Assembly: GCF_001432305.1 (NCBI RefSeq) | Contig: NZ_KQ483358.1 | Span: forward strand, 749,928-813,927 | DNA: 64,000 nucleotides | Source of the DNA: Curvibacter sp. PAE-UM | Lineage (GTDB): Bacteria > Pseudomonadota > Gammaproteobacteria > Burkholderiales > Burkholderiaceae_C | Direction: 5' to 3' | Shown: one piece after another, positions 1 through 64,000 of the stretch | How the letters are laid out: each line of letters opens with the position of its first letter | Numbering within the stretch: the first letter of the stretch is position 1 | Translations under genes and position numbers: made by a program | Notes under the pieces: model-generated | The model's input: the letters and a program-made list of their open reading frames with translations, nothing else | The model's database searches: none | Told to the model about the DNA's origin: nothing

Positions 1-10
1 AGGAGTGGTC

Positions 11-802
11 ATGAAGGTGCGTGTGTTGGGCTGCTCAGGCGCGATCGCCAGGGAATGCCGCACCACGTCCTTTCTTGTCGATGACGACGTTCTTGTAGAT
101 GCAGGGACTGGCGTCGGCGACCTGACTCTGGACGAGATGCTGCGTGTCGACCATGTGCTGTTGACGCATGCCCACCTGGACCATGTGGCCGCCTTGCCCC
201 TGATGCTCGACGCGATTGCAACGCGTCGTGGCAGCCCGGTGCTGGTACATGCGCTGGCCGGCACCATTGAGGCACTGAAGGCGCACATTTTCAATGATGT
301 CATCTGGCCGGATTTCACGCGTCTGCCCACGGTGAATACCCCATTCATCCGCTTCGAGGAAATCCGGGTGGGGCAGGTGCTGCGCATAGGGGACAAGCGT
401 ATCGAGGTGCTGCCGGCCGTGCACACAGTGCCGGCAGTGGGCTATGCCGTGCTGGCGCAGCAGGCCTGCTGGGTGTTCTCGGGTGACACGGGGCGTAACC
501 CCGCTTTCTGGCGCAGGGTCAACCAGCTGGACGTCAGCATGCTCGTGATTGAAACGGCCTTCAGTAGCCGCGAGAGCCAGCTCGCAGAAACGAGTCAGCA
601 TCTGTCACCCGAAGTGCTCGCCCAGGAACTGGACTGCATTGCGGTCGACAAAAAATATCCGATCTACATCACGCATACCAAACCAGCAGAAACCGAGTTG
701 ATCATGTCTGAAATCCGCAAACTGGAAGGCCATCGTCCCAGTGCCAGACAGGCAGCGCATGACATCCGCTGGTTGCAGGCCGGGCAGGAGTTTGAACTAT
801 GA
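11..802 (+). CDS. Class II 3',5'-cyclic-nucleotide phosphodiesterase (metallo-beta-lactamase fold)
   Basis: The protein (263 aa) has the metallo-beta-lactamase fold. The metal-binding motif THAHLDH lies at residues 52-58, with further ligands plausible at the VHTVP histidine, the SGDTG aspartate and the late THTKP histidine. The N-terminal VLGCSGAI and the overall length match the class II cAMP phosphodiesterase family (PDEase_II), which hydrolyses cyclic nucleotides to 5'-NMPs in the cytoplasm. A GTG at 5 is in frame, but AGGAG at 1-5 is well spaced from the ATG at 11, so that start is preferred. The stop overlaps the next start (ATGA, 799-802), so translation is probably coupled to the GAF-containing secretion ATPase. 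The substrate (cAMP, cGMP or another phosphodiester) cannot be read from the sequence. Confidence 0.82.
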   Translation: MKVRVLGCSGAIARECRTTSFLVDDDVLVDAGTGVGDLTLDEMLRVDHVLLTHAHLDHVAALPLMLDAIATRRGSPVLVHALAGTIEALKAHIFNDVIWPDFTRLPTVNTPFIRFEEIRVGQVLRIGDKRIEVLPAVHTVPAVGYAVLAQQACWVFSGDTGRNPAFWRRVNQLDVSMLVIETAFSSRESQLAETSQHLSPEVLAQELDCIAVDKKYPIYITHTKPAETELIMSEIRKLEGHRPSARQAAHDIRWLQAGQEFEL

Positions 803-3219
803 GTGCAGTCATGAAACCCCCAGGCGGAGGCACCCCCGCCGAGCAGGTCTTCCGCGATTCCCAGCATCCGGCATCGGACAAGCAGGACAAGTCCTTCGAG
901 GCACTGTTTGTACGCCAGCTCAAGCAGGTGGTGTTGCGCATTCACGAAACTGAAAACGTCGAGCAGATCATGCTGGAGGTCAGCCCCGAGATCTGCAAGC
1001 TGTTCAACGCCGACCGGCTGACCCTGTATGCGATCGGCGATGACGAAACATCCATTGTTTCCAAGATCAAGACCGGCCTGACCAGCAGCCGCGAACTCAA
1101 GCTGCCCATCAGCCCGCAAAGCATTGCCGGTTACGTGGCGTTCAGCCGCAAGCTGCTGAACCTGGCGGATGTCTACGACGAGGAGGCGCTCAAGCAGATT
1201 CATCCCCAGCTGGCGTTCCTGAAAGAGGTCGACAAGCGTTCCGGCTACCGGACCAAGCAGATGCTGGTGTCGCCCATCATCGAGGGCGGCAACCTCTACG
1301 GCGTGCTGCAGGTCATCAACAACAAGAGCGACCAACCCTTCAGCGAACTGGATATCAAGGGCGTCATCCAGCTCTGCAAGACACTGGCGACGGCCATCCG
1401 CCAGCGCCTGCAGAAGGTGGATGAGCCTCAGCGCATCCGGGCGACAAAGTATGACGGCCTGGTCGCAGATGGCCTGCTGAGCGGTACCCAGCTGCAGGAC
1501 TGCGTACAGGAGGCGCGCAACGAAGGCCAGCCGGTCGAGCATCTGCTGCTGAACAAGCACCAGATCACGTCGGCCCAGGTCGGCCCGTCGCTGGCAAGGT
1601 TTTTCGGCGTGCCTTACGAGCCCTTCAATGCGGGGCGGATCCGTTCCGAAATACTGCATGGTTCGCTCAAGCGTGAATTCGCCGAAGGCCAGGGCTGGAT
1701 CCCGCTGGAAGAGTCGCCCGAAGGGCTGGTCATCATGTGCCTGGACCCCGAGGCCACACGCGGTGCCCGCGTCGTGCCGCAGGTGTTCTCGCGCATCAAC
1801 AAGTTCTCCTACCGCGTCACCACGCAGACCGAATTCGAGCAGACGCTGGCGCAGCTGTTCGGCGCGATAGTTGATGGCACCACGATCGACCAGTTGCTGG
1901 CCGACATGGGCGGCCCGCTCGATGACGAGGGCGGCAACGACGATTCGCTGGAGTCGGCCGCAGCCGACAACGAACTGGTCAAGTTCGTCAACAAGATCAT
2001 CATCGAGGCGTATCAGCAGAAGGCTTCGGACATCCACATCGAGCCCATGCCGGGCAAGCTCAAGACCGGCATCCGTTTCCGTATCGACGGCACCTTGGCG
2101 CCCTATATTGAGGTGCCGGCGCATTTCCGCCAGGCCATGGTCACGCGTCTGAAGATCATGTGCGACCTCGATATTTCAGAGCGTCGCAAGCCGCAGGACG
2201 GCAAGATCAAGTTCAAGAAATACGGTCCGCTGGATATCGAGTTGCGGGTGGCGACTATCCCCTCGGCCGGTGGTGTCGAAGACGTGGTGATGCGTATCCT
2301 CGCAGCTGGCGAACCCATTCCGCTGGAGAAGCTTGGGTTGACAACGCACAACCGTGAGCGGCTGGAGTCCACGGTCAGCAAGCCCTACGGCCTGTTCTAC
2401 GTCTGCGGCCCGACCGGTTCCGGCAAGACCACCACGTTGCACTCCATCCTGAAGTTCCTCAACACGCCCGACACCAAGATCTGGACGGCCGAGGATCCGG
2501 TGGAAATCACGCAAAAGGGCCTGCGCCAGGTACAGATCAACAAGAAGGCCGGCATTGACTTCGCCCTGATCATGCGCGCCTTCCTGCGCGCCGACCCGGA
2601 CATCATCATGGTCGGCGAGTCGCGCGACAAGGAAACCGTGTCCATGGGTGTGGAAGCCTCGCTGACCGGTCACCTCGTGTTCTCCACCCTGCATACCAAC
2701 TCCGCGCCCGAGTCCATCACCCGACTGCTGGACATGGGCATGGACCCGTTCAATTTTGCCGATGCGCTGCTGGGCATTCTGGCCCAGCGCCTGGCCAAGA
2801 AGCTGTGCGACTGCAAGGAGCCCTATAACCCGGGCACATCGGAGGTCAACAGCTTCATCTCCGAGTACGCCCAGGAACTGCGCAACACCAAGGCCTGGAA
2901 GGCGGACTTCAGCGGTGAAGCCCAGAAACTCTATGAGGAATGGGTGGTCAACTACGGTGAAGACGGCAAGCTGCGCTTCTACAAGCCGGTGGGCTGCGAC
3001 AAATGCAACAAGACCGGCTACAAAGGCCGGCTGGGTCTGCACGAATTGCTGATCGCTGATGACCATATCAAAAAGCTGGTGCAGGAACGTGCCCGCGTGG
3101 CTGAAATCTTCGCCGCCGCCGTGGAAAGCGGCATGCGGACCCTGAAAATGGACGGCATGGAGAAGATCATGCTGGGCGTGACTGACCTGAAGCAGGTGCG
3201 GCAGGTTTGCATCAAGTGA
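799..3219 (+). CDS. GspE/PilB-family secretion ATPase with N-terminal GAF domain
   Basis: This is an 806-aa hexameric ATPase of the type II secretion / type IV pilus extension family. A GAF-like domain covers about residues 35-205, a GspE_N-like helical domain about 215-350, and the ATPase about 385-806. Visible motifs are the Asp box DIHIEP (411-416), Walker A GPTGSGKT (537-544), Walker B around PDIIMVGE (600-607), the His box GHLVFSTLHTN (624-634) and a zinc tetracysteine (C670, C672, C733, C736). It lies between a cyclic-nucleotide phosphodiesterase, whose stop it overlaps, and a type IV pilin. The GAF domain is unusual for a GspE and suggests ligand-controlled activity. It is probably not the housekeeping PilB, because pilC and pilD are not adjacent. 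Confidence 0.88.
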   Translation: MSAVMKPPGGGTPAEQVFRDSQHPASDKQDKSFEALFVRQLKQVVLRIHETENVEQIMLEVSPEICKLFNADRLTLYAIGDDETSIVSKIKTGLTSSRELKLPISPQSIAGYVAFSRKLLNLADVYDEEALKQIHPQLAFLKEVDKRSGYRTKQMLVSPIIEGGNLYGVLQVINNKSDQPFSELDIKGVIQLCKTLATAIRQRLQKVDEPQRIRATKYDGLVADGLLSGTQLQDCVQEARNEGQPVEHLLLNKHQITSAQVGPSLARFFGVPYEPFNAGRIRSEILHGSLKREFAEGQGWIPLEESPEGLVIMCLDPEATRGARVVPQVFSRINKFSYRVTTQTEFEQTLAQLFGAIVDGTTIDQLLADMGGPLDDEGGNDDSLESAAADNELVKFVNKIIIEAYQQKASDIHIEPMPGKLKTGIRFRIDGTLAPYIEVPAHFRQAMVTRLKIMCDLDISERRKPQDGKIKFKKYGPLDIELRVATIPSAGGVEDVVMRILAAGEPIPLEKLGLTTHNRERLESTVSKPYGLFYVCGPTGSGKTTTLHSILKFLNTPDTKIWTAEDPVEITQKGLRQVQINKKAGIDFALIMRAFLRADPDIIMVGESRDKETVSMGVEASLTGHLVFSTLHTNSAPESITRLLDMGMDPFNFADALLGILAQRLAKKLCDCKEPYNPGTSEVNSFISEYAQELRNTKAWKADFSGEAQKLYEEWVVNYGEDGKLRFYKPVGCDKCNKTGYKGRLGLHELLIADDHIKKLVQERARVAEIFAAAVESGMRTLKMDGMEKIMLGVTDLKQVRQVCIK

Positions 3220-3337
3220 CAAAGCTGGCCGTACAAAAATGTCAGACCAGGGCCGAGATGGGACAGAAATGAACCTCGAATTGGCGGTAATTCGGGGATT
3301 TCACCGTAAAGCAACAACTTATTTCACGGTTCTAGAT

Positions 3338-3353
3338 TGGCACAGAAAGTGCT
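3338..3353 (+). promoter_or_regulatory. Candidate sigma-54 (RpoN) promoter for the pilin gene
   Basis: TGGCAC followed by AGAAAG and TGCT places the invariant GG (3339-3340) and GC (3351-3352) exactly 10 nt apart, as in the -24/-12 consensus. Transcription would start about 12 nt downstream, near 3364, leaving a short leader with AAGGAG (3395-3400) ahead of the pilin ATG at 3407. RpoN control through PilR is established for pilA in Pseudomonas and several betaproteobacteria. No activator site was identified. Confidence 0.72.
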
Positions 3354-3406
3354 GAACTAGACCATACAGCCCAGCTGTATCCATTTCTTTAACCAAGGAG
3401 CTATAC

Positions 3407-3889
3407 ATGAAGCGTTCTCTGCAAAAGGGTTTCACCCTGATCGAACTGATGATCGTGGTTGCGATCATCGGCATTCTGGCCGCCGTCGCCCTGCCGGCCT
3501 ATCAGGACTACACCAAGCGTGCCAAGATGTCGGAAGTGATTTTGGCGGCTTCCGCTTGCCGTACCACCATCACCGAGATGTACCAATCCGCCACCATGTC
3601 CACCGCTCCCAATAACTGGGGTTGCGAGGCCGGTCCGCTCGTCTCGACCAACACCGCCCAGCCCAGCAAGTACGTGGCTTCCATTTACACCGACGTCGAT
3701 GGCAAGATCACCGTCGCCTCCCTGGTGGAAGGTGCGCAGGGTGATGTGACCCTGGTCCCGATGAGAACCGCCACTGTGCAGTTGAGGGCTGCCGACCTGG
3801 GCACGCCGGTATTCGGCTGGCGCTGTGGCTCCACGGCTGATGGCACGAACGTCAAGCCCAACTTCCTGCCCGGCTCCTGCCGCGGTTGA
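3407..3889 (+). CDS. pilA: Type IVa major pilin (PilA-like)
   Basis: This 160-aa prepilin has a leader MKRSLQKG cleaved before Phe9 and the conserved Glu at mature position 5 (FTLIE), followed by the hydrophobic N-terminal helix. Four cysteines at 51, 73, 140 and 158 would form two disulfides; the last pair gives the C-terminal D-region loop, and the chain ends two residues after Cys158. The basic short leader and total length fit a type IVa pilin, the subunit assembled into surface fibres for twitching, adhesion and DNA uptake. A sigma-54-type promoter and a strong Shine-Dalgarno sequence precede it, and a terminator follows. Two oligosaccharide ligase genes downstream suggest the pilin is glycosylated. 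A minor pilin is possible but less likely given the dedicated promoter and terminator. Confidence 0.9.
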
Positions 3890-5640
3890 TCTTGCCTAGC
3901 GCAAGCATCGCAAATAAAACGCCCCGCGAGGGGCGTTTTTCATGGCTCACGCTGATTCTGGCGTTGGGCCTTTTGGCGTATCTGGGCGCCTGGCTGACAC
4001 CCAATCATTACCCGCCATGGCTAAGCTTTCATGGTGAGAGCCTGACCTTCGTGGCGCTGGTGGTGGTGGGTCTGGCGTGGGTGTCCAGAGCGCGGAAGTG
4101 GGTGCTGGATCGGGCCGCCTTGCTGCCTATGGTCTTGATCGGGCTGATCTGGCTGCAATGGGGGGCGGGGCAAATCGCCTACTCAGGTGAAGCCGTCATG
4201 AGCAGCCTCTATCTCGGGGGCTTTGCCTTGGCCTGGTTGCTGGGCAGTAACCTTGCCGATAAATCCGCCGCCGGTGACAAGATACTGAGCTGGCTGGCCG
4301 GGTTGTTGGTAGTCGCCGCTGCTATTTCAGTCTACGTGGCTGCTCTGCAGTGGCTTGATCTGGAGGCGAGTTACGCAAATCTGATCGTGGAGCGACCTCA
4401 GGGCGGGCGCCCCAACGGTAATCTGGCGCAGTCGAACCACTTGGCTACCCTGCTCCTGATGGGGCTGGTGATGAGTGTCTGGCTCTACCACCAGCACTAC
4501 CTGAGGCGTTGGCAAGCATGGGCTTTGGTCACCTGGTTGTCCTTTGGCCTGGCGATGGCGCAATCCCGTGCCGGCTGGTTGTCTGCTGCTTTGCTGGGCC
4601 TGTTCCTGCTGTGGCGCGGCCAGACCACCTGGAGGATAGGGGGCCTGCGAGCCGTGCTGGGCTGGTGGTCCATGCTGCTGGCCATGTGGCTCGCCTGGAA
4701 GCCTGCCAACGTAACGTTGTTGGCAACGGGGGAGTCGCGCGCGCTTGCCAGTTTGACGCAGGATAACGCCCGCGTGGTCTTGTGGCGCCAGATACTGGCC
4801 GGAATTGAGCAGTCACCTTGGTGGGGTTATGGCTGGGGGCAGACGGTGGCGGGCCACAAAGCAGGTACCGCCCACATCAGCAACGGATTACTCACAGACT
4901 ATGCGCATAGTCTGGTGCTGGATCTCACGTTGTGGCTGGGCATACCATTAGCGATTCTGTTGATGGCAACCATGGCCTGGTGGCTGTTGCGCGCCGTGTA
5001 CCGCATCAATGATCCGCGTCAACTGCTGCTGATGGCAGCGGCACTGCCGGTTCTGGTCCACAGCCTGGTTGAGTTTCCATTCGCGTATGCTTATTTTCTC
5101 TTCACGGTGGCATTCCTGTTCGGTTCATTGAGCACCAGGCAAAGTGCTGAGAAATCAAGTGCGTGGATCATCGATCGCTTACCAGGAAGGTGGATAGGGA
5201 TCAGTCTGGTGGTGGTCTTTGCCGTTTTGTCTGCACGGGTTGGATACGAGTATGTTCAGGTGGAGGAAGACTACCGGGTCATGCGCTTTGAGATGCGAAG
5301 CGTCGGTCGTACGCCGGAAAACTATGAAGCACCAGATCTGTGGATACTCAACCAGCTGGGTGCCGTTCTGAAACTGGGGCGGGTCCAGCCCCGTCCGGGG
5401 ATGTCCAGCGCAGAGCTGGAGAGCATGAAAGTGCTCAATAAAAACTATAACTGGGCGACCCTGCAAATGCGCTATGCGGTGGCACTTGCATTGAATGGGC
5501 AAGTTGAGCAGGCATTGATCGAGATGAAATCCCTCAGAGCCCACTACGGTGAGATCAGCTACAGACAAGCCAAGCAGCTGATCCTGGAACAGCAAAACAA
5601 TCAGTACCCACAGCTGAGAGAGCTGAAGCTGCCAGAGTAA
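3886..5640 (+). CDS. Wzy_C/PglL-family O-oligosaccharyltransferase (first copy)
   Basis: This is an integral membrane protein of up to 584 aa with about a dozen hydrophobic segments and a soluble C-terminal tail. The signature [17 protein letters not shown] near residue 174 and the periplasmic-loop motif [14 protein letters not shown] are typical of PglL/PilO-type ligases (Wzy_C fold), which transfer lipid-linked glycans to protein in the periplasm. Its position directly after a pilin, followed by a second such gene, argues for pilin glycosylation rather than LPS O-antigen ligation. The start is uncertain: the frame opens with TTG at 3886, overlapping the pilin stop, with TTG at 3892 and 3964 also possible; there is no in-frame ATG near the N-terminus and a terminator hairpin falls inside the first 18 codons. 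GC is visibly lower than in the flanks. Confidence 0.8.
3916..3940 (+). terminator. Rho-independent terminator after the pilin gene
   Basis: A 10-bp stem (3916-3925 with 3930-3939) closes a GCGA loop and ends in a T run. It sits just after the pilin stop but inside the 5' end of the next open frame, so the ligase genes would be read at lower level by read-through, or their true start lies downstream. Confidence 0.88.
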
Positions 5641-5642
5641 GC

Positions 5643-7115
5643 ATGGGATACCGAGACAGTGCGCTAGTCTTGCTGCTGGCGTTTCCGTGGCTTAACCCAT
5701 GGGCATTCGGCCCCTCGCCCAGCGTGTTGTCGTGGCAAGTGAGCTTAGGCTGCGGCGTTCTGCTGTGGCTGTGCAGACATCAGCTTTCAGCGAACATCAT
5801 CTTCATGGGCTGGGTGCTGGCTGCTGTTGTCAGTGCCGTCATTGGCTTGCTTCAGTATGCGGGGTGGGCACACGGCCTGGATCCGTGGTTCATCTACGCA
5901 CCTGCAGGAGAGGCGTATGGCAATTTGCGCCAGAAAAACCAGTTCGCCACGCTGACCAACATTGGACTGGCCGCGGTGATCGGGCTGTCGATGAAGGTGA
6001 CTACAGCCAACAAGATGCTGAAGACGGGGCTCATCCTCGCCACTCTTGTTCTGGCCGCAGCCAATGCAGCATCAGCATCGCGCACCGGTTTGCTGCAGTT
6101 GATCATGCTGGCCGGGATGGTCGCTGTCTGGGGACAGTGGCGCCAGGCAGAGCAAGGTCGGCTGCTGATCGGCGGATTGCTCGCGTATGTGGCCACAAGC
6201 ATGCTACTGCCACTATTTGCAGGCAATGAGGCATCCACCCTGGGTGTGTGGTCGCGTTTGCGGACGGCAGAAGATGCATGCACCAGCCGACTCGCTCTCT
6301 GGAGCAACGTGATGCACCTGATTCCTGCCAGACCCTGGACCGGATGGGGCTGGGGTGAACTGGACTATGCGCATTTCATCACGCTCTATCCAGGCGTTCG
6401 GTTCTGCGAAATTCTGGATAACGCGCACAACCTGCCGATGCATCTCAGTGCGGAACTGGGGGTGCCGGTCGCATTGCTGCTCTGCGGGCTGGGCCTGTGG
6501 CTAGTCTGGCGCGCGCGTCCTTGGCGGGAAATGAATGCCGACCGACAGGTGGCCTGGTCCGTGCTCGGTCTGATCCTCCTGCACAGCATGTTGGAGTATC
6601 CACTGTGGTTTGGCCCCTTTCAGCTGGCGGCACTTCTCAGCGTCTGGGTGCTGGTCAGGAAGGCTGAGCTGTCATCAAATACGGCGGCCCGGCTTTCCTG
6701 GAAGATGCGGGATCTGGTCCTGGCGGCTGGTGCGCTGACGGGGCTTGGCTACTCGGCCTGGGACTACCACCGCGTCAGCCAGATTTTCTACCCTCCGGAT
6801 TTCAGAGCGGCAGCTTACCGGGACAACACGTTAGAGAAGATACGTGGAACCTGGCTGTTTCAGGATCAGGTCCAGTTTGCAGAATTCACCCTGACACCGC
6901 TGACGCCAGGGAATGCAGAGCACCTGTATGAAATGGGGCAGCGGGTGCTGCACTATTCACCCGAAGCACGGGTGGTTGAAAAGCTGATCGAGTGCGCGGT
7001 CCTTTTGGGACGAGACGAGGCGGCGCATTTCTATCTGGCGCGCTATAAAGCTGCCTTTCCGAAAGAACATGCGCGTTGGGCGGCGAGACAGCTAGAGCCG
7101 GTAAAGCCTCATTAG
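5643..7115 (+). CDS. Wzy_C/PglL-family O-oligosaccharyltransferase (second copy)
   Basis: This 490-aa multi-pass membrane protein starts 2 nt after the preceding ligase stop and shares its layout. It has the NLRQKNQFATL motif near residue 100, a loop with GWGWGELDYAHF, and DNAHNLPMHLSAELGVP, which matches the conserved histidine-containing segment of Wzy/O-antigen-ligase proteins. The C-terminal soluble part resembles the tail of the first copy. The two proteins look like diverged paralogues and probably act on the same lipid-linked donor or on different acceptors. It could instead be a Wzy polymerase working with the first protein. The next gene (moaC) converges on it 7 nt downstream. Confidence 0.78.
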   Translation: MGYRDSALVLLLAFPWLNPWAFGPSPSVLSWQVSLGCGVLLWLCRHQLSANIIFMGWVLAAVVSAVIGLLQYAGWAHGLDPWFIYAPAGEAYGNLRQKNQFATLTNIGLAAVIGLSMKVTTANKMLKTGLILATLVLAAANAASASRTGLLQLIMLAGMVAVWGQWRQAEQGRLLIGGLLAYVATSMLLPLFAGNEASTLGVWSRLRTAEDACTSRLALWSNVMHLIPARPWTGWGWGELDYAHFITLYPGVRFCEILDNAHNLPMHLSAELGVPVALLLCGLGLWLVWRARPWREMNADRQVAWSVLGLILLHSMLEYPLWFGPFQLAALLSVWVLVRKAELSSNTAARLSWKMRDLVLAAGALTGLGYSAWDYHRVSQIFYPPDFRAAAYRDNTLEKIRGTWLFQDQVQFAEFTLTPLTPGNAEHLYEMGQRVLHYSPEARVVEKLIECAVLLGRDEAAHFYLARYKAAFPKEHARWAARQLEPVKPH

Positions 7116-7122
7116 CAAATCT

Positions 7123-7611
7123 TCAGGGAGCCAGATAACTGCCCGACTTGCCGCCATGCTTCTCCAGCAGATGGACGCCGGTCATGGTCATGCCGCGGTC
7201 CACCGCCTTGCACATGTCATAGATGGTCAGCAGGGCAACCTGCACGGCCGTCAGGGCTTCCATTTCAACCCCAGTCGGGCCGACGGTCTCCACTGTGGCC
7301 GTACAGACCACGTGGGCTGGTGTGGCAGTCGCGGCGGGATGCAGCGAGAAATCAAGGGCGACCCGCGTGAGCGCCAGCGGGTGGCATAAAGGGATCAGAT
7401 CGCTGGTTTTTTTGGCAGCCTGGATGCCCGCGATGCGGGCGATCCCCAGGACATCCCCTTTTTTGGCCGTACCGGACTCGATAATCGCCAAGGTGGCCGG
7501 TAGCATCTCAATATGGCCGGCGGCCACGGCAATGCGGTGGGTGCTGGCCTTGGCGGCCACGTCCACCATATGGGCCTGGCCCTGGGCATCAAAGTGGGTC
7601 AGAGAACTCAT
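7123..7611 (-). CDS. moaC: Cyclic pyranopterin monophosphate synthase MoaC
   Basis: This 162-aa protein is full length for MoaC, which converts the MoaA product to cyclic pyranopterin monophosphate in molybdenum cofactor synthesis. Family landmarks are MVDVAAK near the N-terminus, [11 protein letters not shown] around residue 73, [14 protein letters not shown] around 109, and [11 protein letters not shown] with the catalytic lysine near the C-terminus. The ATG at 7611 gives the canonical N-terminus SSLTHFD. No other moa gene is nearby, and the gene lies on the opposite strand between two pilus-associated genes, with convergent and divergent gaps of only 7 and 51 nt. Confidence 0.95.
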
Positions 7612-7662
7612 GGAAAATCCCGGGTTTACGAAACCTCTACATAACTCAAGCATCATACGTCC

Positions 7663-8436
7663 ATGACGCAGACGAGAGCATTCCACTGGCAAGACCGACT
7701 CAAAGCCAGCGCCATCCACCTGGGCCTCAGCCTGGTCATTGCCGCCCTGGCGGCACTGCTGGTGTTCGGGCTCTGGTATCCCTACCCCTACCGCGATACC
7801 TCGGGAGGGCGTGAGCTGTTCCTGATCGTGATCATGGTCGATGTGATTCTGGGGCCACTGATCACTCTGACCGTCTTCAATCGCAGCAAGCCACGCAGCG
7901 AACTGGTGCGGGATCTGACGGTCGTGGGCCTGATCCAGCTGGCTGCCCTGGGCTATGGGCTGTGGACAGTTTTCGTAGCCCGGCCAGTCCATCTGGTGTT
8001 CGAATACGACCGTTTTCGCGTGGTGCATGCCATCGAGGTGCCCGAGGAACTCCTGGGCCAGGCGCCGGGAGATGTGCGGAAGATGCCACTGACCGGGCCC
8101 ACAATTCTGGCGCTGCGGCCCTTCCGCGATGTCAACGAAGAGAGTACGGCCACCCTGATGGCGTTGCAGGGGCTCCCCCTGAGTGCACGCCCCGATCTCT
8201 GGCAGGCCTATCCACAGGCACGGGTGCGCATCTTGGCGGCTGCCAGGCCGTTGGCTGAATTGAGCGCGCGTTTTCCGCAGCAGGCGGCGGCGATCAACGA
8301 GGGCGTGGCGCAAACGGGCAAGAGTGCGGGGGAACTGGTGTATCTACCCATGGTGGCTCGCAAGTCCTTCTGGACCGTGCTGCTCGATGCACAGAGCGCC
8401 GAGCTGCGCGGTTTTGTGCCGCTGGATTCATTTTGA
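7663..8436 (+). CDS. TfpX/TfpZ-family type IV pilin accessory protein
   Basis: This 257-aa inner-membrane protein has an N-terminal amphipathic segment, transmembrane helices near residues 17-40, 50-70 and 85-105, and a soluble C-terminal half. It fits the TfpX/TfpZ (FimB-like) family, found next to pilin genes in Pseudomonas, Xanthomonadales and Burkholderiales, where it affects pilin level or assembly. Recognition rests on the [16 protein letters not shown] and [15 protein letters not shown]-type segments. The pilin it serves is probably the one at 3407, on the far side of moaC. Its stop overlaps the next gene's TTG start. No strong Shine-Dalgarno sequence precedes the ATG. Confidence 0.82.
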
Positions 8437-9965
8437 AAAGAGCCCCGACTGATCGCGCTCGTGTAGTGCGGCAATTTCTGGCAGGACTGCTGGCGTTCTC
8501 GCAGATCCTGGCGCCTGTGGTCGCGCAGACCTCGCTGCCAGCATTGGGCGATGGCGTGGAGATGAGCAGCAGCGCCGAGCGCCGGCTGGGCGACCGGATC
8601 GCGCGCGAACTCTACCGCGATCCCGACTATCTCGACGATGCCATTCTGGGCGAATACGTCCAGGGCATCTGGCAGCGCCTGATGGATGGGGCACGCCAGC
8701 GCGGCGAGTTGCCGCCGGAACTGGAGGAGCGTTTTGCCTGGGATGTCGTTCTGGGACGGGACCGCAGCGTCAACGCCTTTGCGTTGCCTGGGGGCTATAT
8801 GGGGGTGCACCTGGGCCTGATCGCCGTGGTGAGCAGCGAAGATGAGCTGGCCTCAGTGTTGGCGCACGAGCTCAGCCACGTGACGCAACGTCACATCGTG
8901 CGCATCATCAGCCGCCAGAGCAATCAGGCCCCCTGGTTGATCGGCGCGATGATCCTGGGGGCGCTGGCGGCTTCCAGCAATCCGGGGGCTGCAGGGGCGA
9001 TGATCGTGGGCGGGCAGGCAGCAGCAGTGCAGGGGCAGCTCAACTTTTCGCGCGACATGGAGCGTGAAGCCGATCGGGTGGGTTATGGCGTGATGACGCA
9101 GGCCGGCTTCGACGCCCGGGGTTTCGTCGGTATGTTCGAAAAGCTGCAGCAAGCCAACCGATTCAACGACACGGGCGCCTTTCCTTACTTGCGCAGCCAC
9201 CCGTTGACCACCGAGCGTATTGCCGACATGCAGGCACGCCAGCAGCTGCAAACGCACACCGCCGTACCCCAACTCACGGTGACGCATGCCATGCTGGCGG
9301 CGCGAGCGCGCATGCTGGCGAACCCGGAAGTTGACAGTCTGCGCGCGGCCCTGCTGCGGGCGCAGGGCGAAATGGCGGCGATATCACCTGCGGAGCAGGC
9401 CGGCGTGCTCTATGCGGCGGCTCTGGGCGCGGTGGGCCTGCGTGAATTCGAGCAGGCGCAGCGCTGGCAGGAGCGCTTGCAGGCCATGGTGCTCGATGAT
9501 CCGCGGGCGGCCTACCAGGCACGCTTGCTGGGTGCCGAACTCGCTCTCGCAACCGGGGATCCGCGTCGCGCCAGCATGTTCCTGGAAGGAGCGACTCCCG
9601 GCGCAGGCAGTGCCGTGACCCGCCCCCTGCTGTTCCTGCGCGCCCGCGCCCAGACGCAGAGCGGGCAGCCGCGCAAGGCTGCCGAGCAACTGCAGGTCTG
9701 GCTGGCCAGCCGGCCACGGGATGCACAGGCTTGGCAGCTGTTGTCGGCGGCTTATGCTGCCCAGGGCCTGACCTTGCAGGCTGTGCGGGCCGAGGCCGAG
9801 GTGCATGCCGCCCGCCTGGACTATGCCGCAGCCCGCGACCGCCTGCGCGCGGCGCAGGAACTGGCGCGACAGGGGCCCGGCGTGGACCACGTCGAGGCGT
9901 CGATCATCGACACGCGTAGCCGACAGATCGATTTATTGTTGCGGGAACAGGCGCTCGAGCGCTGA
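8433..9965 (+). CDS. Periplasmic M48-family metalloprotease with TPR tail (BepA-like)
   Basis: This 510-aa protein has an N-terminal signal sequence ending near APVVAQ, a zinc protease domain with HELSH at about residue 145 and a third ligand in MEREADRVGY, and a C-terminal alpha-helical region resembling TPR repeats (about 280-500). This is the layout of BepA/YfgC, which assists or degrades outer-membrane proteins such as LptD in the periplasm. The frame opens with TTG at 8433, overlapping the previous stop; a GTG at 8466 is an alternative that would still keep a signal peptide. It converges with the gene at 9933, and the two coding regions overlap by 33 bp at their 3' ends. Confidence 0.85.
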   Translation: MKRAPTDRARVVRQFLAGLLAFSQILAPVVAQTSLPALGDGVEMSSSAERRLGDRIARELYRDPDYLDDAILGEYVQGIWQRLMDGARQRGELPPELEERFAWDVVLGRDRSVNAFALPGGYMGVHLGLIAVVSSEDELASVLAHELSHVTQRHIVRIISRQSNQAPWLIGAMILGALAASSNPGAAGAMIVGGQAAAVQGQLNFSRDMEREADRVGYGVMTQAGFDARGFVGMFEKLQQANRFNDTGAFPYLRSHPLTTERIADMQARQQLQTHTAVPQLTVTHAMLAARARMLANPEVDSLRAALLRAQGEMAAISPAEQAGVLYAAALGAVGLREFEQAQRWQERLQAMVLDDPRAAYQARLLGAELALATGDPRRASMFLEGATPGAGSAVTRPLLFLRARAQTQSGQPRKAAEQLQVWLASRPRDAQAWQLLSAAYAAQGLTLQAVRAEAEVHAARLDYAAARDRLRAAQELARQGPGVDHVEASIIDTRSRQIDLLLREQALER

Positions 9966-10286
9966 GTCGATCACGAGGCTGAACATCGAATACAGCAGCG
10001 AACCGAGCAGGGCTGCAGCGAAGTCGCGCACCTGAAAATCGTCCAGCACACTCGCCGCAGCCCAGAACAGCAGGGCATTGATGACAAAGAGAAACAGGCC
10101 GAGCGTGAGCAGCGTGACAGGCAGTGTCAGCAGGACGAGGATGGGTCTCAGGAAGATGTTGAACAACCCGATGACGAAGGCCGCCAGCAGCGCGGCGGTG
10201 AAGCTTTGGAGTTCGACGCCACTGTAAAGATGCGCGACCGCCAGCAAGGCGGTCGCGCTCAGTAGCCACTTGATCAGGAGTTTCAT
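9933..10286 (-). CDS. Small integral membrane protein, YvlD/DUF360 'phage holin family'
   Basis: This 117-aa protein is almost entirely hydrophobic, with four predicted membrane helices and the conserved segment GLFNIFLRPILVLLTLPVTL typical of the YvlD/DUF360 family (often labelled phage holin family, although it is chromosomal and not phage-linked). Function is unknown; family members have been linked to envelope stress in some bacteria. The ATG at 10286 is preceded by a reasonable Shine-Dalgarno sequence (AGGAG-like in the minus-strand reading). The end overlaps the M48 protease gene tail to tail. Confidence 0.8.
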   Translation of the reverse strand: MKLLIKWLLSATALLAVAHLYSGVELQSFTAALLAAFVIGLFNIFLRPILVLLTLPVTLLTLGLFLFVINALLFWAAASVLDDFQVRDFAAALLGSLLYSMFSLVIDSALERLFPQQ

Positions 10287-10329
10287 GGCGGGCAAGCATA
10301 GCACCCGCGCATGAAGTCCTCCGCTGGTG

Positions 10330-10788
10330 CTATTCGCTGGCCAGAACCAGGAAGGCGCCCATGCCGGCGACCGCTCCGGGGACGGCCCAACGCGCCTCCT
10401 GGGTGGCGGGCTGGTCCGGCGTGACCGGGGCCAGATCCTGACCAAACTTCGGGCGGCGTGCGTCGAGGACGCGAGCGGTGCCATGCTTTTCCAGCAGCTC
10501 GCGGGTCATTTCGACCAGCGGACCGCGCGACAGAACCGGTGTGACCTTGTGGCCCTGGGCCTGCAGGTCCGGCGTGATCTGGGAGAACAGCTTTTCCGCC
10601 CATTTGTTGCGCCAGTTTTCGCGCGCCGTGTGATTGACCCATTTGCTGATATGGCGGGTCATCCGCGGCGGGCAGGCGACCACGATCCAGTGGGTTGCCT
10701 GCTGTTTGCCGGGCAACTTGCCTTCCATCGGCACCAGCTGATGCTGTGCGTACTCGACATCGTCCACATACACAATGATTTTGTCCAT
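10330..10788 (-). CDS. Hypothetical protein, 152 aa, function unknown
   Basis: I do not recognise a named family. The protein begins with a beta strand (KIIVYVDD), has a basic, Trp-rich middle (KWVNHTARENWRNKW) and a segment TPVLSRGPLVEMTRELLEKHG, and ends with a glycine- and alanine-rich hydrophobic stretch (about residues 133-150) that could be a membrane anchor or a buried helix. The overall pattern could be a small Rossmann-like alpha/beta domain. A strong AAGGAG ribosome site (10795-10800, minus strand) sits 6 nt before the ATG, supporting a real gene. It lies between a TerC-family transporter and a YvlD-like protein in the same orientation, with gaps of 48 and 43 nt, so one transcript is plausible. 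Confidence 0.7.
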   Translation of the reverse strand: MDKIIVYVDDVEYAQHQLVPMEGKLPGKQQATHWIVVACPPRMTRHISKWVNHTARENWRNKWAEKLFSQITPDLQAQGHKVTPVLSRGPLVEMTRELLEKHGTARVLDARRPKFGQDLAPVTPDQPATQEARWAVPGAVAGMGAFLVLASE

Positions 10789-10836
10789 GATCTACTCCTT
10801 GTTGATTAAGGGACGGGGGGAACAGGGTTGTCGGAC

Positions 10837-11532
10837 TCAGGCCGCCTGGCCGGAGTGATGACTTTGGTTTTGGCGGCGCGCATGCCACCAGCCGGCAGCC
10901 AGTACGCCAACGACAGCGACTGCGTAGGCGGCCCAGCGCGCGGCCGTGTGCGGGTCAAACACCTCATCCAGCAGCGGCTCGTTGACAATCATCTTGGCGG
11001 CTGTGAAGGCCAGCACGGCGGCGCCGAGCTGGATGATGATGGGGAAGCGCTGCACGAGCTTGAGCACCACCGAGCTGCCGAACACGACGATCGGCACGCT
11101 GATGAGCAGGCCCAGCACCACGAGGTCGAAGGCGCCGTGGGCGGCACCGGCGACGCCCAGCACGTTGTCCACGCCCATCAGTGCATCAGCGACGACGATG
11201 GTCTTCATGGCGCCCCAGAAGGTCTGGGCGCCCGCGCCATGCTGCTCGCCGCCTTCCTGGTCGGCCAGCAGCTTGTAGGCGATCCAGACCAGGCCGAGTC
11301 CACCGACGAGCATCAGCCCCGGGACCTTGAGCAGCCAGACCACTCCGATGGTCATGACGGAGCGCACGACGATGGCACCGACGGTGCCCCAGACGATGGC
11401 TTTTCTTTGCAAATGGGGTGGCAGGCTGCGGGCGGCCAGCGCGATCACGATGGCGTTGTCGCCGGCGAGCACGAGGTCGATGAGGATGATGGCCAGCAAC
11501 GCCGACCACCAGGCGGCGGATAAAAACTCCAT
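10837..11532 (-). CDS. TerC-family membrane protein, probable manganese exporter
   Basis: This 231-aa protein has about seven membrane helices and two inverted TerC hallmarks, LVLAGDNAIVIALA near residue 20 and ADALMGVDNVLGVAG near residue 117, each with the acidic DN pair expected to bind metal. The TerC family includes Alx and MeeF/MeeY-type manganese exporters. The long leader contains a yybP-ykoY element, which makes manganese efflux the most likely role. The ATG at 11532 follows GGAG at a usable distance. The C-terminus is His- and Arg-rich (WWHARRQNQSHH). Confidence 0.85.
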   Translation of the reverse strand: MEFLSAAWWSALLAIILIDLVLAGDNAIVIALAARSLPPHLQRKAIVWGTVGAIVVRSVMTIGVVWLLKVPGLMLVGGLGLVWIAYKLLADQEGGEQHGAGAQTFWGAMKTIVVADALMGVDNVLGVAGAAHGAFDLVVLGLLISVPIVVFGSSVVLKLVQRFPIIIQLGAAVLAFTAAKMIVNEPLLDEVFDPHTAARWAAYAVAVVGVLAAGWWHARRQNQSHHSGQAA

Positions 11533-11923
11533 GACTAAGCTCCGAGTTGTTTCGATCAACAACCTGGAACAGGCAACGTCAATGGAGTCTTGGGGCCGAG
11601 ATGGACCAAGACGTGCTTCGACGAAACCTGAAACAGGCTCCAATCGAAGGTCTTGCTCGGCATGGTGTCATGCAGATTTTTGCCCAACAAGCCGGAAGTG
11701 ATACTTCGTAATGACGACTTGCTGATACCTGCTGCAACGATGGTCTTTTCGACCACCTCCCTGTGTCACAGCAAATGGGAGCTACTCCCCTTCGTGAGAG
11801 AGATTGAAGCACGGATGGCATCAACCATGCAAACGGTATGGTTTTGAGGCAGGTCAGTAAAACAACGAACCCGAGGATGCGACAGGGCCAGGCGCTATGA
11901 TCCGGCTCCCCCTAGAAGCAACC
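11533..11923. other. 391-bp intergenic region between terC-family gene and DUF3717/DUF1289 gene
   Basis: The left part (11533-11639) is the riboswitch expression platform and ribosome-binding region of the TerC gene; 11640-11800 is the aptamer. The right part (11801-11923) must hold the two divergent promoters; a weak minus-strand TTGCAT / TTCAAT pair with an 18-nt spacer lies just upstream of the aptamer. Nothing else was recognised. Confidence 0.6.
11640..11800 (-). promoter_or_regulatory. yybP-ykoY manganese riboswitch aptamer
   Basis: Read on the minus strand, three conserved blocks of this aptamer occur in order: AAGGGGAGTAGC (11792-11781), GTCGTCATTACG (11718-11707) and GAGCAAGACCTT (11658-11647). 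The aptamer ends about 110 nt upstream of the TerC-family ATG. A GTCTTG further down (11612-11607) could pair with CAAGAC of the aptamer, giving an alternative fold. Known members bind Mn2+ and switch on mntP, alx and TerC genes. Edges are approximate and the insert between blocks is longer than in small examples. Confidence 0.85.
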
Positions 11924-12355
11924 ATGGCAGGCATCCACATCACCGATATCGAAGCGGCCATCAACTACTGGCGCGATCGCGAACCCTCGCCCGATGGCAT
12001 CACGCTGGCCAGGCCAGTGCGAGCCCTGGCCGAGGTCTACGCCCTGATGGTTTTTTACCGGGAGCAGGAGGCCGACGAGTTCAGCATGCCGGCGCCGGCG
12101 CTGCAGGCCTGGATGGGCTGGTATGAGAGTACGCCCGATACGCCCTGCATTGCGATTTGTTCCACCAGCCAGGGCGATCCCGAATGCAAGGGCTGCGGAC
12201 GGACCTTCGATGAGGTGCAGCTGTGGACCGAGATGCGACCGGCACAAAAGCGGCAGACCTGGCGCCGCATCACGCTGCATGGCGGGGCCTGGCGTTTCAA
12301 CCGGTATGCCGAGCGGGCGGCCGAGGGCCAGCTGATGATGCCAGTGGAAGCCTAG
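11924..12355 (+). CDS. DUF3717-DUF1289 protein
   Basis: This 143-aa protein has an N-terminal segment HITDIEAAINYWRDREPS with the DUF3717 pattern and a C-terminal DUF1289 part with PCIAICSTSQGDPECKGCGR, whose four cysteines (CxxxC...CxxC) probably bind a metal or iron-sulphur cluster; it ends in an RRI-rich helix. Function is unknown. The ATG at 11924 is preferred because the family N-terminus begins there; an in-frame ATG at 11897 adds nine residues. DUF1289 commonly occurs alone, so the fusion with DUF3717 is a modest oddity. The following gene converges 12 nt away. Confidence 0.82.
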   Translation: MAGIHITDIEAAINYWRDREPSPDGITLARPVRALAEVYALMVFYREQEADEFSMPAPALQAWMGWYESTPDTPCIAICSTSQGDPECKGCGRTFDEVQLWTEMRPAQKRQTWRRITLHGGAWRFNRYAERAAEGQLMMPVEA

Positions 12356-12367
12356 GGCCGTTTCGAC

Positions 12368-12927
12368 TCACTTCCAGCGTTGCGCTTCGATGGTCACCTG
12401 ATGCCGGCTGTTGCCCAGCATCAGCGCACCCTCCTGGATCGTGGCCTGCAGTTGCATGCTGCGCTCGGCCATCGCCGCCAGGGCCTGGGAGGCATCGGTC
12501 GGTACGCGCCAGACCTGCAGCTTGTCCAGCCGGGTGAGCTTGTTTTCGATGCCGCGCCACCAGACTTCCGCAGCGTGGGAAAAACAATAGACCACCACGG
12601 CATCCGATTTGCTGCAGGCCTTGGCCAGGGGTTTGTCCTCGGGCTGGCCGACCTCGATCCACAGGCGCGTCTGGCCGGTGTAGTCGCGCAGCCAGACATC
12701 GGGTTCGTCGGGGTCGGACAGGCCGGCGCCAAAGGCCAGCGTGCCGTCGCCACCGCACATCGTTTGCAACTGGTGAGCCTGCAGGGCCAGCGCGACCAGT
12801 CGCACCATCATGCGTTCGTCGGTCTCGCTCGGGTGGCGTGCCAGCGTCAGCGCATGATCGGCGTAATAGCCGTGATCGATGTCGGCAATCTGCAGATTGG
12901 CCTTGAAGACCGTGGATTTGATGGCCA

Positions 12928-12928
<1 letters not shown>
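12368..12928 (-). CDS. yaeQ: YaeQ family protein
   Basis: This 186-aa protein matches YaeQ along its length: it begins MAIKSTVFKANLQIADIDH, contains HPSETDERMMVRL, then GLSDPDEPDVW and LWIEVGQPEDKPL, and ends with a beta-rich segment. YaeQ has a PD-(D/E)XK-like fold; its Escherichia coli homologue was once proposed as a suppressor of RfaH loss, but the biochemical role is unclear. The start overlaps the purB stop by one base (TGATG at 12926-12930), so it is translated in a purB-yaeQ operon. Confidence 0.93.
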
Positions 12929-15967
<3,039 letters not shown>

Positions 15968-15982
<15 letters not shown>

Positions 15983-17209
15983 GCCGCTCGCGGTGGTCAG
16001 GGCCAGCATACGCTGCAGGTTGAGCTGGACCTTGACCTCGCGGTGCGGCACGCTGGCCACGATGCGGTAGTCCCGCAGGGACGTGTCGCGTATCACCGGC
16101 TCGGCCACCGGCATGCCTTCGCGGTTGATCAGCACGGCCACCCGGGGTGTGGTGGTGTTGGCGCCACGCCGGATCACGGCAGCCACCTCATCGGTGTTGA
16201 GCCGCACGAAGGAGCCCGGCGAATAGATGCCTACCGCCTTGATCAGGGCGGCGCCGGCTTCGTCCACCTGCCGGTTTTCGTCGAAATAGCTGGCTTGCAT
16301 GGCCGCAGCCGGTGCGGTGGGGGTGCGCGAAGCGCGTGGCGCCAGCCGTGCGCCAAACATGTCGGCGCGCTGGATCAGGCGGGCCATGCGCTGGCCCTCG
16401 GTCTTGGCGGACAGCGGCCCGGGGGGCACGCTGTGGTGGTGGCGCACGGCTTCCAGCCAGACCGCATCGTCGACCCCGATCTTCTGCAGCAGTGCCACCG
16501 AGCGCAGGGCGTGCTGGTCGATCTGCTGGCGCTGCTCCACGGTGGGCGGCGTCAGCTGCTGGGCCAGCTTGTCCTGCAGGTCGGTCATGCCGATGTTCAT
16601 GGTCAGCGCCGCCAGGCACATGACCTGCTCTTTCTCCGCCGGCCAGTTGAGCACCTCGCGCGCCGCCAGGCCGCACATCACACTGACCAGCATGGCATGG
16701 GTGGCGCTGTACATCCTGATCTCGCTGGCCGAGAGGTGGAACAACGCGAACAAGGCGCCGTCCGGATTGCCGATTGAATGTTGGCGCAGTTGTTTTTGCA
16801 GGCGCACCAGGCGCTGCAGAAATTGCGGCGAGCCGCAGTCGCGCAGGATGCTGTTGGCCTGCACCTGGTAGTCCAGCCAGTCCGGCGGGCCGTCGGCCAG
16901 GTCCGGCTCATTGCGGCTGGCATCGACATCGGCACGCGATACCTGGACGCCGGCAATCTGCCCCAGGGTTTTTTCCTTGCGCACCAGGTCGTGCAGCATG
17001 CCCACGTAGGCACGGTGGTGGGCCTCGGAGTCAGCGACATCGATGTAGAGCGTGACGCCGCGGCCCACGAGCGATTGCAACTCGCTGCGCGACGCGATCA
17101 CATAGCCCTTGTTGGCCAGCAGCGTCCCTTCGGCATCCATCAGCGGAAAAGGCAGAGGCTCACCGATCCGAAGCGAATCCAGGCTGACAGAGACGAGTTT
17201 GTTGGACAT
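15968..17209 (-). CDS. Degenerate HD-GYP/HD-domain protein
   Basis: This 413-aa protein has an N-terminal DUF3391-like segment (SLDSLRIGEPLPFPL, TLLANKGYVI) and a central HD-GYP-like domain with a C-terminal GIYSPGSFVRLNTDEVAAVI block as in HD-GYP phosphodiesterases. The expected HDIGK is replaced by MNIGM and the GYP motif by a PPG sequence, while the histidines of THAMLV, DQHALRS and RHHHS and the aspartate of RADMFG remain. It is therefore probably not an active cyclic-di-GMP phosphodiesterase, or has altered activity, and may act as a binding or scaffold protein. The start MSNKLVSVS at 17209 is preferred over an in-frame ATG 21 codons upstream. Confidence 0.78.
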
Positions 17210-17334
17210 GAACTGAACAATTATGCCCGTGCAGGTCTGGTGGAGGGGCTGGATTGAGGGGTAATTTGCCACCGTTTTCCCGGATTGCAGCAGGTCGCCG
17301 CACCCGCCGGGGCCTGGCTGCTAGGATGCGGGCC

Positions 17335-17841
17335 ATGACGCAAGCCTCCGTCCCGTTTCCGCTGCCGGCTTTTCTCGGCAAGCTCTGTGCGCGTGCCGAA
17401 CTCGGCATGCGGCTGGCGGCCCTGCCCCGGCCGCTGGTCTTCACCAACGGCGTATTCGACGTCATGCATCGGGGGCACGCCATCTATCTGGCGCAGGCCC
17501 GGGCCCTGGGGGCCAGCCTGGTCGTGGCGCTCAACACCGACGCGTCCGCGCGCCGCCTGGGCAAGGGGCCGGAGCGGCCCCTGAACAACGAGCAGGACCG
17601 CGCAGCGATGATGGCGGCCCTGGGTGCGGTCGATCTGGTGACCTGGTTCGACGAGGATACGCCGCAGGCGCTGATCGCAGAAATTCGTCCCGACATCCTG
17701 GTCAAGGGCGGCGATTACGACATGTGCAAGCTGCCCGAGACGGTCCTGGTCGAATCCTGGGGTGGCCGGGCCCTGGCCCTGCCTTTTGTCGACGGCTATT
17801 CCACCACCGCACTGGTGCGCAAGATCCGCGGCACGCCCTGA
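17335..17841 (+). CDS. rfaE2: D-glycero-beta-D-manno-heptose 1-phosphate adenylyltransferase (RfaE domain II)
   Basis: This 168-aa nucleotidyltransferase has the cytidylyltransferase-fold motif NGVFDVMHRGHAIYL (HxGH), then KGPERPLNNEQDRAAMM, VKGGDY and a C-terminal GYSTTALVRKI segment. It corresponds to the second domain of HldE, encoded separately as in many betaproteobacteria, and makes ADP-heptose for LPS inner core. ATG at 17335 is preferred (AGGA just upstream); an in-frame ATG at 17326 is possible. No other heptose gene is adjacent. It is divergent from the HD-GYP-like gene and convergent with glnE, 12 nt away. Confidence 0.93.
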   Translation: MTQASVPFPLPAFLGKLCARAELGMRLAALPRPLVFTNGVFDVMHRGHAIYLAQARALGASLVVALNTDASARRLGKGPERPLNNEQDRAAMMAALGAVDLVTWFDEDTPQALIAEIRPDILVKGGDYDMCKLPETVLVESWGGRALALPFVDGYSTTALVRKIRGTP

Positions 17842-17853
17842 GCCCGGGGGCGC

Positions 17854-20625
17854 TCAGGAGGCGTCGAACACGGCCTTCCACAGCGCCAGCACCGCGGCGC
17901 GTTCGCCGGCCATGGCCTCGGTCGGGACCTGGGTGGGCTCTTCGTTGAGGCGCGCGCGGTGCTGCACGCGCCGTAGTTCGCGATAGGCGTCGGCGGCTGC
18001 GCTGCCGACCCCGGTGGGCAGCAGGCCAGCCGCTTCGGCGGCGCGCAGCAGGGCGATGTTGCCGACATTGGCAACCAGCTCGGGGTGGCCCGCCGACTGT
18101 GACAGCACCAGGTACTGCACAGCGAACTCGGCATCGACCATGCCCCCGGGGCTGTGCTTGACGTCAAACTGCTCCCCGTGCACCGGGTGCGCCTGGCGCA
18201 CCTTCTCGCGCATGGCGACGATTTCCAGGCGCAAGGCCTGTGCGTCACGCGGCGCGGAGATCACGGCCTGGCGCACGGTGTCGAAACGCTGCTGCAGGGC
18301 GGCACTGCCCAGCACGAAGCGCGCGCGCGTCATGGCCTGATGCTCCCAGGTCCAGGCGGTATTGCTGCCGCGCTGCTGCTGGTAATTGGCATAGGCATCG
18401 AAAGTGGTGATCAGCAGGCCCGAGTTGCCGTTGGGACGCAGCGCGGTATCGATCTCGTAGAGGTCGCCCTCACCGGTCTTGACGGTCAGCCAGTTGATCA
18501 GCTTGCGCACCAGCAGGGCGTAGACCTCGGGGGCATCCTCGTGCTCGTCCTCGTAGACAAAGACGATGTCCAGGTCGCTGCCGTAGCCGAGCTCCTTTCC
18601 GCCCAGCTTGCCGTAGCCGATGATGGCGAACTGGGGTTCCTCGCGGTGTTTCTTCTTCAGGCGCGCCCAGCACCAGCGCGTGGTGATGCGCAGCATGGCG
18701 TCGGCCAAGGCGGAGAGGTCGTCAGCCACCTGCTCCACCGTCAGCACGCTCTCGACGTCGCGCGCCAGGGTGCGAAACACCTCGGCGTGGTGGGCACGGC
18801 GCAGCAGGTTGAGCAGCGACTCCTCGTCGTCGTCGCCAGAAGCCTGCAAGGCCTTCTGGCGGGCATCGAGTTCGGCCTCGAAGGCGCTCGGGTCGAAGCG
18901 CTCGTCCATCATGGTGCGGCTGGCCAGCTCGTCGATCACGCCAGGATGCTGGAGCAGGTAACGCGCCGGCCAGCGTGCTGCACCGAGCAGACGCAGCAGG
19001 CGCTCATGCACCGCAGGACGCTCCAGCAGCATGGCCAGGTAACTTTCGCGGCGCAGCAGCGGCTCCATCCAGTCCACCAGCCGGCTGGCGGCCGCGTCGC
19101 TGGCGCGGCCCTCACGCAGCCAGTCGGCCGTGCGTGCCACCAGCCGGATGAGACGAGCGCGGGATTCCTCGCGCAAGGCCAGCACGCGCGGATGCGTGCG
19201 CCAGGCGCTGACCCGCTCGCGGAACAGCGGCGGCAACTGCTCGATCAGGCTGTCGAAGTCCGGCGTGACGGGGCCGGTGGATCCGCTCTTGCCATTGCCG
19301 TTGTTGCAGCCCTTGCATTCCTTCTGGCCGGACCCGCCAAGCAGGATGTCGAATTCCTGGGCGACGACCTCGCGGTGGGCGTCGAGCTGGGTCAGGAAGC
19401 GGCAGGCATCGGGGTAACCCATGCTGCGCGCGATCCAGTCCAGATCTTCATCGCGGGTGGGCAGCACATGGGTCTGCTGGTCGTCCAGGTACTGGATGCG
19501 GTGCTCGACCCGGCGCAGGAACTCGTAGGCCTGGGCCAGCGCCTCGGCCGTGGCCGCCGGCATGAGCCCGGCCTTGACCAGGCGTTGCAGGGCGTCGAGC
19601 GTGGGGCGCGTACGCAGTTCGGGGAACTGGCCGCCGCGCACCACCTGCAGCAGCTGCACGGTGAACTCGATCTCGCGTATGCCGCCGCGCGAGAGCTTGA
19701 CGTCGTTGCTGCGCTCCGGGTGGCCGGCACTGCGCTTGGCCGCGTGCTCGCGGATCTGCCGGTGCAGTACGCGCAGCGAGTCGAAGACGTTGTAGTCCAG
19801 ATAACGACGGAAGACAAAGGGGACGACGAGGTTGCGCAGCTGCATGACCGAGCCGTCCTGCAGCTGGCGTCGGGGCGCCACCGTGCGGCTCTTGAGCCAG
19901 GCAAAACGCTCCCACTCGCGGCCCTGCACCTGGAAATATTCTTCCAATGCGCCCAGCGAGACGGCCGGCGGACCCGAGTTCCCGTTGGGCCGCAGCGCCA
20001 GGTCGACACGGAACACAAAGCCGTGTTCCGTGGTGTCGCCCAGCAGGTTGTAGATGGCGCGCACCACCTTGGCGAAGTATTCGTGGTTGGAGATGCGGTT
20101 GCGCCCTTCGGCGTTGCCGGCGGTCTCGCCGTCCTGGTCGTAGATATAGATCAGGTCGATGTCGCTGGAGACATTGAGTTCGCGCGCGCCGAGCTTGCCC
20201 ATGCCCAGCACCCAGAACAGGGCGCGCTTGCCCGAAGGCGTCAGCGGCATGCCATGGTTCTCGTCCAGGGTCTGCATGACCTCGGTGCAGGCGATGTCGA
20301 GCGCGAACTCGGCGAGTTCGGTCATGCTGGCGGTGATGTCGCGCAGCGGGGCCTGTTGTTCGCAGTCGAGCACGGCCAGGCGTTCCATGACCAGTTGGCG
20401 CAGCACGCGCAAGGCGGCGGCGCTATCGTGTCCGTTGTCGCGCAGGTGGGCGTAGAACTGCTGCAGGGCCTGCGGGTCGGGGCGGCCCGGGGGCAGTTGC
20501 GCCAGCAGCGTGGCATGACGGCGCCGTATGCGTTGGACAAAACGGGAGTGGTCGGCACAGACCGGGGACACCGCCGGCACGGTGGTCGCGCCCGGCATCG
20601 GGCCGCATGCATCGTTGCGGGTCAT
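17854..20625 (-). CDS. glnE: Glutamine synthetase adenylyltransferase/adenylyl-removing enzyme
   Basis: This 923-aa protein contains two nucleotidyltransferase domains joined by helices. The N-terminal deadenylylase half has GMGKLGARELNVSSDIDLIY, and the C-terminal adenylylase half has GYGKLGGKELGYGSDLDIVF, the paired signatures of GlnE. It controls glutamine synthetase by reversible AMP attachment in response to PII. The start MTRNDACG at 20625 gives the normal length; the frame remains open upstream but overlaps yhdP. Between the halves, near residue 436, is a short CKGC stretch in a Gly/Asn-rich linker, not part of the family core as I know it. The start is only 28 nt from the divergent yhdP start. 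Confidence 0.95.
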   Translation of the reverse strand: MTRNDACGPMPGATTVPAVSPVCADHSRFVQRIRRRHATLLAQLPPGRPDPQALQQFYAHLRDNGHDSAAALRVLRQLVMERLAVLDCEQQAPLRDITASMTELAEFALDIACTEVMQTLDENHGMPLTPSGKRALFWVLGMGKLGARELNVSSDIDLIYIYDQDGETAGNAEGRNRISNHEYFAKVVRAIYNLLGDTTEHGFVFRVDLALRPNGNSGPPAVSLGALEEYFQVQGREWERFAWLKSRTVAPRRQLQDGSVMQLRNLVVPFVFRRYLDYNVFDSLRVLHRQIREHAAKRSAGHPERSNDVKLSRGGIREIEFTVQLLQVVRGGQFPELRTRPTLDALQRLVKAGLMPAATAEALAQAYEFLRRVEHRIQYLDDQQTHVLPTRDEDLDWIARSMGYPDACRFLTQLDAHREVVAQEFDILLGGSGQKECKGCNNGNGKSGSTGPVTPDFDSLIEQLPPLFRERVSAWRTHPRVLALREESRARLIRLVARTADWLREGRASDAAASRLVDWMEPLLRRESYLAMLLERPAVHERLLRLLGAARWPARYLLQHPGVIDELASRTMMDERFDPSAFEAELDARQKALQASGDDDEESLLNLLRRAHHAEVFRTLARDVESVLTVEQVADDLSALADAMLRITTRWCWARLKKKHREEPQFAIIGYGKLGGKELGYGSDLDIVFVYEDEHEDAPEVYALLVRKLINWLTVKTGEGDLYEIDTALRPNGNSGLLITTFDAYANYQQQRGSNTAWTWEHQAMTRARFVLGSAALQQRFDTVRQAVISAPRDAQALRLEIVAMREKVRQAHPVHGEQFDVKHSPGGMVDAEFAVQYLVLSQSAGHPELVANVGNIALLRAAEAAGLLPTGVGSAAADAYRELRRVQHRARLNEEPTQVPTEAMAGERAAVLALWKAVFDAS

Positions 20626-20653
20626 AATTCCTGTCGAGTTCTCGATCTGCAAA

Positions 20654-23600
20654 ATGGTTACCCTGCCGCACCGCCCATCCCTGTCGCTCAAAGTCCTGAC
20701 GATTTCGACGCGTGCTCTGCTGTGGCTGGTTCTCTTGGCCTGGCTGGTCTTCGGCGCCGCCTGGGCGGCGCTGCATCTGGTCATTGTGCCGCGAATCGGC
20801 GAGCTGCGCCCGGAGCTGGAAACCCGGGCCAGCCAGGCCCTGGGCGTGCCGGTGCGCATCGGCGCCATCGTGGCGCATGCGGACAGCCTGTTTCCCTCCT
20901 TCGAGCTGAGCAACGTGCAGTTGCTCGACCGCGAGGGGCGCGTGGCATTGCAACTGCCGCGCGTGACGGCCACGCTCTCGCCGCGTTCACTCTGGAACCT
21001 CGGGTTCGAGCAGCTGGCGATCGAGGGGCCCGAGCTGGACGTACGGCGCGCCACCGACGGGCGCATCTTCGTCGCCGGTATCGAGGTCCCGCAGCAGCAG
21101 GACGGCGACGGCCGTGCGGCCGACTGGGTGTTCTCGCAGACGGAATGGCTCATCCGCGGCGGCCGTGTGCAGTGGCGCGACGAACTGCGCGGTGCGCCGC
21201 TGTTGCAGCTGCAGGAGGTCGATCTGCGCATGCACAACGGCGCGCGCCTGCATGAACTGCGGCTGGATGCCACCCCACCGCCCGAACTGGGGGGGCGCTT
21301 CAGCTTGCGCGGACGCTTCCGTCAGCCGCTGCTTTTCACCCGGGCTGGCGAGTGGCAGCGCTGGCAGGGCCAGTTTTATGCCGTGTTCGAGCGCGTCGAC
21401 ATCGATCAGTTGCGCCGCCATGTGCCGCTGCAACTGGACGTAGCCGGCGGCAGTGGTGCCCTGCGCACCTGGATCGACGTGGACGCAGGCCGCGTCAGCG
21501 GGGTCACGGCGGATGTGGCGCTGTCGCAGATCGGCCTCAAGCTGGGTCCGGAACTGCCGGCGCTTGACCTGGCACGGCTCACCGGCCGGCTGGGCGGCCG
21601 TCGGCTGGGCGACGGTTTCGAGGCCTACACCCAGGGCCTGAAGTTCGACACGGTCGACGGCCTGCACTGGCCGGGGGGTGATGTGCGCGTCAGCCACCAC
21701 GCCGGCGACACGCCGGCTGCGGCCGGCGGTGAAATCCGGGCCACCCGGCTGGACCTGGCCACGCTGGCCCAGCTGGCCCAGCGCCTGCCGCTGGAGCGGC
21801 GCATGCACGAGGCGCTGCTCCTCTATGGCCCCAGGGGCCTGATCGAGCAGCTGCAGGCCCGTTGGCAGGGGCCGTGGGAGGCGCCTACGCGCTTCGATGC
21901 GCGCGGCCGCCTGCAGCAACTCGAGGTGGCGGCGCGGCCACACCTGGACCCGCGGCTGCCCGACACGGAACCGGCCTCCCCCATCGGTTCGCCCGGCGTG
22001 CGCGGCCTGAACGTCGACTTCGAACTGACGCAGGATGGCGGGCGCGCCAGTGTGGTGGTGCAGCAGGGGCATCTGGAATTGCCGGGGGTGTTCGAGCAGC
22101 CGCGCATCGCGCTGGACCAGCTGGCCGCCGAACTGCAGTGGAAATTGCAGGGGGGGCAGACCAGCCTGCAGATCAGCAATGCGCGTTTTGCCAATGCAGA
22201 TGCCCAGGGCGAATTCCAGCTCAAATGGCATACCGGCGCCGCAGCCGGTGCCCGCCTGCCCGGGGTGCTGGAACTGCAGGGCAGCATGAGCCGGGCCGAA
22301 CTCGCGTCCCTGCACCGGTATCTGCCGCAGGCCATCAACGCCGGCGTGCGGGACTACCTGCGTCAGGCCCTGCCGCAGGGCCGGGCCGGCGGGGCGCGTT
22401 TCCAAGTCAAGGGGGATCTGCGCGATTTTCCCTTCAGCCAGCCCGGGCAGGGGGAGTTCCGTATCACGGCCAGCGTGTTCGACACACGCTTCGTCTATGT
22501 GCCGACCAGCCTGCAGCCTGCGCAGCAGTTGCCCTGGCCCGCCCTGACGGATCTGCGCGGTGAGTTGCTGATCGACCACGCCAGCCTGCAACTGCGCAAC
22601 ATCAACGCCAGGGTCCAGGGGGCGCCACAGCTGCGCATCAGCCAGGGCGAAGCCCGCATTCCGGACATGGGGCACGAGGCCCGCGTCCTCACCAGTCTGC
22701 AGCTGGGCGGGCCGCTGGACGATTTGCTGCGGGGCCTGATCAGCAGTTCCCCGCTCGATGCGATGCTGGGCGGGCTGCTGGGGCAGGCGCGGGCCGCCGG
22801 GAATGCCGACGTGCAACTCAAGCTGGATCTGCCGCTGCTGCACCTGGAGCGTTCCGCCGTGCTGGGGCAGATCAAGCTGGCCGGCAACGAACTGCAGCTC
22901 GCGCCCGAGCTGCCGCGCCTGACACGGACGCGCGGCCTGCTGCATTTCAGCGAGCGCGGTTTTGCCCTGGCCGGCGTGCAGGCGCGGCTGCTGGGTGGTG
23001 ATGTGCGCGCCGAGGGGGGCACCATTGCGCTGCCGGGGACCACCGCCGATGCCCCGGCCCGCCTGCGTGTGCAGGGCACGCTCACGGCCCAGGGCTTGCG
23101 TCAGGAAACGCAGCTCGGTGTCGTGGCCCGCCTGGCGCAGCAGATGAGCGGCAGCACCGCTTACACGGCCGAATTCAATCTGCGCCAGGGCGTGCCTGAG
23201 TTCCAGCTCAATTCCACTTTGCAGGGCCTGGCCTTGAACTTGCCGGCGCCGCTGGCCAAGCCGGCCGAGGTGGCCCTGCCCCTGCGCCTGCAGGCCGCCC
23301 TGATGGGAGCCGAGGCCGGAGATGCCGCGCAAGGCGCACGCCGGGATCTGTTGCGCCTCGATCTCGGGCGCCTGGTCGCGCTGCGGTATGAACGCGAACA
23401 CGCCCGGGGCACGACGCAGGTGCTGCGCGGCACCCTGGGTGTCGGCCTGCCGCCGGGTGAGAGCCTGCCCATGCCGGAGGCTGGGGTGGTGGCCAGCATC
23501 CAGTTCGATGAACTGGACCTTGATGCCTGGCGCAAGGTGGCCGCGGCACCCGTCACCGCTGGCGCCGTGCCGGCTGCCCCTGCCGGTGGTCCGCCGGTGC

Positions 23601-24805
23601 CGGCCGCGCTGCGGGACTATTTGCCCACCAGCCTCATGGTGCAGGGCGCAACCCTGCGGGTGGGCAGCCAGAAGTTCGGCCAGCTGGTGGCGGGTGGCAC
23701 GCGCGAAGGCCAGGTCTGGCGCGTCAACCTGGACGCGCGCGAGCTCAGCGGTTATCTCGAATACCGCATGCCCACCGATGTCGGGGCTGGCAGCGTCTAT
23801 GCGCGGCTGGCGCGCCTGGTGCTGGCGCAGGAGAATGCCAGCGGTGTGGAGCACCTGCTGGACGAGCAGCCGGTGAGCATTCCCGCGCTCGATGTGGTGA
23901 TCAACAGCCTGGAGCTGCGCGGCAAGAACCTGGGCCGGGTGGAGGTCGAGGCCGTCAACCGCGGCCTGGCGCGGCGCGATGCGGGCGCGCGCGAATGGCG
24001 CTTGAGCAAGCTCAATATCAGCATGCCGGAGGCCGAGTTCACGGCCAGTGGCAACTGGGCCGTCTACCAGGAGGCCGGCGAGCCCCTGGGCCGGGTGACC
24101 GTGCCGCGTACGGGGGCCGGCGCCGCGCGTAACGAGCGGCGGCGAACCACCATGAATTTCCGGCTCGAGATCAGCGATGCCGGCGGATTGCTCAGCCGCC
24201 TGGGCATGCCCGGCCTGATCCGCGCGGGCAAGGGCCGCATGGAGGGCCAGGCCAGCTGGATCGGTTCGCCCATGGGCCTGGACTACCCGAGCCTGGGCGG
24301 CAGCTTCAATGTCAATGTCGAGACCGGCCAGTTTCTCAAGGCCGAACCCGGCATTGCCAAGCTCATGGGCGTGCTCAGCCTGCAGTCCCTGCCGCGGCGC
24401 CTGACGCTCGATTTCCGCGACGTGTTCACCGAAGGGTTTGCTTTTGACTTCGTGCGCGGCGACGTCCAGGTCGAGCAGGGCATTGCCAGGACCAACAACC
24501 TGCAGATGAAGGGCGTCAATGCTGCGGTGCTCATGGACGGCCAGGCCGACCTGGCGCGCGAGACGCAGGATCTGCGTGTCGTGGTGGTGCCCGAGATCAA
24601 CGCCGGCACCGCTTCGCTGATCGCCACCTGGATCAACCCTGCGGTTGGCCTGGGCACCTTCCTCGCCCAGGTCTTGCTGCGCGGGCCGATGATCGCCGCG
24701 ACCACGCAGGAGTTCCGCATCACCGGCAGCTGGAGCGACCCGCAGATGAGCAAGGTCGACACCCCGGCACCGGCGGCCAGCAACCCGACGGGCAACACGC
24801 CATGA
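20654..24805 (+). CDS. yhdP: YhdP-family AsmA-like envelope lipid-transport protein
   Basis: This 1383-aa protein has one N-terminal membrane helix (about residues 15-42) followed by a very long periplasmic region rich in beta strands with AsmA/DUF3971-like repeats. The order and length match YhdP (TIGR02099), one of the AsmA-like proteins (with TamB and YdbH) thought to bridge the inner and outer membranes and move phospholipids. The C-terminal part keeps the family segments SLGGSFNVNVETGQF and NPAVGLGTFLAQ. The start MVTLPHRPS at 20654 is chosen because it begins just before the membrane segment. It overlaps the downstream amidase gene by 4 nt (ATGA). Confidence 0.9.
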   Translation: MVTLPHRPSLSLKVLTISTRALLWLVLLAWLVFGAAWAALHLVIVPRIGELRPELETRASQALGVPVRIGAIVAHADSLFPSFELSNVQLLDREGRVALQLPRVTATLSPRSLWNLGFEQLAIEGPELDVRRATDGRIFVAGIEVPQQQDGDGRAADWVFSQTEWLIRGGRVQWRDELRGAPLLQLQEVDLRMHNGARLHELRLDATPPPELGGRFSLRGRFRQPLLFTRAGEWQRWQGQFYAVFERVDIDQLRRHVPLQLDVAGGSGALRTWIDVDAGRVSGVTADVALSQIGLKLGPELPALDLARLTGRLGGRRLGDGFEAYTQGLKFDTVDGLHWPGGDVRVSHHAGDTPAAAGGEIRATRLDLATLAQLAQRLPLERRMHEALLLYGPRGLIEQLQARWQGPWEAPTRFDARGRLQQLEVAARPHLDPRLPDTEPASPIGSPGVRGLNVDFELTQDGGRASVVVQQGHLELPGVFEQPRIALDQLAAELQWKLQGGQTSLQISNARFANADAQGEFQLKWHTGAAAGARLPGVLELQGSMSRAELASLHRYLPQAINAGVRDYLRQALPQGRAGGARFQVKGDLRDFPFSQPGQGEFRITASVFDTRFVYVPTSLQPAQQLPWPALTDLRGELLIDHASLQLRNINARVQGAPQLRISQGEARIPDMGHEARVLTSLQLGGPLDDLLRGLISSSPLDAMLGGLLGQARAAGNADVQLKLDLPLLHLERSAVLGQIKLAGNELQLAPELPRLTRTRGLLHFSERGFALAGVQARLLGGDVRAEGGTIALPGTTADAPARLRVQGTLTAQGLRQETQLGVVARLAQQMSGSTAYTAEFNLRQGVPEFQLNSTLQGLALNLPAPLAKPAEVALPLRLQAALMGAEAGDAAQGARRDLLRLDLGRLVALRYEREHARGTTQVLRGTLGVGLPPGESLPMPEAGVVASIQFDELDLDAWRKVAAAPVTAGAVPAAPAGGPPVPAALRDYLPTSLMVQGATLRVGSQKFGQLVAGGTREGQVWRVNLDARELSGYLEYRMPTDVGAGSVYARLARLVLAQENASGVEHLLDEQPVSIPALDVVINSLELRGKNLGRVEVEAVNRGLARRDAGAREWRLSKLNISMPEAEFTASGNWAVYQEAGEPLGRVTVPRTGAGAARNERRRTTMNFRLEISDAGGLLSRLGMPGLIRAGKGRMEGQASWIGSPMGLDYPSLGGSFNVNVETGQFLKAEPGIAKLMGVLSLQSLPRRLTLDFRDVFTEGFAFDFVRGDVQVEQGIARTNNLQMKGVNAAVLMDGQADLARETQDLRVVVVPEINAGTASLIATWINPAVGLGTFLAQVLLRGPMIAATTQEFRITGSWSDPQMSKVDTPAPAASNPTGNTP

Positions 24806-25632
24806 AGATCGCGGCCATCCAGATGGTTTCCGGTGTCGACTGCGACGCCAACCTGTTGCGCGCACGCGTCCTGCTTGAAGACGCGGCGCGCCAGGGCGCC
24901 GAGCTGGCCGTGCTGCCCGAATACTTCTGTCTGCTGGGACGCCAGGACAGCGACAAGCTGGCCTTGCGCGAAACCCTGGGCCAGGGCCCGATCCAGGACT
25001 TTCTGGCGCGAGCTGCGCGCGAGCTGGGTCTGTGGGTCGTCGGGGGCACCCTGCCGCTGGACGGGGGGGCGCCGGCGGGCGACGGGTCCGCGCGCGCCTA
25101 CAACAGCACGCTGGTCTATGCGCCTGGTGGAGAACGGGTGGCGCATTACGACAAGATCCACCTGTTCCGTTTCGACGACGGGCGCGAACGCTACGACGAG
25201 GCGCGCACCCTGCACCCCGGGCGCGCGCCAGTTACCTTCGAGCTGCCCTCGCGCGACGGCCACCGCTGGCGGGTGGGCCTGAGTATCTGCTACGACCTGC
25301 GCTTCCCCGAGCTCTACCGGGCGCATGCCCAGGCCGGCGCCGAACTGCTGCTGGTGCCCAGCGCGTTCACGCACACCACCGGCCAGGCGCACTGGGAGCT
25401 GTTGCTGCGCGCACGCGCCATTGAAAACCTGGCCTTCGTCGCGGCCGCAGCGCAAGGCGGGCTGCATGAGAACGGGCGACGCACCTGGGGGCACACCATG
25501 CTGGTTGATCCCTGGGGACGGGTGCTGGGTGTACAGCCGCAGGGTGAGGGTGTGGTGCTGGCCGAGTTCGATGCGGCGCAGCAGCAGCAGCGCCGTCAGC
25601 AGCTGCCGGCGTTGGAGCACCGCGTCCTGTGA
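24802..25632 (+). CDS. Nitrilase-superfamily carbon-nitrogen hydrolase (Nit1/deaminated-glutathione amidase-like)
   Basis: This 276-aa protein shows the catalytic Glu-Lys-Cys triad of the nitrilase superfamily: E40 (AVLPEYF), K118 (HYDKIHLF) and C163 (SICYDLRFPELYR). The WGHTMLVDPWG segment near the C-terminus is also conserved. It is closest in pattern to the Nit1/Nit2 branch, whose members repair deaminated glutathione or related omega-amides; the exact substrate is inferred. The ATGA overlap with yhdP and the 4-nt overlap with the sensor kinase that follows place it inside a tightly packed operon. Confidence 0.88.
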   Translation: MKIAAIQMVSGVDCDANLLRARVLLEDAARQGAELAVLPEYFCLLGRQDSDKLALRETLGQGPIQDFLARAARELGLWVVGGTLPLDGGAPAGDGSARAYNSTLVYAPGGERVAHYDKIHLFRFDDGRERYDEARTLHPGRAPVTFELPSRDGHRWRVGLSICYDLRFPELYRAHAQAGAELLLVPSAFTHTTGQAHWELLLRARAIENLAFVAAAAQGGLHENGRRTWGHTMLVDPWGRVLGVQPQGEGVVLAEFDAAQQQQRRQQLPALEHRVL

Positions 25633-27644
25633 CCATGGCCCCGGTCGAATCCCGCAGGGAGCGCTGGCGCGCCCACGGGCGCCGCCGTGTGCTGTGGTCG
25701 GCGCTGGCGGCGCTGGTGGTGGCCCTGCTGGTCACGCTGGTGTGGCTGGCCGGACGCTACGAGGCCAGCCAGGTGCAGAGCCGGCTGGAGCGCGACGCCG
25801 CCGACGCGGTGGGTGATATCCGCTCGCGCCTGACGCGCAATCTGCAGAGCTTGCAGGCCCTGCAGTTCGGCGATCCCAAGCCGGTGGCCTGGACCGGCGA
25901 GGCCACGGCCTTGCTGCGCGAGCGACGCGAGTTGCTGCGCATCGAATGGCGCGACAGCCAGTTCGGGATCCTGGCCCAGGCCGGCACGCCCTACCGTCCG
26001 CCGGTGTTCGAACGACTGGGGCGCGACAGCGTGCAGTCCGAGGTGACGCAGGTCTGCAATGCCGCGCGCCGCATCAGCGGACCGGCCTATTCCACAAGCT
26101 ATTTCGTGCCCCTGACCGACGGCCTGGGCATCGAGGTCATGGAGATGTGTCTGCCGCTGGCCAGTGCCGGTGTGGTCATGGGCTATCTGGTGGCCACCTA
26201 TTCGCTGCAGGACCTGCTGGACGATCTGGCGCGCCAGCTCACCCGCAGCCAGGAGGTCGCCTTCACCGAAGGCGACGGCACCCGCCTGGCCATGCGCGGC
26301 ACGGCACGCCGCACCAGCCGGGTGTTTTCGGCCCAGCATCTGCTGGACCTGCCCGGCACGACCCTGGTGCTGCGCATGGACAGCTGGCGTGGCGCGCCCG
26401 ACCTCTTCCCCAATGTGCTGACGGCCCTGGTCACGGCGATGTCGATCGCGCTGGTCTCCATCCTGCTGCTGCTGGGCAAGGACATGCGCCGCCGTCTCAA
26501 GGCCGAGAGCGACCTGGCCGACGCGCTGGCCTTTCGCAAGGCCATGGAGGACTCGCTGGTGACCGGGCTGCGCGCCCGCGATCTGGAAGGCCGCATCACC
26601 TACGTCAACCCGGCCTTCTGCCAGATGGTGGGCTTCAGCGCCGAGGAGTTGATGGGACAGAGTGCCAATGCCCCCTATTGGCCCCCCGAACTGGCTGACG
26701 AGTACAAGAAACGCCAGGATATCCGGCTGGCCGGCAATGTGCCGCCGCGCGAAGGCTTCGAGTCGGTCTTCATGCACAAGGACGGCACGCGTTTTCCCGT
26801 GCTCATCATCGAGGCGCCGCTGATCAACGCCCATGGCGTGCAGACCGGCTGGATGAGTGCCTTCCTCGACATCCGCGAGCAGCGCCGCATCGAGGAGCTG
26901 TCGCGCGCCAGCCAGGACCGCCTGCAGGCCACCGCCCGCCTGGCCATGGTGGGCGAGATGGCGTCGCTGCTCAGCCACGAGCTCAACCAGCCGCTGGCGG
27001 CCATCGCGAGTTACGCCACGGGCACGCGCAACCTGCTTCAGCAGGGGGCGCATACCCTGGCCGACGTCGATCTGGCCATGCACCGTATTGCCGAGCAGGC
27101 CGAGCGTGCCGGCAAGGTCATCAAGAGCGTTCACGATTTCGTGCGCCGGCGCGACCAGGCGCGTGAGGTCGTCGCGCCCCAGGCCCTGTTCGACGCCATC
27201 CTGCCGCTGGTCAACCTGCAGGCGCGCAAGCTGGGCGTTCAGGTGCAGCTGCGCCTGGATCCCGGTCTGCCGCAGGTGCTGTGCGACCGCACCATGGTCG
27301 AGCAGGTGCTGCTCAACCTGGCGCGTAACGGCATGCAGGCCATGGACCGGCCCGAGATCCGCCGGCGTGTGCTGCAGCTCGGTGTGCAACGCGTGACGGC
27401 CGATCCGCGCTGGATCGAATTCTCGGTGACCGATGTCGGGCCGGGTATCGCGCCCGAAGTGGCGCAGCAGCTGTTCACACCCTTTTTCACCACCAAGGCC
27501 GAGGGCATGGGGCTGGGCCTGAGCCTGTGCCGCACCGTGATCGAGCAGCACGGCGGCACGCTCGCCTTCGGGCCGAACGCGCCGCAGGGCACGGTGTTCA
27601 CTTTCACCCTGCCGGCGGGTCAGTCGCAGGCGCAACTACCGTAA
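25629..27644 (+). CDS. PAS-domain sensor histidine kinase (DctS/FixL-like)
   Basis: This 671-aa protein has a membrane segment near residues 23-43, a periplasmic sensor region up to about 265, a second membrane segment, a PAS domain about 300-420, the HisKA phosphorylation site SHELNQPLAAI with His near residue 450, and an HATPase with DVGPGIAPEV and TKAEGMGLGLSLC. This layout resembles DctS/DctB-like kinases that sense C4-dicarboxylates, but no transporter is adjacent, so the ligand is unknown. It opens with GTG at 25629 overlapping the preceding stop; ATG at 25635 is an alternative. The partner regulator follows 9 nt downstream. Confidence 0.87.
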   Translation: MTMAPVESRRERWRAHGRRRVLWSALAALVVALLVTLVWLAGRYEASQVQSRLERDAADAVGDIRSRLTRNLQSLQALQFGDPKPVAWTGEATALLRERRELLRIEWRDSQFGILAQAGTPYRPPVFERLGRDSVQSEVTQVCNAARRISGPAYSTSYFVPLTDGLGIEVMEMCLPLASAGVVMGYLVATYSLQDLLDDLARQLTRSQEVAFTEGDGTRLAMRGTARRTSRVFSAQHLLDLPGTTLVLRMDSWRGAPDLFPNVLTALVTAMSIALVSILLLLGKDMRRRLKAESDLADALAFRKAMEDSLVTGLRARDLEGRITYVNPAFCQMVGFSAEELMGQSANAPYWPPELADEYKKRQDIRLAGNVPPREGFESVFMHKDGTRFPVLIIEAPLINAHGVQTGWMSAFLDIREQRRIEELSRASQDRLQATARLAMVGEMASLLSHELNQPLAAIASYATGTRNLLQQGAHTLADVDLAMHRIAEQAERAGKVIKSVHDFVRRRDQAREVVAPQALFDAILPLVNLQARKLGVQVQLRLDPGLPQVLCDRTMVEQVLLNLARNGMQAMDRPEIRRRVLQLGVQRVTADPRWIEFSVTDVGPGIAPEVAQQLFTPFFTTKAEGMGLGLSLCRTVIEQHGGTLAFGPNAPQGTVFTFTLPAGQSQAQLP

Positions 27645-27653
27645 CATCACGCC

Positions 27654-28280
27654 ATGCAACCTGTAATCGACGCCGCCGTATACATCGTGGACGATGACGC
27701 CAGCGTGCGCGAGGCGCTGGCCTGGCTGCTGCGCTCGCGGCGCCTGGGCAGCCAGGCCTTTGACAGTGCCGAGGCCTTTCTCGAGATCATCGAGGGCGCG
27801 CACCTGCCGCCGCGCCCGGCCTGCCTGCTGCTGGATGTGCGCATGCCCGGCATGAGCGGGCTGGCCCTGTTCGAGCGTCTGGTGGAGCGTGGCTTGCACC
27901 AGGCCCTGCCGGTGATCTTTCTCACCGGGCACGCCGACGTGCCCACGGCGGTGAGCGCCGTCAAGCGCGGTGCCTTCGACTTCTGTGAGAAGCCGTTTTC
28001 CGACAATGCGCTGGTGGACCGCGTCGAGCAGGCGCTGGCCCAGTCGGCCACCATCGTGCAGGCCCAGCAGGTGCGTGCGCGCCTGCGCCAGCGCCTGGGC
28101 GAGCTGACCGACCGCGAACGTGCCGTGATGCAGCTGGTGATCGAGGGCCTGCCCAACAAGCGCATCGCCGACCAGCTCGATATCAGCGTGCGCACGGTGG
28201 AAGTGCATCGCGCGCGCGTGTTCGACAAGATGGAAGTCAAGTCGGCCGTCGAACTGGCCAATCTGCTGCGCGAGTTCTGA
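27654..28280 (+). CDS. FixJ/DctR-family response regulator
   Basis: This 208-aa protein has an N-terminal receiver domain (residues 8-125) with the acidic pocket DDD near residue 13, the phosphorylatable Asp61 (LLLDVRMPGMSG), and Lys near KPFSD, followed by a LuxR-type helix-turn-helix (about 142-205) with LTDRERAVMQLVIEGLPNK. It is the cognate regulator of the kinase 9 nt upstream and would act as a phosphorylation-dependent DNA-binding activator. No target promoter was identified in the window. Confidence 0.92.
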   Translation: MQPVIDAAVYIVDDDASVREALAWLLRSRRLGSQAFDSAEAFLEIIEGAHLPPRPACLLLDVRMPGMSGLALFERLVERGLHQALPVIFLTGHADVPTAVSAVKRGAFDFCEKPFSDNALVDRVEQALAQSATIVQAQQVRARLRQRLGELTDRERAVMQLVIEGLPNKRIADQLDISVRTVEVHRARVFDKMEVKSAVELANLLREF

Positions 28281-28301
28281 ACCCCCTTTTCAGGGGGGGC
28301 T

Positions 28302-28466
28302 TCAGTCCGGCCGTTCCGGCTCACGTGCCGGGGGCCGGGTGGGGTCTTCGCCGCCCTGTTCGGGCTGGGAGAGTTCGCCTTTTTTACGGCCCGAGAACAT
28401 GGTCCACCACACGATCAGCACCAGCAAAAGCAGGGCCGCCAGGGCTTCGAGGAAAATCAGCAGCAT
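28302..28466 (-). CDS. Small single-pass membrane protein, 54 aa
   Basis: Minus-strand frame with ATG at 28466, preceded by GGAG seven bases upstream. The peptide has one membrane helix (about residues 2-23, FLEALAALLLLVLIVWW) followed by a short charged tail rich in Pro, Glu and Arg. The pattern of one helix plus a short polar tail is typical of conserved small membrane proteins. Its start codon overlaps the mltA start codon on the other strand (CATG at 28464-28467). No function can be assigned. Confidence 0.6.
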   Translation of the reverse strand: MLLIFLEALAALLLLVLIVWWTMFSGRKKGELSQPEQGGEDPTRPPAREPERPD

Positions 28467-29640
28467 GAAACGACTCCAACGACTTTATTTTGTCTTCAAT
28501 TTTCTCATTGTAGGAACGCTGGCCGGCTGCGGCGGCGTTCCGGTTGGCGAGATGGCCCCGGAGTCGGGGAGCCCGCAGATCGCGGTGGAGCAGCCCACTA
28601 CCCCAGCGTCGAAATTGTCCTTCCCCAGCCAGCCCGCCAGCAACGCCGTGCTGCAGCAGGCGCGCAGCCGCTGGATACCGGTGGGCTGGGCCGAGTTGCC
28701 CGGCCTGGGTGAGGATCCCCTGGGGGAAGCCTGGTCCGCCTGGGCGCGTAGCTGCGAGCGGCCTGGCCCTGCCTTCGCATCCCTGTGCGCCGATGTGCGG
28801 CGCCTGGGCCAGGGCAGTGACGAGGAGCGGCGCAGCTGGATGCTGGAGCGTCTGCAGCCCTACCGTGTCGAGACTTTCCAGAGCGAGCCGGTGGGTTTGC
28901 TGACCGGGTATTACGAGCCGGTGGTGGAGGCCTCGCGTCTGCCCACGGCCAGCCATACCGTGCCCCTTTACGGGACGCCGGCCCAGCTGCACCTGCGTAA
29001 GCCCTGGTACAGCCGCCAGGAGATCGACACCCTGCCCGAAGCCCAGGCCGCGCTCAAGGGCCGCGAGATCGCCTGGCTGGCCGACCCGGTCGCCGCGCTC
29101 AATCTCCAGATCCAGGGCTCCGGCCGTCTGCTGGTGACCGAACCAGACGGCCGCCAGCGCATGGTGCGTCTGGGTTATGCCGGCACCAATGATCAGCCAT
29201 ACCGCAGCGTGGGGGGCTGGCTGCTCTCGCGCCGCGAGGTGCGGGACGCTTCCTGGCCGTCCATCCGCAACTGGGTGGCGCAGAACCCGGGGCGTGTGCA
29301 GGAGATGCTGTGGAGCAACCCGCGTGTGACCTTCTTCCGCGAGCAGCCCCTGCCCGAGAGCGAGACCGCCGTGGGCCCGCGCGGCGCGCAGGGCGTGCCG
29401 CTGACAGCCGGCCGCTCCATCGCGGTGGATCCCGGCAGCATTCCCTATGGCACACCGGTCTGGCTGGCCTCGGCCGGTCCGCAGCTGCAGTTGCAGCGCC
29501 TGGTGCTGGCGCAGGACACGGGCAGCGCCATCACGGGCGCGGTGCGCGCCGACTACTTCGTGGGCACGGGCCCCGAGGCTTCCTTGATTGCCGGGCGGCT
29601 CAAGCAGCCCTTGCGTCTGTGGGTGCTCTGGCCGCGTTGA
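28465..29640 (+). CDS. mltA: Membrane-bound lytic murein transglycosylase A
   Basis: This 391-aa lipoprotein begins with a signal peptide ending in the lipobox TLAGC (Cys22), so it would be anchored in the outer membrane. The MltA domain is recognised by GLLTGYYEPVVEAS, IQGSGRLLV, VGYAGTNDQPYRS-like residues, the VDPGSIPYGTPVWL segment and LAQDTGSAITGAVRADYF with the catalytic aspartate. It cleaves peptidoglycan with formation of 1,6-anhydromuramic ends. ATG at 28465 has GAGGA upstream; the frame is open further upstream but lacks a signal peptide there. Confidence 0.93.
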   Translation: MKRLQRLYFVFNFLIVGTLAGCGGVPVGEMAPESGSPQIAVEQPTTPASKLSFPSQPASNAVLQQARSRWIPVGWAELPGLGEDPLGEAWSAWARSCERPGPAFASLCADVRRLGQGSDEERRSWMLERLQPYRVETFQSEPVGLLTGYYEPVVEASRLPTASHTVPLYGTPAQLHLRKPWYSRQEIDTLPEAQAALKGREIAWLADPVAALNLQIQGSGRLLVTEPDGRQRMVRLGYAGTNDQPYRSVGGWLLSRREVRDASWPSIRNWVAQNPGRVQEMLWSNPRVTFFREQPLPESETAVGPRGAQGVPLTAGRSIAVDPGSIPYGTPVWLASAGPQLQLQRLVLAQDTGSAITGAVRADYFVGTGPEASLIAGRLKQPLRLWVLWPR

Positions 29641-29646
29641 ACGGCT

Positions 29647-30297
29647 TCAGCGCACGCTGACGCGCACCAGCACCCGCAGGGACTGGCGGCTGCTGCGGGT
29701 GTCGCGTCCGCCGCCGCCCAGGCCCGCGGCGCCTTGCCGGTTGTCCTGCACGTCCTCGCTGTCGGCCACCGTCATCCATTCATCGAGGGGCAGCAGCAGC
29801 GTGGTGGAGGTGCTGGCGCCCTGGGCAAAGGGCTGGCGGCCCTGGGTGGCGGCCAGCTCCAGATAGACCGAGTCGCCGCCTTCCCAGACCGGGGTGGCCG
29901 TGAAGCCGGTGCCCGCCTGCAGCCACACGGTACCGGGCACGCTCCTGCGCACGCCCCCCTGCGTGACGAGCTGGCGCAGGCGCAGCGGCACGTTCAGGCC
30001 CAGCACGATGGCCGCGGGCCGGCCGTTGAGCACCAGCACCTGCTGCTGCGCGCTGCCGCGTCGATCCTGCTGGCGACTCTGCGCATCAATGGACACCCGG
30101 GCCTCGGTGCTGCCGGGCTGGACGCGCGCAGCCACTTCGCCGGCCACGCGCTCGCGCGAGCTGCTTTCCCCATCGTCCTGGCGCACCTCGATCAGCAGAT
30201 TGCGCAGCGGTAGCGGGGCGACCACCCCGGTGGTCTGGGCCTGCAGCAGGGCCGGCAGGCCCAGCAGGGCGAGGATCAAAAGGCGGCGGTGTTTCAT
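29647..30297 (-). CDS. Exported protein of unknown function, 216 aa
   Basis: The N-terminus KHRRLLILALLGLPALLQAQ is a clear signal peptide, cleaved near QAQ, so the mature protein is periplasmic. The rest is predicted beta-rich (EARVSIDAQ, VLVLNGRPAAIVLG, TGFTATPVWEGGDSVYLELAATQ), ends with a Gly-rich stretch GAAGLGGGGRD, and contains no motif I recognise; secretin-like short repeats are a speculative comparison. The ATG overlaps the stop of the Lrp-family regulator gene (ATGA at 30294-30297), implying co-translation. It is conserved in style with envelope proteins but its role is unknown. Confidence 0.65.
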   Translation of the reverse strand: MKHRRLLILALLGLPALLQAQTTGVVAPLPLRNLLIEVRQDDGESSSRERVAGEVAARVQPGSTEARVSIDAQSRQQDRRGSAQQQVLVLNGRPAAIVLGLNVPLRLRQLVTQGGVRRSVPGTVWLQAGTGFTATPVWEGGDSVYLELAATQGRQPFAQGASTSTTLLLPLDEWMTVADSEDVQDNRQGAAGLGGGGRDTRSSRQSLRVLVRVSVR

Positions 30298-30821
30298 CGG
30301 GATCTCCGGCGGGTCTTGACGGCAGGGGCTTGCGGTTTCGGTGGGGGTGCCTGCAGATGGCCCAGGGGCAGTGTAGGGCTGGCCTTGACTTCGCCCAGCG
30401 AGAAGCTGGTGTGCAGGTCTTTCACGTTGGGCAGGTTGATCAGGCGCTGCAAGGCGAAGCGCGAGAAGCTGTCCAGGTCCTGCGCCACCACCTGCAGCTC
30501 AAAGGTGCCGGTGCCGCTGATGTAGTGGCAGGCCACCACCTCGGGCAGGGCGCGCACCGCTTCTTCCAGCACGCGCGTGGCGTCGCCGGTGTTGCGCTCG
30601 GCGTCCAGGCGCACAAAGGCCAGCACGCCCAGGCCGATCTTGTGGCGGTCGATCTCGGCGTGGTAGCCCTTGATGTAACCCTGCTGCTCCAGCGTGCGCA
30701 CGCGGCGCCAGCAGGGCGCCGGCGACAGGCCCACGCGGCTGGCCAGCTCGGCGTTGGTGAGACGGGCGTTGGCTTGCAATTCGCTCAGGATGGCCAGGTC
30801 AAACTTGTCGAGTGTTTCCAT
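30294..30821 (-). CDS. Lrp/AsnC-family transcriptional regulator
   Basis: This 175-aa protein has an N-terminal helix-turn-helix (LDKFDLAILSELQANARLTN, then RVGLSPAPCWRRV) and a C-terminal ligand-binding/oligomerisation (RAM) domain with VVACHYISGTGTFELQV, followed by a Pro/Lys-rich tail longer than usual. Lrp-type proteins respond to amino acids. It is divergent from the 2-oxoacid oxidoreductase gene with a 133-bp shared region, an arrangement that suggests it controls that gene, but no site was proven. Confidence 0.93.
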   Translation of the reverse strand: METLDKFDLAILSELQANARLTNAELASRVGLSPAPCWRRVRTLEQQGYIKGYHAEIDRHKIGLGVLAFVRLDAERNTGDATRVLEEAVRALPEVVACHYISGTGTFELQVVAQDLDSFSRFALQRLINLPNVKDLHTSFSLGEVKASPTLPLGHLQAPPPKPQAPAVKTRRRSR

Positions 30822-30954
30822 TTATGGGATTCTTGCGCAACATCCTTTCAAAAACCAGCATTTCAGTGGCAAAGAAAGCAAAGACCTATCCGGGCGACCG
30901 TCATACACTGACCCGCATACAAAAACAGGCCCAGCGCCCGGAGACAAGCCGCCC

Positions 30955-33900
30955 ATGAATGCCCCCCTGCCCGAATCCATCCGCCAGGCGCTGGAGACCG
31001 TCACCCTGGACGACAAGTACACGCTGGACCACGGCCGCGCCTTCATGAGCGGGGTCCAGGCCCTGGTCAAGCTGCCCATGCTGCAGCGCCTGCGCGACCA
31101 GCAGGCCGGCAAGAACACGGCGGGTTTCATCAGCGGTTACCGCGGCTCGCCCCTGGGCAGCTACGACCAGGCCCTGTGGAAGGCCGCGCCGCACCTGAAG
31201 GCGCAGAACATCGTGTTCCAGCCCGGTGTCAACGAGGAACTGGCCGCCACGGCGCTGTGGGGCACACAGCAGCTGGGCTTTGCGCCGCCGGGCACCAACA
31301 AATTCGACGGCGTGTTCGGCATCTGGTACGGCAAGGGCCCGGGGGTGGACCGGACCTCCGACGTTTTCAAGCACGCCAACAACGCCGGCACCACGCCCTG
31401 GGGCGGTGTGATTGCGGTGGCCGGGGACGACCACGTGGCCAAGAGCTCCACGGCCGCGCACCAGAGCGACCACATCTTCAAGGCCTGCGGCCTGCCGGTG
31501 TTCTTCCCGGCCTCGGTGCAGGAGATCCTGGACCTCGGCATCCATGCCTTTGCCATGAGCCGTTACGCTGGCGTCTGGGCCGGCATGAAGACCATCCAGG
31601 AGATCGTCGAGTCCAGCGCCTCGGCCATGATCGACCCGGAGCGCGTGCAGATCCGGCTGCCCACCGATTTCCAGATGCCGCCCGGTGGCCTGCACATCCG
31701 CTGGCCCGACCACGCGCTGGAGCAGGAAGACCGGCTGTTCCACCACAAGTGGTACGCGGCCCTGGCCTATATTCGCGCCAACCGCCTGAACCACAACGTC
31801 ATCGAAGGCCCGAACGACCGTTTCGGCCTGATCGCCAGCGGCAAGGCCTACAACGACACACGCCAGGCCCTGCTGGACCTGGGCCTGGACGACACCACCT
31901 GCCGCCAGCTGGGCATCCGCCTGCACAAGGTGGCCGTGGTCTGGCCACTGGAGGCGCAAAGCGCGCGCGACTTCGCCACCGGCCTGCAGGAAATCCTGGT
32001 GGTGGAAGAAAAGCGCCAGCTCATCGAGTACCAGCTCAAGGAAGAGCTTTACAACTGGCGCGACGATGTGCGCCCCAACATCCTGGGCAAGTTCAACGAG
32101 GGCGACCGCGCCGGGGGCGAATGGTCGCAGGCCAACCCGTCCAGCAACGAGCTGCTGCGTGCCAATGCCGACCTGACGCCGGCCATGATCGCGCGTGCCA
32201 TCGCCGGGCGCTTGAAGAAGCAGGGCATCCTGCCTGCCAGCAGTGACATCGCAGCACGCGTCGACGCGCAACTCGCCGTGCTGGATGCCAAGGAGCGCGC
32301 CATGCAGGCCCTGGTGCTGGGGGGGCCGGCCGCCGAGCGCCAGCCCTGGTTCTGCTCGGGCTGCCCGCACAACACCAGCACACGCGTGCCCGAGGGTTCG
32401 CGGGCCCTGGCCGGCATCGGCTGCCATTTCATGGCCACCTGGATGGACCGCAACACCATCGGTTTCACGCAGATGGGCGGCGAGGGTGTGCCCTGGGTGG
32501 GTCAGCAGCCTTTCAGCACGGAAGGCCACGTGTTCGCCAACCTCGGCGACGGCACCTACTTTCACAGCGGCATCCTGGCCATCCGCCAGAGCATCGCGGC
32601 CGGCGTCAACATCACCTACAAGATCCTCTACAACGATGCCGTGGCCATGACGGGTGGTCAGCAGGTCGGTGAACGGCCCGAAGGCCATAGCGTGATCCAG
32701 ATCGCGCAGAGCATGCGGGCCGAGGGCGCGCGCAAGATCACCATCGTCACCGATGAGCCGGAGAAATATGAAGGGGTGCAGGGCCGGCCGGCCGGCATCG
32801 CCATTGAGCACCGCGACGAGCTGGACCGCATCCAGCGCGAGTTCCGCGAGCTTCAGGGTTGCACGGTCATCATCTACGACCAGACCTGCGCCACCGAGAA
32901 GCGCCGCCGCCGCAAGCGCGGCACCCTGGTGACACCCGCCAAACGGGTCGTCATCAACGAACTGGTCTGCGAGGGTTGCGGCGACTGTGGCCAGCAGAGC
33001 AACTGCCTCTCGGTGGAGCCGCTGGAGACCGAGTTCGGCCGCAAGCGCACCATCAACCAGAGCACGTGCAACCAGGATTTTTCCTGTCTCAAGGGCTTTT
33101 GTCCCAGCTTCGTGACGGTCGAGGGTGGGCAGCTCAAGAAGAAGGCCAAGGGCCAGGCGAACTCCCCCTATGCTCTGGGCGCCCTGCCCGAGCCGGTGTT
33201 GCCTGTGGCTGCCACGGCCTATGGCATCGTGGTGGCGGGTGTGGGCGGCACGGGCGTCATCACCATCGGCCAGTTGCTGGGCATGGCTGCGCATATCGAA
33301 GGAAAAGGCATCGTGACGCAGGACGCGGCGGGCCTGGCGCAAAAGGGCGGTGCCACCTGGAGCCATGTGCTGATGGCCGACACGCCCGAGGAGATCCGCA
33401 CCACCCGCGTGGGCATGGCGGCGGCCGACCTGATCCTGGGCTGCGACCCCATCGTGACGGCCAGCAAGGAGACCACCCTGCGCATGCGCGAGGGGCGCAC
33501 GCGCGTGGCGCTCAATGGCCACAGCGCGCCGACTGCAGCTTTCGTGAAAAACGCCAACTGGCAGAACCCGGCCGAGCGCTGCGTGGCTGGCATCACCGCG
33601 GCCGTGGGCGTGGGCGGCCTGGGACTGTTCGACGCCGACGCCGTGGCCACCCGGCTCATGGGCGACTCGATTTTTGTGAACCCCATGCTGCTGGGATACG
33701 CCTGGCAGAAGGGCTGGATCCCGCTGGGGCATGAATCGCTGCTGCGTGCCATCGAACTCAATGCGGTGGCGGTGGAAGCGAACAAGGCGGCTTTTGCCTG
33801 GGGCCGCCAGGCGGCGCACGACTGGGCGCGCGTGCAAGCGCTGCTGACACCAGCGCAAACCCTGCAGTTCCAGCCGCGCGAGACGGTGGACGGCCTGGTG

Positions 33901-34509
33901 GCGCGGCGGGTCGAGTTCCTGCGTGCTTATCAAAACGAGGCCTACGCGCAAACCTACCGGGCCTTTGTGTCCCGGGTGCAGGCCGTCGAAAATCGGCTGG
34001 GCAAGACCGGGCTGAGCGAGGCTGTGGCCCGTTATCTGTTCAAACTCATGGCCTACAAGGACGAGTACGAGGTGGCGCGCCTGCACAGCGATACCGCTTT
34101 CCTCGCACGGGTCAATGGCATGTTCGAAGGTGAGTACAAGCTCCACTACCACCTGGCGCCACCGCTGCTGGCCAGGAAGAATGCCAGGGGCGAGCTGCTC
34201 AAACGGCCCTATGGGCCCGCGATGGGGATGGCTTTCCGCCTGCTGGCGCGCCTGAAGGGTTTGCGGGGCACGGCCCTCGATCCTTTTGGCCGGACCGAGG
34301 AGCGCCGCACCGAGCGGGCCCTGATCGTCGAATACCGTGCCTGCATCGAGGAACTGCTGGCCGGCCTGGGCGTGGCGAACCATGCGGCGGCCGTCGAGAT
34401 CGCGCGTCTGCCCGAGCAGATCCGCGGCTACGGGCACGTCAAGGCGCTGCATCTGGCGGCCATCCGTCCCCTGTGGGATGAACGCATGGCAGCCTGGCGG
34501 GCCGCCTAA
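30955..34509 (+). CDS. Fused indolepyruvate/2-oxoacid:ferredoxin oxidoreductase
   Basis: This 1184-aa protein is the single-chain IorA-IorB type used in betaproteobacteria for oxidative decarboxylation of aryl- and branched-chain 2-oxoacids. The thiamine-diphosphate-binding alpha part comes first, with CSGCPHNTS near residue 468 and GDGTYFHSG. A ferredoxin-like cysteine cluster CEGCGDCGQQSNC lies near residue 670, with three or more further cysteines after it. The gamma-type part has GVGGTGVITIGQLLG near residue 763. ATG at 30955 follows GGAG. A divergent Lrp-family gene suggests amino-acid-responsive control. The electron acceptor cannot be read from the sequence. Confidence 0.92.
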   Translation: MNAPLPESIRQALETVTLDDKYTLDHGRAFMSGVQALVKLPMLQRLRDQQAGKNTAGFISGYRGSPLGSYDQALWKAAPHLKAQNIVFQPGVNEELAATALWGTQQLGFAPPGTNKFDGVFGIWYGKGPGVDRTSDVFKHANNAGTTPWGGVIAVAGDDHVAKSSTAAHQSDHIFKACGLPVFFPASVQEILDLGIHAFAMSRYAGVWAGMKTIQEIVESSASAMIDPERVQIRLPTDFQMPPGGLHIRWPDHALEQEDRLFHHKWYAALAYIRANRLNHNVIEGPNDRFGLIASGKAYNDTRQALLDLGLDDTTCRQLGIRLHKVAVVWPLEAQSARDFATGLQEILVVEEKRQLIEYQLKEELYNWRDDVRPNILGKFNEGDRAGGEWSQANPSSNELLRANADLTPAMIARAIAGRLKKQGILPASSDIAARVDAQLAVLDAKERAMQALVLGGPAAERQPWFCSGCPHNTSTRVPEGSRALAGIGCHFMATWMDRNTIGFTQMGGEGVPWVGQQPFSTEGHVFANLGDGTYFHSGILAIRQSIAAGVNITYKILYNDAVAMTGGQQVGERPEGHSVIQIAQSMRAEGARKITIVTDEPEKYEGVQGRPAGIAIEHRDELDRIQREFRELQGCTVIIYDQTCATEKRRRRKRGTLVTPAKRVVINELVCEGCGDCGQQSNCLSVEPLETEFGRKRTINQSTCNQDFSCLKGFCPSFVTVEGGQLKKKAKGQANSPYALGALPEPVLPVAATAYGIVVAGVGGTGVITIGQLLGMAAHIEGKGIVTQDAAGLAQKGGATWSHVLMADTPEEIRTTRVGMAAADLILGCDPIVTASKETTLRMREGRTRVALNGHSAPTAAFVKNANWQNPAERCVAGITAAVGVGGLGLFDADAVATRLMGDSIFVNPMLLGYAWQKGWIPLGHESLLRAIELNAVAVEANKAAFAWGRQAAHDWARVQALLTPAQTLQFQPRETVDGLVARRVEFLRAYQNEAYAQTYRAFVSRVQAVENRLGKTGLSEAVARYLFKLMAYKDEYEVARLHSDTAFLARVNGMFEGEYKLHYHLAPPLLARKNARGELLKRPYGPAMGMAFRLLARLKGLRGTALDPFGRTEERRTERALIVEYRACIEELLAGLGVANHAAAVEIARLPEQIRGYGHVKALHLAAIRPLWDERMAAWRAA

Positions 34510-34529
34510 TCCGGACAGCGTTGCGGGGC

Positions 34530-34560
34530 TTGAAATCCGCATACCCCGGCCCCGTACAAT
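34530..34560 (+). promoter_or_regulatory. Candidate sigma-70 promoter for yajC-secDF
   Basis: TTGAAA at 34530-34535 and TACAAT at 34555-34560, with a 19-nt spacer, lie about 90 nt before the yajC start. Both boxes are close to consensus but the spacing is slightly long, so this is a modest call. Confidence 0.4.
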
Positions 34561-34646
34561 GGGCGGCCGCCTGTTCCGGGGTGCCTGCCGTGCACTCCTG
34601 GATGTCGGCGTGTCCCGATTTTTGAACCCCTGATGTGGAGTAAGCC

Positions 34647-34979
34647 GTGTTTATTTCTTCCGCTTTTGCCCAGACCGCCCCCGCAGCCGCTGCCGGTGGT
34701 GACATCCAGTCCTCGCTGATGAGCATGCTGCCCATCGTGCTGATGTTCGTGGTGCTGTACTTCATCATGATCCGTCCGCAGATGAAGAAGCAGAAAGAGC
34801 ACCGTGCCATGGTCGAAGCCCTGGCCAAGGGTGACGAGGTGGTGACTGCCGGCGGCCTGCTGGGCCGGGTGAACAGCCTGAACGAGAACTTCGTCGGCGT
34901 GGAAATTGCTAACGGTGTGGAAGTGCAGCTGCAGCGCCAGGCCATCGTGCAGGTGCTGCCCAAGGGCACGATGAAGTAA
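34647..34979 (+). CDS. yajC: Sec translocase accessory protein YajC
   Basis: This 110-aa protein has an alanine-rich N-terminus, one membrane helix (about residues 27-45, MLPIVLMFVVLYFIM), the diagnostic IRPQMKKQKEH, then a small beta-rich cytoplasmic domain with VVTAGGLLG. YajC forms part of the SecDF-YajC complex that assists SecYEG. It starts with GTG at 34647 with GGAG upstream. secD follows 33 nt downstream. The queuosine genes that often precede yajC are absent here. Confidence 0.96.
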   Translation: MFISSAFAQTAPAAAAGGDIQSSLMSMLPIVLMFVVLYFIMIRPQMKKQKEHRAMVEALAKGDEVVTAGGLLGRVNSLNENFVGVEIANGVEVQLQRQAIVQVLPKGTMK

Positions 34980-35012
34980 GAGACTCTCCAGCCACGCAGA
35001 CGCGAGCGAACA

Positions 35013-36893
35013 ATGAACCGTTATCCGGTATGGAAGTACGCGATCATCGTGATCGCGCTGCTGGTGGGGGCGATCTACACCGCCCCGAATTTCTTTGGCG
35101 AGGCGCCCGCCGTCCAGATCTCGGCGGCCAAGACGGCTCTCAAGGTCGATCCCGCCACGCAGTCGCGGGTGGAAGCGGCGTTGCAGGAAGCCGGTATCCG
35201 CCCCGAGGCCATCAGCCTGGAGGTCGGGTCCCTGCGCGTGCGGCTGGATTCCACCGATACGCAGCTCAAGGCCAAGGACGCGATCCAGCGCGCGCTGGTC
35301 AGGGATGCAGCCGATCCCGACTACATCGTGGCGCTCAATCTGCTGCCGCGTACGCCGGGCTGGCTGTCCGCGCTGCATGCGGCACCCATGTACTTGGGCC
35401 TGGACCTGCGCGGCGGCGTGCATTTCATGTTGCAGGTCGACATGCAGGCCGCACTGAGCAAGAAGGCTGAATCACTGGCGGGCGACCTGCGCACCGTCTT
35501 GCGTGAGAAGAATGTGCGCCACGGCGGCATCAGCCGCAACGGCCAGGCCATCGAGTTGCGCCTGCGGGACGCGGCCACGCTGGCCGCCGCCAAGCGTGTG
35601 CTGCTGGAGCAGTTCGCCGACCTGCAGACCACGGAAACACAGGAAGGCAGCGACTTCAAACTGAGCGCCACCATCAAGCCCCAGGCCGCGCGCCTGGTGC
35701 AGGAGCAGGCCCTCAAGCAGAACATCACCACGCTGCACAACCGGATCAACGAACTCGGCGTGGCCGAGCCGGTGATCCAGCAGCAGGGCCTGGACCGCAT
35801 CGTCGTGCAGCTGCCCGGCGTGCAGGACACGGCCAAGGCCAAGGACATCCTGGGCCGCACCGCCACGCTGGAAGTGCGCATGGTGGACGAAAGTGTCGAA
35901 GGTCGCTCTGCCGAGGCCGGCTCCGGCCCGGTGCCGTTTGGCACCGAGCGCTATCCGGACCGCAGCGGCCAGGCCGTGATCGTCAAGAAACAGGTGGTGC
36001 TGACCGGCGACAACCTGACCGACGCCCAGCCCGGCTTCGACAGCCAGACCCAGGAACCCACCGTCAACCTGTCGCTGGACGCCAAGGGCTCGCGCATCTT
36101 CAAGGATGTGACGCGCGAGAACGTCGGCAAACGCATGGCCATCATCCTGTTCGAAAAGGGCAAGGGCGAAGTGGTCACGGCGCCGGTGATCCGCACCGAA
36201 ATCGGCGGTGGCCGGGTGCAGATCTCCGGCCGCATGACTTCCACGGAGGCGGCCGACACCGCCTTGCTGCTGCGCGCCGGCGCGCTCGCCGCACCCATGG
36301 AGATCATCGAGGAACGCACCATCGGCCCGAGCCTGGGGGCCGAGAACATCGACAAGGGTTTTGCCAGCGTGACCTGGGGCTTCCTGGCGGTGGCGACCTT
36401 CATGTGCGTCTATTACATGCTGTTCGGCGTGATCTCCAGCGTGGCGTTGGGCATCAACCTGCTGCTGCTGGTGGCCGTGCTGTCCATGCTACAGGCCACC
36501 CTGACGCTGCCGGGCATGGCGGCCATGGCCCTGGTGCTGGGCATGGCCATCGACGCCAACGTGCTGATCAACGAGCGGGTGCGCGAAGAGCTCAGAGGCG
36601 GCGCCTCGCCGCAGGCCGCCATCCATACCGGCTACGACCGTGCCTGGGCCACCATCCTGGACTCCAACGTCACCACCCTGATCGCCGGCCTGGCCCTGCT
36701 GGCTTTCGGCTCAGGGCCGGTGCGGGGGTTTGCCGTGGTGCACTGCCTGGGCATCCTGACCAGCATGTTCTCGGCGGTTTTCTTCTCCCGCGGCTTGGTG
36801 AATTTGTGGTACGGTAGCCGTAAAAAGCTCAGGACCGTTTCGATCGGGACGGTCTGGCGGCCCGACGGGCAAGTCCCGGCCAAAGTGGATTGA
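35013..36893 (+). CDS. secD: Protein translocase subunit SecD
   Basis: This 626-aa RND-like membrane protein has one N-terminal helix, a large periplasmic P1 region beginning with LGLDLRGGVHFMLQVDM, and five C-terminal membrane helices with the conserved GMAIDANVLINERVREEL. With SecF it uses the proton gradient to complete export of proteins through SecYEG. It is 12 nt upstream of secF and downstream of yajC, the standard arrangement. Confidence 0.97.
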   Translation: MNRYPVWKYAIIVIALLVGAIYTAPNFFGEAPAVQISAAKTALKVDPATQSRVEAALQEAGIRPEAISLEVGSLRVRLDSTDTQLKAKDAIQRALVRDAADPDYIVALNLLPRTPGWLSALHAAPMYLGLDLRGGVHFMLQVDMQAALSKKAESLAGDLRTVLREKNVRHGGISRNGQAIELRLRDAATLAAAKRVLLEQFADLQTTETQEGSDFKLSATIKPQAARLVQEQALKQNITTLHNRINELGVAEPVIQQQGLDRIVVQLPGVQDTAKAKDILGRTATLEVRMVDESVEGRSAEAGSGPVPFGTERYPDRSGQAVIVKKQVVLTGDNLTDAQPGFDSQTQEPTVNLSLDAKGSRIFKDVTRENVGKRMAIILFEKGKGEVVTAPVIRTEIGGGRVQISGRMTSTEAADTALLLRAGALAAPMEIIEERTIGPSLGAENIDKGFASVTWGFLAVATFMCVYYMLFGVISSVALGINLLLLVAVLSMLQATLTLPGMAAMALVLGMAIDANVLINERVREELRGGASPQAAIHTGYDRAWATILDSNVTTLIAGLALLAFGSGPVRGFAVVHCLGILTSMFSAVFFSRGLVNLWYGSRKKLRTVSIGTVWRPDGQVPAKVD

Positions 36894-36905
36894 GGGAAGA
36901 AGAAT

Positions 36906-37865
36906 ATGGAGTTTTTTAAGATCCGGCGCGACATTCCGTTCATGCGGCACGCGCTGGTGCTCAACATCATCTCGCTGCTGACATTCCTGGCAGCCGTCTT
37001 CTTTCTCTTTTCGCGAGGCCTGCACCTGTCGGTGGAATTCACCGGGGGCACGCTGATGGAAGTCAGCTATTCCCAGCCGGCTGATCTGGAGGCCGTGCGC
37101 GGGGCCATTGCCAAGCTGGGTTACAGCGACGTGCAGGTGCAGAACTTCGGCACCGCCCGCGATGTGCTGATCCGCATGCCTGCGGCCAAGGGCGTGAGTT
37201 CGGGTCAGCAAAGCGAGCAGGTGCTGGCCACCCTCAAGACGCTGGACGCCAGTGCGACCTTGCGCCGCAGCGAGTTCGTCGGCCCGCAGGTGGGCGACGA
37301 ACTCGCCGTGGACGGGTTGATGGCCCTGGCCTTCGTCGTGGGCGGCATCATGATCTATCTGGCGCTGCGCTTCGAGTGGAAGTTCGCGGTGGCGGCCATC
37401 ATTGCCAATCTGCACGACGTCATCATCATCCTGGGCTTCTTCGCCTTCTTCCAGTGGGAGTTTTCGCTGCCCGTGCTGGCGGCCGTGCTGGCCGTGCTGG
37501 GGTATTCGGTCAACGAGTCGGTGGTGATCTTCGACCGCATCCGCGAAAACTTCCGCCGCCTGCGCAAGCTGGACACCGAGGCGATTATCGACAACGCCAT
37601 CACCTCCACCATCAGCCGCACCATCATCACGCACGGCAGCACGCAATTGATGGTGCTGTCCATGCTGCTGTTCGGCGGCCCGACGTTGCACTACTTTGCG
37701 CTCGCGCTGACCATCGGCATCCTGTTCGGCATCTATTCCTCGGTCTTCGTGGCTGCCGCCATCGCCATGTGGTTGGGCGTGAAACGTGAAGACCTGATCA
37801 AGGGCGGCGGCGGCAAGCGCGGCGAGACCGATCCCAACGACCCCAACGCGGGCGCTGTCGTCTGA
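36906..37865 (+). CDS. secF: Protein translocase subunit SecF
   Basis: This 319-aa membrane protein has an N-terminal helix, the periplasmic segment LSVEFTGGTLMEV, and a second membrane group with GYSVNESVVIFDRIRENF, the counterpart of the SecD DANV motif. It completes the SecDF export motor. The C-terminus ends in a Gly/Asp/Asn-rich tail. The DUF1631 gene begins 18 nt later and probably shares the transcript. Confidence 0.97.
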   Translation: MEFFKIRRDIPFMRHALVLNIISLLTFLAAVFFLFSRGLHLSVEFTGGTLMEVSYSQPADLEAVRGAIAKLGYSDVQVQNFGTARDVLIRMPAAKGVSSGQQSEQVLATLKTLDASATLRRSEFVGPQVGDELAVDGLMALAFVVGGIMIYLALRFEWKFAVAAIIANLHDVIIILGFFAFFQWEFSLPVLAAVLAVLGYSVNESVVIFDRIRENFRRLRKLDTEAIIDNAITSTISRTIITHGSTQLMVLSMLLFGGPTLHYFALALTIGILFGIYSSVFVAAAIAMWLGVKREDLIKGGGGKRGETDPNDPNAGAVV

Positions 37866-37883
37866 GCCAGAGGGAACAGCAAG

Positions 37884-40604
37884 ATGGCGACCCAGCTCTC
37901 CTACATGCAGCGTATGCAGTTGGCGGAGAAGACGCGCCAGCGCTTTCTTGGCGACGTGGAGAAGATTCTGGTCGATTTGTCGGGGCTGGTCCAGGATCGG
38001 CTGACCACGCTGCTCAACGAAAAGGGCACGACCCGGGACATGCAGAACCGGCGTGACGCCTGGATGCTGTACCAGAAGCAGCGCGGGCCCTGGATCGACA
38101 GCACCATGAAGGTCTGGCAGGCGTCGCTCAAGTCCCCGGCCGGCAAGAAAACCGAGAAGAAAGAGGAACTCGGTCTGCCGGGTGACGGCGGACTGTCCCT
38201 GATGGGCACCGATGCGGTCGAGGACAAGATCATCTCCTCGCGCCTGGTGCTGGCGGTAGTGGAAAAGATGAGCGGCGAGCTCGATGATCTGCGCGTGCGC
38301 ATCAAGACGCTGGAAAGCCGCGACGACCTCGAAGGCCACGACATTCTGCGTCCCGAAGTCCTGATCCTGCTGATGATCGAACAGTGGACCACCTGCGGCA
38401 TGCCGCGCGAGTCCTGGGTCATGGTCAACGATGTGGTGCAGAAGCAGCTCATTGAAAAGCTCAAGGCTGCGTACGCCAATGGCAACGAATTCCTGATCCA
38501 GCAGGGCGTGATGCCCACGATCGATCTCAAGGACCGCGTCAAGCGCGCCGCGGTCGGACGGCGGCCACCATCGGCTGGCGGTGGCGGACCCGATTCGGTT
38601 CTGCCCGACTCGCAGTTCCATGGCGATGCGGGCGGTGGTGACGCGGCCTGGGGCGGTTCGACCGGGGCTTATGGACCGGCGTCCGGATATCCTGGACAGC
38701 CGGTGTCGGCGCCGACACCTTTGGGCGGCATGCCGATGGCGCGCGCACCTGGGGCGCCAGCGCCAGGGCCAGGGCCAGCAGCTTATCCCGGGCATCCCGG
38801 TCGCGTGGGGGGCATGCCCCCCGGCGCTCCGCAGGCAGGCTATCCGGGTCAGCCTGCGATGCCGCCGGGTAATGGGCCTGCCGGGCGCAGTGCGGGCAAT
38901 CTTTTTGGCGGCCGTCTGGGTTGGGACGATGCACAGGGCCCGCTGACGCCGGGCCGGTTGGCACCCGTTCTGCCCGCCGGCGCTGCTGTTCCTCCGGGAA
39001 TGGGGCAGACCCCGGCACAGATGCAGCATGCGCTGGCAGCGCAGGGCACACCCTCCAATTTCGGCGGCGCTCATGAAGAAACGCGTCTGATGACGCAGAC
39101 CACCCCGCTGGCGCGCACGCGTAGCCGCGCCCAGGGTATGTTTGGTCAGCTCAAGCGCCTGCTCGTCGGGCAGGGCGGCGGTGATTTCACGGCGACTTCG
39201 GCACAGCCCCCTTCGCCGGCCCTGGCCGCAGCCATGGCCGAACGTCCGCAGTATTACGGCGGTGGCGGTGGTGGTGGCGGCACGGTCTACGAGGATTACA
39301 GCCCGGCCGGCGTGGTCAAGGTGGCCGACAAGCTGCGCGAAAAGACCGACGAGCTCAAGAAAAAAGCCGAGACCAAGAGCGAAAAGGCCATCATCGAAAT
39401 GGTGGCGCTGATGTTCCAGGCGATCCTGGCCGAAGAGCGGATCCCTACAACGATCCGGGTCTGGTTCGCCCGGCTGCAGATGCCGGTGCTGCGTGTGGCG
39501 CTGGCCGAGCCCGAGTTCTTCGGCACGCTGAACCATCCGGCGCGCCAGCTGATCGACCGCATGGGATCCTGCGTCATGGGTTTCGAAGCGAGCAGCATCA
39601 CAGGTGGCGCACTCGAAGCCGAGATCAAGCGCATCGTGCAGGTCATCGAGCAGTATCCCGAAACCGGCAAGCGTGTCTTCCAGATCGTCTATGACGAATT
39701 CCAGAAGTTCCTGGCCAAGTTCCTGACGGGCAAGGAAAAAACGCAGAAGGTCGTGAGCGTTGCGCAGCAGGTCGAGCAGAAGGAGACGCTGGCGATCCAG
39801 TACACCATCGAGCTGCGCAACATGCTCAAGGACATCCCGGTGCGCGACGAAATCCGCACTTTCCTGTACAAGGTCTGGGCCGAGGTGCTGGCGGTGTCCG
39901 CCGTGCGCAAGGGCCCCAAGGACACCGAGACCGTGGCCATGAAGAAGGCCGCCGCCGATCTGGTCTGGTCAGCCAGTGCCAAACCCAACCGCAATGACCG
40001 CGCGCGTGTCATCCAGGACCTGCCGCAGCTGCTGCAGCGCCTGCGCGCTGGCATGAGCCTGCTGGGCATGTCGCAGACCGACCAGGATGCGCACATCAAG
40101 ATCGTCAGCGATACCATGGCCGACGCCTTCATGTCCAAGACCCAGGCCATCCCGCAGGCGCAGATCGATGCCATGACGCAGCGCCTGGCCAACCTGGAAG
40201 ACTTCGTCAGCGAGGACGGGCTGGGCGACCTGCCGCTGGATGCCGAGAGCATCGAGATGATGCTGGGCATCGACGCCTCCACCATCGACGTGGTGACCAA
40301 CGGCGGCTCCAAGCCGACCCCGGCCATGGTGGCCTGGGCGCAGGAGCTGCAACTGGGCGCGTGGTTCACACTGGACCACAACGGCAAGGTCAACCAGGTG
40401 CAGTTCGTCTGGCGCAGCGACCGCAAGCATCTGAACCTGTTTGCCTCCAGCGATGGCCACAGCTACCTGATCCAGGCCGGCCGCCTGGCGGCCTATCTGC
40501 AGGCCGGCCTGCTGCTGCCGCAGGAAGAGGAGACGCTGACCGTGCGTGCCACGCGCGAAGCGTTAACCCGGTTGGAAGCCCATCCGGAGCGACTGCTCAC
40601 CTAA
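37884..40604 (+). CDS. DUF1631 family protein
   Basis: This 906-aa protein begins YMQRMQLAEKTRQRFL and belongs to the DUF1631 family, long helical proteins of unknown function common in beta- and gammaproteobacteria. Two helical blocks (about 1-215 and 430-906) flank a Gly/Pro/Ala-rich, low-complexity region (about residues 215-370) that looks disordered. The C-terminal part contains VQFVWRSDRKHLNLFASSDG, a PilZ-like segment often noted at the end of this family. It follows secF by 18 nt and a strong terminator lies just after it. No enzymatic motif was seen. Confidence 0.85.
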   Translation: MATQLSYMQRMQLAEKTRQRFLGDVEKILVDLSGLVQDRLTTLLNEKGTTRDMQNRRDAWMLYQKQRGPWIDSTMKVWQASLKSPAGKKTEKKEELGLPGDGGLSLMGTDAVEDKIISSRLVLAVVEKMSGELDDLRVRIKTLESRDDLEGHDILRPEVLILLMIEQWTTCGMPRESWVMVNDVVQKQLIEKLKAAYANGNEFLIQQGVMPTIDLKDRVKRAAVGRRPPSAGGGGPDSVLPDSQFHGDAGGGDAAWGGSTGAYGPASGYPGQPVSAPTPLGGMPMARAPGAPAPGPGPAAYPGHPGRVGGMPPGAPQAGYPGQPAMPPGNGPAGRSAGNLFGGRLGWDDAQGPLTPGRLAPVLPAGAAVPPGMGQTPAQMQHALAAQGTPSNFGGAHEETRLMTQTTPLARTRSRAQGMFGQLKRLLVGQGGGDFTATSAQPPSPALAAAMAERPQYYGGGGGGGGTVYEDYSPAGVVKVADKLREKTDELKKKAETKSEKAIIEMVALMFQAILAEERIPTTIRVWFARLQMPVLRVALAEPEFFGTLNHPARQLIDRMGSCVMGFEASSITGGALEAEIKRIVQVIEQYPETGKRVFQIVYDEFQKFLAKFLTGKEKTQKVVSVAQQVEQKETLAIQYTIELRNMLKDIPVRDEIRTFLYKVWAEVLAVSAVRKGPKDTETVAMKKAAADLVWSASAKPNRNDRARVIQDLPQLLQRLRAGMSLLGMSQTDQDAHIKIVSDTMADAFMSKTQAIPQAQIDAMTQRLANLEDFVSEDGLGDLPLDAESIEMMLGIDASTIDVVTNGGSKPTPAMVAWAQELQLGAWFTLDHNGKVNQVQFVWRSDRKHLNLFASSDGHSYLIQAGRLAAYLQAGLLLPQEEETLTVRATREALTRLEAHPERLLT

Positions 40605-40636
40605 AACAAAAGGCCCCGCGCGGGGCCTTTTGTTTT
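40603..40636. terminator. Bidirectional terminator between the DUF1631 gene and smg
   Basis: A 15-bp perfect stem (40603-40617 with 40622-40636) around a GCGC loop, flanked by A and T runs on both sides, serves the convergent DUF1631 and smg transcripts. Confidence 0.9.
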
Positions 40637-40665
40637 GGCGATGACTGAGCCGGCGCTTGCCAGCG

Positions 40666-41163
40666 TCAGTGTGCGATGCGTTCGGCGCTGTCGTCGTAGA
40701 GCTCGTCGAGCACCAGCGTGTCGGGCTCCTCGCCGAAACTCCAGTAAACCATCAGGATGATGATCTTCAGATCGTCCAGGGCCATCGGCTCGCCCGACAC
40801 CGCCATGGCGCGGTCAAGGATGACCTCGCGCATGGGCGGGGGCAGCACGCCGGCCGATTCGAGGAAGGTGATGAAGCCCAGGCATTCGGCGCCCAGATGG
40901 TTCTGCTCGGCGACCGAATACACGCGCATGCTGTCCGTTGCAGGGAAACTGGGCAGCGTGGTGTCGGGGCGGGTGGTCGGGGCCGCATCCAGCCAGAGGG
41001 TGCTCTGGGCGGCCAGGTTCAGGCCGTCGAGCCAGAGCAGCGCATCGCGGATCTCGTCGGCGTCGAAGCCGATGGCGTTGAGCTTGCGTTCGAGCTGGGG
41101 CAGTTCGGGACAGGCATCGCCGCGCCAGTAGTTTTCGTACACATACACAAGCACTTCGAACAT
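40666..41163 (-). CDS. smg: Smg/DUF494 family protein
   Basis: This 165-aa protein matches Smg/DUF494: it begins MFEVLVYVYENYWRGDACPE, has IGFDADEIRDALLWLDGL, and ends with LKIIILMVYWSFGEEPDTLVLDELYDD. The molecular role is unknown; it is often next to dprA and def, as here. The ATG at 41163 is chosen because the family N-terminus begins there. An inserted 269-bp element separates it from dprA, which normally lies directly upstream on this strand. Confidence 0.93.
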   Translation of the reverse strand: MFEVLVYVYENYWRGDACPELPQLERKLNAIGFDADEIRDALLWLDGLNLAAQSTLWLDAAPTTRPDTTLPSFPATDSMRVYSVAEQNHLGAECLGFITFLESAGVLPPPMREVILDRAMAVSGEPMALDDLKIIILMVYWSFGEEPDTLVLDELYDDSAERIAH

Positions 41164-41503
41164 GGCTTCAATATAGCGCAGAAAGCGCCGGGGCAAGCCT
41201 CGAATTTACGGGTGTTGCCGGTGCTGTTGCGTCTAAGAGTCTGTTCACGATCTGGAAGGGGCCGCGCAGGTGTCTTTTCGGGATGGGATGCAAGGCGCGG
41301 TGCGCAGCACATAGTCCACTATGGGCAAGCATCGCAACGCCGCAGACCGCCCGAAAAGACGCCTGCCCTGCGGGGTGGGGCGAAATCGGGCGATTTGCCC
41401 ACCCAACCCCTTGCATGGGCCACCAGCCCATGCCGCGGGTCTGGTCGAGCAACTCATCCCGATTGCGTCCCAACGCGACCCCTTCCAGATCGTGAACAGA
41501 CTC
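41164..41503. other. 340-bp gap between smg and dprA
   Basis: Only 72 nt (41164-41235) lie outside the inverted-repeat element; they must hold any smg ribosome site and promoter. The rest is the element itself. No gene was found. Confidence 0.6.
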
Positions 41504-41504
41504 T
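41236..41504. repeat. 269-bp structured inverted-repeat element (MITE-like)
   Basis: The ends are 26-bp perfect inverted repeats (41236-41261 and 41479-41504). Inside are nested hairpins: 15-nt arms with one mismatch at 41268-41282 and 41351-41365, CATAGT/ACTATG at 41310-41323, a GAAATC/GATTT hairpin near 41379-41400, and GCATGGGC/GCCCATGC at 41413-41433. No coding region is convincing inside. The right end includes the first base of the dprA stop codon. Size, terminal repeats and lack of coding suggest a miniature non-autonomous element or a family-specific interspersed repeat. No clear target duplication was found. Confidence 0.75.
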
Positions 41505-42622
41505 CAGGCACGCACCAGGCGCTGCAGCAGGCCGCCGGGCAGGCGAGCCACCTGACCATCGAGTTCCAGCGCCATCAGGCGGGCTTGCAGGGGCGCAATG
41601 TCGAGGCCCGTGCGGGCCTGCAACGCATCCAGGCTGACCGGGTCCAGCCCCATGGCCTGCAAGACGCCATCCTCAGTCGCATCATGGTGGTGGGCTGCAA
41701 GTTCGGGCAGGGCAGACCCGCCAGGAAACTCCTCCAGGATGTCCTGCGCCGATTCGACCAGCTTGGCGCCCTGGCGGATCAGGGCATGGCAACCGTGCGA
41801 TTGCGTGGCATGGATGGAGCCAGGTATGGCGAAGACGTCCTTGCCCTGCTCGGCGGCGAGCCGGGCTGTGATCAGCGAACCGGACTGCAGGGCCGCCTCC
41901 ACCACCAGGGTGGCGCTGGAGAGGCCGGCGATCAGGCGGTTGCGGCGTGGGAAATTGGCCGCCAGCGGCGGTGTGCCCAGCGGATATTCACTGATCAGCA
42001 GGCCGTGTTCGCAGATGCGGTGTGCCAGGTCACGGTGGCCCTTGGGATAGACCCGGTCCAGGCCGGTGCCGACCACGGCCACGGTGGCTAGCCGATCCGG
42101 CGCCTGGGCATGGCCGGCCAACGCCCCTTCATGCGCCGCGCCATCGACGCCCAGCGCCAGCCCGGAGACGATGGTCAGGCCCGCCTGGCCCAGGGCCTGC
42201 GCGAACTGGCGGGCATTCAGGGCGCCCTGCGGCGTCGGGTTGCGGCTACCGACCATGGCCAGGCTGCGGCTGGTGTCCAAGGGCAGGTCCAGCCGGCCCA
42301 TCAGGTAGAGCAGCAGGGGCGGGTCTTCGATGTTCAGCAGGGAGACCGGATACCGCGCATCACCCAGCGCTACGAGCGCGCGTGTCTGCGGCGCCTCCTG
42401 CAGCCAGGCCCAGGTGCTGTCGAGCAAGGCCGGCAGATCTTCGGGTGTTTCCTGCAGGGCCTGGGCCTGAGAGGGCCTGAGCAATTGCTGCAGCGCGGCC
42501 GGGTCTTGCTCGAAGATGAGGGCGGGCAGGCCCAAGGCTGCGAGCAAGCGGCGTGCGCTGTCGTTGCCGATGCCTGGCGTGAGGATCAGGCGCAGCCAGG
42601 CGCCCAGTTCATCACGCTCCAT
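41504..42622 (-). CDS. dprA: DNA-processing protein DprA
   Basis: This 372-aa protein has an N-terminal SAM/helix-hairpin region, the Rossmann-fold DprA core (about residues 110-310) with MVGSRNPTPQG, VSGLALGVDGAAHEGAL and FPRRNRLIAGLS, and a C-terminal winged-helix domain (about 315-372). DprA loads RecA onto incoming single-stranded DNA during natural transformation. With the type IV pilin region at the left of the window it suggests, but does not prove, competence. The stop codon touches the end of an inverted-repeat element. Confidence 0.95.
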   Translation of the reverse strand: MERDELGAWLRLILTPGIGNDSARRLLAALGLPALIFEQDPAALQQLLRPSQAQALQETPEDLPALLDSTWAWLQEAPQTRALVALGDARYPVSLLNIEDPPLLLYLMGRLDLPLDTSRSLAMVGSRNPTPQGALNARQFAQALGQAGLTIVSGLALGVDGAAHEGALAGHAQAPDRLATVAVVGTGLDRVYPKGHRDLAHRICEHGLLISEYPLGTPPLAANFPRRNRLIAGLSSATLVVEAALQSGSLITARLAAEQGKDVFAIPGSIHATQSHGCHALIRQGAKLVESAQDILEEFPGGSALPELAAHHHDATEDGVLQAMGLDPVSLDALQARTGLDIAPLQARLMALELDGQVARLPGGLLQRLVRA

Positions 42623-42652
42623 GGCTACACACGCCGCCGGTGTTCGTCGTCC

Positions 42653-43954
42653 TTATTGCGGCGAAGCCAGGCGGTCGCCGACCCGCACGCTGTCGGTGAC
42701 GTCCAGGATCAGGGCGTAGGACAGCTTCTCGTAGGTGCGGAACACCATCATCAGGCCGTTGCGCTCGTTGGGCAGCTTGATCAGCGTACGGGCCGGGTCG
42801 GTCTTGTCGACCAACTGCTGGCCGTCCTTGAGGATGGCCAGCACATGGCCGCTTTCCATGCCGTCGCGCTTGCCGCGGTTGATGACCACCACCTGGTTCT
42901 GCGAGGCGTTGGCCACGGCGCTGCTGCCGTAGATCGAGACGATGCGGCCGCTGACAGCCGCCGCCGGGGCCCGCGGCGTGAAGCTGAGGAACTCGCGCTC
43001 GGGTTCGGGCGCCATGCGGTCGCCGACCAGCATCTCGCTTTTCGCCGACAGGATGTCGATGGTGGCCGGCACCAGGGCGGTGCTGGTCTTGCCGGTGGTC
43101 GAGGAGATCTCGGTGCTGCCTTCGCCGCGTGCCAGCGCCGCCTTGCCCAGGAACTCGGCCTCGTAGCCCAGGATTTCGCCGGTGTCCGGGTCCTTGAGCG
43201 GTTTGGCATTGCGGAAGATCCGGTACTGCTTGAGCTTCTGCTGGTCGTCCACCAGGGGCGCACTGGCGGGCCCGCGCGCGTAGACGCGGTCGCCGCGACC
43301 CATGATGACGCGATTCTCGCCGGCGGCCACGATGCGCGGCGCGGTCTGCAACTCGGATTCCTCGACGATCAAGGGCTCGGCCAGGAAGGCTTCGATATCA
43401 CGCGTTTGCAGCGTGGTCAGGGGACTGCGCGCCTCTTCGGAGCGGATGCGCGGCGACAGGCGTACGGTCTCGATACCGCTGGCGCCATCGCGGCCAGTGC
43501 TCACGGCCACAGAACCACTGTCGCTGCCGGCGACGGCGACGCTGCCTTCGGTGCCAGGCGCGGTACCCGTCAGGCGGGCGCGGCCGTCGCGTTTGTCCAG
43601 GTAGAGGGTCTGTCCCGGATAGATCAGGTGCGGGTTGAGGATTTCCTCCAGGTTCATGCCCCAGAGTTCGGGCCAGCGCCAGGGACTGCGCAGGAACAGC
43701 TTGGAGATGGCCCACAGCGTGTCGCCGGACTTGATGACGTAGCTGTCAGGCGCGTCGGGCACCAGTTCGGACAGCGGTACGCCGGCCTCCGCCACTTTTT
43801 TCGCGGTCGCGGATTGCTCGGACGTGACCGGGTAGTTGGGGAATTTCTGGCTCCAGGCGGGCTGGGCCAGCAGGCCACACAGGCCCAGGGCCGTGATTGT
43901 GGAAATTCGGGCGCTGACCCCCATCCTGCTATGCGTCATGTCTTGCTGTTTCAC
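42653..43954 (-). CDS. LysM-domain exported protein
   Basis: This 433-aa protein has a signal peptide (ITALGLCGLLAQPAWSQ) and one LysM domain (about residues 70-120; YVIKSGDTLWAISKLFL ... NPHLIYPGQTLYL) that would bind peptidoglycan, then a long region with no recognised motif rich in beta strands. The LysM-dprA-smg order next to def and fmt is typical of Burkholderiales. It probably starts with GTG at 43954, preceded by a G-rich stretch; an ATG at 43939 is an alternative. It is divergent from def with a 170-bp gap. Confidence 0.88.
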   Translation of the reverse strand: MKQQDMTHSRMGVSARISTITALGLCGLLAQPAWSQKFPNYPVTSEQSATAKKVAEAGVPLSELVPDAPDSYVIKSGDTLWAISKLFLRSPWRWPELWGMNLEEILNPHLIYPGQTLYLDKRDGRARLTGTAPGTEGSVAVAGSDSGSVAVSTGRDGASGIETVRLSPRIRSEEARSPLTTLQTRDIEAFLAEPLIVEESELQTAPRIVAAGENRVIMGRGDRVYARGPASAPLVDDQQKLKQYRIFRNAKPLKDPDTGEILGYEAEFLGKAALARGEGSTEISSTTGKTSTALVPATIDILSAKSEMLVGDRMAPEPEREFLSFTPRAPAAAVSGRIVSIYGSSAVANASQNQVVVINRGKRDGMESGHVLAILKDGQQLVDKTDPARTLIKLPNERNGLMMVFRTYEKLSYALILDVTDSVRVGDRLASPQ

Positions 43955-44124
43955 GTTGCCCCCGGCTAGCTCCGGACGCGGGCTAACCGCCCGCTGCCCC
44001 CGGAAAACTTAATAAATCACGCACGATTCTGCGCCCAAGCCCTTGATTGGGCAATGTTTTCTGAACTTTGTTGCAAACTCGCCGGCCAAAAGTGGCGAAA
44101 ATAGCGACATCGACGAGCTTTTTT

Positions 44125-44634
44125 ATGGCACTGCTACCCATCCTTACTTTTCCCGATCCACGCCTGCACAAGGTGGCCAAGCCCGTACAGGTCGTGGACG
44201 CGCGCATCAGGCAATTGATCGCTGACATGTTCGAAACCATGCACGAAGCCAGCGGCATTGGCCTGGCCGCGACCCAGGTCGACGTGCATGAGCGGCTGAT
44301 CGTGATCGACGCCTCCGAGGGGCGCGACCAGCCCCTTGTGCTGATCAATCCCGAGATCGTCTGGGCCAGTCCGGAAAAGAAGGTCAATGACGAGGGTTGC
44401 CTGTCCGTGCCTGGCATCTACGACGGCGTCGAGCGCCATGAGCGCGTGCACGTGCGCGCGCTCGACGGCGAAGGCAAGGAGCGCGTGATCGAGGCCGATG
44501 GCCTGCTGGCGGTGTGCATCCAGCACGAGATGGATCATTTGCTGGGCAAGGTCTTCGTGGAGTACCTGTCGCCGCTCAAGCGCAACCGCATCAAGACCAA
44601 GATGCTCAAGGCCCAGCGCGAGGAGCGGCATTGA
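44125..44634 (+). CDS. def: Peptide deformylase
   Basis: This 169-aa protein carries the three signatures of peptide deformylase: [10 protein letters not shown] near residue 43, EGCLSVPG near residue 90 (Cys metal ligand), and QHEMDHLLG near 132 (HExxH). It removes the formyl group from new polypeptides and is the partner of Fmt. ATG at 44125 gives the usual N-terminus [13 protein letters not shown]; an upstream in-frame ATG is unlikely. Its TGA overlaps the fmt start. Confidence 0.97.
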
Positions 44635-45590
44635 GGCTGGTTTATGCGGGCACGCCCGAGTTCGCGCGGGTGGCGCTGGAGCGGCTGCACGCCGCCGGTT
44701 TCGAGATCCCGCTCGTCCTGACCCAGCCCGACCGGCCCGCTGGTCGCGGCATGAAACTGCAGGCCTCGCCGGTCAAGCAGTTCGCGTTGGCACATGGCAT
44801 GGCCGTGGCCCAGCCGCACGGCTTGCGTCTGGAGGGCAAGTACCCCGAGGAAGCGGCTGCGGCGCGCGCGGCGATCGAGGCCGCCCGGGCGGACGTGATG
44901 GTCGTCGCGGCCTATGGCCTGATCCTGCCGCAGTGGCTGCTCGATGCCTTCCCGCACGGTTGTCTCAACATCCACGCCTCCCTGCTGCCGCGCTGGCGCG
45001 GCGCCGCGCCCATCCACCGCGCGATCGAGGCCGGAGACTCCGAGACCGGCGTCACCATCATGCAGATGGACGCGGGGCTGGACACGGGCGACATGCTGCT
45101 GGTGGAGAGTCTGCCCATCACGGCGAACGACACCACGGCCAGCCTGCATGACAAGCTGGCGGTTCTGGGCGGCCGTCTGATCGTCGAGACGCTGGAGCAG
45201 GCCGCCTGTGGCGGCCTGCATCCCGTGCCGCAGCCGGCCGAGGGCGTGACGTACGCGCACAAGATCGAGAAGCAGGAAGCCGCCGTCGACTGGCGCCTGC
45301 CCGCGACGGTCATCGAGCGCCGCATCCGCGCTTTCAATCCTTTCCCCGGTGCGGCAACGCTCTGGCACGGGGAGCCGATCAAGCTCTGGCAGGGCCATGT
45401 CGAGGAAGATCGAAGCAGTGATCAGACGCCGGGCTCGGTGCTGGCGGCCGGCCCAGACGGCATCACCGTGTTATGTGGCCAGGGCGTGCTGCGCCTGACG
45501 GAGTTGCAGCGCGCTGGCGGCAAGCGCCTGCCGGCGGCGGATTTCCTGCGTGGGTTTGATGTGCCTGTGGGCGCAGCGCTGGGCACCTGA
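44631..45590 (+). CDS. fmt: Methionyl-tRNA formyltransferase
   Basis: This 319-aa enzyme formylates initiator Met-tRNA using 10-formyltetrahydrofolate. Landmarks are [11 protein letters not shown] at the start, [20 protein letters not shown] (about residue 110) and [17 protein letters not shown], followed by the C-terminal tRNA-binding domain. The start is a TTG at 44631 overlapping the def stop (TTGA), with GAGGA about 6 nt upstream; no ATG gives the family N-terminus. This is a likely case of translational coupling with def. Confidence 0.95.
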
Positions 45591-45593
45591 GTC

Positions 45594-46328
45594 ATGAGCA
45601 GCCTGCGCCAGGTCGTGCGCCATCCCGAATTCCGTCTGGGCATGCGCGACATGCTCTCGGTCGCGCCCGGCCTGGCGGCCTGGGGCATGATGACCGGCGT
45701 GGCGATGGTCAAGTCCGGCATGAGCCTGTTCGAGTCCATTGCCATGACCCTGCTGGTGTATGCCGGCAGTTCGCAGCTGGCGGCCATCCCGCTGATCGCA
45801 GCCGGCGCGCCCGTGCTCGTGATCTGGGCCACGGGCTTCTGCGTGAACCTGCGTTTCGTGGTGTTCAGTGCGCACATGCGGCCCTACCTCATGCACCTGC
45901 CGCGCCGCTGGCGCCTGCTGGCCGGTTACGTCACGGCCGACATCAGCTATGTGATGTTCACCAGGCGCTTCCACCAGCCGCCGCAGACCGCCGCGGAGCG
46001 CCAGACCCAGCTGGCCTACCTGATGGGCGGCTGCGCGACCAACTGGAGCAGCTGGCAGGTCGCCAGCCTGCTGGGCATCTTTCTGGCGCACTCCGTGCCC
46101 GCACACTGGGGCCTGGGTTTCGCCGGCATCCTGGCGCTGCTGGGCGTGGGCTGTTCGCTGGCCAGCAGCCGGCTGCGCATCGTTTCTGCCGGCGTGGCGG
46201 GTGCGGCGGCCGTGGCGGCTTTTGCCATGCCCTTCAAGCTCAACATCGTGGTGGCCATTGCCGCCGCCGTGGCCCTGTGTCTGCTGCTGGAGAAGACCTC
46301 GCCGTTCCGACGGGAGGCGACCCGATGA
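45594..46328 (+). CDS. azlC: AzlC-family branched-chain amino acid exporter subunit
   Basis: This 244-aa protein has about seven membrane helices and the AzlC segments SVAPGLAAWGMMTGVAM, VYAGSSQLAAIPLI and GFCVNLRFVVFSAHMRP. AzlCD pairs export branched-chain amino acids, as known from Bacillus AzlCD and BrnFE. It begins 3 nt after the fmt stop and overlaps azlD by 4 nt (ATGA). Confidence 0.93.
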   Translation: MSSLRQVVRHPEFRLGMRDMLSVAPGLAAWGMMTGVAMVKSGMSLFESIAMTLLVYAGSSQLAAIPLIAAGAPVLVIWATGFCVNLRFVVFSAHMRPYLMHLPRRWRLLAGYVTADISYVMFTRRFHQPPQTAAERQTQLAYLMGGCATNWSSWQVASLLGIFLAHSVPAHWGLGFAGILALLGVGCSLASSRLRIVSAGVAGAAAVAAFAMPFKLNIVVAIAAAVALCLLLEKTSPFRREATR

Positions 46329-46672
46329 AGGAGACCGATCTCTGGACCCTGGGTGTCATCGTCGGTCTGGCTGCGGTGACGGTCCTCACGCGTTCCTTCT
46401 TTTTCATCTCCAGCAAGCCCTGGAGCCTGCCGCACTGGGCCCAGCGCGGCCTGCAGTACGCGCCCATCGCGGCGCTTTCGGCCGTGATCGTGCCCGAGAT
46501 CGTGATGACACAGGGCCATCTGGTCCAGACTTGGCAGGATGCGCGCCTGTTTGCCGTGGCGGCCGGCGCCGCCTGGTATTTCTGGCGCAAGAAGAGCGCC
46601 TGGGCCATGCTGGGCACCATCGTGGTGGGCATGGCCGTCTATCTGCCGCTGCACCTGGGCCTGGGCTGGTAA
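46325..46672 (+). CDS. azlD: AzlD-family transporter subunit
   Basis: This 115-aa protein has four membrane helices, begins MKETDLWTLGVIVGLAAVTV and includes RSFFFISSKPWSLPHW and YAPIAALSAVIVPEI. It is the small partner of AzlC in branched-chain amino acid export. ATGA overlap with azlC at 46325-46328 supports a coupled pair. Confidence 0.92.
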   Translation: MKETDLWTLGVIVGLAAVTVLTRSFFFISSKPWSLPHWAQRGLQYAPIAALSAVIVPEIVMTQGHLVQTWQDARLFAVAAGAAWYFWRKKSAWAMLGTIVVGMAVYLPLHLGLGW

Positions 46673-46761
46673 GCCGGCTGACAGGCGCAGCCGCCTAAAA
46701 TTGCGGGTTACATGCCGGTTTCATGATCGGCGCTCCGTTTTTTACTTCAGCCTCGATCCTC

Positions 46762-47955
46762 ATGAACTTCCTCCGATTCCAGACCCTGTGCGAGCAGGGC
46801 AAAGCCAAGGGCCAGCGCGTCTTCATCCGCGCCGACCTCAACGTCCCGCAGGACGACCGTGGCGCCATCACCGAAGACACCCGCATCCGCGCCAGCCTGC
46901 CCTGCATCCGCATGGCCCTGGACGCCGGTGCTGCCGTTTTGGTCACCTCCCACCTAGGCCGCCCGGTGGAGGGCGAATTCAAACCCGAAGACAGCCTGGC
47001 CCCCGTGGCCCGGCGCATGGCCGAACTGCTGGGTCGCGAGGTGCCCCTGGTGGCCAACTGGGTCGACGGCGTCAGCGTGGCCCCCGGCCAGCTCGTCCTG
47101 CTGGAGAACTGCCGCCTGAACAAGGGCGAGAAAAAGAACAGCGAAGAACTGAGCAAAAAGATGGCCGCCCTGTGCGACATCTTCGTGCACGACGCCTTTG
47201 GCACCGCCCACCGCGCCGAAGCCAGTACTTACGGCATCGCCCAGTACGCCAAGACCGCCTGCGCCGGCCCCCTGTTGGCGGCCGAGATGGACGCCATCGG
47301 CAAGGCCCTGAGCGCCCCCAAACGCCCCCTGGTGGCGATTGTTGCCGGCTCCAAGGTCAGCACCAAACTCACCATCCTGAAGTCCCTGGCTGACAAGGTC
47401 GACCAGCTCATCGTGGGCGGCGGCATTGCCAACACCTTCATGCTGGCCGCCGGCCTGAAGATCGGCAAGAGCCTGGCCGAGCCCGACCTGCTGGCGGAAG
47501 CCCGGGCCGTGATCGAAGCCATGAAAGCCCGGGGCGCCGAAGTGCCGATCCCCGTGGACGTCGTCACGGCCAAGGAATTCAAGGCCGATGCCAAAGCCAC
47601 CATCAAGAAAGCCACTGAAGTCGAAGCCGATGACCTGATCCTGGACATCGGGCCCGAGACCGCGAAGAAATTGGCCGAACAACTCAAAGCCGCCGGCACC
47701 ATCGTCTGGAACGGCCCGGTGGGCGTGTTCGAGTTCGCGGCCTTCGAGAACGGCACGAAAGAGATCGCCAAGGCGATTGCCCAGTCCAGCGCCTTCAGCA
47801 TCGCCGGCGGTGGCGACACCCTGGCGGCGATTGCCAAGTACGGCATCGAGAAGAACGTGGGCTACATCTCCACGGGCGGGGGCGCCTTCCTGGAGGTGCT
47901 GGAGGGCAAGACCCTGCCGGCTTTTGAGATCCTGGAGCGCCGGGCACAGGCTTGA
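46762..47955 (+). CDS. pgk: Phosphoglycerate kinase
   Basis: This 397-aa protein has the family motif [13 protein letters not shown] near residue 20, substrate-binding residues in TSHLGRP, and the nucleotide-binding [10 protein letters not shown] and GGGDTLAAI near the C-terminus. It interconverts 1,3-bisphosphoglycerate and 3-phosphoglycerate in glycolysis and gluconeogenesis. The start MNFLRFQTL at 46762 is the conserved one; an in-frame ATG upstream lacks support. It begins a pgk-pyk-fba-purCEK block. Confidence 0.97.
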
Positions 47956-47975
47956 ACAGCTCGACCGCATGCACA

Positions 47976-47996
47976 ACGGCCCCGACGGGGCCGTTT
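47976..47996 (+). terminator. Terminator-like hairpin after pgk
   Basis: An 8-bp perfect stem (47976-47983 with 47987-47994) around a GAC loop is followed by a short, interrupted T-rich stretch, so termination may be partial. Confidence 0.65.
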
Positions 47997-48012
47997 CATC
48001 TTGTTGTTCCGC

Positions 48013-48050
48013 TGTAACTAATTTCATGCCAAAATAGAAACTAAGTTACA
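48013..48050 (+). promoter_or_regulatory. Inverted repeat in the pyk leader
   Basis: TGTAAC (48013-48018) and GTTACA (48045-48050) plus most of the intervening bases form an imperfect hairpin ending directly before the AAAGGAG ribosome site. It could be a protein-binding operator or an RNA structure. The arm spacing does not fit the HexR consensus. Confidence 0.4.
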
Positions 48051-48064
48051 AAGGAGACTGATAC

Positions 48065-49498
48065 ATGACGCGTCGTGAGACCAAGATTGTGGCCACCCTC
48101 GGCCCCGCTTCCAGCGATCCGGCCCTGCTCGAACAGATGATCCGTGCCGGGGTCAACATGGTCCGGCTCAATTTCAGCCACGGCAAGGCCCAGGACCACA
48201 TCGACCGCGCCCGACTGGTGCGCGAGGCCGCCAAGCGCGCCGGCCGCGAGGTGGGCATCATGGCCGACCTGCAGGGTCCCAAGATCCGGGTCGGCAAGTT
48301 TGCCGATGGCAAGGCGCAGCTCAAGACCGGCCAGAAATTCGTGCTCGACGCCACCCGCACCGAACTGGGTGACGTCAACGCTGTCGGCCTGGATTACAAG
48401 GAACTGCCGCGCGACGTCAAGGCCGGCGACGTTCTCCTGCTCAACGACGGCCTGATCACCATGAAGGTCGATGCCGTCAAGGGCGAGGCCGTGCATTGCA
48501 CGGTGACCATGGGCGGCGAGCTGTCCAACAACAAGGGCATCAACAAAAAGGGCGGCGGCCTGACGGCCCCGGCCCTGACCGCCAAGGACATGGAGGACAT
48601 CAAGACCGCCATGAGCTTCCAGGCCGATTACGTCGCCGTGAGCTTTCCCCAGAACGCCACCGACATGGAAATGGCGCGCCAGCTCTGCAACGTGGCCGCC
48701 GCCGAGTACAACCACAAGCCCTTTCTGATCGCCAAGATCGAGCGCGCCGAGGCGATTCCGAAGCTCGAGGAAATCCTGCGCGCCAGCGACAGCATCATGG
48801 TGGCGCGCGGCGACCTGGCCATCGAGGTGGGCAATGCCGCCGTGCCGGCGCTGCAGAAGCGCATGATCAAGATGGCGCACGAGATGGACAAGACGGTGAT
48901 CACCGCGACCCACATGATGGAGTCCATGATCAACAACCCCATGCCCACCCGTGCCGAGGTGAGCGACGTGGCCAACGCCGTGCTCGACGGTAGTGATGCC
49001 GTGATGACCTCGGCCGAGACCGCGGCCGGCAAGTTCCCGCTGGAGACGGTGGTCGAAATGGCCGCCATCTGCGTGGCCGCCGAAGCCGCCGAAGAGGTGA
49101 AGCTGGACGCCGACTTCAGCGGCAAGCGTTTTACGCGGATCGACCAGTCCATCGCCATGGGCGCGCTGTTCACCGCCTACCACCTGGGCGCCAAGGCCAT
49201 CGTGGCGCTGACGGATTCCGGCTCGACCGCCCTGTGGATGAGCCGCCACCGCATCCACATCCCCATCTACGCCCTGACGCCCAAGGTGTCGAGCCAGCGC
49301 AAGATGACGCTGTACCGCAACGTCAGCCCCTTGCTGATGGACACCAGCGCCGACCGCGACACCGCGCTGGCCCAGGCCGAAAAGCACCTGAAGGACCGGG
49401 GCATCGTGAAAAGCGGCGACATCTACGTGATCACCTGCGGCGAACCCATGGGCTCCCCGGGCGGCACCAATATGCTGCAGATCTGCAAGGTCAGTTAA
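48065..49498 (+). CDS. pyk: Pyruvate kinase
   Basis: This 477-aa protein begins TRRETKIVATLGPASSD and contains MVRLNFSHG, the PK active-site signature FLIAKIERAEAIPKLEEI and MVARGDLAIEVG, and a C-terminal allosteric domain ending GGTNMLQICKVS. It converts phosphoenolpyruvate and ADP to pyruvate and ATP. AAAGGAG at about 48050-48056 precedes the ATG. It is the second gene of the glycolysis block. Confidence 0.97.
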   Translation: MTRRETKIVATLGPASSDPALLEQMIRAGVNMVRLNFSHGKAQDHIDRARLVREAAKRAGREVGIMADLQGPKIRVGKFADGKAQLKTGQKFVLDATRTELGDVNAVGLDYKELPRDVKAGDVLLLNDGLITMKVDAVKGEAVHCTVTMGGELSNNKGINKKGGGLTAPALTAKDMEDIKTAMSFQADYVAVSFPQNATDMEMARQLCNVAAAEYNHKPFLIAKIERAEAIPKLEEILRASDSIMVARGDLAIEVGNAAVPALQKRMIKMAHEMDKTVITATHMMESMINNPMPTRAEVSDVANAVLDGSDAVMTSAETAAGKFPLETVVEMAAICVAAEAAEEVKLDADFSGKRFTRIDQSIAMGALFTAYHLGAKAIVALTDSGSTALWMSRHRIHIPIYALTPKVSSQRKMTLYRNVSPLLMDTSADRDTALAQAEKHLKDRGIVKSGDIYVITCGEPMGSPGGTNMLQICKVS

Positions 49499-49531
49499 GG
49501 ACCCTCGCGCCTTGGGGCGGCGCCGGCGGTG

Positions 49532-49559
49532 TTCACTCCAGCGGGGGAGCGGGTAAAAT
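49532..49559 (+). promoter_or_regulatory. Candidate sigma-70 promoter for fba
   Basis: TTCACT (49532-49537) and TAAAAT (49554-49559) with a 16-nt spacer lie about 45 nt before the fba start. Two copies of CAGTTACC, 11 nt apart (49566-49573 and 49577-49584), follow and might be a regulator site. Confidence 0.35.
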
Positions 49560-49604
49560 TGGCGGCAGTTACCGACCAGTTACCAACTTCCCTGGGGATA
49601 TCAC

Positions 49605-50669
49605 ATGGCACTCGTCTCGATGCGCGAGCTGCTGGACCATGCAGCAGCCAATGGCTACGGCATTCCGGCTTTCAACGTCAACAACCTGGAGCAGGTCCAG
49701 GCCGTGATGGCCGCCGCCGACGAAGTCGGCGCGCCGGTCATCCTGCAGGCCAGTGCCGGCGCCCGCAAATACGCTGGCGAGCCCTTCATCAAGCACCTGA
49801 TCCAGGCGGCGATGGAGGCCTATCCCCACATCCCCCTGGTCATGCACCAGGACCACGGCACCAGCCCCAAGGTCTGCGAGGGCGCCATCGGCCTGGGCTT
49901 CGGCTCGGTCATGATGGACGGCTCGCTCAGGGAAGACGGCAAGACCCCGGCCGACTTCGCCTACAACGTGGACGTGACGCGCAAGGTCGTCGACATGGCG
50001 CACAAGGTCGGCGTGACGGTGGAGGGTGAGCTCGGCTGCCTGGGCAACCTGGAAACGGGCGACGCCGGCGAGGAAGACGGCATCGGCGCCGAAGGCAAGC
50101 TGGACCACAGCCAGATGCTGACCGATCCCGAGGAAGCCGCCCAGTTCGTCAAGGCCACCCAGCTCGACGCGTTGGCGATTGCCATCGGCACCAGCCACGG
50201 CGCCTACAAGTTCAGCCGCCCGCCCACCGGCGACATTCTGGCCATCAGCCGCGTCAAGGAAATCCACAAGCGCATCCCCAACACCCACCTGGTGATGCAC
50301 GGTTCCTCCTCGGTGCCGCAGGAACTGCTGGCCATCATCAACCAGTACGGCGGCAAGATGAAGGAAACCTACGGCGTGCCCGTCAAGGAGATCCAGGAAG
50401 CCATCAAGCACGGCGTGCGCAAGATCAACATCGACACCGACATCCGCCTGGCCATGACGGGCGCGGTGCGCAAGTTCCTGGCCGAGAACCCGGACAAGTT
50501 CGACGCCCGCGAATGGCTCAAGCCCGCGCGCGAAGCCGCCAGGCTGGTCTGCAAGGCGCGCTACCTGGAGTTCGGCTGCGAAGGCCAGGGCGCCAAGATC
50601 AAGGGCCAGGGCCTGCAGATCATGGCGACCAAGTACGCCCGTGGCGAGCTGGCCCAGCTGGTGAACTAA
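49605..50669 (+). CDS. fba: Class II fructose-bisphosphate aldolase
   Basis: This 354-aa zinc-dependent aldolase contains [16 protein letters not shown] near the N-terminus, [17 protein letters not shown] with zinc ligand His, GEGELG-type residues in [16 protein letters not shown] and [12 protein letters not shown], and [13 protein letters not shown] near the C-terminus. It cleaves fructose 1,6-bisphosphate in glycolysis and makes it in gluconeogenesis or the Calvin cycle. The length and pattern match the CbbA/Fba class used in Burkholderiales. Confidence 0.97.
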
Positions 50670-50700
50670 GACAGCGATCCCATTCTTGCGATAATTGCAG

Positions 50701-50732
50701 GCCCGGCGTTCCAGCGCCGGGCTTTTCTTTTT
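50701..50732 (+). terminator. Rho-independent terminator after fba
   Basis: An 8-bp GC stem (50701-50708 with 50715-50722) and a six-base loop are followed by a T-rich tract. It lies 11 nt before the purC ATG, so purC transcription probably needs read-through or a promoter overlapping this hairpin. Confidence 0.88.
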
Positions 50733-50743
50733 CAGGCCCCAAC

Positions 50744-51640
50744 ATGACCTCTGCCCTGCACACTTCCAGTCTCACCTCCCTGCCCCTGCTCGCGCGCGGC
50801 AAGGTGCGCGACAACTACGCCGTGGGCGAAGACCGCATCCTCATGGTGGCGTCCGACCGCATCAGCGCCTTCGACGTCATCATGGGTGAGCCCATCCCCG
50901 GCAAGGGCGAGCTGCTCACGCAGATGGCGCTGTTCTGGTTCGGCCAGCTCGGCCACATCTGCCCCAACCACCTGACCGGCGAGAACCCCGAGAGCGTGGT
51001 GACCCCGGCCGAGGTTGCGCAGGTCAAAGGCCGTGCCATGCTGGTGCAGCGCCTCAAGCCCATCCCGGTGGAAGCCGTGGTGCGCGGTTACCTGGCCGGC
51101 AGCGGCTGGACCGAATACCAGGCCAGCCAGTCGGTCTGCGGCGTCAAGCTGCCCGCCGGCCTGAAGAACGCTTCTCGGTTGCCCGAGCCCATCTACACGC
51201 CCGCGGCCAAGGCCGAGGTGGGCGAGCACGACGAGAACATCACCTACGAGAAGACCGTGCAGATGATCGGCCCCGAACTGGCCGCGAAGATCCGCGACAT
51301 CTCGATCGCCATCTACAAAGCCGCCAGCGAGATCGCGCTCAAGAAGGGCATCATCATTGCCGACACCAAGTTCGAGTTCGGCCTGACCCCGGACGGCAAG
51401 CTGGTGCTGATGGACGAGGTGCTCACGCCGGACTCCTCGCGCTACTGGCCGGTCGAAGGCTACAAGGAGGGCGCCAACCCGCCCAGTTACGACAAGCAGT
51501 TCCTGCGCGACTGGCTGGAGACGGCCAAGGTCGATGGCCAGCCCTGGGGCAAGAAGGCGCCGGCGCCGAAATTGCCGCCGGAGGTCATCGAGAAGACTGC
51601 GGCCAAGTACCGCGAAGCGCTGACCCGGCTGACGACCTGA
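50744..51640 (+). CDS. purC: Phosphoribosylaminoimidazole-succinocarboxamide synthase
   Basis: This 298-aa protein has the SAICAR synthetase signature with [13 protein letters not shown] near the start, [14 protein letters not shown], and [11 protein letters not shown] plus [12 protein letters not shown] toward the end. It joins aspartate to CAIR in purine synthesis. ATG at 50744 lies just after a terminator hairpin and has no strong Shine-Dalgarno sequence. purE and purK follow after one unrelated convergent gene. Confidence 0.96.
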
Positions 51641-51657
51641 TTTCAGGACGCAGCGAT

Positions 51658-51686
51658 AAAAAAACGGCACTCGCGGGTGCCGTTTT
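51658..51686. terminator. Bidirectional terminator between purC and cnoX
   Basis: A 10-bp stem (51661-51670 with 51677-51686) with a six-base loop, an A run on the left and a T run on the right, sits between two convergent genes. Confidence 0.88.
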
Positions 51687-51703
51687 GCATGGGTGGCGTA
51701 TTT

Positions 51704-52666
51704 TCAGTTCAGCGCCATGCTGAGCTTGCGCCGATAGGACGACACCAGCGCCGCCTGCTCGTCCTGTTCCACGCTGGCGGGGCCAGCCAGTTCGATGCCA
51801 CCAGCGCTTTTGCCGCTGGTTTCGGGGCCCGCGTTCTTGGGCTTGGGCGGCGTCAGCAGCTCCAGGATGCCGACAAAGGTCTTGCGCGGGGCTTCCCCGT
51901 CCCACTTCTTGTCGCGCATGATGATTTCCAGCAGCTCGTCCAGCGCAGCCACCCACTCGTTGGCCACCATCAGCACGCGGGCCTTGGCGAAGCGCGCCTC
52001 GAAGTCACGCTTGTTGGCGGTGATCAGCTGCTCGAACTTTGGCAGCGGCCATTGGCCGCGTGGGTCGGTGCTGACGAACTCCAGTGCGTTGAGCCATTGC
52101 TGCAAGGCCTCGAAACGCAGCGCCACCGGGATCTGCGCCAGCGCCGGGGCCAGTGCGCCGGCCGCCTCGGCCAGGTGACCCGTGCCGATGAGCAGCTTGA
52201 CGTAGTCGTAACGCAGTTCGTCGTTGCCGGGTTCGGCCCGCAGGGCCTCGTCCATGCGGGCAATGGCGCTGGCGATGTCGCCCGAGGCCAGGGCTTCCTG
52301 CGCCTCGTTGATCTCTTCCGGCACTGTCTCCTGCGCGCCCTCACCCGGCAGGTGCTTGTCGAGGAATTCGCGCAGCTTGCCTTCGGGCAGGGCGCCCATG
52401 AAACCGTCCACGGGCTTGCCGCCCATCATGAGCACGCAGGTCGGGATGCTGCGGATGCCGAAGGCTGCGGCCAGTTCCTGCTGCTGGTCCGAGTCGATCT
52501 TGGCCAGCACGAAGCGCCCCTCATAGGCCGTTTCCAGCTTTTCCAGGATGGGGCCCAGGGACTTGCAGGGGCCACACCACGGGGCCCAGAAATCGACCAG
52601 CACGGGCACGGACATGGAGGCCTGGATGACCTCGGTTTCGAAGTTTTCGGTGGTGATATCGATCAT
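51704..52666 (-). CDS. cnoX: Thioredoxin-like co-chaperone CnoX/YbbN with TPR domain
   Basis: This 320-aa protein has an N-terminal thioredoxin domain (about residues 1-108) with the redox motif WCGPC and cis-Pro in IPTCVLM, followed by TPR-like helices. That layout fits CnoX/YbbN, a holdase that delivers oxidation-damaged proteins to GroEL/ES and DnaK. E. coli CnoX lacks one active-site cysteine, whereas this protein keeps both, as in the Caulobacter form, so it may also reduce disulfides. It is divergent from purE with a 93-bp gap. Confidence 0.9.
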   Translation of the reverse strand: MIDITTENFETEVIQASMSVPVLVDFWAPWCGPCKSLGPILEKLETAYEGRFVLAKIDSDQQQELAAAFGIRSIPTCVLMMGGKPVDGFMGALPEGKLREFLDKHLPGEGAQETVPEEINEAQEALASGDIASAIARMDEALRAEPGNDELRYDYVKLLIGTGHLAEAAGALAPALAQIPVALRFEALQQWLNALEFVSTDPRGQWPLPKFEQLITANKRDFEARFAKARVLMVANEWVAALDELLEIIMRDKKWDGEAPRKTFVGILELLTPPKPKNAGPETSGKSAGGIELAGPASVEQDEQAALVSSYRRKLSMALN

Positions 52667-52759
52667 TTGGGGCTGCCGGGGGCAAAAAAGTAAAATTCAG
52701 TCCTGATCATTTGCGGGACAGACCGCAGGCGCGCCGCGGCTAGTTCTGTCCTCAACATT

Positions 52760-53251
52760 ATGAAAACTATTATTGGTGTAGTCATGGGCTCCAGTTCGGA
52801 CTGGGACACCATGCAACAGGCAGTCCAGATTCTCCACCACTTTGGCATTGGCCACGAAGCCAAGGTGGTGTCGGCGCACCGCATGCCCGATGACATGTTT
52901 GCCTATGCCGAGTCGGCCGCCGGCCGCGGGCTGAAAGCCATCATCGCCGGTGCCGGCGGCGCGGCGCATCTGCCGGGCATGCTGGCTGCCAAGACCACGG
53001 TGCCCGTGCTGGGTGTGCCGGTGCCCAGCAAGCACCTGCAGGGCGTGGATTCGCTGCACAGCATCGTGCAGATGCCCAAGGGCATCCCGGTGGCCACCTT
53101 CGCCATCGGCGCCGCCGGGGCCGCCAATGCCGCGCTGTTTGCCGTGGCCATGCTGGCCAACGACGACCCGGCCCTGCGTGCCAAGCTGGAAGCCTTCCGC
53201 GCCGAGCAGACCGCCACCGCGCGCGGCATGAGCCTGCCGCCCGCGATATGA
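52760..53251 (+). CDS. purE: N5-carboxyaminoimidazole ribonucleotide mutase
   Basis: This 163-aa protein has the PurE class I motifs [11 protein letters not shown] near the start, SAHRMPD near residue 38, [11 protein letters not shown] near residue 71 and the C-terminal [14 protein letters not shown]. It rearranges N5-CAIR to CAIR. The stop overlaps the purK start by 4 nt (ATGA), the usual purEK pair. Confidence 0.97.
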
Positions 53252-54435
53252 GCACAACCCCACTTTCCGGCCGCATCCTCCCCGGCACCCTGGTCAACGG
53301 CCAGCCCGCCACCCTGGGCGTGATGGGCGGCGGCCAGCTCGGCCGCATGTTCGTGCATGCCGCGCAGCGCATGGGTTATTTCACCGCCGTGCTCGACCCC
53401 GACGCGGCCAGCCCGGCCGGCCTGGTCAGCCACCACCATATCCAGACCGCCTACCTCGACGAGCAGGGCCTGGCGCAGCTGATGCAGCGCTGTGCCGCCA
53501 TCACCACCGAGTTCGAGAACGTGCCGGCGCCCGCCCTGGTGACATTGGGTGCACACCGCCCGGTGGCGCCCGGCGCCGACGCCGTGGCCATCGCGCAGGA
53601 CCGCGCCCAGGAGAAGGCGCATTTCACGCGCTGCGGCGTGCCGGTGGCACCGAACGCGGTGATCGAAACCGCGGCGCAGCTGGCGACGGTGCCCGATGCG
53701 CTGCTGCCTGGCATCCTCAAAACCGCCCGCATGGGTTACGACGGCAAGGGCCAGATGCGTGTGAAGACGCGCGCCGAGCTGGCCGCCGCCTGGGACGAAC
53801 TCAAGCACGTGCCCTGCGTGCTGGAGAAGATGCTGCCGCTGGCGGCCGAGTGTTCGGTCATCGTCGCGCGCGGCTGGGACGGCCAGATCGTCAACTTTCC
53901 CGTGCAGCGCAACCTGCATCGCGAGGGCATCCTGGCCGTCACCGAGGTTTTTGAGGGCAATGTGCCGGCCGCGCTGGCGGCGCAGGCCATCGCCGCCACG
54001 AAGTCGATCGCCGAGGGCCTGCGTTATGTGGGCGTGCTCTGCGTGGAGTTCTTCATCCTGCAGGACGGCTCTCTGGTGGTCAACGAGATGGCCCCGCGCC
54101 CGCACAACAGCGGCCACTACAGTGTCGACGCCTGCGACCACTCGCAGTTCGACCTGCAGGTGCGTACCCTGACCGGCCTGCCCCTGGTGCAGCCGCGCCT
54201 GCACAGCCCCAGCACCATGCTCAACCTGCTGGGCGACATCTGGCTGGCCTTCCAGGACGCACCGCCCTGGGACCAGGTGCTGGCCCTGCCTGGCACGCAC
54301 CTGCATCTCTACGGCAAGCTCAAGGCCAGCAAGGGCCGCAAGATGGGCCATCTCAACATCACCGGCCCCACCGTGGACGAGGTGCGTGCCACCGCGCTTG
54401 CGGCGGCCAGGATCCTGGGCATCGAGCCCTTCTGA
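53248..54435 (+). CDS. purK: 5-(carboxyamino)imidazole ribonucleotide synthase
   Basis: This 395-aa ATP-grasp protein starts with a short N-terminal arm and has [14 protein letters not shown], the central ATP-binding part with [15 protein letters not shown], and the conserved [13 protein letters not shown]. It uses ATP and bicarbonate to make N5-CAIR from AIR. It overlaps purE by 4 nt. Its N-terminus is longer than in E. coli PurK by roughly 20 residues. Confidence 0.96.
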
Positions 54436-54448
54436 GCAGGAGCGCAGC

Positions 54449-55444
54449 GTGATCCTCGACGGACGGGATCCGGCCTCGGTCGCTGCCGCGGCGCAGGCCT
54501 TGCGGGCCGGCGAACTGGTCGGTCTGCCGACCGAGACCGTCTACGGCCTGGGGGCCGACGCGGCCAGCGACAGCGCGGTGGCGAAGATATTCACCGCCAA
54601 GGGCCGGCCCAGCGACCACCCGTTGATCGTGCACGTAGCCGACGCCAGCGGTGTGGAGCATTTCGCACGCGAGGTGCCGGCCTTCGCCCACAAACTCATG
54701 CAGTCCTTCTGGCCCGGCCCGCTCACGCTGATCCTGCCGCGCCGTCCCGAGGTGGGCGCGGCGGCCGCAGGTGGCCAGGGCTCGATCGGCCTGCGCTGCC
54801 CCGCGCACCCCGTGGCGCATGCCCTGCTGCTGGCGGCCCGCGCGCTGGGTGTGCACGGCGTGGCCGCACCCAGCGCCAACCAGTTCGGACGCGTCAGCCC
54901 GACCACCGCCGCACATGTGCAGGGCGAGTTTGGCGACAGCCTGCTGGTTCTCGACGGCGGCGCCTGTTCCGTGGGCATCGAATCCACCATCATCGACTGC
55001 ACGCGCGGCGTTCCGGTGCTGCTGCGCCCGGGTCGCATCACACGCGAACAGGTGCAGTCGGCCTGCGGCCTGCGCCTGCTGGACAAAGAGGATGTTGCCT
55101 CGCCCGCGCCGCGCGCCTCGGGCACGCTGGAAGCGCATTACGCACCGAACGCCAAGCTGCGCCTGATGGAGGGTCGCGCGCTGCAGACGGCGCTGGACGT
55201 GCTGGGCAAGGATTTCGACGGCGCCACCATTGCCGTCTACGCACGCAGCCTGCTGCGTGTGCCTTCCGCGAAAGTGCTGTACCGGCGCATGCCGGACGAT
55301 GCGGGCGCCGCTGCGCAACAGCTGTTCGCCGTGCTGCGTGACTTCGATGCACAGCGTGCCCATCTGATCTGGGTCGAGACGCCGCCCGGGACACCGGACT
55401 GGGAAGGCGTGAGCGACCGTCTGCAGCGCGCCGCCGCCAGCTGA
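54449..55444 (+). CDS. tsaC: L-threonylcarbamoyladenylate synthase (Sua5/YrdC family)
   Basis: This 331-aa protein has the YrdC domain (about residues 1-200) with VGLPTETVYGLGADA, KIFTAKGRPSDHPLIVH and PSANQFGRVSPTTA, and a C-terminal Sua5 domain (about 230-331) with SGTLEAHYAPNAKL. It makes the threonylcarbamoyl-AMP intermediate for t6A in tRNA. GTG at 54449, 13 nt after purK, follows AGGAG and gives the expected N-terminus ILDGRDP. Confidence 0.94.
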   Translation: MILDGRDPASVAAAAQALRAGELVGLPTETVYGLGADAASDSAVAKIFTAKGRPSDHPLIVHVADASGVEHFAREVPAFAHKLMQSFWPGPLTLILPRRPEVGAAAAGGQGSIGLRCPAHPVAHALLLAARALGVHGVAAPSANQFGRVSPTTAAHVQGEFGDSLLVLDGGACSVGIESTIIDCTRGVPVLLRPGRITREQVQSACGLRLLDKEDVASPAPRASGTLEAHYAPNAKLRLMEGRALQTALDVLGKDFDGATIAVYARSLLRVPSAKVLYRRMPDDAGAAAQQLFAVLRDFDAQRAHLIWVETPPGTPDWEGVSDRLQRAAAS

Positions 55445-55446
55445 GT

Positions 55447-55695
55447 TCAGCGGTAACGCAGCTTCATCACCAGGATGGCCAGGGCCAGCGCCAGCGTGAC
55501 GGCGTTGGCCACCATCAGCGGCCAGGCCGACAGCAAGACGCCATAGACCAGCCAGAGCGCCACACCCGCGGCAAACATGGAATACATGCCCAGCGAGATG
55601 CCGCTGACGTCACGCGTGCGAAAGGTGTGCAGGGCCTGGGGCAGGAAACTCAGGGTGGTCAGGCTGGCGGCGATGTAGCCGATGACGTCGTTCAT
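55447..55695 (-). CDS. SemiSWEET-family small transporter
   Basis: This 82-aa protein has three membrane helices and a PQ-loop motif (SFLPQALHTFRTRDVSGISLG), characteristic of bacterial SemiSWEET sugar transporters that work as dimers. The ATG at 55695 is chosen for its MNDVIGYIAAS start. The substrate is not known. It converges on the Sua5-family gene, with 2 nt between them. Confidence 0.88.
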   Translation of the reverse strand: MNDVIGYIAASLTTLSFLPQALHTFRTRDVSGISLGMYSMFAAGVALWLVYGVLLSAWPLMVANAVTLALALAILVMKLRYR

Positions 55696-55720
55696 GTGCG
55701 GTCTGCCGGTGGGTCGAGGT

Positions 55721-57163
55721 TCAATCGGGTTTTTTCTTCCGGCCCGGTGCCGGTTGCTGCGCCACCCATTCGACCAGGGCTTCCATGGCCGGGCGCGTGG
55801 CGCCGGCATTGGGGTGGTTCACCATGGCGACCAGCACGTAGCGCCGGCCACCGTCGGCATGCACGATGCCGGCGACGGATGCCACATCACGCAGGCTGCC
55901 GGTTTTCAGATGGGCGTTGCCCCTGGCGCGCCAGCGGCTGGGCCGCAGCGTGCCGTCCTGGCCGCTGATGGGCAGCGAGCTCATGAGTTCGGGCATCAGC
56001 GGCGAGGCCCAGGCGTATTGCAGCAGGCGCGCCAGTGCGCCAGCCGTCATGCGGTCTTCGCGCGACAGCCCCGAGCCGTTGGCGATCTGCGGCACTTCCT
56101 CGCTGCCAAAGCGCTGGCGCCACCATTCGCGCAGCAGTTCGCGCGAACCCATCAGCGTGCCGCGGCCCTGCTGTTGCAGGCTCAGCGTGAGGAAGAGCTG
56201 TTGCGTCATCACGTTGTTGCTGTACTTGTTGATGTCGCGCACCACCTCGGCCAGCGGCGGCGATTCCAGCGCGAAGGCCGGCGCCAGGCCCTCGGGCACA
56301 GCGCCGTAGCGCACCTTGCCCTGCAGCTGGCCGCCGATGGCGCGCCACATGCCCTCGATGGCGCGCACGCCATAGCTGGCCGGGTCCGCATAGGCCAGCG
56401 GCCAGACTTTCTCATTGCAGGCGGCCGGATAGCGGCCGGCGAAGCGCGGTAATGCCGGGTCGGAGAAGTCGGCCCGCAGCGTGCTGCGGTAGTCGTTGCA
56501 ATCGGTTTCGCGCAGCGGCACGTGGCTGGGCCAGGTCACGCCGGCCAGCGGCGGTTCGACGTGCACGTGCGCGGCGTTGGCGCCACGCTCGGGCACGAAG
56601 GTCAGGAGCACCGACTTGAAGTTCAGCAGCAGCGCATCGGGCGCGGCGTTGTAGGGCCGCAGCGGTTCGCCGTCGAACTCGGCGGGGTCGTGTGCGACGG
56701 CTTCGAAGGCGCTGCGGTCGAGCACGATGTCGCCCGCAATGTTGCGGATGTCCAGGCCCTGCACACGGCGCAACAGCAGCCACAGGCGTTCGACCACCAG
56801 CTTGGGGTCGCCCTGGCCCTTGATGTAGAGATTGCCGTAGAGCGTGCCCTCGCGCGCCGTGCCTTCCATGTAGACCGGTGTGTTCCAGGTCCAGGTCGGC
56901 CCCAGGGTTTCCAGGGCCGCCAAGGTGGTCACCAGCTTCATCACCGAGGCCGGGTTCATGGGGGTGCCCGCACGGTGGCTGAGCAGCGGCGTGTTGTTGC
57001 CCCCGGCTTCCTCGACCACCACACCGAAGGCGTCGGCCGGCACCTTGGCGCGCGCCAGCGCCTTGATCACGCTGGGGGGCAGGGCGGTGTCCCGGGCCTG
57101 GGCCGGGTTGCCGGCCAGGAGCAGGAGGCAGGTGAGCAGAGGCAGCAAGCGCAGGGAGGACAT
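55721..57163 (-). CDS. dacB: D-alanyl-D-alanine carboxypeptidase/endopeptidase (PBP4, DacB)
   Basis: This 480-aa protein has a signal peptide (LLPLLTCLLLLAGNPAQA), the serine motif SxxK as S73-VM-K76, SNN around residue 320 and KTG around 430, the active-site set of class C low-molecular-weight penicillin-binding proteins. It trims and cleaves peptidoglycan cross-links in the periplasm. The start at 57163 gives the signal peptide; the frame remains open further upstream but without support. It is divergent from the DMT gene by 37 nt. Confidence 0.95.
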   Translation of the reverse strand: MSSLRLLPLLTCLLLLAGNPAQARDTALPPSVIKALARAKVPADAFGVVVEEAGGNNTPLLSHRAGTPMNPASVMKLVTTLAALETLGPTWTWNTPVYMEGTAREGTLYGNLYIKGQGDPKLVVERLWLLLRRVQGLDIRNIAGDIVLDRSAFEAVAHDPAEFDGEPLRPYNAAPDALLLNFKSVLLTFVPERGANAAHVHVEPPLAGVTWPSHVPLRETDCNDYRSTLRADFSDPALPRFAGRYPAACNEKVWPLAYADPASYGVRAIEGMWRAIGGQLQGKVRYGAVPEGLAPAFALESPPLAEVVRDINKYSNNVMTQQLFLTLSLQQQGRGTLMGSRELLREWWRQRFGSEEVPQIANGSGLSREDRMTAGALARLLQYAWASPLMPELMSSLPISGQDGTLRPSRWRARGNAHLKTGSLRDVASVAGIVHADGGRRYVLVAMVNHPNAGATRPAMEALVEWVAQQPAPGRKKKPD

Positions 57164-57200
57164 GGCAACAAGTCTAACGCCGGCCACCGATAATGCAGGC

Positions 57201-58172
57201 ATGCATTTCCTCAAGGGCCAGTCCCCGCGCACCATCGGCATCGCGGCGGCGGTCATCACCGTCGGTATCTGGACTGCCTTCATCGTCATCGCCCGCGCCT
57301 CGGCCCAGGGTTCGCTCGGCCCCTTCGATATTGCGCTGGCACGCATCATCGGCGCCAGCGCCGTGCTGCTGCCCCTGGGCTGGTGGCTGGTGCGGCGTGA
57401 TCGCATGCAGGGGGCGGACACGGCCTCGTCCTTCTTCGGCCTGTCGCCACTGGCGCTGCGCGTGACGGCGCTGTGCGGTCTGTTCGGTGGTTTCGGTTAT
57501 GCCCTGCTGGCCTATGCGGGTTTCTTCTACGCCCCGGCGGCACACGCCTCGGTGCTCATGCCGGGCAGCCTGCCGCTGTGGACCACGCTGCTGGCGGCGC
57601 TGATGCTGGGCACGCCCATCCTGCCGGCGCGCATCATCGGCCTGGCCTGCATCGTGGGGGGCGACCTGCTGGTGGGCGGGGCCAGCCTGCTGCGCGCCTT
57701 CGAAGGCGGCGAGGTCTGGAAGGGTGACCTGCTCTTCATGAGTGCGGCCCTGAGCTGGTCGGCCTACAGTGTGCTGGCGCGCCGTCACGGGCTGGATGCC
57801 GTGCGCGCCACGACAGCGGTCACCGTGTTCGCGCTGTTCAGCTACCTGCCCTTTTATCTGCTGCTGCAGGGACTGGGCGCCATCGAGAGCCGGCTGTTCA
57901 CCGCACCGCTGGGTGAGCTGCTGTTCCAGGTGGTCTTCCAGGGTGTGGGCTCGGTGGTGATCTCGGGCATCACCTTCGTGCGCATGATCCAGTATTTCGG
58001 CCCGGTGCGCTCGACCATGATCACGGCCCTGGTGCCCGGCCTCTCGGCCCTGGGCGCTGTCATCTTCCTGGGCGAGCCGCTGCACGCCAACCTGCTGGCC
58101 GGCCTGGTGCTGGTGACGGTGGGCATCACCTTCGGGGTGCGCAAATCGGCGCAGACCGCCGGCAAGGCGTAG
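57201..58172 (+). CDS. EamA/DMT-superfamily transporter
   Basis: This 323-aa protein has ten predicted membrane helices in two EamA repeats (about residues 12-145 and 175-315), a layout shared with drug/metabolite exporters. Substrate is unknown. ATG at 57201 is in a suitable position relative to dacB, from which it diverges. It is convergent with the NACHT-like nuclease gene, only 12 nt away, which marks the left edge of the unusual operon. Confidence 0.9.
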   Translation: MHFLKGQSPRTIGIAAAVITVGIWTAFIVIARASAQGSLGPFDIALARIIGASAVLLPLGWWLVRRDRMQGADTASSFFGLSPLALRVTALCGLFGGFGYALLAYAGFFYAPAAHASVLMPGSLPLWTTLLAALMLGTPILPARIIGLACIVGGDLLVGGASLLRAFEGGEVWKGDLLFMSAALSWSAYSVLARRHGLDAVRATTAVTVFALFSYLPFYLLLQGLGAIESRLFTAPLGELLFQVVFQGVGSVVISGITFVRMIQYFGPVRSTMITALVPGLSALGAVIFLGEPLHANLLAGLVLVTVGITFGVRKSAQTAGKA

Positions 58173-58184
58173 CGGCTCCAGGGT

Positions 58185-61100
58185 TTACGTCGTCTGGGGC
58201 GGGGGCAGCGAGCAGTCCAGCACCAGCACGGCGATCTTGTGCCGATGCTGCTCCGGGATGCTGGTCGTCAGCCGTTGTTGCAATTCAGCCGGGGTTTTTG
58301 GGCGGGTGCCGCCGTCGAGCGGAGTGGCCTTTTGCCAGGAACCGCCGAACCATAAGACCAGATAGAGGCCGAAGCCGCCGCACGCTGGGTCGCGAGTGTA
58401 TTTGGCAATCAATTGCGCTTCGATGGCTTTCCACAGATCGGGGTTCCATTCGCATTTGATCTCGATCGGAATGCTGTAGCCCTCGGCCGACACCTTGATA
58501 TCGGCGCGCTTGTCGTCCGCGTAGCGTACTTCCGGCTCGGCGGTGATGGTCAGCGATTCAAGACGCAGCTTCAAGTCGGAAAGCAAGGCGTTGCGGCACT
58601 CCTCCTCTGACTTGGGCTTGGCGTCGGCCCAGTATTGCCGGTAGTCATTGGTGTTCTCATCGCGTATTCGGCGGATGAGCTGGCGCAGGTGGTCCTGCGT
58701 GAGCGCCCACAGATCGGCGGCGCTGGCTGGCTTCAGGTTAGCCAGCGTGTTGCAGACCCTGAGCACGCCGGCGGGCTGGAAGTGGGCCTTGCGGCGGGTG
58801 ATCTGCTGGTCGAAAATCGCGCGCCTCAGCACCTCTTTCCAATGAGTTAACTTTGGATTGTTCTGTAAACGGGTCAAAGCCTCCGTGGCTTCGTGGTCGG
58901 GTAGTCCGGCCAGCGTCGTGAAGAGACCCTCAAGGAAGCTACCCAGCTCCATGGCGGGGGTTACCCAACCGGCTCCTGACCGCCATGTCCGCGGATTGCT
59001 ACGCGGTCCTAGCAACTGAATCAAAAGCTCCAGCACAGCGACGGGCCAAACAGGGCGAGGATCATCTCGCTCCTGGCGCTGCGCGCGCAGGAGATCGGCC
59101 AAGTGGCTGCCGCGCAGCTGTGATTGACTAACATAGTGGCGGGGGGGCTCCAGGTACAGCGTGGGGGCGAGCTGCAAGCCCGCTCCCAGCCAATAGACGT
59201 GCTGGGCGACATCCAGGGATTTGTCGCTCAATTTCGCGGCGATGAGGTCGAGCGCAGCGTCTTTGTCGAGCCGGTGGAGTGCCGCCGCGATGAGCAGGCG
59301 CAGGCTACCCAGTTGTCTTTTGTGTGCCTTGGCAGGAAAGCGCGCAATCAATGTCGGCACGATCTCGCGCGCCAGCGCGGCGTAATCGGGGTCATGGGCC
59401 AGTTGATACAGACCGGAGACGTGTTCTTTCTTTGCTGCAATCTCGTTAGTGGCGAGCGGTAGCATGACGCGAGCCAGAATATCGGGGCGCGTGACCAACA
59501 GCGACTTGAACCACTTGGGGCGGTTTTCGTAGTCGTTGGTCAACCGGAAGGCGACCACGGTTTCCAGCAGATTGTCCGGCAGCGCCAATGCTGTGGCGGG
59601 GTCTTCTTCCTGGCGTAGCGCCATCGCGGCCAGACAGGGTGTGGCCAGGTTGTAGCGGCGTTGCTTGGCATGAAGATCAAGGATGCCCTGCATCGACGGC
59701 AAATCCTTGCGCCACAGGCACTGGCGCAGGCCGTGCAGTGCCTGCCTCACCCAGTCGTGATCTTGATTCAACAGATTCAGCAGCCGCTCTTGCGGTGTGT
59801 CGCCTGGAGTGTCATGAAAGAAATGAAGGTAGGCGTTGCCGACCGCGACGAGTGCGCCCAAATCCGCTGCTTCCGTTTGGAAACTGGGCAACGCTTTGCG
59901 AAAGAATTCAATTTTTTGCCGCTCTTCTTCTTCGATTCTTCGCTTGTGCTCGATCTCAAAATTGATGTGTTCCTGCTCTGGGGCGTTGGGTGGATAAGGA
60001 CACTGCAGGAATCCGTCTATCCATGGCACATCGCCGTGATGAGTCGTGCGCAATGCTTCCAGCAATTCGAGCGCTGGGTCGATGCCAGATGTGCGCTCGG
60101 TGAAATAGAAGGCCATGGCGAGCAAATGCCGGCGCTGGGCATCCGGCGTCATTTTGCTGGCTAGTCCCAGATACCATTGGTCCGCATCTGGAGGCTCCGG
60201 CGCCTGATAGAGAAGCTTTTGCAGTTGCCAAAAGGTGAGGCCAGCGTTCTGCTCGTCGAGTTGCTGTTGCAGTCCGTATTCGAACAGAGCTTTGTAGCGA
60301 TCAGAGTGAACCCTCAACCATTCACGGATGGCGGATTGATGCTCGTGGTCAAGGGGACAGTAGAAGTGCGGCCCCAGGCCAAGCGAGAGCCAGCGATACA
60401 AGCGAGGTACATCGATTTCGGTGCCGTAAACCGTTAGTCCACGGCACAACAGCTTGCCGATGATATCGGCGGAATCCCGCCGATCGCGCTGATTGTCCAG
60501 TTGGTAGCCCTGAGCGATCAAGGCGTCCAGCAAGATGGGAATGTCCTCGACGGGCGCGTATTTGTCCGCTAAGTGATGCCAGAACTCCCAATAAGCGCCG
60601 ATAAGAGCATCGGACTTGGGTTTCTGGAAGTAGCGCCAGAGGGTGACGGCGGGAATCTGCCCCGGGTAAAGGGTAGCTAAGAGGGTGCCGAACAGTTCGT
60701 CTTCTGCATCCTTGACGCGATCTGCGGCAATGTCCTGCAGCAGTTGTAAAGAGACGGACCAATTGTTGGTCTGTTTCTCTTGTGCGAGTAATACACGCAA
60801 GGCCTCGGCACGCGAACCAGGCCAATAGCTCGCATCGCGAATTACCTGCTCAAGTTCCGATTTGAGACCCGGCATGGCTTGTCCGTGTGCCAGCGCATCG
60901 AGCACGCAGTCCACCAGAGCGAGGTGAGGTGGACCGCGGTCAGGAGAAGTTAGCACCGCGCGGAAGGCCTCTTCCATGTCGGCTGTGGCCAGGGCGCCAA
61001 ACGGCTCGCTGCTCCAGTCCTGGCTGCGGAAGAAGGTGTAACGCCGGGCTTCTTGGCCTAGTGCTTCCAGCACCTTCAGTTTTTCCGCACGCCTGAAGTC

Positions 61101-62270
61101 GTGCACGTCACCGTAAAGCACGACGCCTAGCGGATCGTGCGTGATTAGCTCCGCACGTACGTCGCCGATGGTTAAGGCAGCCAGCCAGGCGTGCAGGCCG
61201 CGCAGCTCGGGCACGGTGCCGCCGTCCTCGCCCAGCATCAGCGTCAGCAGGCGACCTGTTGGCAGGCCCGCTTGGAGGCGTTCCAGCAAATACCGAGCCC
61301 CCAGATACTCCGCCACCGTGCGGTGCACGGGATAGAACAGGCCGCCCGCACCCCGGAACAAGCGGGTGCCCAGGACCGCACGGCAGCTAGCCCACTCCGG
61401 CGTGCCGGGGAGCTGGGTGGGCAGATCGTTGAGGGCGAACGAATCGGTCGGCGTGTTGTCCGCTCGCTGCAACGCCCAGGATGTTTTGCCAGACAGCAGC
61501 AACACGGCGCATAGGTATTCGGCCGCGCGCAGCAATTCGGTATGCGGGTGTGGGGCTTCGTGCTGGGCGGCGCGATGTTCCGGGCTTGCTTCCCTGACCA
61601 GCTCGGCGCAGGCTTGGTCATAGGTTTGCAGCCGGCTGCCGGGCCAGCCGCTGGCGGTCGCTTTGACCAGCATGCGCAGGTTTTGCGGGTTGTCGAGCAA
61701 GCCATCAAGCCCACGCCGTTCAGCTTCCTGGAGAAAGACATCGGCTTGTTCGGCGTCTGTACTGCGCCAGAATGCCACCAGCGTTCGCTTCTCCTCGCGG
61801 CTCAAGGGTTCCAGATGCAGTTCGAGAAAGTCCTGGGGGCCGACGAGCCTTTGGAGTGCGGCGCTGTCTGCGCTGCCGCGCCAGTCCGCTTCGCGGCAGG
61901 AGATGCGAAAGCGCGGCACGCCCAGTGCCTGTAGCTTGGCGCGTATGCGACCCAAGGCGGTGTCGCCAGGCGCGGCGCCGGAGGAAATTTCGTCGAGCCC
62001 GTCGATGAACAAGGGCTCGTGCCAGTTGTTGCCGGGGCCGATTTCCACGAAGTCACGCGCGCTGAGACAGGTACCCTCTTCGGCCTGGTTGCGCTCCGTG
62101 AAAACATCACTCTTACCGGCTCCAGGGTCGCCGATCAGCACCCAGGCGTGTACTCCGCTGTAATGGCTGACGGGTTGAGAATCTGGCTGTCGCTCGCCTT
62201 GTGCCGTGCGCACGCGCACCCTGCGCTCAAGCGGCAAACGGTCTGGTGCGGACGCGACGGGGGTATTCAT
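58185..62270 (-). CDS. NACHT-like STAND NTPase with C-terminal PD-(D/E)XK nuclease domain
   Basis: This 1361-aa protein has a P-loop GDPGAGKS at residues 47-54, a NACHT-type Walker B LFIDGLDEI (87-95) and a conserved basic segment ISCREADW near 123, then a very long all-helical region resembling HEAT/TPR repeats. The C-terminal end contains D1257 (RADIKV), E1270-I-K1272 (IPIEIKCEW) and Q1286/Y1291 (QLIAKY), the pattern of PD-(D/E)XK nucleases. NACHT-type ATPases of this sort act in anti-phage defence (Avs and bNACHT groups), but those known to me carry effectors at the N-terminus, so the order here is reversed. Its ATG overlaps the stop of the DUF4143 gene (62267-62270). GC is visibly lower than in flanking genes. 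The effector function is inferred. Confidence 0.8.
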   Translation of the reverse strand: MNTPVASAPDRLPLERRVRVRTAQGERQPDSQPVSHYSGVHAWVLIGDPGAGKSDVFTERNQAEEGTCLSARDFVEIGPGNNWHEPLFIDGLDEISSGAAPGDTALGRIRAKLQALGVPRFRISCREADWRGSADSAALQRLVGPQDFLELHLEPLSREEKRTLVAFWRSTDAEQADVFLQEAERRGLDGLLDNPQNLRMLVKATASGWPGSRLQTYDQACAELVREASPEHRAAQHEAPHPHTELLRAAEYLCAVLLLSGKTSWALQRADNTPTDSFALNDLPTQLPGTPEWASCRAVLGTRLFRGAGGLFYPVHRTVAEYLGARYLLERLQAGLPTGRLLTLMLGEDGGTVPELRGLHAWLAALTIGDVRAELITHDPLGVVLYGDVHDFRRAEKLKVLEALGQEARRYTFFRSQDWSSEPFGALATADMEEAFRAVLTSPDRGPPHLALVDCVLDALAHGQAMPGLKSELEQVIRDASYWPGSRAEALRVLLAQEKQTNNWSVSLQLLQDIAADRVKDAEDELFGTLLATLYPGQIPAVTLWRYFQKPKSDALIGAYWEFWHHLADKYAPVEDIPILLDALIAQGYQLDNQRDRRDSADIIGKLLCRGLTVYGTEIDVPRLYRWLSLGLGPHFYCPLDHEHQSAIREWLRVHSDRYKALFEYGLQQQLDEQNAGLTFWQLQKLLYQAPEPPDADQWYLGLASKMTPDAQRRHLLAMAFYFTERTSGIDPALELLEALRTTHHGDVPWIDGFLQCPYPPNAPEQEHINFEIEHKRRIEEEERQKIEFFRKALPSFQTEAADLGALVAVGNAYLHFFHDTPGDTPQERLLNLLNQDHDWVRQALHGLRQCLWRKDLPSMQGILDLHAKQRRYNLATPCLAAMALRQEEDPATALALPDNLLETVVAFRLTNDYENRPKWFKSLLVTRPDILARVMLPLATNEIAAKKEHVSGLYQLAHDPDYAALAREIVPTLIARFPAKAHKRQLGSLRLLIAAALHRLDKDAALDLIAAKLSDKSLDVAQHVYWLGAGLQLAPTLYLEPPRHYVSQSQLRGSHLADLLRAQRQERDDPRPVWPVAVLELLIQLLGPRSNPRTWRSGAGWVTPAMELGSFLEGLFTTLAGLPDHEATEALTRLQNNPKLTHWKEVLRRAIFDQQITRRKAHFQPAGVLRVCNTLANLKPASAADLWALTQDHLRQLIRRIRDENTNDYRQYWADAKPKSEEECRNALLSDLKLRLESLTITAEPEVRYADDKRADIKVSAEGYSIPIEIKCEWNPDLWKAIEAQLIAKYTRDPACGGFGLYLVLWFGGSWQKATPLDGGTRPKTPAELQQRLTTSIPEQHRHKIAVLVLDCSLPPPQTT

Positions 62271-63532
62271 GCCGGTTCGAGCCAATGCGACAGCGGATAC
62301 GAGAGAAACTCAGTGAGCGGCACGCCCCCAGCACCAACTAGCAGGCGGCGGCAATGTGGATGCTGGTTTGTGAAGGCTTGCAGGCCGTCCAGCGCCCCTT
62401 GGCGGGTAGTGCTCTTGACTTCAATAGCCGTGAGCCGCTGGGCATCGGAAATCACGAAGTCCACCTCGTGCGGACTCTCACGCCAGTAGTGGACTTGCTC
62501 CGTGCTGCCGGCCGTGTTGCACAAATGCGCGCCGACCGCGCTTTCGACCAGACGCCCCCAGTGGGATCGGTCTGCCCGTGCCTGTGCAAAGGTGTAGGGC
62601 ATGGCGCTGGACATGAGCGCCGTGTTCAGCACGTTGAATTTTGGGGGCGACTTGCGCTGCCGGGCCACGCCACGATGGTACTTGTGCAAGCCGACCAGCA
62701 AGCCCGCGTGGCCCAGCAAGTCCAGATAACCGGCCAGGGTGGTCTCGTTGCCGGCGTCTTCCAGCTCGCCCTTGACCTTGCCCAGCGCGAGGATTTGCCC
62801 GGAGTAGCTGCAACCCAGCGTGAAGAGCTGCTTGAGCAGCGCGGGCTTGTCCACGCGCGTCATTTGCAGGATGTCGGTATCGATGCTGGGCTGCACCAGG
62901 CTGCCCAGCACGTAATTGCGCCAGCGTTCTTCTTCGCGGATAAACGGGGCGCTGCCTGGGTAGCCGCCGAAGTACACGTATTCGTCCAGCGCGAAATCGA
63001 AGGCTTCCTGCATCTCGGGATAGGACCAATGCGTGAGGGGGATCAGTTCATAACGACCGGTCAAGCTTTCGGTCAGACCTTTCTGCATCAGCAGTGGCGA
63101 ACTGCCGAGCAGGATGACGTGCATGGGCAGGTTGGCGGCGCGGTCGGCATCCCACAGGCCCTTGACGACTTCCGACCAGCGCGGGATTTTCTGGATTTCA
63201 TCGATGGCGAGCACAAAGGGTTGATCTTCGTGCCGGGTTCGATGCGCCTTGCAGGCCTCGCGCGCGCGCTGCCACTGGCGGATGAGCCAGGCGGCATCGC
63301 GCGGTGCGCCGGGCAGTTCGGTGGTGGATTCCGCTACGAAGCCGAAGGGTGGCCGCGAGGGGGGCTCGCCATATTGGTCGACGGCGATAAACTGCGAGGC
63401 CACGTCGGTCAGCGCGGCCCGGACCAGCGTGGTCTTGCCGACTTGGCGCGGCCCGGCCACGATGGTGATGAAACGGGGAGCCTCGGCGAGCCGTTCCCGC
63501 AGTGCCTTGGTTTGTGGTCGTTCGTACCGCAT
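62267..63532 (-). CDS. AAA_14/DUF4143 family ATP-binding protein
   Basis: This 421-aa protein has Walker A AGPRQVGKT (26-34), Walker B FVLAIDEIQ (D111, E112) and a C-terminal DUF4143 domain that ends with D358 and E371-V-K373, also a PD-(D/E)XK-like pattern. AAA_14/DUF4143 genes are widespread and mostly uncharacterised; many are accessory and linked to defence or toxin-like systems. The most likely start is MRYERPQ at 63532, but there is almost no room for a ribosome site because a 26-bp palindrome ends 2 nt away; an upstream in-frame ATG at 63613 would read through it. The gene is coupled to the NACHT-nuclease by ATGA. Confidence 0.86.
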   Translation of the reverse strand: MRYERPQTKALRERLAEAPRFITIVAGPRQVGKTTLVRAALTDVASQFIAVDQYGEPPSRPPFGFVAESTTELPGAPRDAAWLIRQWQRAREACKAHRTRHEDQPFVLAIDEIQKIPRWSEVVKGLWDADRAANLPMHVILLGSSPLLMQKGLTESLTGRYELIPLTHWSYPEMQEAFDFALDEYVYFGGYPGSAPFIREEERWRNYVLGSLVQPSIDTDILQMTRVDKPALLKQLFTLGCSYSGQILALGKVKGELEDAGNETTLAGYLDLLGHAGLLVGLHKYHRGVARQRKSPPKFNVLNTALMSSAMPYTFAQARADRSHWGRLVESAVGAHLCNTAGSTEQVHYWRESPHEVDFVISDAQRLTAIEVKSTTRQGALDGLQAFTNQHPHCRRLLVGAGGVPLTEFLSYPLSHWLEPA

Positions 63533-63534
63533 AA

Positions 63535-63560
63535 AATACTGAGTAAATTTACTCAGTATT
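63535..63560. promoter_or_regulatory. 26-bp perfect palindrome before the DUF4143 gene
   Basis: The sequence is perfectly self-complementary over 26 bp, with GTAAATTTAC at its centre. It occupies the position of the ribosome site and leader of the DUF4143 start, and lies between this gene and divergent tsaB. It looks like a regulator-binding operator, or the start of transcription may be very close to the ATG. It was not matched to a known factor. Confidence 0.8.
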
Positions 63561-63619
63561 GTGGTCGTCGATCTTTTCTGCGTCAAGACGGGGTTTTGAT
63601 CGCGCATCTGCAAAAGGTT

Positions 63620-64000
63620 TCATGAAACTGCTCGCTTTCGACACCAGCACCGAGCTGATCTCCATCGCCGTGACGCGGCAGGTGGATGGCCAGGCCCGCA
63701 TGTGGCAGCACACCGGCGCGGGTGGTGCGCAGGCCTCTAGCGCGATGATCCCGGCCATCGAGACCCTGATGGCCGAGGCCGGACTGAGGTTCGAGGAACT
63801 CGACGCCATCGCCTTCGGCCGCGGGCCGGGCTCCTTCACCGGCCTGCGCACGGCCTGTGCCGTGGCCCAGGGCCTGGGTTTCGGCGCCAATGTGCCGCTG
63901 CTGCCGGTGGACACGCTGCTGGCGGTGGCCGAGGAGGCGCGCGCGCAGCAGGCACCGCAGCAGCAAAACCTGCGCCTGCTGGCCCTGCTCGACGCCCGCA
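63620..64000 (+). CDS. tsaB: tRNA threonylcarbamoyladenosine biosynthesis protein TsaB (partial)
   Basis: The first 127 codons of TsaB are present, truncated by the end of the window. It begins KLLAFDTSTELISIAVTRQ and has the conserved FGRGPGSFTGLRT near residue 72. TsaB is an inactive kinase-fold partner of TsaD in the t6A complex. AAAGG lies upstream of the ATG at 63620. It borders the right edge of the NACHT operon and is divergent from it. Confidence 0.95.

Follow-up and report, generated by a model that had tools for sequence, protein, structure and literature searches.

A DUF4143-family ATPase gene and an EruA-like NTPase-nuclease gene paired behind a conserved palindrome in Curvibacter

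The locus and its two predicted proteins

Within the window, the whole stretch of 64,000 nucleotides of Curvibacter sp. PAE-UM DNA that was analysed, two reverse-strand genes, here called D (upstream) and N, overlap by ATGA (Table 1). N starts at an ATG, five codons downstream of a TTG offered by the open reading frame list, and its frame, coordinates and length of 1361 residues are those given by the initial annotation. D, of 420 residues, was taken to start at the ATG at 63532, which is residue 28 when the listed frame is counted from its TTG.

Table 1. Features of the cassette, with positions in the window
Feature	Position	Strand	Basis
Inserted cassette between EamA-type transporter gene (stop 58172) and tsaB (start 63622)	58173..63621		empty site in relatives
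N gene, EruA-like NACHT-type STAND NTPase with predicted C-terminal PD-(D/E)XK nuclease, 1361 aa	58185..62270	-	translation; NCBIfam NF058535, 982 bits, residues 27-1354
N Walker A GDPGAGKS, residues 47-54	62109..62132	-	sequence; K53 in 83/83 sequences with letters at the site
N Walker B DGLDE, residues 90-94	61989..62003	-	D90, D93, E94 in 83/83 with letters
N candidate sensor, fastest-diverging middle, residues 526-825	59796..60695	-	mean identity 0.65-0.71
N predicted C-terminal nuclease region, residues 1222-1354	58209..58607	-	AlphaFold2 pLDDT 91.1; Foldseek best E 0.014
N putative catalytic set D1257 ... E1270-x-K1272 ... Q1286xxxxY1291	58398..58502	-	85/85 sequences, window included
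D gene, AAA_14 + predicted winged helix + DUF4143 (PD-(D/E)XK) ATPase, PDC-S01 type	62267..63532	-	Pfam, PADLOC, AlphaFold2
D Walker A GPRQVGKTT	63428..63454	-	K60 in 68/68 sequences, window included
D Walker B D138-E139	63197..63202	-	68/68 sequences
D predicted winged helix, residues 277-328, putative DNA-binding part	62630..62785	-	AlphaFold2 helix-helix-strand-strand, model residues 250-301
D PD-(D/E)XK set D385 ... E398-V-K400, with E357 upstream	62414..62461	-	E357, D385, E398, K400 in 68/68
Putative operator, perfect 26-bp palindrome, core TGAGTAAATTTACTCA at 63540-63555	63535..63560		conservation across pairs
-10-like box CACAAT	63558..63563	-	reaches into left arm of palindrome; consensus of relatives TACNNT
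-35-like box TTGACG, 17 bp from -10-like box	63581..63586	-	sigma70-like promoter

N combines the Walker A motif with a Walker B motif of the DGxDE type, which is a motif of NACHT and STAND NTPases, and the P-loop and DGLDE pointed out in the initial annotation are constant in the N alignment (85 sequences, namely the window protein and 84 relatives, of which 83 have letters at these sites). The NACHT class that it assigned takes its label from the name of the NCBIfam model and is at most tentative in the strict Pfam sense: no Pfam family matches the window protein at E ≤ 1, and the gathering score of PF05729 (NACHT) is not reached. PF05729 is touched by 5 of the 29 aligned N-terminal regions of the family (best E 0.043), the same scan giving nSTAND3 at E 0.0026 and AAA_22 at E 0.007. 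By sequence, the PDB yielded no relative of the whole of N or of its N-terminal region.

The C-terminus of N displays the D ... E-x-K set on what is predicted to be a PD-(D/E)XK core fold, as the initial annotation had proposed from its residues. Among 11 more divergent sequences, two of them members above the EruA cut-off (L004 and L005), E1247, D1257, E1270, K1272, Q1286 and Y1291 are invariant. In an AlphaFold2 model based on 64 aligned regions (pTM 0.71), D1257 lies at the foot of a strand and E1270-x-K1272 on the following one, the order of elements being helix-strand-strand-strand-helix-strand. Foldseek gave no match at E 0.001 for this model; its weak top matches include Can1, SfsA, Hjc, HindIII, Can2 and Cdn1, which we take to be PD-(D/E)XK-class nucleases and to make up many of the best matches. 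In Pfam, a single one of the 64 regions touches DpnII-MboI (E 0.0011), and the best match of the window C-terminus is FhuF (E 0.0058, below the cut-off of that family); searches of the PDB by sequence returned two chance-level matches (E 0.24 and 0.76).

Residues 526-825 diverge fastest: their mean identity over 21 independent pairs is 0.65-0.71, against 0.80-0.85 for three other stretches (residues 76-225, 301-375 and 1201-1350). The value for residues 1051-1125 is likewise low (0.70). The sensor is therefore likely to be placed in this middle part, in agreement with the earlier suggestion that sensing comes from a helical middle. As to the long helical body then described, a helical stretch is seen ahead of the nuclease in the model, which spans residues 1095-1358.

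D is predicted to be a DNA-binding ATPase. It matches AAA_14 (70.1 against a gathering score of 27) and DUF4143 (82.9 against 28.1), as well as the PADLOC model PDLC04791 (PDC-S01) with 537 bits over profile positions 1-394 of 395. The structures nearest to its AlphaFold2 model (pLDDT 90.8, pTM 0.90) are PAB2304 (2qen), ORC/Cdc6 and SSO1545 (2fna), and the stretch forming the predicted winged helix is among its best-conserved parts. By sequence, the PDB gave five weak P-loop matches, three of them to recA.

The pair among relatives, its palindrome and its setting

D and N form an overlapping two-gene operon, and the two genes are inherited together. Among the best 80 of 396 N relatives, that is, those most similar to the window protein, D adjoins N upstream in 65 of the 71 loci with room for it (63 near full length, with at least 350 matched residues, and two fragments), and in 71 of the 80 when loci cut by contig ends are included, across 11 phyla by the NCBI assignment of the records. 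A single-gene reading of N was rejected, D being upstream in L002, L007 and then most of the 80 loci; the initial annotation, whose STAND-type protein with NTPase first and nuclease last, most probably devoted to defence, stands, had stopped at one gene and missed the partner. Six of the 71 loci with room (L047, L089, L092, L104, L108 and L109) retain N without D, and no trace of D was detected in L094 (402 nt upstream) or L103 (622 nt upstream). The frame of N is intact beside a fragmentary D in L048 and L081, and a stop codon splits D in L039, so that D is apparently not strictly needed. D was not found at eight plasmid or phage loci (L022-L029) or nine viral-contig loci (L110-L118), at least three of which lack room, nor at L004 and L005.

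Seen from the other side, 5 of 23 D loci contain real N genes (L125, L127, L140, L141 and L142); of the other 18, L131-L133 are truncated within D, and less than 350 nt follows D in L134 and L137, leaving 13 loci that have the room but lack N in the roughly 1.5 kb downstream. In the tree of D, the paired D proteins make up one clade, set apart by a branch with support 100, and the paired and unpaired labels change once, against a mean of 15 after shuffling (86 rows, with L031, L039, L101, pieces shorter than 300 aa (L131 and L133) and duplicates omitted); both trees are from FastTree only and carry long-branch warnings. D and N diverge in step, with a mirror correlation of 0.934 over 67 pairs against 0.154 for the best of 1000 shuffles, a control that, like that of the arm covariation discussed below, ignores kinship among sequences. 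Median pairwise identity is 57% for D versus 37% for N. No D-N gene fusion occurs among the loci examined and no third conserved gene was found, the three commonest neighbour clusters being present in 8, 7 and 7 of 81 loci. The pairing is not described in any of the databases searched.

The palindrome accompanies the pair. Its core is matched with at most four mismatches, 4-23 nt ahead of the D start codon, in 67/67 distinct readable pairs versus 0.75% of shuffled 50-mers; the set excludes five duplicate loci (L049, L125, L127, L140 and L141), fragmentary D and loci with the D start off the contig, the start codon in each relative being the ATG, GTG or TTG nearest to window residue 28. Upstream of 23 partnerless relatives the palindrome is absent, the best matches there having 5-8 mismatches. 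It overlies a promoter-like pair of boxes resembling those of sigma70: a TTGACA-like box (at most two mismatches) at 16-18 bp is present in 30/67 promoters versus 11.2%, and in the other 37 the -35 box is no better than three mismatches. Genome-wide and beside any gene, the core pattern TGAGTAANNTTACTCA is mildly commoner than its mirrored control (11/369 and 9/349 genomes, against 6/369 and 7/349), a small excess in two samples that share some genomes, the window's own being in both. At nine of these 19 loci a D-like gene, or part of one, adjoins the element (among them the window itself as L167, L165 with only 27% identity, pieces in L176, L181 and L183, and L172, cut by its contig); at ten none does, L173 of the latter being cut by its contig end. 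Two exact patterns of the extended palindrome gave 0 and 0 occurrences in viral contigs.

The cassette is patchily distributed. In 19/19 loci of the same genus that share its flanking genes the site is empty, and the EruA model is matched at E ≤ 1e-10 in 3/60 genomes, that of the window among them; no convincing repeats marking a transposition target were seen at its ends. Orthology in core metabolism, named at the outset as an observation that would count against a defence role, was not seen. The proposed co-occurrence with defence islands found no support: in a scan of 117 of 258 flanking genes, taken from paired and partnerless loci alike, neighbours are mostly non-defence and no PADLOC family matched more than two of the 117. 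Of the 7 plasmid relatives examined, 2 have Ppl and Abi or SIR2 genes nearby.

A tentative model and its alternatives

Starting from the observed pairing, the palindrome and the retained catalytic residues, from which we infer binding, sensing and cutting, we lean with some reserve towards a mobile two-gene antiphage cassette of NLR-like type, in which D would repress the operon while N would sense phage and cut DNA. D, as a dimer or higher oligomer, would bind the palindrome through its winged helix and repress the operon, keeping both nucleases low, and N would be held closed by bound nucleotide. Recognition of a phage product by the fast-evolving middle of N would open the NACHT module; the opened N would then assemble and its C-terminal nuclease cut DNA, which would halt either phage replication or the cell. 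D might regulate dose only or join the complex as a second ATPase-nuclease; since its catalytic residues are invariant, a role beyond repression is favoured.

It is unlikely, though the strongest of the alternatives, that N by itself makes up the defence system, in line with the naming of EruA, with D a separate PDC-S01 candidate travelling along without direct cooperation. Each gene occurs without the other, including the 13 D loci mentioned above, and PADLOC treats D as an independent candidate; against this stand the single branch of paired D proteins, the adjacency in 65/71 loci, the gene overlap and the matched divergence. Next comes a doubtful but wider role for D as a DNA-sensing guard, whose ORC/Cdc6-like ATPase and winged helix would read the state of DNA, with the palindrome as the site where D rests; D would be drawn off by phage DNA or by intermediates of replication, bringing derepression and a D-N ATPase-nuclease machine. 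If true, the system would be NLR-like with two receptors, coupling induction and execution via one self-made operator.

A toxin-antitoxin-like module, where D as antitoxin binds and inactivates N and represses the operon until infection removes it and frees the N nuclease, seems rather improbable. Type II toxin-antitoxin operons have an upstream regulator, a palindrome over the promoter and a short overlap with the downstream effector, all of which recur here, and D is the better conserved protein. N nevertheless persists in the six loci without D and beside the D fragments of L048 and L081; no D is seen in L004, in L005 or in plasmid relatives L022-L028, and the nuclease and ATPase residues of D itself are retained in 68/68 sequences.

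More improbable again is that the palindrome acts as an RNA hairpin controlling translation of D instead of as a DNA operator. Its proximity to the start codon would suit such a role, as would the predicted folding of the window element (-18.9 kcal/mol, z -5.2, though any palindrome folds), the arm covariation at positions 9, 12, 13 and 18 and the excess of G.T over A.C mismatches (61 to 43). However, the left arm doubles as the -10-like box, 17 bp from the conserved TTG box, so transcription would be expected to begin within the core, downstream of the left arm, which would then not be transcribed, and Rfam has no match in 58000-64000. Finally, a housekeeping ATPase pair with no defence role, to which the mostly non-defence flanking genes would be congenial, is very hard to reconcile with the patchy presence, the empty sites within the genus and the antiphage-named relatives.

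The pairing places the DUF4143 ATPase family, on which the literature search found almost nothing, in a context, and the PADLOC candidate PDC-S01 thereby acquires both a partner and a likely operator; the palindrome ahead of D offers a tag for finding and testing such units. According to the accessible part of PMC13092281, co-localization is unable to find systems outside defence islands; with cassettes mostly amid non-defence genes, such searches would thus tend to miss this one.

Relation to known systems

The closest known system is the recently named EruA (NF058535, 'NACHT domain-containing antiphage protein EruA'), a homologue of N over its whole length, with NTPase first and PD-(D/E)XK last. 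N matches this equivalog model with 982.2 bits over profile positions 11-1318 of 1318, 18 bits short of the cut-off of 1000, and among paired relatives L034 (1048) and L056 (1108) pass whereas L105 (868) fails. L004 and L005, EruA members over the cut-off, share the invariant catalytic residues of N but are only 20 and 22% identical to the window protein and have neither the DUF4143 partner nor the palindrome. HyoA (NF058534) is a remote homologue over most of the length (179.3 bits against a cut-off of 1200). The layout already being named EruA in NCBIfam, with HyoA further off, N is not the new family that the initial annotation had envisaged; the reversed layout is known, and what is new here is the two-gene cassette with D and a conserved palindrome. 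The literature search found no paper on the antiphage name EruA, and the EruA of PMC12839154 is, in the accessible part of that article, an unrelated SlyA-type regulator.

PADLOC lists PDC-S01, where the 'S' presumably denotes a single-gene candidate, on its own; D, a strong match to these AAA_14-DUF4143 ATPases, stands here within a two-gene operon. In gene order, overlap and palindrome the cassette looks analogous to type II toxin-antitoxin operons, from which it differs in that D is a 420-aa ATPase-nuclease missing in some lineages. Avs proteins are STAND NTPases with an N-terminal effector and a C-terminal sensor, and N matches no PADLOC model, Avs and others, at E ≤ 1. STAND proteins are described as effector first and sensor last in the accessible text of PMC12169576, where bNACHT25/32 share with N a STAND NTPase and, as predicted here, a PD-(D/E)XK nuclease, but with the nuclease N-terminal and the sensor C-terminal. 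Compared with bNACHT25/32 (as that text presents them) and Avs, the order of N is reversed, 46 residues preceding the P-loop and the putative nuclease being C-terminal, just as the initial annotation had noted, and a second ATPase gene, D, is added; this inversion of the STAND order by EruA-type proteins persists in relatives spread over 11 phyla.

Architecture and family of the EruA-like protein

The initial annotation had proposed the EruA-like NACHT-type STAND NTPase (N) as a candidate new defence architecture, with the NTPase first and a nuclease last on one chain. The domain order is real: 46 residues precede the P-loop, Walker A (GDPGAGKS) occupies residues 47-54 and DGLDE residues 90-94, and the C-terminal end carries the set D1257 ... 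E1270-I-K1272 ... Q1286xxxxY1291. Across 85 aligned sequences, the window protein among them, and counting sequences with letters at the site, the P-loop lysine and Walker B acids are constant in 83/83 and the nuclease set in 85/85. The novelty was not borne out, since NCBIfam already names this architecture: N matches NF058535 ('NACHT domain-containing antiphage protein EruA') with 982.2 bits over profile positions 11-1318 of 1318. Because this near-whole match lies just under the equivalog cut-off of 1000 bits, N is, by profile comparison, a full-length EruA homologue narrowly below the NCBI threshold. Relatives with the partner gene beside N (paired loci) straddle the same cut-off (L034, 1048; L056, 1108; L105, 868 bits). 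The whole protein has no match at E<=1 in Pfam and PADLOC, and falls outside the strict Pfam NACHT model. The accessions adjoining NF058535 hold no EruB model: NF058533 is antiphage_ProA and NF058536 an acyltransferase. The literature searched yielded no publication on antiphage EruA or HyoA; the EruA of PMC12839154, judging from the available part of that source, is a different protein.

The nuclease assignment was examined on a model of residues 1095-1358 built from 64 aligned sequences (pLDDT 91.1, pTM 0.71), whose strand/helix order is that of PD-(D/E)XK. Nucleases of PD-(D/E)XK class, including Can1 (6sce), SfsA (4dap), Hjc (2wcw) and HindIII (2e52), make up many of its top-ranked PDB neighbours. 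The best E-value is 0.014, with 0 PDB matches at 0.001 or better. In Pfam, 1/64 C-terminal regions touches DpnII-MboI (E 0.0011), and the top match of the window's own region is FhuF (E 0.0058), below the FhuF cut-off. A PD-(D/E)XK fold is thus supported by motif, conservation and predicted structure jointly, not by search scores. Over 21 independent pairs, residues 526-825 diverge fastest (mean identity 0.65-0.71) and residues 1051-1125 are likewise low (0.70), against 0.80-0.85 for the core NTPase stretches and the nuclease.

A distant relative, a 1451-aa frame, occurs in a genome of the same genus (L003; E 2e-45 to the EruA model). In the window's own genome, a 1286-aa frame (L164, C1:3019073-3019915) weakly matches NCBIfam antiphage_ProA (38 bits).

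Features of the cassette in the window
Feature	Position	Strand	Remark
N gene	58185-62270	minus	single open frame, 1361 codons
D gene (AAA_14-DUF4143)	62267-63532	minus	directly upstream of N, ATGA overlap
Perfect 26-bp palindrome	63535-63560		just before D start

The DUF4143 partner and its association with N

The partner protein (D) matches the PADLOC candidate PDC-S01 with 537 bits; no NCBIfam model reaches its cut-off, the best being YraN (18.9 bits versus 109). D is better conserved than N (median identity 57% versus 37%), and 68/68 D sequences, the window's among them, keep the P-loop lysine, Walker B pair and PD-(D/E)XK residues unchanged. Its model (pLDDT 90.8, pTM 0.90) has PAB2304, ORC/Cdc6 proteins and SSO1545 as nearest structures, the NLR-type proteins Dark and RPP1 standing further down the list.

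Pairing was counted on the best 80 of 396 genome relatives of N, 71 of which have room for D (1400 nt or more of sequence upstream of the N match). In 63 of these 71, N adjoins a D with 350 or more matched residues, one of these D genes (L039) being split by a stop; fragments occur in 2 (L048, L081), and in 6 D was sought upstream without being found (L047, L089, L092, L104, L108, L109). Among the nine loci with shorter upstream sequence, D is near-whole in L037 and L072 and present as an end piece in L031, L055, L068 and L101; L094 and L103 show no trace of it in 402 and 622 nt, respectively, and so probably lack it, while the 154 nt of L050 are too short to count for or against. Any trace of D is found in 71/80 loci from 11 phyla by NCBI record assignment, a figure in which many records are metagenome bins and one phylum rests on a 32-residue end piece (L068). 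The pair also occurs on one viral contig (L119).

Distances within N and within D correlate at 0.934 over 67 pairs (best of 1000 shuffles, 0.154). Paired N proteins lie mostly within one broad clade of the N tree (FastTree, 99 proteins; minimum of 5 paired/partnerless changes), and in the D tree (86 proteins) 70 paired D are set apart from the others by a branch with support 100, shuffled paired/solo labels giving a mean of 15 changes. D is also found alone: in a sample of 23 D loci, N lies downstream in 5 and was sought but absent in the 13 that leave roughly 1.5 kb for it.

Three Pseudomonas EruA-like genes without the DUF4143 partner (L089, L104, L109) are nevertheless nested among paired ones in the N tree; the two tested exceed the EruA cut-off (L089, 1215; L104, 1178 bits). 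In L060, a second DUF4143-type gene (5018-6310; 26% to P0002) lies about 2 kb upstream of the cassette.

The EamA-type transporter was matched in 18 of 25 further genomes of the genus, at 19 loci; in 19/19 tsaB follows it after 0-74 bp, and N and D are absent from the 1.5-kb flanks. In the window these two genes stand 5.4 kb apart, the gap being filled by N, D and the palindrome. The D-N pair thus forms a compact unit that this lineage has and its relatives lack, gain being the simpler reading. No convincing terminal repeats were seen at the cassette ends. Near cassettes in other genomes there is no third conserved gene, and no PADLOC family matched more than 2 of 117 neighbours.

The promoter palindrome

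The palindrome core, TGAGTAAATTTACTCA, was found in the last 50 nt before D in 67/67 distinct paired loci whose upstream sequence could be read, at up to 4 mismatches (none in 17 loci, one in 27, two in 14, three in 6 and four in 3), a level that 0.75% of shuffled 50-mers reach. The core stops 4-23 nt, mostly 11 or 18-19, short of the D start codon. The arms beyond it change sequence but stay complementary: positions 9, 12, 13 and 18 pair in 60-69% of loci versus 27-39% with re-dealt arms, a control that ignores kinship of the sequences. The left arm contains a conserved TAnnnT (T in 58, A in 54 and T in 62 of 67 loci), preceded at 17 bp by a TTG box (69% T, 57% T and 67% G at its three positions); the palindrome thus appears to lie over the -10 box and the transcription start, a position for a repressor to bind. 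A TTGACA-like match (at most 2 mismatches, 16-18 bp spacing) occurs in 30/67 loci versus 11.2% expected, the remaining 37 being weaker.

As to which gene the element accompanies, 59/62 core matches in L030-L119 (at most 2 mismatches) fall within 140 nt upstream of D, and 23 partnerless N genes have upstream of them, at best, matches with 5-8 mismatches. The core also precedes 10/18 D loci without a seen N (up to 4 mismatches, 110 nt). Scanned irrespective of gene, its pattern occurs in 11/369 and 9/349 genomes versus 6 and 7 for a mirrored control, a small excess; 9/19 of these loci, the window's included, adjoin a D-like gene or piece. Since the core also stands at N-less D loci and beside D-like genes in the scan, the element, by its distribution, goes with D rather than N, and we infer that D itself is its binder.

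Variant arrangements were noted. Two tandem palindromes precede D in L088 (about 66 bp apart), L090, L093 and L033, and a further, third core match lies at 1644 in L088. A core copy lies immediately downstream of N at L097:14113 and L101:5038, so within this clade both cassette ends may carry the element. At solo or fragmentary DUF4143 genes (L170:1501, L176:1501, L183:1501) it consists, unlike the paired form, of four alternating half-sites, TACTCA-n6-TGAGTA-n4-TACTCA-n6-TGAGTA or near variants.

Possible operation and relation to known systems

Beyond the gene pair and its promoter, a mechanism can be proposed from the motifs and from bNACHT proteins as reported in PMC12169576. N would sense through its middle (residues 526-825), switch via its NTPase and cut DNA with its C-terminus, while D would restrain the operon by way of the palindrome and might also serve as a second effector or guard. 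A strict antitoxin role of D is argued against by the at least 6 loci that keep N without D.

DUF4143 turns up in a single publication of the literature searched, and the eight publications naming COG1373, PF13635, PF13173 or the core sequence raise no defence topic in their titles or the start of their abstracts. Because no NCBIfam model fits D, PADLOC has D alone and literature on DUF4143 is scant, this two-gene cassette and the palindrome at its promoter appear undescribed, as far as the searched databases and literature show. Under PDC-S01, PADLOC treats D as a candidate by itself, whereas here D adjoins N in a two-gene cassette.
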